Below, one piece after another: positions 1 through 64,000 of a stretch of 64,000 bases of DNA. The stretch is from Rhexocercosporidium sp. MPI-PUGE-AT-0058. Taxonomy: Eukaryota; Ascomycota; Leotiomycetes; Helotiales. Made by a program: the position numbers and the translations under genes. Position 1 is the stretch's first letter; the number at the start of each line of letters is the position of its first letter. The notes beneath the pieces are model-generated. The model saw only the letters and a list, made by a program, of their open reading frames with translations, did not search any database and was not told the origin of the DNA. Location of the stretch: positions 1,736,001 to 1,800,000 of the forward strand of contig JAGTJL010000003.1 of assembly GCA_020746875.1 (NCBI GenBank), written 5' to 3'.

Positions 1-13
1 TATTATCATAAAT

Positions 14-649
14 CTAGTTCGTCCCAGAGCAAGCAACAAAGTTGTTCCCACTAGCACCAGTGTGCGTAATCGTCCCTGCTTGCTTACATGCTGGTACCGT
101 GATAATGACACGGTCTGCACCAGGAGAGCCTTGAGAGGTTGTCAGATTACCATTCCAATCTCAGTTTTAATAGTATGGGAATCGGGAGACAGAAGAAGAC
201 GAAGTAGCTACCTCCAGTGTAGAGTGCGCCGCTTGCGAGGATGGGGAATTCTTGGTAAGGCCCAGCTACTCCGTTAAAGTTGAATCCTTCGTAGTTGTTG
301 TACGTGTGGGGATAGCCACTGGTTGTGAGGTTAAAACATGCGTGTACAGTAGTTTTGTCAGATTTCTTCAAATCAAGGATGAATAACAAAGGATAGAATG
401 ATAGTTGCCCGGACCGAGGAGAGTTGCGAGAGAAGATACGACATACCCGGGTGCGCTACCGGCCTTGTAGTAAGAGCAAGCCTTCTGAGAAGCAGCGTTA
501 ACTGCCGCTGCCGTATAAGACTTAGTACCGCATGTTGCTGCTGCCCTTTCTTCGAGGATTGGAATAGCAGTCGAAGTAGTAAGGAGGAGCACAAGCGGCA
601 GGAGAGTCTTGAGTCCAAACATCATAAAGGCTGTTGCAAGATTGGTCAA
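14..649 (-). CDS. secreted guanyl-specific ribonuclease, RNase T1/N1 family
   Basis: Three exons on the minus strand (649-447, 318-212, 129-14) give 141 aa; introns are 128 and 82 bp. The five catalytic positions of RNase T1 can be placed: Tyr70 and His72 in [11 protein letters not shown], Glu91 in QEFPI, Arg110 in GADRV and His126 in ITHTG, with spacing close to Tyr38/His40/Glu58/Arg77/His92 of the Aspergillus enzyme. The family cleaves single-stranded RNA after G outside the cell. The N terminus is a signal peptide ([14 protein letters not shown]) followed by a short pro-like stretch. Translation could begin at Met1 (649) or, giving a more typical signal peptide, at Met9/Met10 (625/622). 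A TATA box lies about 75-100 nt upstream. The 3' end lies 13 bp from the window edge. Confidence 0.93.
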
Positions 650-721
650 GGCTGGTAGCTTATCTTGGCCGAAGGAGAAATATCTCTGCTACTCCAGTAA
701 ACTCGCTCGGACGAGGCTACC

Positions 722-729
722 TTTATATA
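722..729 (-). promoter_or_regulatory. TATA box of the RNase T1-like gene
   Basis: On the minus strand this reads TATATAAA. It lies 73 nt upstream of the first ATG of the ribonuclease gene and 97 nt upstream of the likelier signal-peptide ATG. A start site about 30 nt downstream would leave a 45-70 nt leader. Confidence 0.55.
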
Positions 730-1681
730 CTTGAAGAATCCATCTCCTCAGCAAGATATGATTTGCACTTTCCTCAACTTCTAAGAAGTTCTAAAGGCAT
801 TGCCAGTACTTTTGGGCTGTCCTCCGACAGCAGAGCAGCCAGTGCTGCACCTAGCAAGCAAGCCATTCGAGGATCCTCAAGTACCAACACAGAACTACAT
901 CCCGTCGTTGAACGACGCTCACAAGCCCAAGAAATATCCGAACTGCCCTTCCCGGCTAGTTTCCCATCCTCTAAACCAATGAAAAGGATGTAAGCCACAC
1001 CCTCGAGAAACGTGGGGCAGGGAGGGGCAATCGAGGGGATGGGTTTTAAGCTTCACCATCCCGACGATAAGATAATCAAAGTCCACTCGAAGCGGCAGGT
1101 GTTGCAGCCCTTGTCATTCACAAGGCAAGACGTGCAAGTGCTGTTGGTGGAGAGATGTAGATGAAAGCATGGCATGGCATGGCATGCAAATCATAGTTCT
1201 GTAGTTATCCAACCAGGATTCGACTTCGGACACACTAAGCTGATGAGGAAGCTCGAGAGCTACATAGAGCGACGATCGTCAGTTACACATATCAACCGAG
1301 AACGGCACTGCGAGTGATTCGGTATTGCTCGCATTTTACGGTAGATCCCTATCCATCGATATTTGAGAATCGTCGGGTTTCGCCTCCGTCACTCGATAGC
1401 CTCAACGACAACTTTGAAGTTGGATTGGTTTCGATTAAAGGCTTGACGAGACAAGAGCTTAGAAGCCTAGAAGCAAAGAAGGCTTTGACGTCACCGGAAG
1501 ATTTGAATTTCATTCTCTCTAAAGCATATGCCCATTCGACACAATAGACATTCGCCCACAAGACATCTCAGAATACATCTCATTAGAAGGTTACAGAACA
1601 GTCAACCTTAACCTTTTCATCGAATACATCCTACTCTTTACATTCCCCCAACCAATCTACCAACTCAAAACCTCTCCAACC
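730..1681. other. intergenic, no supported gene
   Basis: Divergent upstream region of the ribonuclease gene (-) and the DUF3632-like gene (+). It holds only short ORFs without recognisable domains (for example 77 codons at 1314-1547) and a small CATGG repeat at about 1168-1186. The final 120 bases before 1682 are C/T-rich, as expected of a fungal promoter or leader. Confidence 0.6.
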
Positions 1682-2439
1682 ATGTCACAAAAGCAATCCT
1701 CAGCCCTCGCATCCGCATTCACTTCCAAGTCCGACTATACGAACACAGCTCGTACTTTCACAGAACCAGTCACACAAGCCGTCATCTCTGGAGCTTCGGA
1801 GGAAGAACTAGAAGAGAAACTCTCTGTCTCCTGGGGTGTTCTCATCGACCTCGCTGCTAAAACCGAACATGAAGCCCAGGAGCCATTAGTTGAGACCGTC
1901 AAAGCTATTCAGACGCTGGGAAGTAGCAGTGGTAAGGAGTCAAAAACTGTCACGATTTGGGACTCGCAGGTGAAGTTGTGGGGGGATATGCCGTTGTTGG
2001 GTGCAAGTATGCGTTCAGCGTGGAATCGAGGTGTGTACAGTACCAGCCCAAGCCTTCCACACACTCACTGTCCTATACCCAAAACTAACACCATCCAGCT
2101 CCCGGCTCAAGCAGTAAAGATGACTTCTCAGCCACAGAATGGGTTAACCTCAACGCGTTTGTGGCACGTCTCACAGCCCTTTCTCTCTCAATCCCAGCAT
2201 TCGACTTCTCACTCTACGCTATTTGGACCATGCGCTCTGCTTTTGAAGGGAGTGAGTCTGATGATGCAGCGGTTGGAGCTGCGAAGATGTGGTTTCTGTA
2301 TGCGGGGGAGTTTATTGAGAAGTTGAGTCGGGAGGGGAAAGCTTTCGATGGGAGGATTGCACGCGGGGGTGAAAATTATGGGGAGAAGGGGTGGAAGGGG
2401 TTCTGTGAGGAGAGGTTGGAGGTTTGGAAAGCGGCGTAG
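1682..2439 (+). CDS. DUF3632-like fungal protein
   Basis: Two exons (1682-2030, 2099-2439) around a 68-bp intron with donor GTGTGT and acceptor CCAG; the phase 1 junction completes an Ala codon. The product is 229 aa, mostly helical and without signal peptide or membrane segment. The order WDSQVKLWGDMPLLGASMR, then WVNLNAFVARL, then LYAIWTMRSAFE matches the pattern I associate with the fungal DUF3632 family, whose function is unknown. The ATG follows a pyrimidine/A-rich leader and is the first in frame. The family call is from memory of its motifs and would need a profile search; that the gene is coding is well supported by composition and by the splice junction restoring frame. Confidence 0.85.
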
Positions 2440-3741
2440 GACTGCGTACGAGTTTTCAATCTCCCATGTACGTTAAGAAAATGAAGTAATAATGAACAGC
2501 TAGTAGCAACATCGCGTTCCCATTTATGATTTCGCATTTCGAGCGCCACTCTCGCAAAAAAGAACTCAGGGACGAGCCTGTGTCGAGACTCCGCCATTAT
2601 CGCTTTGATCTGAGCAAAGATCCAATAAACATTGATCTTATAAACGAATAAAGTTAAGACGCTTCAAGCAATGATCTCATCTCATCAAGCTGTGTAAGGG
2701 TATACATTGTGCTGCGAGACACCCCTGACACTATCCTCAACCAGGCATGATACTCTATAAACGAAAAATGAAAAAAAGCAACCTCGCAACACTCCAATAC
2801 CACGTCGCAGTGCAAAAACACAACCAAAATTGTTCACAATAGCACCGTAACTTCATATCTCATCTCTATTATTGGCAGACACGTCTTTATCGGAATCTAA
2901 ATGAGAACAATGCACGCTCTTTTGTCTCATTGTTGACAAGCGAATGTACCAATCCCACTCTTTGTATTCTTCAAAGAACGGCCAACAATCCAGTGGCTTT
3001 ATTTCCTTATGCCTTTGTGGATTGTCTGGCATTTTGTCAAAAGTCTTTGATTTGTAGCCTATTCGTTCCGCACCATATAGCTATCCATCATCGACCCCTC
3101 AATCAAATCATTTACCCAAGGATCCATATTGGTCAACTTCTCTATACTAATCAAACTCGCCGTATCCACACCCTACAGCCCACCCTACAGCCCAGTAGAA
3201 AAGACTTGATCCTGAGCGCTTTCTCCTCCCAGCCTCAACTCAGGAGAAGAAGCCTCAAAAGACGACGAAATATGAGCATGTTTCTCTTTCGAGTGTGCGA
3301 GTAGATGGTTTCTGGGTATTTATGATCGCTATCCGAGTTATACTGGAAGCTTTCGGTACACAAGGCTATGAGGAGTTACACCAGATGATTGCATATGGAG
3401 ATGGATATAAGTGTGGGTAGGTCATATGCTAGTTATCAAAGCTGAATCTCAATATAACAATGCTCTAAGATCCTCTTCCACAAGTTCAAAGGAACCATAT
3501 CAGAACAGTATCCTTGATATACACAGTGTCCACGCTGTTCACGATATCAATTACAAGAATATCGTACAACCCCAGCCAAGTACTGTTCAGGAATAACATA
3601 TACACCCATCTCCGACCCCTCAAAACAAATTGACCATTGTGAAGTTCTCTCAGCAATTCTACCCTCACAATACCCAGAGCACTTCCAACCACCCAACGAT
3701 CCAAACACCCAACCAAAACTCACCCAAGCAGCCCACCAACA
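2440..3741. other. intergenic, no supported gene
   Basis: 3' flank of the DUF3632-like gene and upstream region of the RING gene. ORFs of up to 124 codons here (2930-3304) show no family resemblance and no coding-like composition. A short tandem duplication of CCCTACAGC lies near 3171-3192. The last 100 bases before 3742 are CA/CCA-rich, typical of a fungal leader. Confidence 0.55.
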
Positions 3742-4602
3742 ATGGCAACCTGCACCAACCTCACCACCTTCCACCACATCTGCGGCCACCTCGCCGGCAG
3801 CACAACCCACATACCCACCTGTCCCGTCGAAAGCGGTCCCGTCGCCGGCCATCTAAACCCAACGATGACATTCCACTGCCGCTACCTCACAACCCGGTAC
3901 GCCTACAACCAATCCCAATGCCCAAACTGCACATCGGACCTCGCTCGCGGGCTCCCTCTCCTCCCCGGCCAACTCGCCGCCCTCCGCATGGATTACGGCG
4001 TGAAGGTCTCTGAGCAAGATGCCCAAGACGCAGTGATGCAGTTAGAGCGCGACAACGCGCGGCGAGCGGCGGAGGAAGCACAGCGCGTTGCAGATGAGGC
4101 GCGGCGTACCTCTGAGAGGATGAGAGAGGAGTGGCTAGCCGATCAGGAGAGGCGATGGTTAGTAGCCGAGAGCGCGGGGACGCCTGTTGAGGACCAGCCG
4201 CTTGTGTTTAGACCTGATACGGCGAGTAGTATGTTACTTGAGCGCGTTGTTATCTCTACTGTCGCTGGTGGAGATGGAGAGGGAGATGGTAGTGCCGAGA
4301 GTGAGAACTGCGGGATCTGTCTCGAGCTCATGGAGGGGTGCGATGATATCAGGCAATTACCATGTAAGCACCCTTTTCATATGGAGTGTATCACGCCCTG
4401 GCTAGATAGCGGGAATATGACTTGTCCTATGTGCAGGCACGTTTACAAGATCACCCGTATCCCTTACTTCGGTGGCGAGCCTGGTCGTCCACCGCCCCCT
4501 CCCCGGCGTGGTCGTGGGGAGAGAGGGGGAGGGCTGAGAGACCCGGATGGTGAGTGGTTGACGCGGTTTATGGACATGCTCTCCGTTCCGAACGACTCTT
4601 AA
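3742..4602 (+). CDS. RING-H2 finger protein, putative E3 ubiquitin ligase
   Basis: Intronless, 286 aa. A C3H2C3 RING occupies residues 190-231: CGIC, then LPCKHPFHMEC, then CPMC, with His as ligands 4 and 5. This is the RING-H2 arrangement that binds E2 enzymes. A second Cys/His-rich segment at the N terminus (C4, HHICGH, TFHC, CPNC, to about residue 65) resembles a small zinc module common at the start of fungal RING proteins. Between them lies an Ala/Glu/Arg-rich helix (about residues 95-145), probably coiled coil. The tail after the RING is Pro/Arg/Gly-rich. There are no membrane segments. Substrate and pathway cannot be told from sequence. The gene is convergent with tRNase Z, with 500 bp between stop codons. 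Confidence 0.9.
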   Translation: MATCTNLTTFHHICGHLAGSTTHIPTCPVESGPVAGHLNPTMTFHCRYLTTRYAYNQSQCPNCTSDLARGLPLLPGQLAALRMDYGVKVSEQDAQDAVMQLERDNARRAAEEAQRVADEARRTSERMREEWLADQERRWLVAESAGTPVEDQPLVFRPDTASSMLLERVVISTVAGGDGEGDGSAESENCGICLELMEGCDDIRQLPCKHPFHMECITPWLDSGNMTCPMCRHVYKITRIPYFGGEPGRPPPPPRRGRGERGGGLRDPDGEWLTRFMDMLSVPNDS

Positions 4603-5102
4603 GATAATCATGATGATAGGAGATTCTAGTTCCGAGGATTCCATCTGTCGTCTCCCCTTTCTTTTTCTTTCCCACGTTACCCTTCATCCTTCTCCCTCGT
4701 TAAAACCCCAAAAATGTGTTGTAATACATACTTACTTTCGCTTAGCCATATCCGATACGAAACCTGTCAACAACCAAATCTTAAGTCCAAAATCATCTTC
4801 GCTATGAACAAAATAAGTGTATACCAAGAAAAGCCAGTTAAAGGTGCCCACTAAGGCGTTCTCAAGCATTAAACTAACAATACTGGGAAAGCGTCTGTAT
4901 GATGAAATCGATAAGCATAATCTCGACGACACTAACATAAATAGATCCAAGGGTCAAGAGATTTTGGTGGTATCATACAACCAATAATATACAATTCTTA
5001 ACGCCTCTCATATGCAACGGCGATTGAGACCTTGCCTCTTTTTGACTGCCCCAAAGGAACGCCAACCCAACAACCAAAATGCAACAAGAGGAGATCTCGC
5101 AT
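4603..5102. other. shared 3' flank of two convergent genes
   Basis: AT-rich tail-to-tail spacer between the RING gene (+) and tRNase Z (-). It probably holds both 3' UTRs. No ORF of interest and no RNA gene were seen. Confidence 0.6.
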
Positions 5103-7874
5103 CTATTCATTCTTCCCCTCATAAAGTTTAACCAGCGCCGGCTTGAATGCCTCAAACTTCGCAAAGTCCTCGATCCTACACCGCATATAATCAAAAGCCA
5201 CAATAGCAACCTGATCTTTACCCTCCGTCTTCATGACCGGGATCTTCTGGTATCTCTGCGAGAAATGCGTCAGGAGGATACGCCTCGCGTTCATTCTCTC
5301 GCCCACACCCAAGGCTTCTGAGGTGGTGGAATGCTTCTTGGCGATGGCGTCGGATCGGAGCTCGTCGTCGAAGGTAGCTTCGTGGATAAGGAGAGTGGCA
5401 TTCTGACCAATCTCCACGAAGCGTTCTGATGGTCTGCAGTCGCCAGAGTAGGCGACTTTAAAGCCATTGGGGAAGTTGAATGCAACAGCTAGGGCACCGT
5501 GACAGTGCTCCACCCCACAGGCCTTGATAGAAGTCAGACCAACTTTTTGAGTTTGCTCTTCTGAGAACTCATGATAGTAGTGACTAGATCTCTCCATGAC
5601 AATTGGTTGGATTCTTTCGTAGCCAAAATTCTCAACTTCTGAATACTCTTGGAGGAACTTGGTCATACCATCATGAGATGCTACGATCAAGGAATTGTTT
5701 TTAGTCTTCTCGTCTTCTGTGGTCTCTTTGGCCCATTGTTTGATGACTCTGACTGTCCCAAGGTGATGATCTGCATGCAAATGACTGATCCAGATAGCCT
5801 TCAAGTCACGCAAAATCTCTGGTGTTTCGTCACCAAAAACCCGGTTCAGTTGTCCCAGTGTATTCTCTCCGCAGTCAAAGAGGTAGTTGCCATAGCCAGG
5901 AACGCGAAGTAAAGTAGCAGAAACATTTCGGTACTTCGATGGAAGAGCAGACCCAGTACCGAGGGTGATGATCTCGGCATCTTTGCAAGGAATGTCTTTC
6001 TGGGTTTCGTCAAGATGAGCAAGAAACTCGGCACTAGTCACTTCTTTACGAGCAACCTGAGCCAGCTCATTGACTTCGGAAGATGCTTCCTTGATAACAG
6101 TAGCAGTATCAAGGTACTGGATGACTGTCGTGTCCTGTAATTCCACCTTAGGCTCGAGTTGCAATGTATGGCCAATTCTCGCCTTCACATAAGGAAGATT
6201 GTCCACCGGCGCCAGAGGCGGCTCGTTGCAATACTGTGGAATAGGGAAGCGCTCAGCATCGACAAGGTGAAGTCGAATAGCAGCTGCGGCAGGCGATTCC
6301 AAGGCGAGGTAATTGGCACAGCAGTCTTTTGAAGAAACAATATGCTTCATGTTACTCTTCTCTCGCATGAATGCCTGGAGTCTGGAATCTTTAACTACGC
6401 CAGGTCCCAGGATCCAGATAACCGCACCAACACCAGGCATGACATGCTCGGAGGACCACTCAGGACGAGTAATCAACGGACCGACAAACGATGTGTCTGG
6501 CAACTCGATGACTGCAAACCCACCGCCTTCCGAGCCTTGAGCCATAACCATATCAGGTGTCACAACCTTGCCAGTTGAGGTAGTAATACTTTCGCCTCCT
6601 GTCAATTTGCGAAAGTCCGGTCCTGGTGTGACACCAAGCTCCTTGGCCACCTTCGGATTGAACTTCCCTCGTTGTGGGTGGTTCTTAATAAAGTAGCAGA
6701 CAGATGTTGTTGATGGCATTGTTGGCGGTAATGTCTCGATCATTGCTCCTGGCCAAGGATTTCGTACCAATACGTCAATGTTAGGTACACTCGGGTCTTC
6801 CTCCAATGTCAGACCAAGGTATTTCTGAATCTCGCCTTTCTCATTTCTGTAGAAGATCGCAGCTGGTCTTTGGACCTCTGAGAGCTTCTTCTTGACCAGA
6901 GCGTCCAGCCGCCACTCTGATTGGAACATGGCGGACACGACCGATTTCCTCATTTGATCGTATCGGTCCTCTTGTTCCTCTGGAGTTTCCTGCTTGCCGT
7001 CTATTGATGTGGAAGTTCCTTCGCCGGAGAATTCCTCATGACTTCTCTTCCTAGGTCTCGCCACGCTATTCTCAGACTCAACAACCACAGCCCAAAGCTT
7101 GATCTGCTCGTCCTTGAAAGTCGGCTCTATGAGATTCACAGACGCATCTGACTGAGCCCTAAACTCATTCGTGTACAACGGCATTCCCTTTCGAAAGACA
7201 AACCGCCTCGCAGTCGCAAGCAAATGCGTCAGGTTCTTCCCACCATGAACATTCAAGAACTGCTTGTCGACCTGTTCGGCCGTCTCCAACCCCTTCCTCA
7301 CTCTAGCCAGCTCAGCAATCTTCTTCCTCTCCTCCCACGCTACAGTCGCAACATCCGCCAGTGTGAGGATCATGCCCAATATACCTCCCGAGTTCCCCCA
7401 CCCAATAGTCCCCGTCAGGAAGACATCCGCGACCTTTGACAACCCCAATTTCCGCTGGATCGCCGCGCGCTGTGTCCCCTCCGCCACATCGCCAATCAGA
7501 TATCTCTTATTGTCGAAATGTAGAAGCAGCGTCGTCCCCGGCGTATCTGCCGTCGGCGTACTCAGGATCTGAACCCAGGACTTCATCTTGTCGAAATCCC
7601 TCGGGTTCTTCTTGACGAACGGCCTCCAGATCCTACTGACACTGCTGACGCCGTTCTCCTTCTTCTCTTCGAATATGATGTAGTAGCCGCCACGCAGACT
7701 CCGTTGTTTTGCGTATAATTGTGGCCCTGGGAACACTCGATTTGGGGTTGGTTTTTTGCGAGGCCAGCGGCGTGTGGGGGGTCGGGATTCGATGGTGTGG
7801 TGTGCAAACGATCGAACTCCTTTATGCGACTGCGCGGGGAGAGACCTCTTTGCGGGCTGGAGAACAAAAATCAT
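5103..7874 (-). CDS. TRZ1: long-form tRNase Z (ELAC2/Trz1 type), tRNA 3'-end endonuclease
   Basis: A single uninterrupted frame. The enzyme removes 3' trailers from nuclear and mitochondrial pre-tRNAs before CCA addition. The C-terminal metallo-beta-lactamase half carries the histidine motif HLHADHHLG (DNA 5763-5783, about residue 698), the GTGSALPSKYRN loop with its PxKxRN signature, a HEAT motif (IHEATFDDE) and the later zinc-site His. The N-terminal half (from MKSWVQIL) is the degenerate lactamase fold typical of long forms. The frame is open up to an ATG at 7964, but I place the start at 7874 (923 aa). The sequence from there is basic, Ser-rich and nearly acid-free, like a mitochondrial presequence. 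An internal Met at 7586 gives 827 aa, close to the 838 of yeast Trz1. A basic PRKRSHEE stretch could be a nuclear signal. Confidence 0.94.
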   Translation of the reverse strand: MIFVLQPAKRSLPAQSHKGVRSFAHHTIESRPPTRRWPRKKPTPNRVFPGPQLYAKQRSLRGGYYIIFEEKKENGVSSVSRIWRPFVKKNPRDFDKMKSWVQILSTPTADTPGTTLLLHFDNKRYLIGDVAEGTQRAAIQRKLGLSKVADVFLTGTIGWGNSGGILGMILTLADVATVAWEERKKIAELARVRKGLETAEQVDKQFLNVHGGKNLTHLLATARRFVFRKGMPLYTNEFRAQSDASVNLIEPTFKDEQIKLWAVVVESENSVARPRKRSHEEFSGEGTSTSIDGKQETPEEQEDRYDQMRKSVVSAMFQSEWRLDALVKKKLSEVQRPAAIFYRNEKGEIQKYLGLTLEEDPSVPNIDVLVRNPWPGAMIETLPPTMPSTTSVCYFIKNHPQRGKFNPKVAKELGVTPGPDFRKLTGGESITTSTGKVVTPDMVMAQGSEGGGFAVIELPDTSFVGPLITRPEWSSEHVMPGVGAVIWILGPGVVKDSRLQAFMREKSNMKHIVSSKDCCANYLALESPAAAAIRLHLVDAERFPIPQYCNEPPLAPVDNLPYVKARIGHTLQLEPKVELQDTTVIQYLDTATVIKEASSEVNELAQVARKEVTSAEFLAHLDETQKDIPCKDAEIITLGTGSALPSKYRNVSATLLRVPGYGNYLFDCGENTLGQLNRVFGDETPEILRDLKAIWISHLHADHHLGTVRVIKQWAKETTEDEKTKNNSLIVASHDGMTKFLQEYSEVENFGYERIQPIVMERSSHYYHEFSEEQTQKVGLTSIKACGVEHCHGALAVAFNFPNGFKVAYSGDCRPSERFVEIGQNATLLIHEATFDDELRSDAIAKKHSTTSEALGVGERMNARRILLTHFSQRYQKIPVMKTEGKDQVAIVAFDYMRCRIEDFAKFEAFKPALVKLYEGKNE

Positions 7875-9046
7875 GGAGGTGCACTTCGATTTCCATGACT
7901 CTTCGCCGGTATTTCGTACCTGCAGTTCAGAATTATGGCGGCGCCTTGCAGTGCCAAGACTCAAGCGAATATGCAGCCTCGTTCGAGTCTGTCCAATCCA
8001 ATGTCACCACGGCCTCGAGGGATCTTTAATTCTACAGATGCTTGTCCACATTTTTTGTATTGAAGGGTTCTTGCAACTTCTTCACGAGTAGCATAATTGA
8101 TTTGGAAGAACAGTGACTAACTTGACCTACGCTACGAATATATGCCTTTCACGCAGATTTCATCAATGGTTCTGGAGTCGGTAGGCTGGTTCTTCTATGC
8201 ATGAAACGATATTAAAATGAGCATAAAGGCATGCTTGGGCGTGAGACTCTGCAGAAAAAGTTAAAAGGATTCAAATGTCTTAACTCGTGCTTCTTTTCCA
8301 GTCTAGTGTTTTCAGTCTAGTGTTTTGACTCAAATAGATATCCCTTCATCTTATTAGCAATATACAGAACATCGTCTGTCTCCCTGGCCGAAACATTTGA
8401 AGCAACAAGAGTCAGTCCATGATCATCAACCCGTGCCACCTCAAGTGACCATTAAGAACAACAGCAGCTCTTCACGATATTTGAGAAGTCTGACCTAAAG
8501 TGATTGGCCATAGATATCTCAAAAGCACTTCTGGGGCACTTGATGATAGAATGCCGTTCCACCTCACAGAATATTCCTATAGCATTCGAGTTGTACCTCC
8601 ATACCTCGATAGATCCTAGTCAGTCATCTCTAATACAGCAGACTCATGAACTCACACCGGTAGACCGCTGTCACGTCACCGAAGCCTAGTGATCCTTTCA
8701 AGAGCGGAGAAATCATCAAAGTAGTCCTATCAACACTCATCCACTTTGCAATTATAAAAATCAGGCTTTCCGTGAATTTTTCTACATCGGACCCGAGAAC
8801 AACTCTCGGGAATTTTTTGGTCCTCGCGGCTCGAAAAAGAAGCACAACGTCTAGAAAGCAATTCCAGAAGCAAAAATGTTGTGACAGAACACCTTGTCCT
8901 ACTCGGAACAAATTATCACTCCATCCATGCGTGCCTTGAACCAACAAAGTCGACCGATCCAAGTGCGTAAAATATTGAAGTTGCTCCATCCCCTACCCCA
9001 TACCAAGACGCCGTCGTTCATGCATTATGTAATCTTCTTTGCTCCT
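7875..9046. other. intergenic, no supported gene
   Basis: Upstream region of tRNase Z and 3' flank of the LAMMER kinase gene; both genes are on the minus strand. A direct repeat of CAGTCTAGTGTTTT occurs twice in tandem near 8300-8328. No ORF here resembles a known protein. Confidence 0.55.
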
Positions 9047-11376
9047 TCACCGGTAGCCATTAATTCGTGGAGGTGCTGCTGCTGCTTGACTAGCGGCAGC
9101 GAGTGCTTGTGCTTGTCGGTTGGCCCGGATCTTTGCGGCTTCTGTGCCATCATCGGGTGTTGCTGCCTCCTTGAACCAAGGGTGTTGAAGAGCTTGCTTA
9201 GCGGTGATACGTTCTGCTGGATCGTATACAAAGATCTTCTCGAGAAGATCCAAGAAGTTTCTACAGAATTTGTTGCTATCGGGAATGATTTCCTAAGTCA
9301 TGATTAGCCCTGATGACCTGGTAAAGAGTTACTCCAAGAGACTCACATTGAGATGCTTCATAGCCTTCACGAATCGCCTCGAAGCCCTAGTGGTCTCGGG
9401 CTGCGGGTAGTCAAGCTTTAATCGCTTGAAGAACCTGTCCAGCAGTCAGAATTAAGGATCAGCTAGAGTATTGATAGTACTTACTTTGCAGCTGGGTTCC
9501 CTCCGTTTCTTTTTGCCATCGTATTAACGGCCTGCACGAGGTGGTTGTCCAACTTCTTGTTGCAGACGCTCTCCATCATAGCCAGGTGTTCCAGATTGTC
9601 GTGTGTTTGGAATAGAGCATCTCCTGTGAAGAATTCGACTAGAATGCACCCAATGCTCCAGATGTCACAGGGAAATGACCACCCTAGACCAAGAATGATC
9701 TCGGGAGCCCGATAGTGGCGAGTTGAGACAACCGACGAGTGGTACTCGTCCTGGAACGTAGCGGAGCCAAAGTCGATGAGACGAATCTCTGTGTCGAGAA
9801 GTACTTTGCGTTGTGCGGCTTGGCGATTGACTGTGGTCGAGGAGGATGGGATCTTGCGGCTGTATGTGAAAGCCTGGTACGCACTGTCACACAGGAGGAT
9901 GTTTTCTGGCTTTAGATCCGTGTGTATTAAGTTGAGATCGTGTAAGACTGGAACCCAGTTAGCATTGAATATGGCAAAGTCTCCCTAGAATACTTACAAG
10001 CAACACTAGTAAAGAGCTGTCTCGCAAAGCTCTGAATTTGACTGTTCGGGAATGGGACGAACGAGTTGCCCTTCAGGAAATCAAACACACTCTGGCCCAG
10101 TAAATCCATGACAATGCAGATATGTCCTCGGTAATCGAAACAGTCTCTCAGATGTATGCATCGGTTTCGATTTTCTTTGTCGTTCGCCTTCAAGGTTGCA
10201 AGAACCCGCAGTTCGATTCTTGAGGCATCCCGGTACTTCTGTACCGATCGGATGATCTTGATAGCAACTGCCCTCTTGCTTTGTCGGTCTCTAGCTTGAA
10301 CAACTTTACCGAACGTTCCCTGTCCAAGCAGCTTCGAGACTTGGTCTGCAGCTAGTCAGCATAGATTCCTCCAAAACGGGGTATATTCACGTACATCTTT
10401 CAGTGAGATCTGACTCTGGAACAACGATGTAATGACCATCGTCATCATCGACCTTGGTGTTTTTGGTGTACGAGTTCTAGACATTGTCAGTTTGTCCTGG
10501 TAGGCTCTTAGGTTGGATACTCACATCGGAAACCTGCTTAACCTGAACGTCAGGGGCCTTGATAGGTGGCTTTGGTGGAGGCTTGTAGTTTGTGTATGCA
10601 TCGCCATTAACCTCCAACTCCTTTCTCTTTGCTTCATTGGTGGTCTGCAACCGGGTCGTCTGCCTCTTCCTCTTTGTGCCAGCCTGTGCGGCTACCTCGT
10701 ATCCATTTTGCCCATTTGAAGAGTGTGAGCCCAGGGACGTCGCTGCTGTGGTGTGAATAGCGGAAGTGGTTCTGTCGGTGGAGGCAGACCCTGTAGAATC
10801 TTTGTATTCAGGGCTGACATTGTTTGAATATGACGGCTCAAGGTGATAGACAGGATCATATGGTGTTCCGACGTCATCGCATCTCCTCTTCTTCGCCGCG
10901 TGTCTGTTACTCCCCGCAGCAACAGATCGACCTGTCTGGGCATTTGACATGACAGAAGCAGAGGGTTCTGGGGTTGGAGAGTCATCTATGACAATCACCT
11001 CACTGGGGAGGCCATTCTCATAGAATTTTTTCCAATCGGGATTTCTCGGTTCTCTTGATCTTGGTCTCTTCTTGGGGTTTTGCTTTGAGGCTGCAGAAGT
11101 GGAAGACGAGGCAGGCATCTCTGCGGGATGCGTTTCGAGTCTTGATGGCTGTGTTGTGTTTTGACTTGGTCGTGAGGGGTCGGGTACACCGACACTGTTC
11201 GACGATGTGCCGCCGTTACTCGAGGGAGTCGGGAAGGTGTATGACGCTCCCAACCGGCTGCCGCCGTTCAAGAGGGAGTTGTTGGGCGCTCGATAGCCGT
11301 TGTTGGATTGGTAATTCTGATGGTGAGAATATCCGTAGTTGTGATGGTGAGGAGGCAGGGTCGAAGGTGTCGACAT
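9047..11376 (-). CDS. LAMMER/CLK dual-specificity protein kinase (Kns1/Lkh1 type)
   Basis: Six exons (11376-10525, 10476-10395, 10345-9998, 9947-9485, 9434-9347, 9292-9047) with introns of 48-54 bp; all phases agree, giving 692 aa. Residues 1-284 are low-complexity (Asn/Ser/Pro/His) with basic patches (KKRPRSR, AKKRR, TKRKR) likely to act in nuclear import. The kinase domain follows: GQGTFGKVV loop, AIKII lysine, HTDLKPEN catalytic loop, DFGSA, and the RHYRAPE activation segment. The family-defining block reads EHLAMMESV (9565-9591), so the Arg of LAMMER is Ser. The C-terminal subdomain HPWFKEA ends the fold and is followed by an Ala/Gln tail. Family members phosphorylate SR-type splicing factors and affect stress and growth responses; the substrate here is not known. 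Confidence 0.95.
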
Positions 11377-13901
11377 TGCACGATGGTGAGAAATGTACCG
11401 TTTCGAACCCGGGAGGGTTCAGTCGAGCGAGAATGGGAAGACTCGTCTCGACCTCGGTGGCAGAGCTTCGATGCAGATGTCAGGTCGAGGGCATTGGATC
11501 TGCGGACTGGCAGACCGGGGGTGGATATCGATGTCGAGTGAATTGCGCGGTTGACGTGTAGTTAGTCAGTCTGGCGATGATGATGGGTGGTCGTCCACGG
11601 CACGGGCGCGTGGGCAGAAGGCGCTGAACTGCGAGGCAAGATTCCAAGTCAGACTCGGGGCATTTGGGAGGAAGTTTGTGGCAGAGACAAGAGTTGGAGG
11701 CTCTTGCAGACAATAGAGCACGACTGAGATCTCGATATTGCGTCGCGTGGCAGGCGTGGGAAGAACGAATCCAGGTGGGATCTTTTCAGGAAGTTGCAAG
11801 ATGGGGCAGTTCTCGCCCTCGCCATCAGAAGCGAGGCTCGTTAGTGCGCGCGTGTTGATGGGATGGGATGGGATGGGATGGACTCCGCTCGCAGCGCTGT
11901 GCAGGCTCAGGCTCACCTCTTCACATAGGTATTGTATTATACAGTACGAGTACGGTATGGCCGGCCGACTGAGGCCTGATTCCCTGCACTCCAGCTTCCA
12001 ATCCACCTCGCGCGACATTTACATTCATTCCACCTCGTCCTCGTCCTCGTCCTCTTCCTCTTTCTTCAGGAGCTATAAAATCGGTAAACAGCAAGTAGCT
12101 CCCTCCATCTGGACTATTATATCACGTATTTATGTCTCGAAATGGCGCCCAGAGGCCACCGCTGCGTGTTATCTCCGGCCTATGAAGGCAGGCAGTGCTT
12201 TTGTATCGCTCCGGGCAACCAAGGCTTATTTATCACGCAGCATTTCCCCTCATTATTCATAATCCTACGCACTCAACTGCGCTCAACCTGCACTGCACGC
12301 ACACAATAATGAAGGAGGCACTTTGATCCAATCCAGTCGGCCCATGCAGCCGGGGTGAGCTGCCTCTCTCTACCACGGACCAAAAGCCAGAGACAGTTTA
12401 TCAGATACAGTATACAGAGTGACCTTCATCACTCACCCTGCACCCGCCCACCAGGCACCACACTGCACACCATAACACCTCAACCATACAACCTGACTGG
12501 CTCGACTCGATTTGATATCAAGCGTCCGTAAATCCTGTCCTGTCCTGCCCTCGCCGCAGAGAGGTAAGTAAGCTCAGCTGGACAAATGGGCAGTTGAGAA
12601 ACCCCGAACTCTCCTCTCTCCTTCCCTCCCCCCTTTCCCCTCCCCGCCTTGCCGCAAATGCAGCCTTGCTGGTCCTCTGATTCGATTCATTTGATATTTG
12701 CCGGCTCAAACACCCCCGATTGTTCTATTCATACATACACTCACTCAGTCACTCACTCATAAACTGCCTTGTTCACGGCGAGGCCAGGCCAGGCCAGGCA
12801 CTCTCGAACGGGTTGATTGATCCAGAAAGTATTGCAGCGAGAATGCCAAGCAAGAACACTCAGTATTCATTCAACGCATCATGTTTGACCGAAGGGCCCA
12901 CTCATACATAGATATTTACCCCATATCAGATCAGATCATGGGCTCATTCGACAGTCCCCACACAGACTCGAAGGTTTTGCTCGTGCTGGCTCAAACAGGG
13001 TAGATTTTCTCCGTTGTCGTGGCCGTGCCTGTTCCGTTGGATGGACCCCTCAAGAGCGGCAGTGGCCAGGCCAGACTTTCAAAGTTGTTTCCCGGGTGGC
13101 AAATTCCACAAAACGTCGTCTCTGCCTGCAGCAAAGACTCCCGTCGTTTCACACCAATTCTCTTTCCTCCCCTTTTGTGATGGTCAATTTTCTGCTGTAC
13201 TGGTATGCTTTTGGAAACATCTCAACTTCTTCAAAGTAAACCAAAACGTTTCTACTAGAATGCTTGACATGGACGTGCAAGAGGGGTCGGTCCACCACGG
13301 GAGAGGTGTGATCGCCGGAATCGAGGCAGCTTCGTCGCATCGTTCCGGGCGGAATGCTGATTCGCCAGATGGATAGAGACTGCCTGAGGCCCTCAGATAA
13401 AAGTTGATTCCATGTTGCTGGTTTCGTTCGGGTTTCTGAGCTGTACGGAAGCTATACATGTCATCTGATGACTGTAAATTCAGTGTTGGTCAAGATATCT
13501 GAGGGTTAGTATATTTTCACCTTGCGACTTTGATCAAGAGCTTCCGCAAATCCTTCCAATCGCAGCACTCTGGCAGACCAGAAATGCAAGGTAGAAGCGA
13601 CACCTGATAAATATTGGAAAGCACCTCGAAGGTAGGGATTTATAGGAATTGAGGTCTGTTTCTCATCATCATACATTGTTCATCCATCACTCTTGTGATG
13701 CTACCTCTAGAATGCTGGGTTGATTTGTTATGAAGCCCAGAGTGAAAAGTCCGCCAGTACCATCTGGCAAGAACGCCGTGCTCTTATGCAGAGAATTGCT
13801 GCTTCGGAAATGCCATGAATCTTCTTGTAATTCTAAAGGTCATCGTTCCGACAAGGATGCCCATGGATCTTGTGTCGTCTATAATGTCATGCCATCGCCA
13901 T
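11377..13901. other. 2.5 kb intergenic region with microsatellites
   Basis: 5' flank of the LAMMER kinase gene and 3' flank of sideroflexin. It contains pyrimidine-rich tracts, (GATGG)5 at 11857-11882, a CGTCCT run at about 12035-12054, an AGGCC run near 12780-12798, and copies of TACAGTAC-like sequence at 11939 and near 12405. ORFs of 120-174 codons occur but have simple-sequence composition and no family resemblance. Confidence 0.55.
11857..11882. repeat. (GATGG)n microsatellite
   Basis: Five tandem copies of GATGG, about 480 bp upstream of the LAMMER kinase start codon. Confidence 0.9.
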
Positions 13902-15106
13902 TCATATGCCTCTGTTAAAAACAACCTTTCCATGCTCCCCTCCCTTACCCCAAAACTCCTCTTCCAAGCTGGAAGCATCCACGGCCTGTCTCTGTGGGAA
14001 AGCCGCAAGAGCTAGCGGCAAAGCGAACAGACTGGTAGCGAAAATCAGACCAACATTGACAGGCATAGTAAGTCTCGGGTTCTTCTTCAGCCAATCTTGC
14101 TTCTGGAGTCTGACGAGGACCAAAGGAGGGATGACCATAATCGGGGAGCTGTTCAGGACTCTACTGAGAGCAGTCTCGGAGACTGCAAGAGTAGCAGCCT
14201 TCTTGCTCTTTCCGAGAGAAGCAACCGCGGATTCAGACTTTCCTTCCTCGGCCAATTTGGCCTTGTCTGACTCGGAGAGAACAGGATAGATATCAATTCC
14301 TTGTCTGATTTCCTCTCCGCGCATCAGGAACACGTTCAGAGCACCAGCACTTGCCACTGCGGCGAAGGGAACCAGTCTTGTGAGGATCGTCTTCGTAGCT
14401 GGGCTGACTCGCTTTAGTCGCGGAACGAGGGCATTCAGACCAAGAGCCACTGAGCAAGAAGCACCAACTGCTAGGAAGTATGATTGTGCGATCTTCGAGG
14501 TAGAAAGAGGGGTGGATTTGTTGGCGTTGGCATTGTTAATGGCGACGTTGAGAGATTGGTTGGTTATTTGCCAGAGGAGAGTTCCGGTCATCTGCCACCA
14601 GTTAGCAACTACAACCAAATTACAGAAGACAAAACTCACTCCAAGTCCAGGTGTGAGCATTCCAGCCGTGACCACCAAATTGGACAGGACGAAGCATGAC
14701 ATTCGGAAGGGTAGGAAGACTGGTTCCCCCGTATCTGTAACAGTCAACATCTGCAGCCCAGCCCAATGCAACCCAGCAGCACCTACCCGGATGTAATGTC
14801 GAATCCACAATCTTCTTCGCCTTCCATAGCTCCTCGTTCATCTCATTTATCTTCCCCTGCTTGTACCCAGCGACCAAGTTCTTCGCATGCTCGAGACCAG
14901 CTTTGTTGACCAGAAGAGTTCTGCCAAAGGTCAGTATGGCCCAAATGAAGCAGCCCTTGACAATTGTAACACCTTCAACGAAATAAACCACGCCCTCCTC
15001 ACCTCGGATCTGAAATATTTGCTGAATGGCGAACGCGCCCCCAGTAGGTGCTCAGGTCATATTGCGAGGCGGGGAGCTCTCGACCACCTGGGAGAGACGC
15101 CGACAT
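13902..15106 (-). CDS. FSF1: sideroflexin (mitochondrial inner-membrane carrier, Fsf1 type)
   Basis: Four exons (15106-15003, 14920-14787, 14734-14640, 14591-13902), introns 82, 52 and 48 bp, 340 aa, the normal family length. The N terminus MSASLPGGREL...YWGRVRHSANISDPRTLL, the block LHPGDTGEPVFLPFRMS and NWWQMTGTLLWQITNQS are diagnostic of sideroflexins. Several hydrophobic segments follow, and the C terminus carries SPIMVIPPLVLVRLQ and a polar tail. Mammalian sideroflexin-1 carries serine into mitochondria for one-carbon metabolism; the exact substrate in fungi is inferred. There is no cleavable presequence, as usual in the family. The start ATG is the one that yields the conserved first exon, and the GTGAGG donor lies directly after DPR. 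Confidence 0.95.
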
Positions 15107-15602
15107 TGCGATCGAGGGCTTGCAGATGGGAGCTTCGCAGACACAGATGCTCTCTTGAATGCGAAGTCAATTGACACCGTTCGTCCCGCAACTCAACTAC
15201 GTGGATGGCTGGGACGTGGCGGTGAAGAAAGATGTTTGGTTGGCAAGCATTGGTGGTGTTTTCGGACACAGCTCCCACGAAATAAAGTCCGATCTCGCTT
15301 GTACCTTGCTTGCAGGGATCTTTAGGTCTCCCCGATTTCAGTGGGCCTGATGAGTTGTTTTAAAATCTTGAGTGGCAGAGAAACCTCCCCGTAACAACAA
15401 CAAACCGTGACTCCTTACCAACAATTATTCGACCTTGTATCACTTCAAATGTGCCAAAGTCGTTGTGAAAGCTGGCCCTAGCTCGGCAAAATCATGTACC
15501 GAGACCAGTAGCACTTCCTTCCTCTTATGGTGACACAACACTGTTGTTGCTATGTAATGAAATAAGCACCATATTGCAAAGAACCAGTGACTTCTGACTT
15601 CG
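15107..15602. other. upstream region of sideroflexin and tRNA 5' flank
   Basis: No gene seen. It holds the sideroflexin promoter (minus strand) and the 5' flank of the tRNA-Arg gene. Confidence 0.55.
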
Positions 15603-15753
15603 GGCCCAGTGGCCTAATGGTTAAGGCGCTAGATTTCGGAGCTTTCAGAAGCAAAAATCTCTAGAGATGTAAGTATATTCTACTGTCCAAACCCATCGAA
15701 AATAAGTTCTAATGCGAAGTTTCATAGTGGGAGTTCGAATCTTCCCTGGGTCG
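15603..15753 (+). tRNA. tRNA-Arg(UCG) interrupted by two introns
   Basis: Removing 15640-15658 (19 nt) and 15669-15727 (59 nt) leaves 73 nt that fold as a complete cloverleaf. The acceptor stem is GGCCCAG/CTGGGTC with one G-T pair. The D stem is GCCT/AGGC, the anticodon stem CTAGA/TCTAG, and the T stem GGGAG/CTTCC with loop TTCGAAT; the discriminator is G. The anticodon TCG is at 15636-15638. The first intron sits after position 37, as in ordinary nuclear tRNA introns, and contains a small GCTT/AAGC hairpin. The second splits the variable loop (AGAT|T) and has the form of a spliceosomal intron: GTAAGT donor, CTAAT with branch A about 15 nt from the end, and terminal CATAG. A-box (TGGCCTAATGG) and B-box-like (AGTTCGAATCT) sequences are present. 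The gene could be functional or a recently interrupted pseudogene. Confidence 0.85.
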
Positions 15754-15790
15754 TCCAATAGTCTCTAATGAAGCAGTAGCTTCATTAATC

Positions 15791-15794
15791 TTTT
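15791..15794 (+). terminator. possible RNA polymerase III terminator of the tRNA gene
   Basis: The first TTTT after the tRNA 3' end, 38 nt downstream; a second T4 run follows at about 15802-15805. An imperfect inverted repeat (AATGAAGC...GCTTCATT) lies between the tRNA and the T run. Confidence 0.4.
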
Positions 15795-17277
15795 GAATCT
15801 CTTTTGAAATTAAGAACTAGGCTATTCTGGATAACTTAACTTGTTAGCTTTGGGTGTTGGTATTGACGAAATCCGAATGACAGAAGTAAGCGAGGGGTTG
15901 ATACCCCGCTTTTAGGGACTGCCTTGATTTTGTAGATCTGATGTGATGATTGCTACTCGACTTGAGCACTAGATTGCGGAAGATGGACAAAAGGCTGGGC
16001 TACAATTCGACACCTTTGGATTACCTTTTTTGGTAACATTTCATACCTCCTTTGTCCGATATATGCCCCGACGTCTCGATTGACAGCGATGAAGCCTTGT
16101 TTGGCAGCTACTAACGAGCACTCCCGGCGAAGCCTCTTGGTTATCTTGTCTTCCCTCCAACAAACAATCACTGCCCAGTTGTCTTTTGCCTTTTGCCACA
16201 GACTGCTAGCCAACGTGGTGATGAGCCAATATATTCCCATTTTGTGTTCTATAAGTAATCGAACGGCTTATACACAGCCATAATGATATCGCGAAAAGGA
16301 CCGGACTGCAAAGGCTCACTCCAAAACATGTTGACGATCATCACGTCTGGAACAACACGAGGGAGAGTGTACTTTAACGACTACCTCAAGTCATTGTTTT
16401 CGGAGCTTAGCGGTAGCACATTCATCAGTCAGATCGGTAATGGTGAAGTCAAAGATGTATTTCGGAAGAAGGTAGCCTTCATTATGAATCCAATCTTAGC
16501 ATTTACGTTGGACCGATATATTGTGCTTCAAAGCAGGCCAAGAGGAACTCTTTGGTCTAAAACTTTGTTGAGGTTGCAGGTATTAGATGGGATCTGGTAT
16601 CAATGCAAGAAACGCACGTGGGGAATATCTTGTTCTATCGATGAATAGATGAAAAGAACTTTGCTGTGTTGACATTCAGCAGGTAAGCGAAGCCAGCACT
16701 ACGATTACCTAGGGTCTGTTTGCTTCACTTTCAGAGATGAAAGAGCCAACCGGAGGGTGGTGAGTTAACAAGGTTTTCAAAGAGCGTTATCTTAGTCCGT
16801 GCCCTTCTCTTTTGCTTGTCGGGGTTTCTGGTGCATCCTTTACATTCACATCATCGGGTCAAATTATTGAGGATTTACAGCGATGGAGCCCTGTAATTTG
16901 GCGGTAAAGCCCGAAAATTTAGCGAGCAAAGCCTAGAAGGAAGCCCCTGCGTGTCTCGCCTCCACCAGGTAAATCGACTTAGCGATAGTGGATGGCAAAA
17001 TCGAATTCTCTGTATTTCGCTTTTGATCTTAACGAAAATCCAATTTGATATGTGTTTAAAGTAAAAAATTCTTTTGTATTGCGATACGTTTGAATTTGCT
17101 ACAGCTCAAGCTCACTGCTGGTCCGGTGATGACGTTTTGCCAAGAAATGAAGCCTCTCAAGGGAAGCGACTCCTTTTCACTCCACTCTCATCACACCCTT
17201 GAACTCAAACCAGTAAACATACCGAGAAGGCTTGTGATGCAGCTTGACGGATTTTGAAATTTGGTTTCTTTCTAGCG
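15795..17277. other. intergenic, no supported gene
   Basis: Contains one 121-codon plus-strand ORF (16283-16648) with no recognisable domain and poor coding character, and otherwise the upstream region of the SET-domain gene. A TTTCTTTCTAG directly before the SET ATG could be the 3' end of a 5'-UTR intron. Confidence 0.5.
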
Positions 17278-19469
17278 ATGGCAGTAGAGCAATGTGCGCG
17301 GGGAAACCCTCTCCCTACGATGGAGGTCCTTCATCAACTCATGACTATCCTCGGGCATGACTTTACAGCCGATTTGAGCTCTTCCATGGTATCTTTACCT
17401 GCTCATTCCTCACTCCGGCTTCAGATAAACGCTGAGATATGTATCGAGTCTCACGATTCTGATGCCGTCGAAGCAGTTCAGGTAGCTCCAATTCAGATGG
17501 TTTGTAACTAAAACCCTCGAGCGTGTTCAGCAATTAATGCAACATAGGGATCATTCAAGCTCAATCCTACTGAACTCCAAGATTACCTGCAAAGTCATTT
17601 TGACAGTAACGGCATACCAACACCAGCCAGAAGTTCTGTAGAGAGGGACAATTTTGCTTCTTCAAGTTCTTGTCAAAGTCTGCCATCAGGGTCAGACACA
17701 TCGCCAGCCGTGTCTCGCACTTTACAAAGCGGCCCTCAAGCTTCAAGCTCCCATCCTAACAAGAGGCGTAAGACCGCTAGCGCCTTACGTGTCACAGAGA
17801 CAGGTGCATTAGGTACCCCTCTAGATTCATCCACGCTGACGTCGATGGGAAGCTCGACAGCCAGGCAGTTACAGACGAAGCCGCGAGAATTCCCCCAAAG
17901 AAAGAAGACAAACGAGGATGGCGTTCATCAGTTACAACCACCATCAGTTGAGAAGTTCATCTCTGGACTGTGGAAGCAGCTATTCAGCAGCGTTGAAATC
18001 AATCCAATGTCACTGGTGAGCTTGGATATCTAATTTTGCAAGGCTCTGTCAGGCTGACTCTGGCATTTAGGAAGATATCTCCTCTGGCAATGCCGTAGGC
18101 AGCGGCGGCAATAAAGAAGTCTGTTCCACTAAAGCTCATACTGAAAATGGCTGACAATTTCAGACGTTTCGAGATATCAATTCGCTTTGTTTGAGAATTA
18201 CCAAGATGAGCAGATGCTCTCGTGCTTTAGAAACCATTATCCAAGCTCATTGGGTTGATTGCTTCGAAGCTCGGGTGAAGAACATTGGTGTTGAGAAACC
18301 TTTTTTATCCAGTACCGAAACCAAGATGTCTGCTTTGAGAGAAGCATGCACAATTCTCAAGTGGTCCGAGAAGGAGTTGAGGAACAGATTGTATGTGGTT
18401 TGAAAGGCTGGGTCCTTTCCCATTTCTCCCGTACTAAGTCAAGTTCCACTAACGTACTACAGATCGATCTGGCGTGGCTACAAAGAAATCAAAGATGTAG
18501 GCGGCTGGGCTTCCCTCATCTTCGCAGGCTCTGGTATCTACAGATTCTGCAAATACCGAGGTGGCTTCGGCAAGAATCTTGCCACACGGCTCGACAGATT
18601 ATGGCCCAGTCTAGAAGTCGCAGCAGATACACTGCACCCCAATTGGCGGAAAATGCTTGCTATCATCGGTCAAGAGTCGCAGAGAATCTACTCTGGTCAT
18701 CCGCACGATTGGGTAGTATGTGATGGGATGTCACCCGTTTCTCTCAAGTCAACATACACTCAGTGGTATCCGGACTTCCAATTCACCCACCTTGAAGATT
18801 CAGTACTTGACCAGGCTCTCTGGGGTCGGGACGATCCACGACAAATTTCTGGCACGAATACCGCGTTCTGCAATGACTGCGGGTTTTTTCAGTCCAACAA
18901 TATCTCTTCCAATGAGTGCAGGTGTTTCCCAGAGCTGTATGGAGGTTGTAAATCTCCCGTTGCCGTGCAGGTTTTTCGTACTCCGATAGGGAAAAACAAC
19001 GGACTTGTCGCTCGCTGTGTGAGTCTCGCCCAATGTCCTGATTGTCATCGGAATTGTGTTCTGACCGCTTCCCGTAGGAGTTTCCTCGTGGATCAGCGAT
19101 TGGGGAGTTTACGGGCCTAATCACCAAAGGCATGGATGGGACAGACGTGATGCAGAGCGGGCATGATGAGAAGCGGTATCAAATATACCAAGGAAGCATG
19201 GGTTCGTTGGCCCCTCCCACACTTTAGATCTCTAATAACATCTTCCAGGCAACTATACACGGTTCATCAACCATTCATGTGCACCAAACAGCCAGTTCCA
19301 GAAATTCTGTTGGCTGGGCTCGGAGCGTATTATACTAGTTTCTCGCGGAGTCGAAACCGGAGCAGAAATCACAGTTGACTACTCACATGAGTACTGGGAA
19401 GGGCTGGATAAGGAGTGCTTATGCGGAGAGGCCTGCTGCCGGTACCTGAAGAGAGGACGATCGGCTTGA
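17278..19469 (+). CDS. SET-domain protein methyltransferase with N-terminal fungal-specific region
   Basis: Best model: 17278-17481, 17548-18015, 18071-18094, 18164-18390, 18463-18715, 18764-19018, 19078-19201, 19249-19469 (591 aa). Three choices are open: the first donor could be 17500 instead of 17482; the 24-nt exon could be skipped; and 18716-18763 (48 nt, GTATGT...CAG) could be retained in frame. The C-terminal half is a SET domain: a Cys cluster CNDCGFF...ECRC, RTPIGKNNGLVARC, GEFTGLITKG, the cofactor-site motif NHSCAPN, DYSHEYW with the catalytic Tyr, and a post-SET CLCGEACC. Such enzymes transfer methyl groups from SAM to lysines, usually on histones. A basic NKRRK near residue 140 suggests nuclear import. 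The middle (WRGYKEIKDVGGWASLIF) is conserved-looking but unassigned. The SET subclass is not determined. Convergent with the transporter gene, 203 bp apart. Confidence 0.85.
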
Positions 19470-19672
19470 TCTGGCGAATATCCGCAAACTCTTCAACATT
19501 TTGAATTCTAGCTACGCTATTGAGCCCTTCTATCATATATCCTGAAGCCAGATTGGCACGTTCACGAGTGCTTGGCAGGGCCTTTCTCATCATCCCAACA
19601 CCAACTCGCTCTAGACTCTATCTCTATATCTGTCTAATTCTGTTTCATCAAATCTGTACCAACACCTCCCCT

Positions 19673-21944
19673 CTAACGAGGCTGACTTCCAGCTCTCTGT
19701 CTTGGTACTCCTGTCTTCCTCTCACTAAATCTACGCTCCAGTCCATAGTCGCCTGCTGTCGACGACCCAGGAAGCTTAGGAGCACCACCGAGACTCACAA
19801 GAACAACTTTGTTGTTCGCCGTCAAATCATCCATGATCTCCAGCTCCTTGACCGTGAACCATCTAGGCATTGTCTTCCAGCGGAACGGGATGAGAATGCA
19901 GACCAGCACCGGGAATCCTAGAAGAACCTGTCAGCTCTTGCTATATTTTGCTTGAACGAAAAGATTGACAGAAATATGAGGCTTACCAATAGCGGCGATG
20001 GTTTGTGAGATTGCAACCGGAAGTATAACACCTACTATCTGGCAGAGAAGATATAACCATATCTTCCTCCTTCGAACCTTCAAAAGGGGTTCGCCTCGAT
20101 GTAAGAAGCGACGCTCGCTCATCAGAAAGAGTAATTTCTTCGTGATGCCATTGCTCTCGATCGACCCCCACTACATCAAACCGACATTAGAATATATTTC
20201 AACAAGAACGGAACAGGATGGCAAGATTACTCACCCCGACAACGAAGAAGACTCCACAAAAGATCGCTCGGGGCATGGTATGCAGCACGATCAAGAGAGG
20301 TCTAGTCATCGTCCCTATGATGCCTAGACCCATGAGGAAATGCGAGACTCGCTGCTCGACTACCCCTGATGCTCGGACGATGGGACGGCGGATCTCGTTT
20401 CCTTCGCCTTCCTCGGTTGCAATTACTTGTAGGTCGGTTTCATAGACTGTGAGGGAATCGGTATGAACAGGTGCCTGGGATATGAATTTTAGTGGTGACC
20501 GAGCAGATGTATTGTATGGGATTTGGTTACCTGTGGAACCAAACCATTCGGTAATGGCATGCCAATTACCCCTGAAATAAACGTAGTGCAGCCGAGCAGG
20601 AAAAAGTCCCAGTGGAATCCGCCCGGTTTCTTGAGTGGATATTGTTTCGCCTGCGCTGTCAAGCTGCTGACATTCTGTTGCATGCATGAGTTCATGTTTC
20701 TTGCATATCCGAGAGGGAAGCCTGGATATCGAGAACTCACATGATCGTAGTAAAAGAGAAGCATGACCAAGAACCCAAAAGGCATAGCTACAAATATCCA
20801 TTTCACATCGAGAGTCCAGAAGTCGATCAACCAACTTCGGGGCTGTGTTGGATAGAAAGCACGACTGATGGGCAGAGTGCTAATATTCGCTGTCTTGATT
20901 GTACCTGGGATATGAGAAAAGCCAACCCAGAAGATGGTCGCGATCTGTGAGTACTGTCAGCTTGTGGTTACTCAGGAGAGAAGATCATTGAAAAATTACA
21001 GGATATGCATAATCGGCCAGAAGTCCTCGAGCCCATGGCTTCGCAAGCACTCCGCGGCCAATCTTCTCCAGGCTGTACACGGTCCCAAAGTACAGAATTG
21101 CAATCACACAGCTCAGATACCCATCCACGCTCCCATAAGAGTCGAACAAGCTAACCAGCTCTTCCACTCCCTTGACTATTCGAATCTCAGCACCAAATCC
21201 TTCACCTGGGAAGAGAATCTTACTCATATAAATAATCCCAACATACATCCCAAACGTCTCACTTGAGAAATCCGTTACATAGCGCATGTAATCGCACAAA
21301 TTCCACACCGCAACCAGCCAATGCCAGATCGCCGCCCAAATGGCCGTCCATGCCATGAAGCGAGCGTACAGTGTGACATCGTACATCTTGATGATATCGT
21401 AGATGGTGTAGTTGAAGAGGGATATCAGTCCAGTGATACCTACGATTGTCAAGGGCTGGGCACTGATAGTGCTGAATACCATGGCTGCTAGAGCCGATGC
21501 GAAGAGTGATTCGTTGACACTGTAGAATCCTCCTGTTCGATGTTGCATGTCTAGTGTGTATGCTAGAGCTGGAAGCAGGCTTTGAAATTTTCAGTCTGAC
21601 GTTCCATTCGTTTGAGGAGGGAGAACTCACTTGACAAAATACATGCGAAAAGTGCTTGCAAAAGTACGGTATGTGAAGGCGTCCGTGATATCGCTCCAGT
21701 AGTACGGAAGACGACGACGGACGTCAAAATACATTCCCCGACATGGCCGCAAGACTCGAAATCTCCTCCATCCTGACAAGCCGTCGAATGTGTAATCTGA
21801 GGTCTTCGATGTCGAAGCTGTTGCATCCTTTCGAACTGGCACCGGTTGATCTTTTTCGGTGGTAGATTCCATCATTGGGTTATTGGGAGTCCCAGATGCT
21901 CCACCAGGGACATCTGCAGTTGAAGATGCGTCTGACCTCTGCAT
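19673..21944 (-). CDS. BOR1: BOR1-type borate efflux / anion exchanger (HCO3- transporter family)
   Basis: Seven exons (21944-21631, 21579-21000, 20944-20741, 20674-20531, 20474-20235, 20170-19987, 19917-19673), introns 51-69 bp, 636 aa with all phases consistent. Diagnostic stretches are RPCRGMYFDVRRRLPYYWSD, FVNLLPALAYTLDM, QPLTIVGITGLISLFNYTIYD, KKPGGFHWDFFLLGC and LPNGLVPQAPVHTDSL, the last typical of SLC4/BOR1 proteins. Multiple membrane helices are evident. Yeast Bor1 exports borate at the plasma membrane and affects vacuolar protein sorting; a substrate other than borate cannot be excluded. A cytoplasmic N terminus of about 70 residues is Ser/Thr/Pro-rich, and the C-terminal tail is basic. 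The start Met at 21944 was chosen over an upstream Met at 21983 because the extra 13 residues are hydrophobic and not family-like. Confidence 0.95.
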
Positions 21945-23573
21945 GTTGAAACAGGAACGAGAAAAGAAAAACTGGTAAATCATAAAGAAGTTTTAATAAT
22001 GAAGAAACGAGCTACCAAATTCAATATATAGAGGAAAGGGGATTAGTACCTAGTCTAGACTTCGAATCGGAGTGGAGTGACGGATGCCAATACGAGTACT
22101 TTACAGTAGCTGCTGTCACCCAACAATTTTCTGAGTGGGGATTTTCCCGAATCAAAGATCCAGGAAAGGCATCTCGATATGAGCCCAGGCGGACAAGAAG
22201 GTCCTCATTATTATCAGTTGAACGAGCCTCACTACATACTTACAGGAAATTATGCTTCCTTCAGAGTTCTTTTTCAATGCCTTAATGTTGTGAGCATGCT
22301 GTGAGGACATGATTGTTGTCATGCCAAGTCCGGATTTTCTGCCTGGGCAGAATTGTGAAGAGAGCGCTGGGTGGCGACGCGCTACCACTCTTCCGCAAAT
22401 TTCCCACCCTGGGGGCATGGCTATCTTCTATCATATCATTACCCGTTCACTTGAGGTGCCAGATAAAAATATGCTCAAGAATAAAGGACCAAAACCAGAA
22501 ATCTGCGATGAGGCAGGATGCTTGAAAAGCGTGGGCTACAATCGTTCTGTCTCCCTTACAAGGTACATATAACCCCGAGAGCCGAGTAGGAGAACAATTT
22601 GGAGTTGAGAGATTTGGCGATTCACAATGTGATATATTTCAAAGCCAACAAGAAAACGGAAGAAAGGGGTAAGAAACTCTCTTCTGACGTAGAAAGCTAT
22701 TCGGATGAAGGGTCAGATCTCGGTGGCCCGGTTTCTTGGGGGTGAAGATTCACCAAAGAGTCTAATTATGGTGCAACGTATGTCATGAACTTATTTTGCC
22801 TTACCCGAGGAAGAAATATTGGATCTCGCTAGGAATAGAAATGGTTGTCTGCATTACTGGGTAAAGACAGGATGGTGCCATTCGTTGCGGACTTGGCAGC
22901 AAACATTCACGATGGAAAGGAGGCTTTACAATGTCTGAAAGAGAAGAACCATAGACTTAGATTGTTGTCAAACTTCGCTAGGGATATCGTTGTCAAATTA
23001 GCAAGGCCAGAGCCTGGTCTTACTCTAGATTCCCGATGAGTGTCGCCACACTGGTGTATCTTCTTTAGTCTTTAGATCTATGCAGTTGTTTAAATTGTAA
23101 TCTTGAAACTTCTATTTTTTTTTTTTGACTCTTTTATGATTCATCACTCCAACAAGACTTTCGCTTCATGTTATCGTTCGTATTCGTGTTGCGGAAAAGC
23201 TGCTGTTCGACTGCTAGGTCTGTCATTTCGTTTCAGACTTTGGTCAAGCGAATGTCAACAAGACCTGAATGGTCAATATGTATCACTTCGCCCGAGAATA
23301 TCAGGCACGTGTAGAATATTCTTAAGCTCGAAAATGTACATGTCATGTATTATCCTGATTGTATGAGTTCTTGATTTGAAGACGAAATATCTTGAAAAAG
23401 AAGCCAAAATTAGCAGGCCCCTGACCTGGGCTGGCTTGATAGATCATAAAGGAAGGATTTCTGGTTTCCCTAGCCTCAACATTTCTCCAAATCAGCATAT
23501 AATCCGAGTGGGTGTAAATCAAAGGCACTACGCCCAGCACCACGTGAGAGCATATCCATCAAGTTACATTACA
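21945..23573. other. intergenic, no supported gene
   Basis: Upstream of the BOR1-type gene and downstream of the AIM3-like gene. It holds a short plus-strand frame 22871-23039 (56 aa, FVADLAANIHDGKEALQCLK...) with coding-like composition but no upstream exon found; this may be a relic or chance. A run of 13 T lies at about 23113-23125. Confidence 0.5.
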
Positions 23574-26200
23574 TCACCAATTCGCACTCAGCTCCCCAAG
23601 CCAACTCACACCAACCGCTCTAAAGATTCTTACCTCCCCACTAACCATCTCAGACATATCATAACTCCCTCTCATAACAACTTTCTTCCCGCCCACATTC
23701 TGCTGCACAACACTCACCGACCCATCAGCCTCCACCCCCGTAACAACAGCCGTGTGATCCGGATCACCCGCCGTCTGCCACCCGCCGTTCCTAGACTCAA
23801 ACCTCGCTTTGAGAATCTGGATGATATCTCCCCTCGCAACGCCCGCCTCGAAGATCCCACCTGCAGGAACTGGACGAGACGATTGTTGCGGGATGTAGGT
23901 GTATAGGACGTGGCCGTGCACGAGACTCTGCGAGGCCATACATGGCTCTTGGTTGTGAGATTTGCAGGTTGCGGCTATGGCTTTGAGAGCTTCGTTGGCG
24001 AGGGTCCAGCATTCGCCGTTGCCGACTTTGAGACCCATTTGGGATTCACTCCATTGGGCTATTGCGTCGGAGTATCTGCGTACATCTGTTAGTCTGGGTT
24101 TGGGAGACGAAATAAGGAGAAAGACGTTTGACACACCTCTCACGACACTCCTCAAGCTCCCTCTTGCTCATCATAGGAGGTGGAGGGGTATGCCTCTGCT
24201 CCGCCTTGACGGTGTACTCTGGACTACTGCTATCCCACGTCACGCGGATCTTGGTGCTCGACAAGTCGGCGAAGCGCATGTGCGCGACTAGCCAATGCGA
24301 TTTGCGACTACCGGATGAACTCCATCCTGAGGAGGTGGTGTAGGATTTCGTGGAGATGGTTCGGGGTGGGAATTGCCCTTTGACGAACCATTGAGATTTG
24401 AGATCGAGGTCTAGATCTTGGTTGACAGGTTGGCTATGATGGGAACTAGATGGCTGAGTTGTTAGTGGGCGGGTGCTGGGTTGGTATTTGTGGTGTTTAT
24501 GAGATTGATTCGTTGTGCGATGAGAGTGAGGGTATTTTGGAGATTGTTGAGCGACTGGCTTTTGCCGGGAACGGGGAGGTTTCCCATCCCGGAGAAATTG
24601 AAGAAGCTTATCCAACATTTTGTGGGATCATAGAAATGAAGAAGGAGATGATGTTGGGTTGCCTCCATCAGGTAGCCTTTGTTTTTCATTAGGGTATGAA
24701 AGGAGTCAAGATGATTATAGGGAACGCTGCCAAAATAGTTATGATTCTACACGCACAGCGCCAGATCAATCATAGTCATAGCCTTATACAAGCCATGAAT
24801 CGGAGGTTTTGACTTGGTCACAAAGAAAGCAACAAAAACTCTTGCAGCCAAGAAGTGTAAATCGTGACAAATATGAACACCACGCTTGATGATAGATGCT
24901 AAACAGATACGACAACGCTGCGCTAATAATTACCACTTACTTGAGGCTTCGGTTTACTTGACAATGGTATTGGCGGCGGTAAAGGCTCTTTCCCAACTCC
25001 ATTTCCCATTAACTCCTTCTTCTTGGCCGGGGGAGGCGGAGGCGGTTTCTTCTTGCCGAGTATCACCCCTTCCGGCCCAGCAAGTGGGCTACCGCTCGTG
25101 TTGTCCCTCATATCAATCTGAGGGCTCCGAGGTTCTGGTGTTTGCGCATTGGCTGGGGTTCCATAAGCCCCTACTTTATCCGCGATACCGTACTTGGTAT
25201 TTAGCTTGTTTGCTGACTGCCACCCTGTCTTGACTTGCTCCCCATGCCGTCCCCGGAAGTTATTCGCTGTGCTTGCTGCTGTCCTGGCATCACTTAAAGA
25301 TACAGAAGATGGATCGTTGCGAAATGAGGATGCTGTTTTTAACGCAGCTTGTTTTTCAGCAAATGTTGTCCCCTGGCTTGGAGCTTCGGGTTTAGGCGAG
25401 GATGTGGAAGACATTCGAGAGAAGCGGGATTGCAGTTCATTGAGTTGTGTGTTGGCTACTGGAGAAGCAGTAGGTGCAGAACTATCAGTAGGCGATCGAG
25501 ATGGAGGTGGTAATGGCTGTTTAGACTTCGCTCCGCTGATGCCGAATCCAGGGACAGACACACCAGCAGCACCCAGCCTGTTTAAAGCCCCCTGATTGAG
25601 GATTCCACGGTGAGCATCTGGCTCAGGTGTATTCGCAGCATATGGAGGTGGAGGTGTAGGAGCAGGACTCGAATTTTGTCTGGGTGGGAGTCGAGGCGGA
25701 AGTCCGGGAGGTTTCGGTTTGTCTGCTGGAGGTGGCGTCCTCCCATCCGCTCCATCTTTGCGACCTGGCGGGGGAGGAAGATGTGCAGTCGATAAACCTG
25801 TCGTATCTTTTCTATACGGCACTGGTGGCCCTTTCGGTTTTGCTGCCTCCTCTGCCTCTATCCGTGCTTCCTCCTCTTCCGCTTCCTTCTTTGCTCTTAT
25901 TTCCTCCTTGGACAATGGCGCTCCCCATCCTCCTCTGTCCGGTGTAATTTGATTCGGCAGAGCTGCACCGCCATGATAGTTCACATTCTTCGGAGGAGGT
26001 CCAAAGGCAGAAGGGTCTTTCAAGGTGTGGAGTGGTCGTGAGATATGTTCCTCGTCCCCTCCACTCGCACCCTTCTTCTTGCCCATCCACCCTCCAATCT
26101 GATCAATCCCTTTGAAGTCTCCTCGCCACGACTCCTTGGATTTCCCATCCTTGCCCTTGGGATGCCATCCTCCCTTTGCAATTCCTTTGAAATCCGGCAT
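23574..26200 (-). CDS. AIM3-like actin-patch protein with C-terminal BBC1/AIM3 cysteine-proteinase-fold domain
   Basis: Exon 1 (26200-24941, 420 aa), exon 2 about 24453-24138/24137, exon 3 24075-23574; about 692 aa. The last intron (61 bp) is firm. The first is unusually long (about 487 bp); the acceptor chosen at 24454 is the phase-compatible CTCAG preceded by CTAAC, but an extra small exon in between is possible. The N terminus (GGWHPKGKDGKSKESWRGDF, IGGWMGKKKG) is the AIM3 signature. A long Pro-rich region (PPPPP blocks, Ser/Pro linkers) offers SH3 or profilin sites. The C-terminal domain has Cys in NGECWTLANEAL and His in DPDHTAVV, the pair expected of this NlpC/P60-like fold. Yeast Aim3 and Bbc1 act at cortical actin patches in endocytosis. 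Whether the Cys-His pair is enzymatic is unknown. Confidence 0.85.
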
Positions 26201-27458
26201 GTCCGAGTGGTGAGTATTGAAGTCGAAGGACGATCTAGATTCCCGGCAGCAGTGACGTGTAGTAGCAGTGGGGCAGTCAGATTAGGGTGCAGATAGAGTA
26301 ACTCGGCGTGCATTTAGAGATATCTCTAACGACATGTATGTTTCTTTGTCTTCTCGTCTCTTCTTCTGCTTAGAACGATTCCTAAATGTTCTTTGGGTTG
26401 ACTATACGGCTCGATAATATTGTAATGAATGAGATGCTTCTCTCGAGCATCGAAAAACATTGGCGACTTAGCTCTAGATTAGAAATGTCTGCCGCCATGA
26501 GTAAGTACCTTTAGCTTCTTAGCCATCAAAAACTCAAGCTATCTAGGTACGTTGCACTTGAATACTTTGAAATACTTGGTGACTCAGGCCGCATCGATTT
26601 TGATCAAAAATCCTTTGAAGGTATCTGTCAGTGTGAATTGCAAATTTGCTTGCTATGGCTTCATGCCATAGCATAGATTTCGTTCAACTACGAAGCTGAT
26701 GATTGCCTTCTGTACGTTCACAATCCTGACTGAAACCAGGCAGTTGCTCTTGTTCCCAACTTGATTCTACTTCCCGGTATTTCCGTTCCCGTGCCATTCT
26801 TCTGTAAGATCATCCCGTAGTCAACCATTGGGACGTTGAATAGGGGTAATTGGCCAAATTTCCGGTGTGCAAACGAGAAGACTAATGGGCGAAGTTTTGT
26901 CTACAGATGCTGGCCTGATCCCGCTAGGAAATGACTGAGTATCAGAGTTATGTGAGGCCATCGGCGAAATGAAGGTTATCTGGCTATTGTAAGAAAGCTT
27001 GATGGAGTGAGTGAGTGAAGGAACAGAACAGGCGTTCCAGGTTACCCACCTGTGTAGGACTCAGGATGGCTCAGATCAAATTACTTCCCAAGGAAACTGG
27101 AATCGCGTTCCAGACAGAATGTCGCTAGTGGATTTCACTTATTTTGGATGGAACGTTGAAGGTGAAGACGTTCGACCCTTCCAGCTGCGACGCGAGATGC
27201 CTATTCGAAGTCTCCAAGATGAAAGATCGTGAGTTTCCTATTTCTTCTTCTTCACTCCACCAACAGCCACTTTGAGACATCAAGCACCCTTCTTGCCTGT
27301 TTCACGATCCATTTCGATTGTGTTCGGCGCGCGCGAGCTGGCACTGAGAATCTTTCGTCCGTTTCCAAAACTCGCCTGGACCTGCTCTGCTGTATAAAAG
27401 CTGTCGTTTCCTGTCAACTAAAAAAGCACAGCGACATCTCAGCGACTTGATACCCAAG
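26201..27458. other. divergent promoter region
   Basis: 1.26 kb between the AIM3-like gene (-) and the BTB gene (+). Short ORFs only (73 codons at 27011-27232), no domain recognised. Confidence 0.55.
27393..27399 (+). promoter_or_regulatory. TATA box of the BTB gene
   Basis: TATAAAA lies 60 nt upstream of the BTB start codon at 27459, followed by a pyrimidine-containing leader; this spacing is normal for a TATA box with a short 5' UTR. Confidence 0.55.
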
Positions 27459-28218
27459 ATGGCCACTCCAACTGCTACACCAACTCCAACCTCAGCGCTT
27501 GACACTCCTGCCAGCTGCTCCGAGGCGATTCCCCGCTCTGCTAAGAGAATCAAGATAGCCCCAAGTCTCTCGTGAGTCAAGATTCCACGGTTCATTCTAA
27601 GATGGCGATTACTAATGAAATGCTAGTGACGAGCATCACGAGATGGTCACCGTTATCTTAAAGAGCAACGATCCCGACATGCCCGAAAAGAAGTACATCA
27701 TACACAAGAGCATTGCCTGTTACCACTCCCCAGTTCTGGACAAAGCCTTCAACGGCCCCTACACAGAGGGACAAACGCAAGTCATGACTATCGAGGATTT
27801 CGACCGCCCTGACGCATTCGGTGCAATTCAATCGTGGATGTACACACAAAATACAGATGGCTGGAAAGATGAAATGGGTGAGGAACACGATCGAAAGCTG
27901 TATTTTGTGTGGATTCTTGCCGACCGTCTGATCATGCCGAAGCTTCAAAATCAGGTGATGAATTTGTTGATGGATATAAGGATATTCTCTTTGTTGTGGC
28001 TCGGTTTCATCTACAAGAATACCTCGCCTGAGAGCAAGCTTCGGAGTTTCGTGTCTGATCGATTCGCCACTTCCATTAATTTGAGGGACAAGAAGACTTG
28101 GCTGAAGGCAGAAGTTCCCGTGGAATTTCTTCTGGATTTGCTGTTTGCTCAGGCGTGGGAAGTACGACCAATACCAGAGAACATGACGGCAGAGGGTTAC
28201 CATGTGGTGGAAGATTGA
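27459..28218 (+). CDS. BTB/POZ domain protein
   Basis: Two exons (27459-27571, 27627-28218) with a 55-bp intron (GTGAGT, ACTAAT branch, CTAG), 234 aa. Residues 1-38 are Pro/Thr-rich with a basic AKRIKIA. The BTB fold follows: MVTVILKSN, KKYIIHKSIACYHSPVLDKAFNG, then a WMYT strand and LADRLIMPKLQNQVM. Such proteins are numerous in Pezizomycotina, dimerise through BTB and often recruit partners to Cullin-3, though many have no assigned role. There is no kelch, MATH or zinc-finger partner domain. A disrupted paralogue with the same intron position lies at 33768-34540, separated by the CAS1-type gene, so this locus has duplicated. Confidence 0.9.
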
Positions 28219-30699
28219 CCAACTTTGGGCATGTGAAGGGACACTTGGGTGATTTGCTCAGCATGGATGGTTGGCGATTGATGCGAGGGCATGCTGGATA
28301 AATGTCTACTATGGCTTCTGAGACTCTTGCTTTGCGACGTTGTGATGTGTAGGTGGACAACATCAGGAATTTCTGCAGGGACGAAGCGAATGGCGCATTT
28401 GAAGAGTAGCTTCATGACGGAGTCTACGATGGCTTACTTCCATTTTGGAGAAATGGATACCCTTCAACACTGCATTAAAGATTCCACTACAAGAATGTAA
28501 TGTTGATGTTCACAGTGGTGCAGTGACGAAATGTGCGAATTCTGTTCCATTCGTCCTTCACAGAAGGAGAATGATAGCAATCTAACACCCACAGTATCCT
28601 TATCCTCCTACAAGAGCCAAACCTAAACGATGTCTCGAGGTCTACCTACCGCGCAACCCTCAACTCCGATCAGAAGGCCAGTATTTCATCTCTCTTCCAT
28701 TCCTTTCCTTTTAGGGAAAAAAAAAGGAGAGAACATCCTCGATGTATATATTCATGTCCCAACAGACAAATTGCGAAGGTCCACCTACGTAAGAAAATAA
28801 AAGGAGGTTCCGCACTCAAAGGTCGTTGGGGGAGGGTTTGCTCTAGTCTAATAAACGGCACGAATGCAGTGAATCCAGCTCAAGACTAGTCGTGGGGAGA
28901 TGACTAGCCGAGCGAGGCAGAAGACGTTGTTGTTGATATTTGATGAAACAACAGTAGATAATAGTAAATTCGATAACATGGGGAAAGACAAGTTGCCCCT
29001 TGGCTGATCAGGGGGAAAAAATCTTGGCTCTAGACAGATGTTTCCCCAAGGCGGATATCGGCAAGAGCCAAGAGTCTTTGACTCAAATTTCTTCAGCCTT
29101 GTGCGACTGAACATTTGAAAATAGAATGGATGGATGGTCAAAGGGTGACCAAGGCCGTTGGCTTCGCTTTGCTGATCGTTCACTGGAACACACAAGCGCT
29201 GGGCCAACTCATCGATTACCTTGGTAATGCTGCTTGCGCTTGCTCGTGTTTTGCGTACAGAGAGCTACGTTGTTCGGATGCACAGCTTGTGCTTTGGGGC
29301 TTATCCCGATAGGTTTTCGTATTCGGCGGTACGAGTGAATACGAGCAGATGATGGCGATCCTAAAAAAAATGATGCATGTTGATGTTTGTCGTGGCACAT
29401 GAAAGGGATGCTGTTGTATGTGCTTGCTGAAAGGTGAACAAACAAGGAGGTTGAAATTTCATTTTCTGCGACTGCAATATCTTTAGCGCCGGGGTCTGGC
29501 AGAGGAACATGCCGACGTCCACTCGTCTTTTGAGCCAATCAGATGAGATATTCATTCAGACAGAGTCGTTCGGTCCCGGGGTTGCGGATTTGTTACTCTG
29601 AATTATTATTCAAGGTTGTTGCTTTTGGCAGGTGGACACACGACCGTCAAGGATAAGATCAAGGTAAGATTGCGGGAGACGTGGCTTCATATCGCGGTAG
29701 ATTTGAGCAGACGGATTAGGACGGTAGAGAAAGCTTAGATCAGATGGGAAGGAAAGAAAAGGAGGAAACTCCTTCCATCATACTCCGTAGAGTTTCAATC
29801 CAGTCTGTGTGTGTGGGACATCAGGTAGCGGAAAGACATGTCTAGCACAGCGGGATGGCCCTTGTTGGTGGCTGAACTGTTGACTGCATCCAATACATCG
29901 CCTTTGCTCATGAGGCTAAATGGATGCTTGCTATTGGCTAGGCTCGTCTCCAAGATACAGAAGTCCATGTGTCCATGTTATGCTGAAAGGCCATCTTCAT
30001 CTCACGCATAGAATAGTATAGTTAGTACGTGATATTAACAGGGGTGAGGTTGTACAAATATGTGTGTTAGATTTGGACGTCGTCATCGTCTCTTGTGGCT
30101 TTGTTCAGTAGATCCGAGCCAGCGGCAGCGGCAGTGGATCAAAGTGCACGGCATGAGATACATGGGCTGTACTGTAGATGTGGATGTGGCGTTCCGTCTT
30201 GATCCAAACCCATCCACCAATCCACCCTCCGCCCAGGCCAAAAATCACCAAACCAAAGCCAGCCCAGCAATCAATCAACTCCTCATGCAGCCAAACCTGC
30301 CAAGATCTCTCGCAGCCCACTACTGATCCCAAGAAGGAACAATCCTCCACCCACCACCAGACCAGATCAGATCAGATCTGCGAGCGAGGCACGCGAGCAC
30401 TTACCTACCTACCTACCTACCTACCCACCACATACAGTACAGTCCGCCGACATGGCTTCCTTCCTTCCTTCCTCGATCGATTCTAGCTGGAGCCTCGTCT
30501 TGCCTTCCCTCTTTTCCTCCTCTCCTCACTCTTCACTCTCTCTAGATCCAAACCTACCTCCCAATTCCTCGAACCCAGCCTTGCCTTCCCGTCTCTGATC
30601 CTACCAGCCTTCACGGATCCAATCAACCATACCGACACTGTCTAGGCCGGCGGGGACATTCAAATGAGGATATCCTGAGGATCTATGGTGTGAAGTGCA
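28219..30699. other. 2.5 kb intergenic region
   Basis: 3' flank of the BTB gene and long upstream region of the CAS1-type gene. It has AT-rich and pyrimidine-rich tracts, an A9 run near 28720, a (TACC)n repeat at 30402-30426 and a TACAGTACAGT motif at 30433-30443. ORFs up to 119 codons show no family resemblance. Confidence 0.55.
30402..30426. repeat. (TACC)n microsatellite
   Basis: About six tandem TACC units 275 bp upstream of the CAS1-type start codon. The complementary repeat (GGTA)n occurs again at 58141-58162. Confidence 0.85.
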
Positions 30700-33396
30700 A
30701 TGGTGCGGTCCAAATTTAAATCCCTCTCGATACGTGATCGAGTCTCAGCTGTGGTTGAGCGGGCTTTTCAATTCCTCCTCGGTGTTATTATCGTAAGCGT
30801 CATCTACAGATACTGCTGGATTGGTTGGTGCCCTTACCCCTCTACAACAATGGTGGTGGCAGACGTACTAACTCTTGACTTCTCCTTAGACGTTTCCGAT
30901 CCTTTCAAATGCAGCGCCCTTCAGAATAAAGGCGAATGGCTCGACCCAAGCACAAAATGGAACACACGAGATGCTTTCAAGAGCTGGCAGCCGCCAGGAT
31001 GTATGGTGCACGAATACACGAAGAGGGACATTCAGGAATGTTTTCGGAAAAGGCGGTTGGTCTTCATTGGGGATTCTACGACAAGGCAGATCTTCTGGGC
31101 TGTTGCGAAGAAGATGGATCAGCAGAAGGCGCAGAAGGAGATTGAAGAGATGTTGGACCTGGACGAGAAACATACAGATCTTGCCTTTGAATCGGATGGT
31201 ATCAAGGTTCAGTTCATATGGGATCCGTGGCTAAATTCGACGGCATTGGCTGAAGAGTTGAAGCTGTTCAAAGCCTACTCACCTGCGAAATCCGATGGGG
31301 TCGAGAGTGCTGGACTGCTGTTGCTTGGAACTCCTGGATTGTGGTACGCGAGACATGGTCAGGAGAACTACTTCAAGGAATTCAGGGACTCAATTGATGC
31401 TATCATCCCATACATGGACCACCTATCTGAGAATGATACATCGCTGCCAGTTCCAATGACTCTGGCTTCTCGTCGGGAATCGCCTAACCTCCTCCTGATG
31501 GCGCCAATTCAAGTACCTCGATACGAAGCTCTGTCTCCATCGAGAGTGGAAACCATGACTCCCGAGAAGATTGACCAGATGAATGACTTTCTCCAGCAAG
31601 TCTCTGCTCATTCGAGAGCCGACGTTGTCTGGAGCTACTCTTTGATGACATGGGACGGAGACTCGTCGTATGAAGAGAGTGGACTTCATGTGGTTGAGAA
31701 TGTGGCCAGTGCAAAGGCAGAGATCCTTCTAAATCTGCGCTGCAATGCAGATGCTGCCTCGAAAGGGTACCCCTTTGACCGGACATGTTGTAGCAACTAT
31801 ACCCAACCTGGTGGTGCCCAGTGGATGATGATTCTTGGCGGTATGCTCGTTTTACCTGCCATCCTGTTCAGTCGTCGAAGGCACGTGGGTCAAATAGGAC
31901 GTTTCCTTCCGCAATCCGAATTGACTGCCCTGACAGTCTTTGGTCTGGTTGTGTGTTATTGCTTCTACACCGACAGGACCCAGATCTTCGACAAGGTCCA
32001 CAAGAAGTTCGAGAGAAATCAGTTTCTGTCTGCTTGTGGAGCTGCAGCAGTTGTGGGTGCTTTCTCGATACGAAGAAGCAAAAGCCCAACGGCAAGCGCA
32101 AAGGCCCCACATGATATTGAATTCCTGCCCCGTGAGCAGACAGACGAATGGAAAGGCTGGATGCAGATTATCGTTCTCATTTATCACTACACCCACGGAT
32201 CCAGCAATCTTGGGGTCTATCAGATCATCCGGCTCCTTATTGCCGCCTACCTCTTCATGACTGGATACGGTCATACAATGTTCTTCCTGAAATCGGAGGA
32301 CTACTCTTTCAAGAGATGTTCGACAGTGTTGATTCGCCTTAATCTGCTGAGTTGTGTACTGCCGTATATGATGCGGACCAACTACTTGTTCTACTATTTC
32401 GCTCCTCTCGTTAGCTTCTGGTTTCTTATTATTTATTTCACACTCAAGATCGGACACAGCAAGAATTCGAATTTGATGTTTCTCTTCGGAAAGATACTCA
32501 TTTCAGCCGCGATTACGACTGCTTTGACAAAGATACCCGGGGTTCTGGAGTTTGTTGGTACAGTGTTGCATTACACTTGCGCTATCTCCTGGGATTTCTC
32601 TGAATGGCGTTTCCGATCCTCCCTCGATCTGTATATTGTCTACATTGGAATGATTCTAGCAGCGCTCTCCCTTCGATCGTTTCGGTTGGAGTCCGGATCT
32701 ATCGGCCCCAAATCGGCCATCGACCTCTTAGTCCAACTCACCATCAAGTTCCGCCTCCTCTTCCAAGCCGCGCTTATTGCTCTTGCTCTCGGCCTCCCAC
32801 CTGGAATGTGGGGTCTACTGAGAAAATCACATACCAAAGAAGATTATAACTGGTGGCAACCATTCATCTCCTTCATACCGGTTCTCTGCTACGTCGTCCT
32901 GCGGAATTCCCTCCGAGTCTTTCGCAACTACCACTCTACTGTCTTCGCATGGCTGGGTCGCTGCTCACTTGAGACATACATCCTACAATACCACATCTGG
33001 CTCGCGGCTGACACGAAAGGCCTCCTCAGACTCGGTTTGTGGGACTCATCCATCGAAACTGTCTTGCTGACAGCGGTCTTCTTGTGGGTCAGCTGGCACA
33101 CATCTGAGGCGACACACACATTGACCAGATGGATTGTTGGGGATACAGCGACCCATGCGACACTGGCCCGAAAGATAGACGATGACGGCGATGTGACGGG
33201 TGAGAAGAGCTCCCCATACCTTTTGCCAAAAGTCAAGGCTGAAGAGGGGACTTCATGGTCGTTGTCGAATGGCGACAGGGGGACAGCGAGAAATGGTCGC
33301 TCTGGGGGCGTTTTGGGAATGCTGAGTGATAGCTTGAAGTTAAGAGTTGGCTTAATTATATTTATTATGTGGCTTGGTAACGTTACATACAGGTAG
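30700..33396 (+). CDS. CAS1-family glycan O-acetyltransferase (PC-esterase + multi-pass acyltransferase)
   Basis: Intronless, 898 aa. One N-terminal membrane anchor (about residues 24-45) precedes a luminal PC-esterase/SGNH domain with the catalytic Ser126 in FIGDSTTRQ and a C-terminal His330 in SGLHVVEN. From about residue 375 follow some ten or more hydrophobic segments (for example MMILGGMLVLPAIL, LETYILQYHIWLA), the Cas1p/CASD1-type acyltransferase. In Cryptococcus, Cas1 is required for O-acetylation of capsule glucuronoxylomannan; human CASD1 acetylates sialic acid. The ascomycete substrate is unknown, probably a cell-wall or secreted glycan modified in the Golgi. The first in-frame ATG matches the anchor well. 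The C-terminal tail is hydrophilic and ends with one more hydrophobic stretch. Confidence 0.93.
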   Translation: MVRSKFKSLSIRDRVSAVVERAFQFLLGVIIVSVIYRYCWIGWCPYPSTTMVVADVLTLDFSLDVSDPFKCSALQNKGEWLDPSTKWNTRDAFKSWQPPGCMVHEYTKRDIQECFRKRRLVFIGDSTTRQIFWAVAKKMDQQKAQKEIEEMLDLDEKHTDLAFESDGIKVQFIWDPWLNSTALAEELKLFKAYSPAKSDGVESAGLLLLGTPGLWYARHGQENYFKEFRDSIDAIIPYMDHLSENDTSLPVPMTLASRRESPNLLLMAPIQVPRYEALSPSRVETMTPEKIDQMNDFLQQVSAHSRADVVWSYSLMTWDGDSSYEESGLHVVENVASAKAEILLNLRCNADAASKGYPFDRTCCSNYTQPGGAQWMMILGGMLVLPAILFSRRRHVGQIGRFLPQSELTALTVFGLVVCYCFYTDRTQIFDKVHKKFERNQFLSACGAAAVVGAFSIRRSKSPTASAKAPHDIEFLPREQTDEWKGWMQIIVLIYHYTHGSSNLGVYQIIRLLIAAYLFMTGYGHTMFFLKSEDYSFKRCSTVLIRLNLLSCVLPYMMRTNYLFYYFAPLVSFWFLIIYFTLKIGHSKNSNLMFLFGKILISAAITTALTKIPGVLEFVGTVLHYTCAISWDFSEWRFRSSLDLYIVYIGMILAALSLRSFRLESGSIGPKSAIDLLVQLTIKFRLLFQAALIALALGLPPGMWGLLRKSHTKEDYNWWQPFISFIPVLCYVVLRNSLRVFRNYHSTVFAWLGRCSLETYILQYHIWLAADTKGLLRLGLWDSSIETVLLTAVFLWVSWHTSEATHTLTRWIVGDTATHATLARKIDDDGDVTGEKSSPYLLPKVKAEEGTSWSLSNGDRGTARNGRSGGVLGMLSDSLKLRVGLIIFIMWLGNVTYR

Positions 33397-33767
33397 AACA
33401 TTGTGCTGTGTAAAACGATGGGCTGGCCTACGGCTGAGGATCAAAAGGGTATAGATAATATATGGATTTTTGACAGATGATTTGAATTTTGCCAACGTTT
33501 AGTTCTCGGGGATGAAAATATCGAATATGCCTGGCTTTTACCTTGCTTTTAACCAGGCAGGGCTTCTTCCTTTGCGCGCAGCCTCTTTCTTTCCGCATCT
33601 GCCTGATGATATTTGTGCTCTCCTTTCTCTTGCAAGATTGAACCACACCATCTAGGTCATCTCAGACCAGTACCCGTTTCTGGCAACCTCACTTAACACA
33701 TCCTAGTAAGTCTTCAGAATCTACCTAGACCTCACGAAATAGAGCTGACATGCTGTACGAAGCCAAG
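33397..33767. other. intergenic spacer
   Basis: 3' flank of the CAS1-type gene and upstream region of the disrupted BTB paralogue. Nothing further seen. Confidence 0.55.
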
Positions 33768-34540
33768 ATGAGCTCGTCTCCCACGAGTACCGCAGTGGCT
33801 ATCACTGGAGCAACTGCTGGCCCTCCGAGATTCTCGTAAGTTACGACCCAATGATGCCCATGACACCCACCAGTCTACGATCGCGCTAAGCTGGCCCAAA
33901 TTTTGCAGCAATCCTCTCACCATAGTTACGGTCATCATCGGTCGCACCGTCCCGAAAACATTTCCTATTTACAAGGAGTTTGCATGCTACTACTCTCCCG
34001 TCCTTCGAGACGCTTTCAACGGTCCATTCCTCGAAGGTCAAAGCCAGACCATGATCATTGATGACTTCAGCCCGTCAGGAGCCTTCGGGTTCGTTCTGCA
34101 CTGGATGTACACTGGCAGGCTACAGAAAGACGAAACGGCTGTTTTTGCACTCACTGGCTACTGTCGAATATGGGTCCTAATTAGCTGACCGACTCCTGAT
34201 GCCAACCTTGTAGAATCACATCACGCAAGACATTATCAAACACTCAAACATCGGCGATATATCAACCAAAGACATCACCTGGACCTATCGCAATACAGCT
34301 CCTGATAGCATGTTGCGGAAACGTATTGTGGATGTTTGTGCGTTTAGGAGGATGGATGCAGCGTGGCTTCAGGATGGCAAGGAGGAGGAGTTCCCACCAC
34401 GATTTCTCCTTGATGTTGCCTTGGCCATGAGGAAGGGTAGAAAGACTACGTCGCAGGTTCATCAGGATGCCTCGAAGGTTATAACGAAGACACTCAAAGT
34501 CGAGGACTACATGGTTCCGGGGCCTGAATTGACAGCTTAA
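33768..34540 (+). pseudogene. disrupted BTB/POZ paralogue
   Basis: Exon 1 (33768-33835) and exon 2 from 33909 match the organisation of the intact BTB gene at 27459, with the intron at the same place and phase. The fold is clear: TIVTVIIGR, FPIYKEFACYYSPVLRDAFNG, WMYTGR, LADRLLMPTL, NHITQDIIK, YRNTAPDSMLRKR. Two lesions occur between WMYT and NHI. A four-base excess near 34178 shifts the frame into a TGA (34186-34188). A TAG at 34211-34213 stands where the paralogue has Gln; CAG to TAG in a CpA context is a RIP-type change. Both lie within 34174-34213, a 40-bp stretch starting GT and ending AG whose loss would keep frame, so an unusually short intron is a weaker alternative. The end of the frame lies 366 bp from the RIP-mutated element. 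Confidence 0.75.
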
Positions 34541-34906
34541 ATGTGGCTTGGTCCCAATGAAATAGTGGGTTGAGGCATGTATGAGCAAACTTGGGAAAGT
34601 GGACGCCACTTCTCGTGCGTGTGCTTCAGACAGCATTCGGTGGGGATTTAGAAGCAGAGACTAAAGAGAGTAATATGCAGTCGATATGCATAGCACCAAG
34701 TAGATCCAATTGCAACAACATGGCTAAGTTCCTGAAGTGATGCTGGAGGCGGATTCCTATCGATGATGTATTCTTGTTGTGTATTGTCATTTAATTTCCA
34801 TTTCTGTGAAAATTCACGCTAATGTGAAGACTACTCCCCCTTCGCCAACTATATCTACCACCATTCAACTGAACGCAGTAAGGCCAGAAAGCTGTTTGCC
34901 GACCAG
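34541..34906. other. left flank of the nested retrotransposons
   Basis: Normal-composition sequence after the BTB pseudogene, ending at the target duplication CCAG/ACCAG (34902/34903-34906) of the old element. The abrupt drop in GC just downstream marks the element boundary. Confidence 0.6.
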
Positions 34907-35041
34907 TGTGATGAGGCTGTACGCAAAGGGGTTAGTTGGCGCACGGACCAGCTTTTAGAGCTCTTACTCTGAGGGGTAGCCTTTGCATTCTTAGTTAATA
35001 TAATAACTCTTTTATTTTTTTTAAAATTAACGTTTCTTTTA
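34907..35041 (+). repeat. 5' LTR of the old element
   Basis: Begins TGTGATGAGG and ends CTTTTA. It aligns over its whole length with 48466-48599. The visible differences are almost all C/T or G/A transitions plus one base in a T run, as expected if RIP hit the two copies independently. The terminal TA is probably a mutated CA. Confidence 0.85.
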
Positions 35042-38000
35042 ATAATTTACGTAGGGAACGTAAGAATCTTTATATAAATTCAAGTTTTTTCTTTTATTTT
35101 TCTTTTTTAATTAGTTTAAATTTATATTTTAGTAATAGCGGCAGTAAATTAGTAAGTCTTTTCCTTAGGCGCATAAAGCTACCCTTATTTCGCGACATCG
35201 ATCCTTATAGCGCAAGCTATTATTATTTTAAAGGATCTTTATTAATTATTATTTAAACTATTTTAAATTATATTTAAACTATTTTAAATTATATTTAAAA
35301 CGAAAGAGTACTTTTAAGAACTTTTTATAAGTTTAAGAGCTTAAAGGCGTGAGTATTTTTAAAGCTGCTTTTTAATATTAAAATATAAAAGGAAGGCATT
35401 AAATATAAAGCGAATAATATTATTACTTTTATTATAAAAAAAAGAAGTCTTAACTTAATTTATTAAAGTTATATTAAGCTTTAATAAAAAAGATTTAGTT
35501 ATTAACGGCTATTTATAAAAGGATTAAGAAAACATTTAGTTAACTTAAAAGTGTTTAATTCTTTATTCCGTTAAGCTTAGATATTCTTAATTATTTTTAT
35601 AATAGGCTTTAAGTAATTAAATTAATAAAAAGTTATACGTATTCAATTTTTCTTAAGCTTAATAAAATTAAAAGCTAAAGCCGTATTATAGCTATAATAG
35701 TATTAAGCATTTAAAATTTATTACTTTTTCAACCTATTGAGATCCGTATTACCTCCGAATAATTATACGTTTAAGCCTACTATTCTTAGTAAAGCCGGTC
35801 TAGAGTTTTAAAGATTAATAAAGTAAATGTAAATAAACTTAATTGTATTAGCATAGGCTTATATTAATATAAAAGACTTATAGCTATTTAAGTTAACGGA
35901 ATTAATAACTTAGTAGATTATTACCTTAGAGTTAAATAAGTCTAAAATACTTAAAAAATAATAAATTAAACTATTTATAATTTAATAACTTTTAGTTTAA
36001 TTAAACGGTCTAGTTAATCCAGTAAATTATATTAACTCTTTAAGTCTATTTAGCTCAGAAATCAAATAATAGAATTCTAAATTTTAGGGATTAAATTCTA
36101 AAGCTTAATTAAGCTTTAACTAAATATAAAGAGATTCGAATACGTCGGAAATAAATCTAAAATACTTAAGATTAATTTAAAAATTAATTTAGGAAGTCGT
36201 ATATATCTTAAGTTCATCGAGCTCAACTATTCCAAAGGCTATTATAATACCTCTCATAATGGCTCTTATAAAAATGCCCCGGTTCGACTAATACAAAGAT
36301 TATGACGGCGAAATACTAGTTAAATTATAATTAAATCGCTTAAATTATGATTTTAAGATTAATAATTAAATATCTCCCTTAGCCTTAATTTACCTTAAAG
36401 CTATTTCTATTTTATTAAGTAATAAAGCTTTAAGACGCTTTTATTTTAACTTAAAAATAAAAGCAATTATAGCTAACCGAGTTATAATTACTAAAGATTA
36501 TAAGATTAAAGTTATTAAATAATTTAAAATTTAATACTTAAATAATAATACTTTAGTAAAAAAATTAAATATAATAATTAAAGTTTTTAATTTACTTTAG
36601 GAGAAGTCCGAGAACTTAAGCTTTTATTATTTTAAAACCGCTGCGTTATTTAAGCGTATTAAAGGAAAGGATTTAAAAAAGATTATAATAAATGAGTTAA
36701 ATTTAATTTAAAAGGATTTTAATTGCTATATCTTAACTTTTATTATATTAGCTTTCGTTTATAATATAAAAAATAATAAGCTTAAATCTTATGCCTTAAT
36801 TAATAATATTTTCCTCATACTTTACTTATAAAAAACGTATAAAATACTCTGCTTATTTTAATAAGTTATTAAGATTTAAAAAAAAAATTAAAATAAATAT
36901 TAAAATGTAAAAATACTATAAACGCCTTAAATATTATATTAAGGTATATTTAAGAGTCCCTGCTTATATAGTCTTAATTATATAAAATGATTACACCTAT
37001 ATAATCTAATAACTATCAGTTCTAGCTCTGCCTCCAGTAACATTAGCCAAGCTAGTTAAAGCCTCTTAAATAATAACTTTAACTTTATAAATATTGGCTC
37101 TAAACGCTTTAAGCTTAATAAAATAATTCCAGCCAGGAGGTAGAAATGGTTATAATTAAAATCCTACTTATAGATCCAGTACCCAGCGCAACATCGGTCA
37201 AATATTAAAAGGAGTCATAAATAGTTACCCTCCCATTCGTTTAATTAAATCGTCCTTAAACCCTTTTATTAATAAATTAATTATTTATAATAAGTAAAGA
37301 AATAGCCTTTTTTACGTTAATTACGAAGTCTGCGGATATTTTAAGTTCTAATATATAAATGCTTTTTTATTATTTTAAGAGAAGGCCCATTTAAAGAATA
37401 TTATTTTCCTTAATATTATAATTATTATTTATTACGTTAAGCTATAAATTAACTTAAAAAGCAAAGTCGGCCTTAGAGCTTGTAAAGAAAATACTTAATT
37501 ATTTAAAGTTCATAAGTCTTACTTAATTTAAGTTATTAGAACTTCTGGCTTTAATATAAGCTTAACATCGACCGGAACAAGTACATTAGCTTTTATAATA
37601 TAAAGTAATGTGTCGTTTAACTAGTTCGTTTAGTCTAAAAAGGTCACGATTAAGCTTAAGGAAGAGTTAAATATAAAGTCTTTACTTAAGGTAATAGAAA
37701 ATCTTTAATATTATTTTATAAGCAGCCTAAGTTTAAAAAATAATAAAATTACTTCTTTAATCAACTTATTTATAATAACCCAAGCTAAAAAAAGGGTCCG
37801 CATTCAGTTATTAGCGGATAAAAACCAGCCAGCTAAGCCTTATAGAGTAGAAAATCCTAACTAAACTGCCTAAAATATTATTAAGTCTAGAGAAGGAGAA
37901 AAGAAGCTAAGACAACTCCGTAAAATTATTAAACGTAAAGGACTAAGACCGATTAATTATAGAAAATTAGCTTCACAAATTAATATTCTTTTAAATTTAC

Positions 38001-40237
38001 TTAAATTATATTAATTTTTATTAAAGGTTTTTAAGCAGTTCCGTAAGTTATTTATACATAAGAACTAAAAAAAAGGCAAGAAGCAGAACTTATTATTTAA
38101 GGATCGGCTACCAATAACGACGGCTACTATTATAACTTTAATAGTATTAATTAGATTAAAGTTAATCTAAATTACGCCTTAGATTCATTTAGATAATAAG
38201 GCCTAGAAAATCTTAACGTTTATTAAGGTATTAAATAAGAGAAAGGCTACAGTTATAGACTTACTAATCGGTATATATACCTTAAACTAGGGCAGCGATA
38301 TTATTATTATAATACTAGCCTTTTAGTAAAAGTTAAAATTAAAGACTTATACTTTTAATTCTCGTGGCTTCTCGGGCGTTAGCTATAGAACTGCGAATAG
38401 AGTAATATATAAGCTAGAATATTTCGTAGAGTTTAAAATAGGTGTTAAAGGCATTTAAAAAAAGGTTTATACTTTTGTTTAAATATTTATTAAATTAAGA
38501 AATACAGAGCTGAGCTTATTACTTAGATTATTATGGCTTCACTTTATTAATGCCAAATTTAATATCCGTAAGAATACTCTTATTATTAAAGGTAATGTCG
38601 ATCAAGAGAGATTAGTTACTATTCAGGGACTTTTATTTACGCCTTTTAAGGAGCTTAATTTCGTTTTGCACTTAAAGGTTTTATCGTAACGCGATATTAA
38701 TAACTTCATAATTAAATTTGCTAATTAAGAGTTTAATTAAGCTATTATTAGCGATTCTGAACTCGATTCTGATTCCCTTAAAGATAAGTTTTTATTAAAT
38801 AATAAAATTAAGACGGAATAATTTTTAAAAAACTAAGTGCGTTATCTTGTCTTAAGAATAACGTTAAACTTACTATTAGGCTTAAAAGCTTATTAATAAT
38901 ATTATTAAACTTTCAGTCTAAGCTATTTACTTAAAGCCTACTTTATATTAAAGAATATCCTCAACCCTCCGAGCATTTATTAAAGTCTTCGAACCTAATA
39001 GTTATATTATTTAAGAGTCTTAAGCTTTAAATACTTATCGCTCTTATTTATTATAAGGGGATTACGTTTTTGGAAGCCGCTATCTCTAGATTACTTTCCG
39101 AAAGAGCTACTTTAGCTTTTAAAGTATTATTAAGATTACTTTAAAGTAATCTTAGTTATTAATAGATATTTAAAGGAGCGCCCGGTCGCAACTTTCTAAC
39201 ATCCTAAAGTAATAGGATTAAGCCTAGGAATAATTCGATATATTAGGCTATATTAATTAAATAGCCTAATATTAATAATAATTAAGCCCAGACTTTTATA
39301 TTAGTATTTCCTATTAAGCGTAAAATCGTTAGATTACTTATTAAAGTAGTCTTCGACTAGTAGCTTAAAGAATAAGTTATTAAGTTTACGTTAACTTTTA
39401 GCTTAAATATATTCTTAAATAGGCTTAAAAAGGTCTAGTAACTCTTATATATTTACTGAGAAGTTAATTCTATTAATATAAAAGATATCCCATATACCGA
39501 CTTATATAAGCATAAGGCCAGAGTCTTAAATAAAGCTAAGCTTATCGTAAATAACGCTCTTAAAAGATATACGCTAGCTAAATTAGCTTAATTTAACAAA
39601 ACTATTAATAAAGAAATAAAGTGTAATATATTTAAGAGTATTATATTCCGTAACGACTGTTTATTTAATTAAAATTCCCATCCTTATTTCGTTAAAAAAA
39701 GATTAAAATTTAAAGCCTTAAAAAAAGAATACAAAATAATCTTTAATTACTTCAAAATTAAAGAGATTATTCCTGGTTATATAATAATTAATATATTTAA
39801 ATGCTATAACTATTTCAGCAATTTTAATCATTAAATCTTTCTGCAGCTCGACTTAAAGCATGCTTATTAGTTTATAAACCTTCACTTAAACTCCCGCCAC
39901 TTTTACGCCTTTTCTACACTTAAATATAAGTAGCTCTAATTAACCAGAATGCCTTAAAGAGTTAAAAGCTCAGCCTTTAAAATAAATAAGCTAATAAAAA
40001 TAATCTTAAGACTAATACCTTGCTCCTAAGTTATAACTAAAGCTAAAGTTAATAATTTAAAACTTTTATTATTTTCACTAAAAATTAAAGGAAAATTAAT
40101 TAAAATATAAGCTTTTATATTTTATATAAATAATATCTTTAAAGGCTTTAAAGACTTTAATACGGCCTTTGAGTTTTTAAAAGATTACTTATTACTTAGA
40201 CTATTATAGTTAAAATTAAAGTTATTTTTTAAGAAGT

Positions 40238-40439
40238 TGTCAGGAGTGGAATCTAGTATGAGGAGGGTCGGGGGTTGTACGGAAGGTTTGCAGGCTTGGC
40301 ACGGATCACGTGTTAATATCTTTATTTATTTACTTCGGAGGGGAGTAGAGAGGATTTAGAAGGCTAGAGATCAGTCTGAATTACAACTGATATACCCTGA
40401 ACGTTTCGAATAGTAATTCCCTATCATTTGAACCTTACA
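40238..40439 (+). repeat. 5' LTR of the young element
   Basis: 202 bp, starting TGTCAGGAGT and ending CCTTACA. By eye identical base for base to 45488-45689. Confidence 0.95.
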
Positions 40440-40505
40440 TTCTGATCTCTTTACCTACACGGAGATAGTTCGTTACTTATTCGAAGCCTTCACGAAACAA
40501 TTACG

Positions 40506-43500
40506 ATGGCTGGAAACAAGAAGAAGACAGCTTCAGCGGCAAAGGGGACACCACGATCACCTTCACCTCACTCCATCGATCAACCATCGAACACCCTTCG
40601 AAATGACCCTGAAGATGGTTCGCCCACGCGCAGCGAACAATTCCAGCGCTCTGACGGAGGTTTAGAGGATCTCACAGATGACGACGAAGGGGGCTCGGAT
40701 GCCGAAGCAGCTATCGAGGCTGAGCGACGACGAATTCTAGAGATTCAAACACAGATTAAGAGGAAGAAGGAGGAGAAGGCAGTTCGGAACCGAATCGAAG
40801 AGCTGGAGGAGGTAGTGCGAGAGCGAGAGGATTTAGAGAGAGAGTTGGCGGATATACTGCGAAGAGAACAAGAAGAGGAGGAAAGCAGAGAATATATAGA
40901 TGGAGGAAAGCGTCGACGCGCGAACACGGCCGGGGACCGCCATCGTGACGAACCCACGGGACTTCCTCGAAATGACTTCGATATGCGCCCGATGTCGCAT
41001 CGACGAATCCCAAAGATGCGAGAGCTTCCGACATATAAGGGCAAGAGCGCTGAAGAGGCTCAGTCTTTTATCCGAGGTGCTGAGCGGAGGTTCCGTCAAG
41101 ACAAAGGGACAATATATGCTACGGATGAAGACAAGATCAACGAGTGCGTTCTTGCTTTCGACGAGAAGGTAGAACGGAAGTGGACCGGGTTCGAATCGAG
41201 GGCTGGGACAAACTCACTCACTTGGGAAGGGTTTAAGCAGTGGATGCTAGACTCAATTATGGACCCTGGAAATCGAGAGCTTGCGGTGCTCAATCGGTAT
41301 GAGAACGCTCAACAGCGCGAGAACGAGTCGGTGGATGATTTCGTGTCTTTTCTTGATGGCTTAGAGCAACAACTGAAGATCGGAGACGATACGGCGAGAC
41401 GACGGACCCCTTTGCCCTTGATTAGTGAAACCCTCGATCGGTTGAGACGTGCTAAAGTGTTTACAAAGCTAGACCTGAAGGATGCGTATCACCGGCTCCG
41501 AATCAAGCAAGGCGACGAATGGAAGACGGCATTTCGGACCCGATACGGACACTTTGAGTATTGCGTGCTTCCTTTTGGACTCTCGAATGCTCCAGCGACA
41601 TTTCAAGCTTATATTAACCAAGCCTTAATTGGGCTAGTAGACGTCACTTGTGTAGTCTACTTAGACGATATCCTTATCTTCTCTGAGAGCATCGAAGACC
41701 ATACGGAAGCTGTTCGGGAGGTCCTCGAAAGGCTTCGCACTCATAATCTCTACGCTAACCTCAAGAAATGCGCATTCGACACTGATACTGTGGAGTTTCT
41801 AGGGTTCGTAGTAGGCCCGACAGGTATCCGAATGGACCCCTCCCGAGTCGAGAGTATCCAGAAGTGGCCTTTACCTAAGTCGTGGCGAGATATACAAGTA
41901 TTCTTAGGGTTTACTAACTTTTACCGCCGTTTCATCCGCAGTTATGCAAAGGTTACTCAACCTATTACTGATTTATTGAAAGGAATGCAAAGAGGAAGGA
42001 AGACGGAGCCATTTCGATTCCCTCGCGCAGCTACTACAGCGTTCTTAATCTTACGGGAGAGATTCTCTCAAGCTCCGATCCTTCGCCATTTCGACCCTCA
42101 ACTAAAGATTCGGGTAGAAACAGATGCTTCGAAATTCGCTATTGGTGGAATCTTATCTCAATTATTCGGCAGCGGTACGGAGGCTCGATGGCATCCTATC
42201 GCATTCTACTCGAAGAAGCTCTCTCCTACTGAGCAACGGTATGAAGTTCATGACGGGGAGCTAATGGCAATAGTGCATGCATTTAAGCAATGGAGTCAAT
42301 ACCTCCGAGGCGCTTCCGATGTTATTACGGTCCGAACAGATCATCACAATCTCAAATACTTTATGACGAAACGGAGGCTTACCGGACGGCAAGCGAGGTG
42401 GGCCGATGAACTAGCTGAATTCGATTTTGTTATTGAATATCGGACTGGGGCTACAAATCCTGCTGATGGGCCTTCGCGAAGACCTGACCTCAGAGACTCG
42501 GAACCTAGTCGGAGTGAAAACGAAGAAGAGGAGCAGTTACCGACGTTGCATCGGAAGCTACGCTTAGCTGCGATGTTGCAGAAGAGAAGGCCTCTGTTGA
42601 TGGCATTTCTAAAGTCGGGACTTAGACAACCCCGCACCGATGAGTTATCGGAGCCAGATCAAGGATCGTCCATGAAGGATTCATGGGGCAGCGAAGAGCA
42701 ATCGGAAGGGGTACGAGGGACCCCCGACGGGTCTATTGCTGGTGTTACTGGTTGCAAACAGTACATACCACGGCGAGTAGCAGTTATGCTGTTACAAACC
42801 GAAACAGCAGGCAGCGAACCTTCGGAACCGATTCAAAGCATAATCCTTGATTTACAGAAGGCAGATCCTTTTGTAATGAATAGGACGTACGAATCGATTC
42901 CGAGGGGACGTCGAGCTGGGTCCGAAGGACACTGGAAGATGTGCGAAGATGGACTGTTACGATATCGTGGCAGGACTTATGTGCCACCTGAGAAGTCACT
43001 TCGGAGTGAGATCTTAAGTGTTAATCACGATGATGCCGTGGCAGGACACTTCGGGTTCCGAAGAACCTTCGAATTGCTTTCGAGGAAATACTTTTGGCAA
43101 GGATTACGTACAGACGTTAAGAAGTATGTGAGCACTTGCGCAGAGTGTCAAAGAGGGAAACCAAGAAGGCACCGACCTTACGGCGAGTTAGCCCCGTTCC
43201 CTGTTCCTTCAAAACCTTGGGAAGAGATAACTATGGATTTCATTACAGACTTACCGCCGAGTAAAAGAGTAGGTCGAGTGTACGATTCTATTCTCGTAAT
43301 CGTCGATCGATTTACGAAGTTGGTTCGGTATATCCCCGTGACGAAGACGATTACTGCACCCGAGCTAGCCGAGCTTTTTATACAACATGTATATAAGGAC
43401 TTTGGATGCCCTAAGGGTATTACCACCGACAGAGGCTCTGTCTTTACAAGCAAGTTCTGGTCTTCAGTAATGTTCTACCTTCAGGTTCGACGCCGACTTA

Positions 43501-44321
43501 GCACCGCATTTCATCCGCAAACCGATGGGCAAACCGAACGGCAAAACCAAGTCTTGGAATTCTATTTGAGGACATATTGTGATTACCGCCAAGATGATTG
43601 GGCCTCTAAGCTAGCCTTAGCGGAATTCACATATAATAATTCGGTGCATGCATCTACTGGTTCGACACCTTTTCGGATGCTATACGGGTTTAACCCGGAG
43701 CTTGGTTCGAACGTCGAGGACGACGTCCAAGAAGGAGGGGCACCTGCTGCAGTTGAGAGAGTGAGACTTTTACAGCAGGAAAGAGAAGTACTTACGGAGA
43801 AGCTTCGAATTGCTTCCGAATCCCATAAGAAGTTCTATGATGCTAAACACAAAAAGACTAGGTTTCAAGTCGGAGACATGGTTTTGCTAGCTACGAAGCA
43901 CCTTCGACAGTTGAGGCCTTCTCGGAAGCTTGCTGACAAATTTCTAGGGCCTTTTAAGGTCAAGAGAGTTGTTTATAGCCACGGTCAAGCATATCAGCTC
44001 GAACTGCCCCCGACTTACCGCATTCACGATACTTTTCATGTATCACTTTTAGAACCGTGGCAAGGACGAAAGGGAGTCGAAGCCAGACCGGAGGCAATTC
44101 AAGTACAAGAGCAAGAAGAGTTCGAGGTTAAGTCTATTCAAGCTCATAAGGATACGAGGCGAGGCCGCCTGTATTTAGTCCGTTGGAAGGGTTACTCTGC
44201 TGCAGATGATACTTGGGAGCCTATAAGTCATCTTACACACGCTAAAGATGCGTTACAAGAATACTTGAGAGATATACCAGGAGAAGGGAAATCGGAATCA
44301 CGACGGAGGTTGCGAAGATGA
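40506..44321 (+). CDS. retrotransposon Gag-Pol polyprotein with internal in-frame deletion
   Basis: 1271 aa in one frame. Residues 1-150 are charged coiled-coil. A Gag capsid-like region (LPTYKGKSAEEAQSFIRGAERRF to LKIGDD) ends at about residue 297 and passes straight into RT (TPLPLISETLDRL, then YLDD at 385-388). The CCHC knuckle, the aspartic protease and the first RT blocks, normally several hundred residues, are missing without loss of frame. RNase H (VETDASKFAIGGILSQ), the integrase zinc finger (H-H...CAECQRGK, about 840-890), a DDE core (TMDFITDLPPSK, TTDRGSVFTS, HPQTDGQTERQNQ) and a C-terminal chromodomain (YLVRWKGYSAADDTWEP, about 1205-1255) are complete. A polyprotein like this could not self-process, and RT activity is unlikely. 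The start codon lies 66 nt after the 5' LTR. Confidence 0.93.
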   Translation: MAGNKKKTASAAKGTPRSPSPHSIDQPSNTLRNDPEDGSPTRSEQFQRSDGGLEDLTDDDEGGSDAEAAIEAERRRILEIQTQIKRKKEEKAVRNRIEELEEVVREREDLERELADILRREQEEEESREYIDGGKRRRANTAGDRHRDEPTGLPRNDFDMRPMSHRRIPKMRELPTYKGKSAEEAQSFIRGAERRFRQDKGTIYATDEDKINECVLAFDEKVERKWTGFESRAGTNSLTWEGFKQWMLDSIMDPGNRELAVLNRYENAQQRENESVDDFVSFLDGLEQQLKIGDDTARRRTPLPLISETLDRLRRAKVFTKLDLKDAYHRLRIKQGDEWKTAFRTRYGHFEYCVLPFGLSNAPATFQAYINQALIGLVDVTCVVYLDDILIFSESIEDHTEAVREVLERLRTHNLYANLKKCAFDTDTVEFLGFVVGPTGIRMDPSRVESIQKWPLPKSWRDIQVFLGFTNFYRRFIRSYAKVTQPITDLLKGMQRGRKTEPFRFPRAATTAFLILRERFSQAPILRHFDPQLKIRVETDASKFAIGGILSQLFGSGTEARWHPIAFYSKKLSPTEQRYEVHDGELMAIVHAFKQWSQYLRGASDVITVRTDHHNLKYFMTKRRLTGRQARWADELAEFDFVIEYRTGATNPADGPSRRPDLRDSEPSRSENEEEEQLPTLHRKLRLAAMLQKRRPLLMAFLKSGLRQPRTDELSEPDQGSSMKDSWGSEEQSEGVRGTPDGSIAGVTGCKQYIPRRVAVMLLQTETAGSEPSEPIQSIILDLQKADPFVMNRTYESIPRGRRAGSEGHWKMCEDGLLRYRGRTYVPPEKSLRSEILSVNHDDAVAGHFGFRRTFELLSRKYFWQGLRTDVKKYVSTCAECQRGKPRRHRPYGELAPFPVPSKPWEEITMDFITDLPPSKRVGRVYDSILVIVDRFTKLVRYIPVTKTITAPELAELFIQHVYKDFGCPKGITTDRGSVFTSKFWSSVMFYLQVRRRLSTAFHPQTDGQTERQNQVLEFYLRTYCDYRQDDWASKLALAEFTYNNSVHASTGSTPFRMLYGFNPELGSNVEDDVQEGGAPAAVERVRLLQQEREVLTEKLRIASESHKKFYDAKHKKTRFQVGDMVLLATKHLRQLRPSRKLADKFLGPFKVKRVVYSHGQAYQLELPPTYRIHDTFHVSLLEPWQGRKGVEARPEAIQVQEQEEFEVKSIQAHKDTRRGRLYLVRWKGYSAADDTWEPISHLTHAKDALQEYLRDIPGEGKSESRRRLRR

Positions 44322-44429
44322 AAGGATCAGGAGCAGAAGTCTTCATTCAAGCCCCGAAGGGCGCCGGAGGCAAAACGAAAGAAGCCCGAAGGCACAAACC
44401 GCAACACAACAAAAGCCCGAAGGCGCTAT

Positions 44430-45109
44430 CTACAGCTCGAGGCTGCCCTCGCTGGGAGAGAGGAAGCGGCGGGCCCGAAGGTCCTCCTCCATATCCTCAT
44501 CCTCATCCTCATCCTCATCCTTCTCCTCCTCAACCTCGCCCTCGGGGGCCTATCGAAGTCAGTACGGAGGAAATACGAAGGCACATCAATACTTACAGGG
44601 ACACGACGCAACAACTCTCGAAGGAGAGCGTTGGTCTCGTTCTGCGCAGCGAGAAGCTGGCGAAGGAGGGCATCAGTGGTAGCAGCAGCGGCAGGAGCAG
44701 CAGCAGCAGCGGCGGCAGGACGGGGGGTGGCGGAGGCGGGACGGAGGGGAGACGAGGCGTTACCGCCAGTAGACCGGGCGGCCCGAGCAGATCGGTCCAC
44801 CGCGGCCACCACGGCAACAGCCAGGTCCCGAACCTCGTCGGCCGAGGCAAAACCGGAGGCGAAGTCATCCTGGGCCGCAAGCAGCTCCAGGGCAAGGTCG
44901 TGTGCCTCCTCGGGGAGCTATCGGAGTCAATACGGATGCTCTGATGTTTGTTGAGAACGAAGGGACATCGGAGTACTTACGGCGACACACCGGGACTTCT
45001 GATCGCGGCAGCGATCACACTTGGTGCTGTTGGCCTTCGAAAAGGCACAGACGTGGTCTACCACACCACTGGCGAGGTGGCGGGCGCAGCGGCAGCAAAT
45101 CGAAGCCAT
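44430..45109 (-). CDS. antisense spliced gene inside the young retrotransposon: Cys-rich small protein
   Basis: Three minus-strand exons (45109-44981, 44917-44597, 44549-44430), all junctions phase 0, introns 63 and 47 bp with GTAAGT donors and GATAG acceptors; 189 aa. The N terminus has a zinc-binding pattern C5-x2-C8...C21...C31-x2-C34-x6-C41. Exon 2 encodes a helical, Ala-rich segment with repeated Leu (TTDALLRQLLAAQNETNALLRELLRR), likely coiled coil. Exon 3 is a strongly acidic Asp/Glu repeat and tail. The gene runs tail-to-tail against pol (109 bp between stops) and lies between pol and the 3' LTR. I know similar Cys-rich hypothetical proteins from fungal genomes but no assigned function. 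Introns antisense to the element's genomic RNA would not be spliced from it, which explains their survival through retrotransposition. Confidence 0.75.
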
Positions 45110-45487
45110 GACGAAGGCAAGTCGGATGTATGGTCTGGTATGGTATGGTATGGTGTGACGGGGGGGAGACGGAGGGACAGCGAAACCAGATCGGAGGGGA
45201 GGATGATGGTGTTGACTGAAGGTTGGATTTGTTTGGGGGCCAAAATGTAAACAACCCATGGCAGAACTCGCCACACCGCCTAACTACGCGAACCACTACT
45301 GATCTGGACCCGTCCACATTCCGATTTGAGTCCGCAACATTATTGTTTACTCTACGAGTAGACTACTCCTGTTCCAAGGAATCGAGTCCGACTTGGGTCC
45401 GTATGTATTTCGATTTACGTCCGCTATACTATAATCACCGCTACATCACCTCGTATCTTGGGGACAAGATTCTAGGAGAGGGGGTAA

Positions 45488-45689
45488 TGTCAGGAGTGGA
45501 ATCTAGTATGAGGAGGGTCGGGGGTTGTACGGAAGGTTTGCAGGCTTGGCACGGATCACGTGTTAATATCTTTATTTATTTACTTCGGAGGGGAGTAGAG
45601 AGGATTTAGAAGGCTAGAGATCAGTCTGAATTACAACTGATATACCCTGAACGTTTCGAATAGTAATTCCCTATCATTTGAACCTTACA
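45488..45689 (+). repeat. 3' LTR of the young element
   Basis: 202 bp, identical by eye to the 5' LTR, preceded by the polypurine tract and followed by the GAAGT duplication and the resumed RIP-mutated reverse-transcriptase sequence of the old element. Confidence 0.95.
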
Positions 45690-48465
45690 GAAGTACTCTT
45701 TATTTATATAAAAAGTTTTAATATTTAAAACGCGTTATATAATTAAAGGAAAGACTAATATTAAATTCGAGAAATTAATTAAAATTAAGGTTTAGCTAGT
45801 CCTAAGTAATGCCTTAGAGGTCCAGAGCTTCTTAGGCGCGATCTAAATTACTCGGCTTTAAATTAAAAACTTCGCTAAAATAGCTAGGCTTTTAAATAAA
45901 CTTACTAAAGACGTATCTTAAAGATAAGAAGTATTAAAAAAGTTATTATTTAAGTTATTTTAAGACTTATATTTTAATATAATAAAAAGGAATAAATATA
46001 ACTTATTTAATATAGTTATAATATATTCAAATGCTAATAAATATATAGGTAATTATTATATTGTGTAATAAAGGGATAAGAAGAAGAAAATAGTCTTATT
46101 CTTCTTCAATAGCTTTACTTTTATAAAAACTTAACGGAATTACGGCACGTATAAGCGAGAGCTTTTAATAATCGTTAAATTCTGCCGTAAGTATTATTAT
46201 ATATTTAAAAATAAAAAGATTAATATAATTTTTATAAATTATTAACCCTTAACTCATTTCTTAAGCTTAATAATAATATAAGAAAAAATCTATATATAAT
46301 AAGCCTTAGAGCTACGGCTATTAAATGTCACTATCTCGTATATTTAAAAAAAAGAAAAACAAGATTATTAATACCTTATCCCGGATTATCTTTCTTAAAA
46401 AAGAGTATAATAAAGTAAATCTATTTAAGTACGGAGATAAATTACTTAAGTCTTTTAATCTTATTTAAAAATAAAAGAATAAAATAAATAACTATAAAAA
46501 GCTTATTAAAAAAATATTTAAGATCCCTTAATTAAACGGCTCCTTTATAACTAAAGAGTTAAAAGTAATATTTAGCTCAAAATCTATTATTAAGTTTACT
46601 GGCCAAGAGAAAGAAGACACTTAATTTATGGCAACTCTTTATATAATTAAAGGTTAATATCATAATGTCTTTTAGCCCTTATTATTATTTACTAAAATCC
46701 TAATTATTTTAAAAGCTACTCTTATAAATCTCAATTACTTAATCCAATTGCCACTAAAGTCCAAACTAATTAACGTTATTATAGATAATGTAATAAAAGT
46801 TTATTATAAAAGTCCTTAGTATTCTTAGGTCGCTTAACTCTTAATTAATTAAAAGTTTCTAGACAAAATTAATTAAGTCCAGCGCCAAAGTCTATAATAT
46901 AAGGCTATTAAATATAAGTAATAACATAACACGTTATAATTTAAATAAAGAGAAGTATTTAAGACTTACTTAATCTCTAGCTAAATTACAGAAGCTCTAA
47001 CGAATGCCTATAATAAAGAAGGTCACTTCGCCGTTATTATTACGCTTAAAAAGCTAAGGTATATATATTAGCTTATTATAATTAAAGATATAACCCTTTA
47101 TATTATTAAGTGTTTTTAATACTTTAAGCACGGATTAACTTAAAGATTATAGCTTTTATTTAAAATACTTGTATTTACTCTTATAAAACTACTTAATATA
47201 GATTTTTACGGCTTATTTCACGACTTACCGAAGGAGTTTAAATTTCTATTTATAGTCGTGGACTACTTTTTTAGGTTTATTTAAACTTACTCTTATATAA
47301 TAGTAAACTCCCTTAATATTACTTAATGCTTAGATTCTTTCTTTTATATTAATAGAGTCTTAGTTAACTTTTACGTTAACTTTAAAAGTCACTTTAAAGA
47401 CATTATAAAGAATTACGTAGGTAGGAAAGGAGTATTATAATTTAATTCTCCTTTGGCATTTAAAAAGAGTACCGGAATAATTAAAAAAGTAATAAATATA
47501 ATATAAAGAATAATAGCTAAAACTAGACTTTTATATATATTAAAGCTACAGAAAGTTACTTTAAAAATTAATTTAAAAGAAATTAATTTCTTTAGCTATT
47601 CTCTTTTTTATATTTACTAAAGATATTAGCCTTAATTATTAATTAATTTAGCCTTTCCAGCACATTATATTTAAGTCCTTAACTAAGACCTGAACTATTA
47701 AGGCTTTCTAGATAAACTATAAAGAATAAATTTTAATAAAAATAAAAAGTAAAGTAATATAGTACTTAAACACGTTAGGATTCAAAATATATTATTAAAA
47801 AAGGTTTTTATTATATCGGATTTATAGTAATAAAAATAAAAGGAATATTATAACTTACGATTTCAAGGAAAAATAAAGAATTTCCCTTTAGGTTTTATAA
47901 CTATACTTTACGATTATATTACCGCTAGCCAAAAACTACGTCTATCTTAAAGAGGATTATTTATTATTTTAAGAACTAAGGGAGAGTATAAGAGATTATA
48001 TAAGTTAAGCCAGATTAACGGTATATTTATTCCTTATTATTTTTATATTAATTAACTTAAACCCTTTTATTTCAGGAATTCATACTTAGTTACTGGGCTT
48101 AAGGAGCGTCTTCTAGCTTATTAGAACTTACGAGCTAGGATTACTAGTTATTCATTACTTTTTAAGCTATAAAAGAAGCGTAAAATGCAAATCTTATAAT
48201 AGCTTATTATTCCTAGCGTTTAAAGATTAGAATAAAAGAGTATAAATTTAAAAAGGGAATTAATATTTATATTTATTTAAATTATATTAGATATAATTAA
48301 AGGTAAGGGTTTACTTCATAATAAGGTCTAAAGAATTAGCGTTAAAAAAGGTAATATTACTTTTGAAATTACTTTAGTTTAATATAAAGCTAATTAAGCT
48401 TAGTTTATGTATTCTTTAAATTAAATTAAAAAGGTCTCGTAGGCAAGACTTATTATAAAGGGACT

Positions 48466-48599
48466 TATAATAAGATTATACGCAAAAGGGTTAGTTAGCG
48501 CACGGACTAGCTCTTAGAGCTCTTATTCTAAGGGGTAGCCTCTGTATTCCTAATTAATATAATAACTCTTCCACCTCTTTAAAATCAACGTTTCTTCTA
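48466..48599 (+). repeat. 3' LTR of the old element
   Basis: Begins TATAATAAGA (TG mutated to TA) and ends TTCTTCTA. It pairs with the LTR at 34907-35041 and is followed by the CCAG target duplication and normal-composition DNA. Confidence 0.85.
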
Positions 48600-48603
48600 C
48601 CAG

Positions 48604-49804
48604 TGCACTTAAGCCAAACGAGGTCAAAGGTACTCTAATCGACTATCTTAAAATTCTCAGCTTCGAGAATTCCCTATCTTGAGCGGCATCTCTCTAGACA
48701 CTTGAAAGTTATGAATTTCCGAGAATAAGAGCATCGATGAGGAAACTTGACGGAAGTGGAAGCCGTTGCTTTTGCTACGAAAACTTTCCTCGCAAATATA
48801 CTTCATACTGAATATCAAGCCGCATTTAAATCACAAGCAGTTATTTTGAGACGGCTTTCGTGGGCTATGCCTCATAAATCCAATCAAGTATTAACAATAA
48901 CTCGATGTTCGACCCGAGGATTCTCATGTGTAAGTTTTCCTTTGATACTCGAAATACCCGTGTCTGAATATTTGGGAAATGTGCCCCATACTTACCTCCA
49001 TCTTTCTACCCCCTCTAGATTTAGCGAGCCACTACATACAAGCATCCCTGTTGCTATTGACTTATGTCGTGAAGGGGACCAACCCCCTTCTCAAAGTCTC
49101 ACAGTTCCCATGATACAGCGAAAGTCGTGTCAGAAACTCTGCTTCGAACCTACCAGTTCATGATTGATAACCGTGGTGCCATCGGTTGGTACCAGCATTC
49201 GATATCAACCCAATGACATGTGCCTATGTGCCTAGCATTCTCGTCTGCACAATCGACGGCGAAATCCATCTTGGAAGGGCTTGGAGTTCAAATTTCTGCA
49301 TTCTCGGCATTCTCGCCTCCACTAAACCACGGAACGTCGGCTCTCGTACAGGCCAGCCAAGCCCCTATTATTCTTGGGTTGCTAAGCGAAGCCTACGAAC
49401 GCCTTCCGCCTAGCAATGTTGTCTTGGTGGTGGATGTCACTCTGGAATAAAATACTGGCGGTTGAGACGAATTGGATAAGATGCTTGTGAACTGCCGTTT
49501 GAGTTCTTGCCAAGTGCTATGCATTTTCTTGGTACGCTGCTTCCTCTTGGCTCGAAGCGATGTGGGTAAGGAAGGCGGTGACGTGATGTGATGCGATAAA
49601 TCTGGCCTGGCTGGTATAAAGACTTAGTCCACTGATCTGTTACATCTGTCCTCCAACAGATAATTGTTGCTCAATCTCACTCGGAGTCAGATTCGACTTC
49701 AGTTGATAAGCTCACAAGATCTCCCAGCAACTTCATTGAATACAATATAAACTACGAACCGTTTGCAGAAACATATCAAGACAAGCGGGAAAGAATCAGC
49801 AGCC
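48604..49804. other. right flank of the transposons and ENA upstream region
   Basis: Normal-composition DNA returns after the target duplication. ORFs at 48747-49163 (plus, TTG/ATG choices) and 49220-49450 (ending ASQAPIILGLLSEAYERLPPSN) have partly coding-like composition but no domain I recognise and no consistent splice model. They may be remnants of a gene broken before or by the insertions. The ENA promoter occupies the last few hundred bases. Confidence 0.45.
49615..49620 (+). promoter_or_regulatory. TATA box candidate for the ENA-type ATPase
   Basis: TATAAA lies 185 nt upstream of the ATPase ATG at 49805, followed by a C/T-rich leader; the implied 5' UTR is about 150 nt. Confidence 0.45.
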
Positions 49805-52800
49805 ATGGCCAACAAAGGCAAAGCCAAAATCAAAGGCGATGATGCTGCGGCTCATGTTTCCGGACAAGCCAATGAACCTCTCTCTGCTCTCCCTCACCAA
49901 TTGACCGCCGACCAGCTCGCAACCGAGACTGGCGCAAACCTCCTCGATGGTCTGACGGAAGTTGAAGCCAAATCTCGCCAGGAAAAGCATGGCCCAAATG
50001 AATTGGACGATGGCCCCGGCGTCAACCCAGCCAAGATCCTCTTGCGACAAGTTGCAAATGCAATGACTCTAGTTAAGCGTACCACACGTCCCTTCTCCGA
50101 TCACAGATGTTCTGATCCAATTCTATAGGTGCTCATCCTGGCCATGGCGGTCAGTTTCGGGATTGGTTCCTACATTGAGGGCGGTGTCATCTCCGCCGTC
50201 ATTGTGTTGAATATTGTTGTCGGTTTCTTTCAGGAGTATAGCGCTGAGAAGACTATGGATTCTCTTCGTTCTCTGAGCTCGCCTACGGCCAATGCTATCC
50301 GCGAGGGCAAGAACATTGTCGTTCCCACAGCCCAACTCGTCTACGGAGACTTGGTTGAGGTCAAAGTAGGCGACACTGTTCCTGCTGATATTCGGTAATT
50401 TATTCTCCTCCCTTCTCGGAAGGGGTTCTCAACTTTTAAACTAACATCTGCTAGACTCGTCGAAGCTATGAACTTTGAAACCGATGAAGCTTTGCTCACT
50501 GGCGAATCTCTCCCCGTTCAAAAAGAGGCTTCAGCTACTTTCGATGCCGATACTGGACCTGGTGATCGTTTGAACGTCATCTACAGTTCCTCCACAGTTA
50601 CCAAGGGACGAGGCCGTGGAATTGTCTTCGCCACCGGCATGACAACCGAAATTGGTTCTATTGCTGCAGCCCTTCGTGGAAAGAAGTCCAAGAAGCGACC
50701 CGTCAAGCGCAAAGCAGACGGCTCTGCAAAGCCTTACCGCTACGTCCAAGCATGGGGCCTTACAACCAGCGATTTTATCGGGCGATTCCTCGGTGTCAAT
50801 GTTGGAACACCTTTGCAACGGAAACTGTCAAAGCTCGCGCTGCTTCTCCTGGGAATCGCAGTGGTATGTGCCATTATTGTTCTGGGAGCCAACAAGTTCT
50901 CGAACAATACGGAGGTTATCATTTATGCTGTTGCAACTGGTCTTTCTATGATTCCGGCGTCACTTATTGTGGTGTTGACGATTACAATGGCTGCTGGAAC
51001 TAAGCGTATGATTAAGAGGAACGTGGTAGTTAGGAGTTTGGACTCCCTCGAAGCACTCGGTGGTGTCACTGGTAAGTCTCGCTGGTCACACTCCATCCCA
51101 CACAAGCTAAATGTTCTATAGATATCTGTTCAGACAAGACCGGTACTTTGACACAAGGCAAAATGGTCGTAAAGAAAGCATGGATCCCAAGCAGAGGCAC
51201 GTACTCCGTAGGAACCTCTGACAACCCCATTGATCCCACTATCGGTGATCTATCACTCAGTGAGACCGAGCCAAGAAAGGAGGACGATGAGAAGAAATCA
51301 GATGGCCCAGCCGTGTCACCAGACACATTGCTCAAGGACAATGAGGACCTTGGGCAATTCCTTACAATCGCTGCTCTTGCCAATCTGGCCAACGTACACC
51401 AGACAGAAGGCGAGTGGAAAGCACGCGGTGACCCAACGGATATCGCCATTCAAGTCTTCGCTGCCAGATTCAACTGGAACCGCTCCCGCTGGACGTCCGA
51501 AAACGATAACGCAATCTGGAAACAACGTGCTGAATACCCATTTGACTCGACTATCAAGAAGATGTCCGTCGTATTCGAATCCGACTCTGAGACCATGGTG
51601 TTTACCAAGGGAGCCGTCGAGAGAGTTTTTGAATCTTGCTCTACCATCATACTTCCCAGCGGCGAGACAGATTTATCTGAAGATATCCGCAATCAGATCC
51701 TAGAAAACATGGAAGCTTTGGCTAGTCAAGGACTTCGAGTTCTCGCACTAGCGAGTAAACAACTCTCCAACCCAATCGATGAACTCAAAGTCCCAGAACG
51801 TAGCACCATCGAATGTGACTTGGTCTTCCGTGGCCTCGTCGGACTCTACGATCCTCCCCGCCCGGAAACGGCTGGCGCCGTCACAGAGTGCCACGCATCT
51901 GGAATTGCCGTCCACATGCTCACAGGAGACCATCCAAGTACTGCTCGAGCAATTGCCCTCCAAGTCGGCATCCTGCCCTCAAATATGGCCGCCATCTCTG
52001 CAGACAAAGCCGCAGCAATGGTCATGACAGCCGGTCAATTCGATAAGCTCTCCGAAGCCGAGATAGACGCTCTTCCACTCCTCCCCCTTGTCATTGCTAG
52101 ATGCTCTCCAACCACAAAAGTAAATATGATTGAAGCTCTCCATCGACGGGGCAAATTCGCAGCCATGACCGGTGACGGCGTCAACGATTCCCCCTCTCTC
52201 AAAAGAGCAGATGTCGGTATAGCCATGGGTCTCGCAGGCTCAGATGTGGCGAAAGATGCGTCTGATATCGTCCTCACAGACGATAACTTCGCTTCGATTC
52301 TGAATGCCGTCGAAGAAGGACGTCGCATGTTTGATAATATCCAGAAGTTTATCTTGCATTTGCTTGCTGAGAATATCGCTCAGGCTTGTACGCTGTTGAT
52401 CGGTCTGGCGTTCAAGGATGAGAGCCAGCTCTCGGTGTTCCCACTCGCTCCTGTTGAGATTCTTTGGGTTATCATGATTACATCTGGTGAGTCCTCCTTC
52501 TCAAGTCTATAATATTTTCAACCAAATGTAAACAAACAAGCAAACTTGCTGACATATCTAAAGGTATGCCCGATATGGGACTGGGCTTCGAAGCCCCCGC
52601 ACCCGACATCATGACGCGTCCCCCTCATCCAATGGAAGTCGGCGTCTTCACTTGGGAAGTAATGGTCGACATGCTCGCCTACGGTCTCTGGATGGCCGCC
52701 CTCTGCCTCTCAGCCTTCTCCCTTGTGCTCTTCGGTTTTGGTGACGGTAACCTCGGAAACAATTGCAACGACCACTACTCCTCTGAATGCGATACTGTGT

Positions 52801-53219
52801 TCCGCGCACGAGCTACGACTTTCGTCTGCCTCACATGGTTCGCACTTTTCTTGGCTTGGGAGATGGTCAATATGCGCCGCTCGTTCTTCCGTATGCAGCC
52901 TAAGAGCACGAAATACTTCACCCAATGGGCTATTGATGTGTGGAGGAACAAATTCCTCTTCTGGGCCGTCATTGCTGGGTTTGTTACGATCTTCCCAACG
53001 CTTTATATCCCGGTGCTCAACCACAAGGTGTTTAAACACACGGGAATTAGCTGGGAATGGGGCATTGTGTTCATCGAAGCCGCGCTATTCTTTGCTGGTG
53101 TCGAGGCCTGGAAGTGGGGGAAGAGAGTGTATTTTAGAAGGGTGGAGAGGAAGAGGGGTGGGAAACATGATGATCTTGAAAAGAAGGCCTTCGCGGCTTA
53201 TTTTGAGAAAGATGATTGA
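49805..53219 (+). CDS. ENA1: ENA-type (P2D) Na+/K+ efflux P-type ATPase
   Basis: Five exons (49805-50071, 50129-50394, 50455-51071, 51122-52486, 52564-53219), introns 50-77 bp, 1056 aa; yeast Ena1 has 1091. The N-terminal cation-ATPase domain is followed by the first membrane pair (VLILAMAVSFGIG), the actuator TGES at 193-196, the phosphorylation motif SDKTGTLTQG with Asp388, the nucleotide-site KGA (FTKGAVER), MLTGDHPSTARAIA, the hinge TGDGVNDSPSLK, and C-terminal membrane segments. This pattern is that of fungal ENA pumps, which export Na+ or K+ across the plasma membrane and support salt and high-pH tolerance. The first donor (GTTAAG) is unusual but phase-exact. The ATG in a GCCATGGCC context was chosen. 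Confidence 0.95.
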
Positions 53220-54913
53220 CATCAGGTGCCCATTGGCTTGGGCTTGATATCAACTTGGGGAGGGGATGTGTGTGGTAGGGAGGATGTTGTGTCTTATCCT
53301 CGTAGTCGACGGGGAAGAGTGTCTGGGGTGTTTCTTGTTTTCGTTCTCGGTTCCCGTCTCCTTTTTTGTTTCAACAAAGCGCCGATGGAAGGCGGCCGTC
53401 AAATGCGGAGAACGCATAGTTTTTCAACAAGCTTGCGTGGGTGTGAAGGGTTCCTTTGGTTTCATTCTTCTCTTCTTCTAAACATTCTTTTTGATACGGT
53501 AGATAGTCGTAGTTCTGGTTGCGGTAGGAGCAGATGTGTCGGGGGATTTGATCTGGCGGCGACGACTAGACAGTCAGATATACGAACTACTAACCTCTTT
53601 CCCAGGAAGCGAACTCATCAGAAGCAGAGAATACTTTACAATAAAAGCAACGTTTTGGAACCAGGAAAGCTCGAGTGCCAGTGAGACCTATTATAACTTA
53701 GTATCAGTACCAGTGACTAGTCAGTGATGCATGAGGTCTTTAACTCGATTTGAATTCTTGATTCCTGAAATAATCTCTTTCCCTCTGTCCGCGAGTCCGG
53801 CTAGCCCAGACAGTCAGCCAGAATCACTACTGTACAGTACGACAGAGCATGGTACTTGTCAAGTCCTCTTAGATGCGGTGTTCAGCTTCTTGATCTCGCA
53901 TTGTACGTTACATTAAATCAGCCTTGTAATGTTACGTCATGTCATGTTCATGTCATGCCAGGTCTCAGAGAAAATAAAAAAATTTAGGTTCTATCGCTGA
54001 TCAAGACAGTGAGTGAGTGAGTGAGTGATAATACATATCTCCCGTTGCTTCCCGTCGGTTATTGGTTCGCTGAAAGGGCTAGGGTAGGCAGGTGAGTTTG
54101 TATAGAATGGAATAGAGTAGAGACCCCTTTCAGGGCATTGTACGAAGGCAAGGTTATAGTATGAAGTCAGGGGGTGAATCTCGAGTTAGGCGAAGTGGAT
54201 AGAGAGGTAGTTGGGGGTGCATCACAAGTACGAGGCAGCAAGAACAGACTTGTTGTTTGTTATGTTCTAGTGATTTTATTTCTTTCAGCCACCTCTCTTC
54301 TACTCTACTGTGAGCTCATCTCATCTCCTCTGACCCGATCACTATGCCTTATCCACAGCCTCGGTTCAATCCATCTCATCTCCTCTCATCTATTCCAGAC
54401 GCACCACGCACCACAGACAAATAAGCATCCAGCACCATTCTTCCCATCCTGTACAATTCTTTCAACATGCATCCCTTCTATTTCCGACAAATGAAACCAG
54501 TCATAAGGGGGTATCGTCCTTTTTCTTCAATCGTTTCTCCCACCATCCCATCCTTTTCCCAGCTTTCCGTGAGTACCATAATAGGAGATACCAGCATAGC
54601 CTAGCTAGCAATACTAGCAGAGCAAAGTCTCCACCAGGGGAAGAATCAAAACAAGATCCCATCACCTGAAATGCCATCGTAACCCAATCACCACGCTAAT
54701 TACTCAAATGATTCCCTACCAGAACTCCACGCTAAATGCTCCAGAGCCAAAATATCCCAAAGAAAAAGCTAAAGCTACAGAAGCTTGCACTAAGTCTGTC
54801 CTAGCTCCTGGCTAACAAAGGAAAAACAAACATGAAAAAATCGATCAACAATTTATACAGAGAAAGTTTTTGGAACTGAACAAGAATATATCGACAGTAG
54901 AGCCAAGCTAAGC
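53220..54913. other. spacer between convergent genes
   Basis: 3' flanks of the ENA gene (+) and the disordered-protein gene (-). It contains a TACTGTACAGTAC palindrome at 53828-53840, a (GTGA)n run at 54009-54028 and C/T-rich sequence. No supported gene. Confidence 0.55.
54009..54028. repeat. (GTGA)n microsatellite
   Basis: Five tandem copies of GTGA. Confidence 0.85.
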
Positions 54914-56014
54914 TCACTTGCCGACGATGACATCACCGAGATATCCCATCTCGCTGAGAAGTTGTTGTAGTGCTGTCATCCGCTCGGCTTCGGGCTCGAA
55001 TGCCTGATGAGTACCACCGAATGTTGCGCGGCTAGCTGCTGTTGGTGAGAGCTGTGACAATGGAGTCTCCTTTCTCAGGGTCTGTTCAGAGGCAAAATCC
55101 GCCTCAGGGAGGCTGTATCCACTGAATCCTCCTGCTGGGATGTCGGCGAGAATAGGACTGTAGGTAAATTCATCACCGCTGCCGATGTCTGCTGCGAGAT
55201 CCTCATCATCGTCGTTGACGTCGGAAGAAATGGAGTGCTCAGAGCTGAAGCTGAAATGACTGTCGGTGGGTGAGGTGATGGAGGATGCAATAGTGGAAGT
55301 AGAAAAATGGGAGCGTGGAAGCTCGGCTACAGAGAAGGCGGGACGGAGTCGGAGGGGCTGGGGTAGAAGTTCTTCTTCTGGAAGCTGGGGGAGGGGTTTC
55401 TGGATATCCTTTGCTGTGCTTGCAGCCCGGACTCGAACAGGTGGAGAGCGTAGACCTGACGGTGGGGGTGCAAGTGGCGTGATACACTTCTCTGTGAACG
55501 ACATACGGTTGAGTTGGCTGGCGAAGTTGTCATCATCTTCAGCTTCCTCTTCAATCTCATCAGGAATCTCCAGAGTGGTAGTGTTGTAAGTAGTGCTGTC
55601 TTGGACCAAGAGTCGTAATGGCGACGGCTCCCGAGAACGGGACCTCTTGAAAGATTGAGGAGATGTTTCCCTCGTATGTGGAACTGATCTCGCCTTTCTT
55701 GCCTCCTCTCTCAAGTTCGGTGTACTTGCGTTGACTCTTCCGTGATGGGCCTTGCTCAGTGAAGAGGAACGTCCACGTGTATCGACAGATGGCGATGAAG
55801 GTTGAGATGGTAGTCGAAGACCGAAAAATGATCTTGGTGACCATGCAGATTTCTCCGCCTTTGGCGAGAGAGATCGTGCCGATCGTTTCTTCATGAGTAC
55901 TGAAGATGAGGTATTCAAACGTGGCAGTGAAGGTGGAGGTGGAGGAGGTCTTGGGGTCATGAACTTGTCGGCAGGGTTCATCGTCTTGATATCTCCGTTG
56001 GCCATCGAACTCAT
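54914..56014 (-). CDS. unassigned Ser/Pro-rich, mostly disordered protein
   Basis: Single exon, 366 aa. I do not recognise the family. The N terminus has a poly-Pro block (TPRPPPPPPSLP) and a basic, Ser-rich region with many SP and RS dipeptides (KRSARSLSPKAEKSAWSPRS, RSRSREPSPLR), plausible phosphorylation sites. A central acidic patch (EIEEEAEDDD) and another (DVNDDDEDLAAD) alternate with Pro-rich linkers. The only segment that looks folded is the extreme C terminus, about 22 residues from ERMTALQQLLSEMG, which may be an interaction helix. No signal peptide or membrane segment. Length without internal stops and the codon pattern argue for a real gene. Two nearby Met codons (56014, 56005) could both start it. 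Confidence 0.75.
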   Translation of the reverse strand: MSSMANGDIKTMNPADKFMTPRPPPPPPSLPRLNTSSSVLMKKRSARSLSPKAEKSAWSPRSFFGLRLPSQPSSPSVDTRGRSSSLSKAHHGRVNASTPNLREEARKARSVPHTRETSPQSFKRSRSREPSPLRLLVQDSTTYNTTTLEIPDEIEEEAEDDDNFASQLNRMSFTEKCITPLAPPPSGLRSPPVRVRAASTAKDIQKPLPQLPEEELLPQPLRLRPAFSVAELPRSHFSTSTIASSITSPTDSHFSFSSEHSISSDVNDDDEDLAADIGSGDEFTYSPILADIPAGGFSGYSLPEADFASEQTLRKETPLSQLSPTAASRATFGGTHQAFEPEAERMTALQQLLSEMGYLGDVIVGK

Positions 56015-58140
56015 GGATGCACTGCGGTATCGTAGAGGTTGAATTTCAATTGGGACGAAGAGAAGGTTGACCGGTTGACCTGGGAGATAAGGACATGTAG
56101 TCGTAGACGGGATCGACGTGTCGTAATGTTCTATTCCGCCGTCCAGCTCGTACTATATAGATCATGAGCCTCCATGTTTGTCAAGTTTCGAATAGAAAAA
56201 CAACATACGTAGTAATAATAAGTGGAGCCCATCTTCAAACCACCCGTGCGTTTTGGGCTACTTCCCCCATCCCCATCGCAAATGATGTCCTCAAAAGTAT
56301 AGCAGCCGCGCCACTGGGATCGTGATCGTCTGATGTCGCGTTCCATTGGGTAATGTTTGGTGAAGTTGTCCCACGATCCAATCAAATGAACCGATTGGGT
56401 CGAGTGGGGTGCTTGACTTTGGTAAGTTAGCCAAGTGAAACAAGGATCGCGATACTATATATGGATTCATTCGGACAAATTCCTGGGGAGATGTCGCTCA
56501 TAAATTGATGATCGGTGGCAGGTAAATATGAAACGGCACATCTACCCCGCGCAATAAAGCTTCGGGTGGCCGAATAAAAGTATAACACCCTTTGGTATAT
56601 GGATGGATATTTGGGATGGCAGTTCAACCAAATGGCCAATTTCCTAGAGACTGCCTGCGACGCCAAAACTTGGAGAGGAAGAGGCTCTCCGGTTCAATTC
56701 GAGAGTTCCTGACGATCAAACAATTGAGAACTTTCCAATTGAAGATGTCACTGCCTAAAGTCGAGGCAAGTGAGGCAGATTTGCGCTTCGCATCGGATGA
56801 AAATTGCCATGACAGACTTATCTCATATTTGCTTTTGAGATCAGATGAGACATGTTTAGAAAAGACGAAGTATTGTCTCCGAAAGAGCATTGTTCGCGTC
56901 TCAAACGACTGACTCGACTTTCAACATGAGCTCTGCCATCTCCTGCACATTCTATTCAACTTCTCGGTCTTTTTCGAACCACTCGGTTGACCAAAGTCCA
57001 AAGTTAAACAATGCGAAGTCAAAATTGTTCATGTGCAGGGGTATGAGGAATGCTTCGCCAGAAGTTTATTCAAAAAACCAAATAGCGCATAGGGAATTGT
57101 ACATACATCATGAAAGTGATAAGAGCGGTATCCATGTTGGCGTATTTCGAATCCGAGGACCAGCCCGAGAAGATATTAAAATTATGTTGCTGTTGGACGT
57201 TGAAGTTGATGACAACGACGACGACGAGGAAAGAATTTCTATCTTCTGAGAGGGTTTGGTCAAGCTCTTGTAGCAGCGGATAGTTGCATGCTCTGGTAGC
57301 CGATGTTAGGATTCTAGGAACCGAACAGAAGGATTGGACGAACTCCGAGAAATGGAATTTCCCTTGCTGTCTTCGGATACGTTTGGGATAACCGCGAGGT
57401 TTGAGATGCGCGTGTTTGGAAGGCTGGTGGAAGGCTGGTGATCTTCTTTTGCTTTTGGACCAGTGATAGAACGATTCGGGGGTCGGAAGCGCCGTGATGG
57501 GAGAGGATGTCTAGGATTGCCGAATTGAGCGCTTAGCGTTCCCAATGTATGGGATTTGGACGATGCAGTGGGTGTTTTGGATGTGCAGGTTAGGTTCGAG
57601 AGATGGGATGCATTGTTGAAGGGGATTTGGACGTTTGGCGCTGAGGTCTTGAGGTGGTGGGTGCAGCAGTAGTGGTGACGATGGGGGTGTTTGATCAACG
57701 AGTTGGTGCCGGGTTCTTACTTGACTTTATGGCGGGGTACGGTATTTCTCGTGAAATGAGTGAGCGGGAGGTACAGGACAGACAAAACAAGAAATTGAGG
57801 ATGATATCTAGGTGGAGAGGAGAGGAGAGGATAGGATAGGTCGGCTGGGTGCAGTCTAGTCGTTCTAGTGGTGCAGAGGAGAGATCTAGTCGGTCGACTA
57901 AGGTGAGGCAGTTTGGTTGGGTGGTAGCCTCGTGGGATCTCGTCGCAGCCGCCTCGGGGTGGGAAGATTGTGGAGACTAGATCTAGAACTCAAAGCCAAT
58001 TTGCATGTCCCGGTGGGTGGTGGATCTCTGTTGTCCGAGCTTGATTGTGTTGCGGAGAATTCGGACAGAAGAAAGTCTTAGATATCCGCATGGATGAAGG
58101 GTTGGGTTATGTGGGGGGAAAGGGAAAAGGAAAGAGCGGA

Positions 58141-58162
58141 GGTAGGTAGGTAGGTAGGTAGG
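58141..58162. repeat. (GGTA)n microsatellite
   Basis: Five tandem GGTA units; the complement of the TACC run at 30402-30426. Confidence 0.85.
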
Positions 58163-61100
58163 AGAGGAAGGGAAGTGGAGAGAATAGCAGGAGAAAGAAG
58201 GCTCGGGATGGGATGTCACTCATTAACTTCATCAACTTGCCGTTTGTGAGCAACGAGCAGAGGTGGAAGTGGAAAATGCAATGCAGCTTATACATCGTGG
58301 CCCCAATAGCGCCTGCAACTGGGCACGGCATAGGCAAATTTGTACTGACTGTATGTGTGGACTGTACTGTACTGGACAGCTCAGCTCAGCTCTGCCAAAG
58401 GAGGCCGAGTGGCGCCGACCTCACTTACAAGTGGACGAGAGGAGACTGAACAGAGACCAAAGCTGAAAGAAGAAGATCTTCAAACAAGGCAAGGCTGTGC
58501 CGCCAAGCAGCCAGCAGCAGCAACATCCAATCGGTGGCCGACGGGACATACACCGGACGAGCGATGCATGAAGGCATGACAGACAAGCGATGGATCACCC
58601 AGGGAGCGAGGCTGGATGGAAGTTTCGAATATGCCATCGGGAAATATGCCTGTTGGCCGGCAAGCCGTCCACGTCGTCGTCTAATTCTGTCCCTCCGTCC
58701 TTTACTGTAGACTCTGGTCACTCCTTGCAGCAAATGATGCTGAGGTGAGATGAGATGAGCGATGAGAGATGAGAGGGAGTGCCTTCCATGTCCCCATGAA
58801 CCAATAAAGTATCAATTCCCAGCTGCCGTATCAGATCAACTTCCCTCCTTTTGCCAATTGCCACTTGGAGCACAGCGAGCCTTTGAAGTGAACCTTGGAA
58901 GGGAGTCGTCGTGCACCTTCTCGGCAAATCGCAGTACAGAACGTACCTTGCAAGCCATGTATGTCCTGTATGGGCTGTATGGCCCACGCCCGCGGTCAGA
59001 TCATCTCAACCTTGACGACAGTCACTGCACCAAGCTTGTTCGGGAGCAAGGCCAGCCATGTGTTGTGCCATGTTATGCCTCGTTGTGCCTCGTTGGTCAA
59101 CGGCAGAACGTGGCTGATGAAATGAGATGAGATGAGCGCATTTAGAAGTGCAGACCCTGATTCCGACATCCCTTCCCTCGAAGCAGTACGGCTCTAATTT
59201 GGGCTGGTTAAATCCTATCAAATTCGTTCCATCATGCAGCTACTGCAGCAGCCAGCAACCAGCAACCAGGAACTTTGATTCGGTTCTGTTTGATGTCCCT
59301 CTGCCGCCTTGATCGACAGTGGTACTTGGCGGTAGCGAATCATAAGAGGATCCATCCAGATGCCACCCGTCCAGCCCTTGCGATTGGTCCTCCCGCTTCC
59401 TTAAGCGCACCTTTCGAACCCCTTTCTTCCCATCTTTCCCACCTTTCCCACCTTTCCCACATAAGCACCTTGTTTAAAATGAGCGGATCTTATTACCCAG
59501 CCAACGACGCGTCCAGCGCGTCTGAAGAGTCGCTCGTCTCCCTGGTAATTTCCAGAAAATGAAACCTATCCCAGAATACAAGAGAAATCTCTTTCATCTT
59601 TTCAATCTCCAGTATTTATTTGCTCGTCAGCCTGATGTTCAACTCTAAAGTGATTGGGTCGCAAACCTCGAGACAGGAGAAATCCTATCTTGTAAAATTA
59701 TAAAGTTTCACCGTTTCAACTTCCAGGGGTCTGTCTGTCTGTTAACTATAGACCTCCTTTCTTTCCTTTAAGTTTCTACTTTTTGCCTGTATCGGCTTGT
59801 TTCAGAAGAAGCTTGAAAATCTGATGTCAGATCTTTACGGACTTCTCGGCTTTCGGCTGTTCCTGCTCCGAGACGAGATGAGACGAGCACGACATCACTG
59901 GTCCGAAGTTTTGTTTTCTCCTGCAGTACGGTTTTTTGGGCTGTGCTGTGATACTTTGCTTTCATTGTTCGTCCCGAGATGGACTCACAGATTATGCATC
60001 TCACCTCCTCTTTTCCATCCCGTCATTCTCCGTACATGGACGATTCATCTCAATTCTGCTTGCAGTACCAGTATTCAATTAGCTGAGGTATTGTCTCATT
60101 CCTCACCTCACCATCAACAATCTCTCGCTCTCTCCAACACTCTCGCAATCATCTAGTCGCTACAAAAACAATACCATCAGATCCTTCAATTCCACAGGCG
60201 TTATACTGATTTGTTTCCACTTCGGCAAATCCTTCACGCCTGCACAAACAAACGCGGCTCGTTCCAGCACCCGAGAATTCGGGATTCAGGCTGGTGTCAT
60301 GTTAAACAACACAGTACTACGTACATTATACTGTACCTAGACCACAAATGATTTGTGTTTTGTACAGTACACGGCATTTCTTCCAGCATCATCTCCTTGA
60401 TTGTTTGATACTATGATGTCTACATGACGTTTATATGATGTTTGATGAGTACTATTCGTTCCAATCCCCATACCGTAGTGATATATCCCAGCATTCGATA
60501 TTGCAGCTTCAGCCTCGCGTCAAGTTGACGAATGTACTGTATGTACATACCTGCCTGTTGGTAGGGTATGTTGCATGGTTTCCATTCTCGACAACTCTTC
60601 TCTCCCGATCCCGAAATACATACAGTACCACGTATACCGCGAACCCCCTCCTTTGCTAATTCATCCCTTTGTTTATTTCCTTGTTTCCCCTCCGGCTACT
60701 CCCACGCGTCGGGATATGTTTAAGTAGGCGCGAGATATCTCTATTCGTATCCCTATCCATAACACTAAACGGCATGAAAACGCGTTCCCGGCATTTACCA
60801 ACCCATACCAAGAATAATTTCTTTCTTCCTACTCTCTCCCCGACTCTAAGCGACACTGCGAGGCTGCGAAGAAGACCAGTGAGCGCCACAAGAGAATTCT
60901 ACCTCGTCACACACCAGCCACGAGGATTCTGCACTGCACGCTGTTCAACAATGCAACATCAAGCTTCCGAGATAAGACAGGCAAACAGTTAGACAAACGC
61001 CGTACCTGCTGTACCTATACCTGTACCTCCTACAAGTACCGTGTCCGTACTCCCCAGAAACTTGTCTTCCGCTTCGGTGGGTTCCGTTTCGTTTTTTTCT

Positions 61101-61879
61101 GCCCTGTTTGGGTTTCGTGGCTCGTGGTTCGGTGTACCGTTGTCATTCAAGTCACTTACCCAAACCCCCGGGACAAGACTTAGGATGATGTGAGGGCTCG
61201 GGAGCGAAACCGCTTCCTACCTTAGCTAGCACGACATCCTATGTATTGTGTATACATGTGGTGATTCCCAGTTTCCAGCTACGGGAGAAGAATGCAGAAA
61301 TTATGCCATGAAATGAGCCGAGATGACACATTCCTCCCTACTTGCTCTCTCGCTCAAAGTCACCTCACCTGCGCATGCCCATGCTTTGTAAACACGACAA
61401 TCAGGTGATCGCGTGTTCTTTCCACACCATCGATCCATGATCATTTCATCTCAAGAACCCAGGAACTCGGGAACGATGTTTCGAAGGATAGGGTGACCTG
61501 ACCTCTGCTGAGCAGAGATGCACCTACCGTACGTTTGAAACATCCCACCAAACGAGTCAGCATCTGACTTCCCCTCAAACGAGCCCGATGCTCCTTCCTC
61601 CCTCACATCATCACATCATCAGACCCGGCTGATCGTCAGATCGTCAGACGTACGAACCACCCAATCCCTCAGAATCACAACCATGAAAAGGCCATAATCG
61701 TACATACCATGCCATACCATGCCACGCCCGCCGTCATCCCGCCTAAATCCCTGCCAATCTACAGTACTGTACCCTTCCCGAAATCGTAAATCTAGATAAA
61801 ACACGATTGCCTTTCGCTAACTACTCACTTACCACTCACTTACTTACTTTCTTCCCTTGTATCACGCATCCTTCATCTG

Positions 61880-61955
61880 ATCTCATCCCATCTCATCTCA
61901 TCTCATCTCATCCCCTCTCTTAACCTTCCATCCATCCATCCATCCATCCATCCAT
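61880..61955. repeat. compound (ATCTC)n / (ATCC)n microsatellite
   Basis: An imperfect ATCTC array followed after 16 bp by seven ATCC units. Confidence 0.8.
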
Positions 61956-62697
61956 CTAATTCAGACGCACCAAAGCAAAAGCTTCACCAAGATAAACTTC
62001 CAGACCTCTAAAGCTAAATAGAAAAGATGGTGTGCTATACAGTACAGTAGAAACCTAAAAATATATGTATACACAAAAAAATCAAAAAGAGAAAAGTTTC
62101 CTCAGGATTGGTTTCGTCCGAGGTGTATATGTGCGTAATTGTAATGCTTGTCGCGAAGAGAAGGGAGGCGCCGGGTCAGTGCTGTAAACTCTGTAACAGA
62201 GTGGATGACTCGTTGATAAAACCCCTCTTCGACTTTCGGGAGACGTGCTTTGTCTGGAGTTGTGTGCCATGCTGTGGAAGGTCGTGGAGTTCAAGGCTCA
62301 TTGACTAAAAGACAATGGAAGAAGTGCGCATCACATGATGCTTGATATGCTAGCGATGGGTAGAGATGAGCTAGATGAACAGCAAGGAAAGAGTTATATT
62401 ATTATTATTGTTAGGTATCCAGCACCCTCTGGCCTCGTAAGACATGACACAGACAGAGACAAGCCATTTCCCCATGTCTGCAGATGTATGTTGTACACAA
62501 ACCAAGCACTTAAGCAATCAAGCAACGAGGCACCAGACGCCCATCCCACACAATCCAATCCATTCCAAATTCGAACCACCGACCCCAAGATAACACCCCT
62601 CGTGTAAAACGAATGACAGGAAAGAAAATCCCCAGTAATGCCACGGTGTCTTCAGTATAATACAACACAATTCCCTTGCATCATGTCATTAGAATGA

Positions 62698-63865
62698 TCA
62701 CAACTCTACTTTCTCAGCATCGACCTTGAATTGCGCCGCCTTTCTATCCCGTGCATATCGTGACGTCGTATCTCCCTTCCACATCGTGCCCAGCAAGCTA
62801 TCCCAGAATGTGAAAAAGGGCTGCGAGAAATTCGTCTTGATGCCCCAGCTCTGATGGTGGATATCGTGGTATCCGGCATTGTTGCTGGTGATATGCTGGA
62901 TGGGATCCCAGGGGAGTGCGTAGCCACAGTGGTCATCGACGGTCTTCAGCGTTGACAAGCCGAAGAATACCATGCCTTGACGAGGTGTCAAGCCGGCGAC
63001 CTTGTAGGCTATGCTTGCGCCGAGAGTGTCGAGGAGGAACCCTTCGAAGGGGTGGTTGTAGAGGGCTCCGTATGCGTAGGGGACGTAGAGACGGTGATGT
63101 CTCGAGTGGAAGGTTGCTGGACATTGTTAGACAAGGAGAACTTCACAAGCAAAGGTGGAGAGACATACTGTAGAGCCACTTGTTGACGTGCATGGCACGA
63201 TGCAGGAAATACTGCCAAGTATCCACGATGACAATGGCGACCAAGAATTGCACAGCAGGCACAATAAACCAGTACAAAGCCTTCGCAGCAATGATCTCCC
63301 AGCTAGCAAATGAAGCCACCGGCGATCCAGTGACAACATCCAATACAACATTCAGAGAGGGGTATCTTCCTCCAGCAAGGACCCCCGCCAACATAGGGTG
63401 TGTACCAGACATATTCTTCGAGATGGCGGCGGCATTGAGACCAATCAACCCAAGAAGCTGCGGCAGAGCCCTTTGCGCAATGCGTATTCTCGTCGCCCAA
63501 GAAGCAATGTCATATTCCTCCTTCCCAAACATATCCTCTGGCTCAGTAAGATTCAGTACTGCTCCGACTAGGGTCTGGATAATCTGCTGTATGATAACGT
63601 CGCGTGCCACTTCGTAGCGGGAGACATGGTTTCTCTTGAGGATCTCGGCGGGCGTATGGAGTCTGTATTGCGGCCAGACGTCGTAGACATCGATGAGGTG
63701 GAAGAACATAGACGCCGCCCAGTATACGGCGACGGGGATGACCAGGCAGAGGTGGAAGTCGGGGAGAAAGGGAATGAGCGGCTGCACCGGAGAGAGCGTG
63801 TAGGTGGGCAGAGGTGGAAGATCGTTCATTGCAGAAGCGTTGGCGGCAAGGCTGATGTTGGCCAT
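62698..63865 (-). CDS. SUR2: sphingoid-base C4-hydroxylase (SUR2/SYR2 type)
   Basis: Two exons (63865-63169, 63116-62698) around a 52-bp intron with GTATGT donor; 371 aa. It is a di-iron fatty-acid-hydroxylase-superfamily membrane enzyme. Histidine boxes are HRAMH (222-226), HSRHH just after the splice junction and HDIHH further on, and the blocks YVPYAYGALYNHPFEGF and FFTFWDSLLGTMW are SUR2-like. The yeast enzyme converts dihydrosphingosine to phytosphingosine in the ER. Several hydrophobic segments are present (LCLVIPVAVYWAASMFFHLI, AVQFLVAIVIVDTW). The start Met (63865) gives a short N-terminal luminal or cytosolic leader with an NAS sequon. The promoter lies in the last 135 bases of the window. 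Confidence 0.95.
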
Positions 63866-64000
63866 GGTATGTATTATTCGGATGCCAGGTAGGAATGGCA
63901 GGCAGTTATCGTGGTGCGCACGAAGGAATGTGGAATTCGGAGGAGGTTGCGAAGAGAGAGTGAAGGTGAAGAGAAGTAGTGAGGGAGTTTGTTTTGTATG
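63866..64000. other. upstream region of the SUR2-type gene, cut by the window edge
   Basis: Only 135 bases are visible, with C/T-rich sequence on the gene's strand. No TATA box is evident. Confidence 0.5.

Follow-up and report, generated by a model that had tools for sequence, protein, structure and literature searches.

Introduction

Introns of eukaryotic tRNA genes are treated as one class, located between nucleotides 37 and 38 (37/38) and removed by a dedicated endonuclease. Outside tRNA genes, Bhattacharya et al. reportedly described in 2000 spliceosomal introns in the nuclear rDNA of ascomycetes (lichen fungi). The rRNA genes are transcribed by RNA polymerase I (Pol I). The U6 snRNA genes of Schizosaccharomyces pombe and other fungi carry GT-AG introns with a branch site in a noncoding gene transcribed by Pol III, and the U6 intron is thought, in excerpts of one report (PMC10484740), to derive from reverse splicing near the catalytic nucleotides. 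According to passages of a second report (PMC4090602), archaea, Cyanidioschyzon merolae and nucleomorphs have non-canonical tRNA introns, which in eukaryotic genomes are presumed to be uncommon, and excerpts of a third describe disrupted tRNA genes mediated by a bulge-helix-bulge (BHB) in archaea and algae (PMC3978253). Passages of the tRNAscan-SE 2.0 paper limit eukaryotic tRNA genes to one intron and provide non-canonical intron detection for archaeal candidates (PMC8450103).

Here we analyze a tRNA-Arg(UCG) gene in the window (the whole 64,000-nt stretch of DNA under analysis), with a tRNA census set in the context of the window's 62.7-Mb, 60-contig genome. The inserts found in this and other tRNA genes resemble the introns of U6 in combining GT-AG borders and a branch site in a Pol III noncoding gene; U6, however, sits in the core of the spliceosome, whereas tRNAs have no such place and many different tRNA genes are affected here. 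Like the lichen-fungus rDNA introns they are of spliceosomal type and lie in structural noncoding RNA genes of ascomycetes, but those introns interrupt rRNA rather than tRNA genes. The tRNA introns of Crenarchaeota, C. merolae and nucleomorphs, as presented in the passages cited above, likewise occupy the acceptor stem, D arm and V region, several per gene; those introns are BHB-type or very short, whereas the present inserts have GT-AG borders and branch signals, with no strict BHB in 8/8 tested. From canonical introns at 37/38 they differ in position, size, signals and presumably in the machine that removes them. The intron type is thus a known one and the class of gene is new as far as our literature search reached: no report of spliceosomal introns in nuclear tRNA genes appeared among the literature matches listed (titles and abstract openings; few subscription papers, no bioRxiv).

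Results

The interrupted tRNA-Arg(UCG) gene

A first-pass annotation of the window had proposed a tRNA-Arg(UCG) gene with a 19-nt intron, a further 59-nt insert at 15669-15727 and an exact 73-nt cloverleaf; both coordinates and description proved correct in the Rfam search and the excision test (Table 1). The Rfam tRNA match spans exactly the gene (43.1 bits) and contains two insertions, the long one in the V region. The three exons total 73 nt with no mismatch in any stem (acceptor GGCCCAG/CTGGGTC, anticodon CTAGA/TCTAG, T GGGAG/CTTCC; V loop AGATT), the A and B boxes are intact, and GAAATAAGCA is found at -41. Within the 19-nt intron, the A third from its end can pair with the T at nt 32. 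The GTAAGT start, the ATAG end and the CTAAT with its A about 15 nt before the end are present in the 59-nt insert as described, and its proposed likeness to the protein-gene introns of the window holds in size (59 nt vs 48–82 nt) and in signals.

The locus was searched exhaustively: among 3465 single excisions of 40–109 nt, the best cloverleaf score was 53, shared by 11 excisions that were all 59 or 60 nt long and all in the V region. GT..AG borders occur in 1/11, and it is this excision alone that gives the V loop AGATT, which is invariant in six CGN tRNA-Arg paralogs (three ACG and three insert-free UCG; four distinct sequences). The spliced tRNA-Arg is identical to the insert-free tRNA-Arg(UCG) gene L017 in only 53/73 aligned columns and thus represents a separate tRNA-Arg lineage, not a recent copy. 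Neither the spliced tRNA-Arg nor the 59-nt insert had a close copy outside its own locus in a genome search, which used a word-based method that missed known Arg paralogs. ARAGORN with default settings gave no match in the window, and the unspliced RNA folds in no unusual way (z -0.45).

Table 1. Features of the interrupted tRNA-Arg(UCG) locus and its neighbors (window coordinates), and insert positions in the other insert-bearing tRNA genes
Feature	Position	Strand	Basis or remark
LAMMER-type kinase gene, 5 aligned introns (reference)	9050..11376	-	86% identity to Rhynchosporium graminicola protein; spliced alignment
Sideroflexin (FSF1) gene, 3 aligned introns (reference)	13905..15106	-	93% identity to Cadophora protein, 89% of query; spliced alignment
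Upstream element AAATAAG	15560..15566	+	common to tRNA genes of the genome; ATAAG at -41
tRNA-Arg(UCG) exon 1, nt 1-37	15603..15639	+	Rfam 43.1 bits, cloverleaf scan; anticodon TCG
A box TGGCCTAATGG of tRNA-Arg(UCG) exon 1	15610-15620	+	Rfam, cloverleaf scan
Canonical tRNA intron, 19 nt, after nt 37, SEN endonuclease type	15640..15658	+	position 37/38
tRNA exon 2: nt 38, anticodon-stem 3' strand TCTAG, V-loop AGAT	15659..15668	+	sequence, excision test
Spliceosomal-type intron, 59 nt, V loop (47/48), GTAAGT...CTAAT...ATAG	15669..15727	+	excision restores AGATT
Branch-site-like CTAAT, A at 15712, 15 nt from intron end	15709..15713	+	sequence
tRNA exon 3: last V-loop nt, T arm (B box), acceptor 3' strand, discriminator G	15728..15753	+	Rfam alignment, cloverleaf
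First TTTT downstream, weak Pol III terminator candidate	15791..15794	+	37 nt downstream
Second TTTT downstream, weak Pol III terminator candidate	15802-15805	+	48 nt downstream
HCO3- (boron) transporter gene, 5 aligned introns (reference)	20235..21944	-	86% identity to R. graminicola protein; spliced alignment
Ile(AAU) L038			insert after nt 5
Ile(AAU) L048			insert after nt 6
Ile(AAU) L200			insert after nt 6; also 20-nt canonical intron
Pro(CGG) L102			inserts after nt 5 and in V loop
Glu(UUC) L073			insert after nt 6
Ser(GCU) L202			inserts after nt 7 and in anticodon stem
Leu(CAA) L122			insert after nt 9
His(GUG) L118 and L177			insert after nt 12 (12/13) in both
Thr(AGU) L146			insert after nt 16
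Leu(UAG) L069 and Leu(CAG) L128			insert after nt 19 in both

The proteins encoded around the locus are closest to those of Cadophora, Leptodontidium, Rhynchosporium, Oculimacula and other Helotiales. For the LAMMER-type kinase and the HCO3- transporter, identities refer to queries that were concatenated exon translations made in this analysis. The R. graminicola locus tags WAI453_001105, 001107 and 001108 suggest conserved synteny. The window also contains an snR36 H/ACA snoRNA (28752-28927, minus strand; Rfam 66.8 bits), a tRNase Z gene (5103-8003, minus strand; Pfam Lactamase_B_4, 966-codon open frame), whose product happens to act in tRNA processing too, and a chromodomain LTR-retrotransposon-like polyprotein in one open frame (40446-44321, plus strand; RVT_1, RNase H, integrase zinc-binding and chromo domains).

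Census of insert-bearing tRNA genes

Inserts of the GTAAGT...TAG type had been proposed for a search in other tRNA genes, and that search extended the single case to at least 13 tRNA genes with 15 GT-AG inserts outside 37/38 (Arg, three Ile, two His, three Leu, Glu, Thr, Ser and Pro), two of the genes having two inserts. The inserts sit at 5/6 to 7/8 of the acceptor stem, in the D arm, in the anticodon stem or in the V loop, and none at 37/38. An additional intron at 37/38 is present in 10/13 of these genes (the Arg gene of the window and 9/12 others); the Ser and Pro genes, with two inserts and an intron at 37/38, therefore have three introns each.

These genes were recovered with a cloverleaf scorer that allowed a canonical intron plus one or two GT..AG excisions, applied to loci fetched via T-arm patterns; the first cloverleaf scan used no excision, and an insert lying within the T arm, or within the 3' strand of the acceptor stem, would escape the scan. 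All 123 loci with GGTTCGANTCC were fetched and scanned. A CTAAY..YAG..T-arm pattern gave 47 matches (backward control 70), of which 30 were cut as loci; these yielded L102 and, once more, the Arg gene of the window (as L115) and the Glu gene L073 (contained in L092). With the Ile T-arm pattern 6/7 matches were scanned (C15:477777 was left out), and in another fetch 10/20 places were read. The genome profile search with RF00005 scored 63/2658 candidates, so that the tRNA census is incomplete, and genes for Asn, Tyr, Phe, Ala(AGC) and Lys(UUU) are among those not located in this incomplete set of 47 Rfam matches plus 19 others. Measured against these 66 tRNA genes, the 13 insert-bearing genes make up roughly one in five, a share that is indicative only, the census being incomplete and partly targeted.

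Several candidates were not counted. The Gln locus L086 was set aside since GT..AG excision fails to restore a good D loop, and L042, L178, L139, L143 and L059, which are long or odd tRNA-like loci, were left unclassified. By eye, L143 and L139 have long inverted repeats downstream (e.g. AGCGACCAGGCAGTCGCTAGTC...GACTAGCGGCGACC). Also excluded was L201, a decayed tRNA-Ile copy (66/74) that the pseudogene test identifies as such. L201 (G000:C18:167780-168130) lies about 8.5 kb from the intact L200 and still holds a GTAAGT...CTAAT...GTAG insert after nt 6.

Splice signals and controls

The strongest control is internal, as the tRNA-Ile genes L038, L048 and L200 have an empty-site counterpart in the insert-free L010. 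Cut at GT..AG, L038 and L048 are identical to L010 at 74/74 positions (tRNA-Ile(AAU)), and L200 is as well (74/74) after removal of its insert and its 20-nt canonical intron. The insert-free L010 could represent either the ancestral state or loss of the insert.

GT and AG were imposed by the scan, and other dinucleotide pairs served as the control. Excision at GT..AG gave 11 matches (10 distinct genes) at a score of at least 44, compared with 0–5 for 50 random donor/acceptor pairs, a comparison run on L009-L196 less three duplicates of the window locus. Most matches from random pairs came from these genes again, excised at different positions, together with L042, L086 and L178. When no filter on the branch site was used, 10 inserts were recovered; of these, 9 contain CTRAY (shuffled mean 0.75, maximum 4 in 5000) and all 10 have G at +5 (shuffled mean 1.2, maximum 5). 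The set is not fully independent, as two of its members, the His inserts, look homologous. Acceptance of L202 and L102 did involve a branch-site filter (L102 having been fetched via the CTAAY pattern), and both are left out of the unselected 10. Across all 15 inserts, CTRAY occurs in 14/15, with its A 8–20 nt before the 3' end, and +5G in 15/15, in keeping with a GTRNGT-like 5' splice site; the one insert lacking CTRAY is L122, which has TTAAC.

Insert lengths range from 50 to 89 nt (median 55, n=15), as against 48–82 nt (median 51) for the 13 protein-gene introns of the window, which were placed by spliced protein alignment and have CTRAY at this distance in 8/13 and +5G in 11/13. The tRNA inserts are thus better marked by CTRAY than these reference introns, whose alignment placement may err in places. 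An introner-like mobile intron was considered and rejected: BLAST among the 15 inserts gave three 10-nt matches only, and the word-based genome search returned no other copy of the 59-nt insert. The two His inserts are identical in 43/63 aligned columns (shuffled mean 56 percent) and their exons agree; they look homologous and are probably one old intron.

The restored cloverleaves are free of stem mismatches in 9/13 genes and have one in the other 4/13 (both His genes in the anticodon stem, Thr at 50:64 and Pro at 6:67). ARAGORN called a tRNA in all 13 spliced forms, with the assigned anticodon in 9/13 but not in L069, L128, L200 and L202. From the unspliced forms it returned nothing in 8/13, a wrong anticodon in 4/13 and, in 1/13 (L038), an Ile with a broken acceptor stem.

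Upstream elements and terminators

ATAAG is found between -75 and -25 in 27/46 tRNA genes called by ARAGORN (shuffled mean 3.7), and AAATAAG upstream of tRNA genes is probably a TATA-like Pol III element. The exact ATAAG precedes 9/13 insert-bearing genes. The form ATA[AG][GC], which was picked after the variants ATAAC, ATAGG and ATAGC had been seen, precedes 13/13 at -30 to -44 (shuffled mean 1.9, maximum 8).

In 11/13 insert-bearing genes a run of at least four T follows no more than 40 nt past the 3' end, the exceptions being both tRNA-His genes, which have no T run within 49–50 nt downstream; for L118 the first run is at 62 nt. Some ordinary tRNA genes likewise have TTTT runs only (e.g. 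L014, L021, L033, L052), and in some (the first gene of L019, and L016) the first T run is about as distant as at the Arg locus of the window. Two shared downstream sequences were seen along the way. About 40 nt downstream of both tRNA-His genes are nearly identical (TATGTCTGGATTGAAAGTT.AGATGGTTTAA.TCCATCAAG) and without a T run; this stretch may represent another RNA or an atypical terminator. Five tRNA-Lys(CUU) copies (L025, L026, L029, L031, L034) have in common a downstream CCCGAGGTT...GAGCTTC-like sequence.

Introns in a U6 snRNA gene

A U6 snRNA gene of the same genome (L198; G000:C1:767328-767482, plus strand) contains two GTAAGT...CTAAC...CAG introns of 50 and 49 nt, with the borders TTTGGT|GTAAGT...CTAAC...CCAG|CAATTTG and AGCATGGC|GTAAGT...CTAAC...ACAG|CCCTGCAC. 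Removal of both leaves an ordinary U6 core; as interrupted, the gene scores 39.8 bits in Rfam, under the cut-off of 44. A second U6-like gene (L197) is intronless and scores 66.1 bits, and a 3' fragment (L199) scores 31 bits. With L198, introns of this kind would extend to another class of Pol III genes in this genome, the use of Pol III being presumed from the class of gene.

Insert-free gene copies

Insert-free genes exist for Arg(UCG) (L017, L018, L022), Ile(AAU), Leu(CAA) and Ser(GCU). The first-pass annotation had called for a genome check for other tRNA-Arg(UCG) genes; with three insert-free genes found, the gene of the window may be dispensable. No insert-free tRNA-His was found genome-wide with a 29-nt probe in which the D arm is joined to the anticodon region, at up to 3 mismatches, and the probe matches only the two insert-bearing genes, via their 3' exons. 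Nor were insert-free genes for Glu(UUC), Thr(AGU), Leu(CAG) or Leu(UAG) found in the 123 GGTTCGANTCC loci or the 47 Rfam matches; copies with another T arm could be missed.

Discussion

Judged by their sequence, the inserts are almost certainly introns of spliceosomal type. We infer that they are spliced, that the spliceosome does this, and in what order the steps follow. The 59-nt insert of the tRNA-Arg gene is very probably a U2-type spliceosomal intron within a tRNA gene transcribed by Pol III, and would be spliced out before other processing. Counting this one, the genome has at least 15 such introns in at least 13 tRNA genes. A spliceosomal-type intron in a Pol III gene, as first proposed from this one locus, is the best reading, given 13 genes, 15 inserts and signals above those of shuffled sequences.

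Among the alternatives, the one that survives best, very unlikely as it is, holds that the inserts mark dead copies, i.e. unexpressed tRNA pseudogenes. It can draw on the insert-free genes for four of the tRNAs, on the visible decay of the insert-bearing Ile copy L201, and on passages of PMC4090602 in which eukaryotic insertions are mostly in one of many synonymous genes, supposed pseudogenes. The exons, however, are intact or, in three Ile genes, the same as the insert-free copy (74/74); an ATAAG-like upstream element is present in 13/13 and exact in 9/13; both tRNA-His genes carry the insert; and insert-free tRNA-His, Glu(UUC), Thr(AGU), Leu(CAG) and Leu(UAG) were not found in the loci searched. 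The dead copy, one of three options offered by the first-pass annotation, is therefore disfavored in general.

Its second option was Pol II transcription, in which the tRNA genes would lie inside longer Pol II transcripts, the introns being spliced there and the tRNA cut out later. Spliceosomal introns normally leave Pol II transcripts, and the tRNA-His genes without a near T run would fit as well. We nevertheless regard this as highly unlikely, because the ATAAG-like element of ordinary tRNA genes is present in all 13 at -30 to -44, T runs of at least 4 follow within 40 nt in 11/13, and the Arg and sideroflexin genes are divergent, the tRNA starting some 500 bp upstream of the latter. What remains of the three options is spliceosome access to pre-tRNA, which presumably applies.

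That the tRNA-splicing endonuclease removes the inserts, as in tRNA genes of Crenarchaeota, red algae and nucleomorphs, with GT..AG coincidental, is extremely unlikely, even though non-canonical tRNA introns with other removal routes occur in archaea, C. merolae and nucleomorphs (excerpts of PMC4090602 and PMC3978253). A strict BHB at fixed offsets was absent in 8/8 inserts of the final set tested (8 of 15), where the central helix has 1–3 of 4 pairs, the mirror form at most 3 of 4 and the inner helix 0–1 of 3; moreover, the spliceosomal signals are far above shuffles, while GT..AG occurs in 0/40 introns at 37/38.

There is almost no chance that the Arg gene instead has a single long intron (67 nt after nt 37, with a 16-nt variable arm), which is the best reading without excision and resembles the fold ARAGORN gives the unspliced gene (Ser, 65-nt intron, 17-nt V), since it scores 45 vs 53, mispairs the outer anticodon-stem pair, puts a class-II-length arm on a class-I tRNA-Arg, makes the TCTAG plus AGATT match to six paralogs an accident and accounts for none of the other 12 genes. 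A better cloverleaf with one intron, named at the outset as an outcome that would overturn it, was thus not obtained, and the spliceosomal reading stands.

On the spliceosomal reading, Pol III would transcribe the tRNA-Arg gene from the upstream AAATAAG and the internal boxes, and the spliceosome in the nucleus would recognize GTAAGT, CTAAT and ATAG, the intron leaving as a lariat. The spliced precursor would then fold as a cloverleaf, be trimmed at both ends and be exported, after which the tRNA endonuclease would cut out the 37/38 intron. Elsewhere in the set an insert interrupts either the acceptor stem or the D arm (in Ile, Glu, Pro, Ser, His, Thr and Leu genes), so that spliceosomal removal should precede RNase P, tRNase Z and the endonuclease. 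If this is correct, one tRNA gene can need two splicing machines in sequence and may have up to three introns, two spliceosomal and one of the endonuclease type.

Since the tRNAscan-SE 2.0 paper, in the passages cited above, limits eukaryotic tRNA genes to one intron, tRNA genes with such inserts could be missed or misnamed in fungal annotations. The genome offers natural test material in tRNA-Ile genes that have the same mature sequence with or without the intron, and in tRNA-His genes that should fail if unspliced; the gain or loss of introns in noncoding genes could also be dated there. Provided that the introns are spliced, short Pol III transcripts other than U6 are routine substrates of the spliceosome, and tRNA supply depends on it. 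It is likely that in this lineage of fungi the spliceosome is an obligatory enzyme of tRNA maturation, with tRNA-His, and probably Glu(UUC), Thr(AGU), Leu(CAG) and Leu(UAG), coming only from genes with spliceosomal introns. With those tRNAs encoded only by intron-bearing genes, no protein would be made without the splicing of Pol III transcripts.
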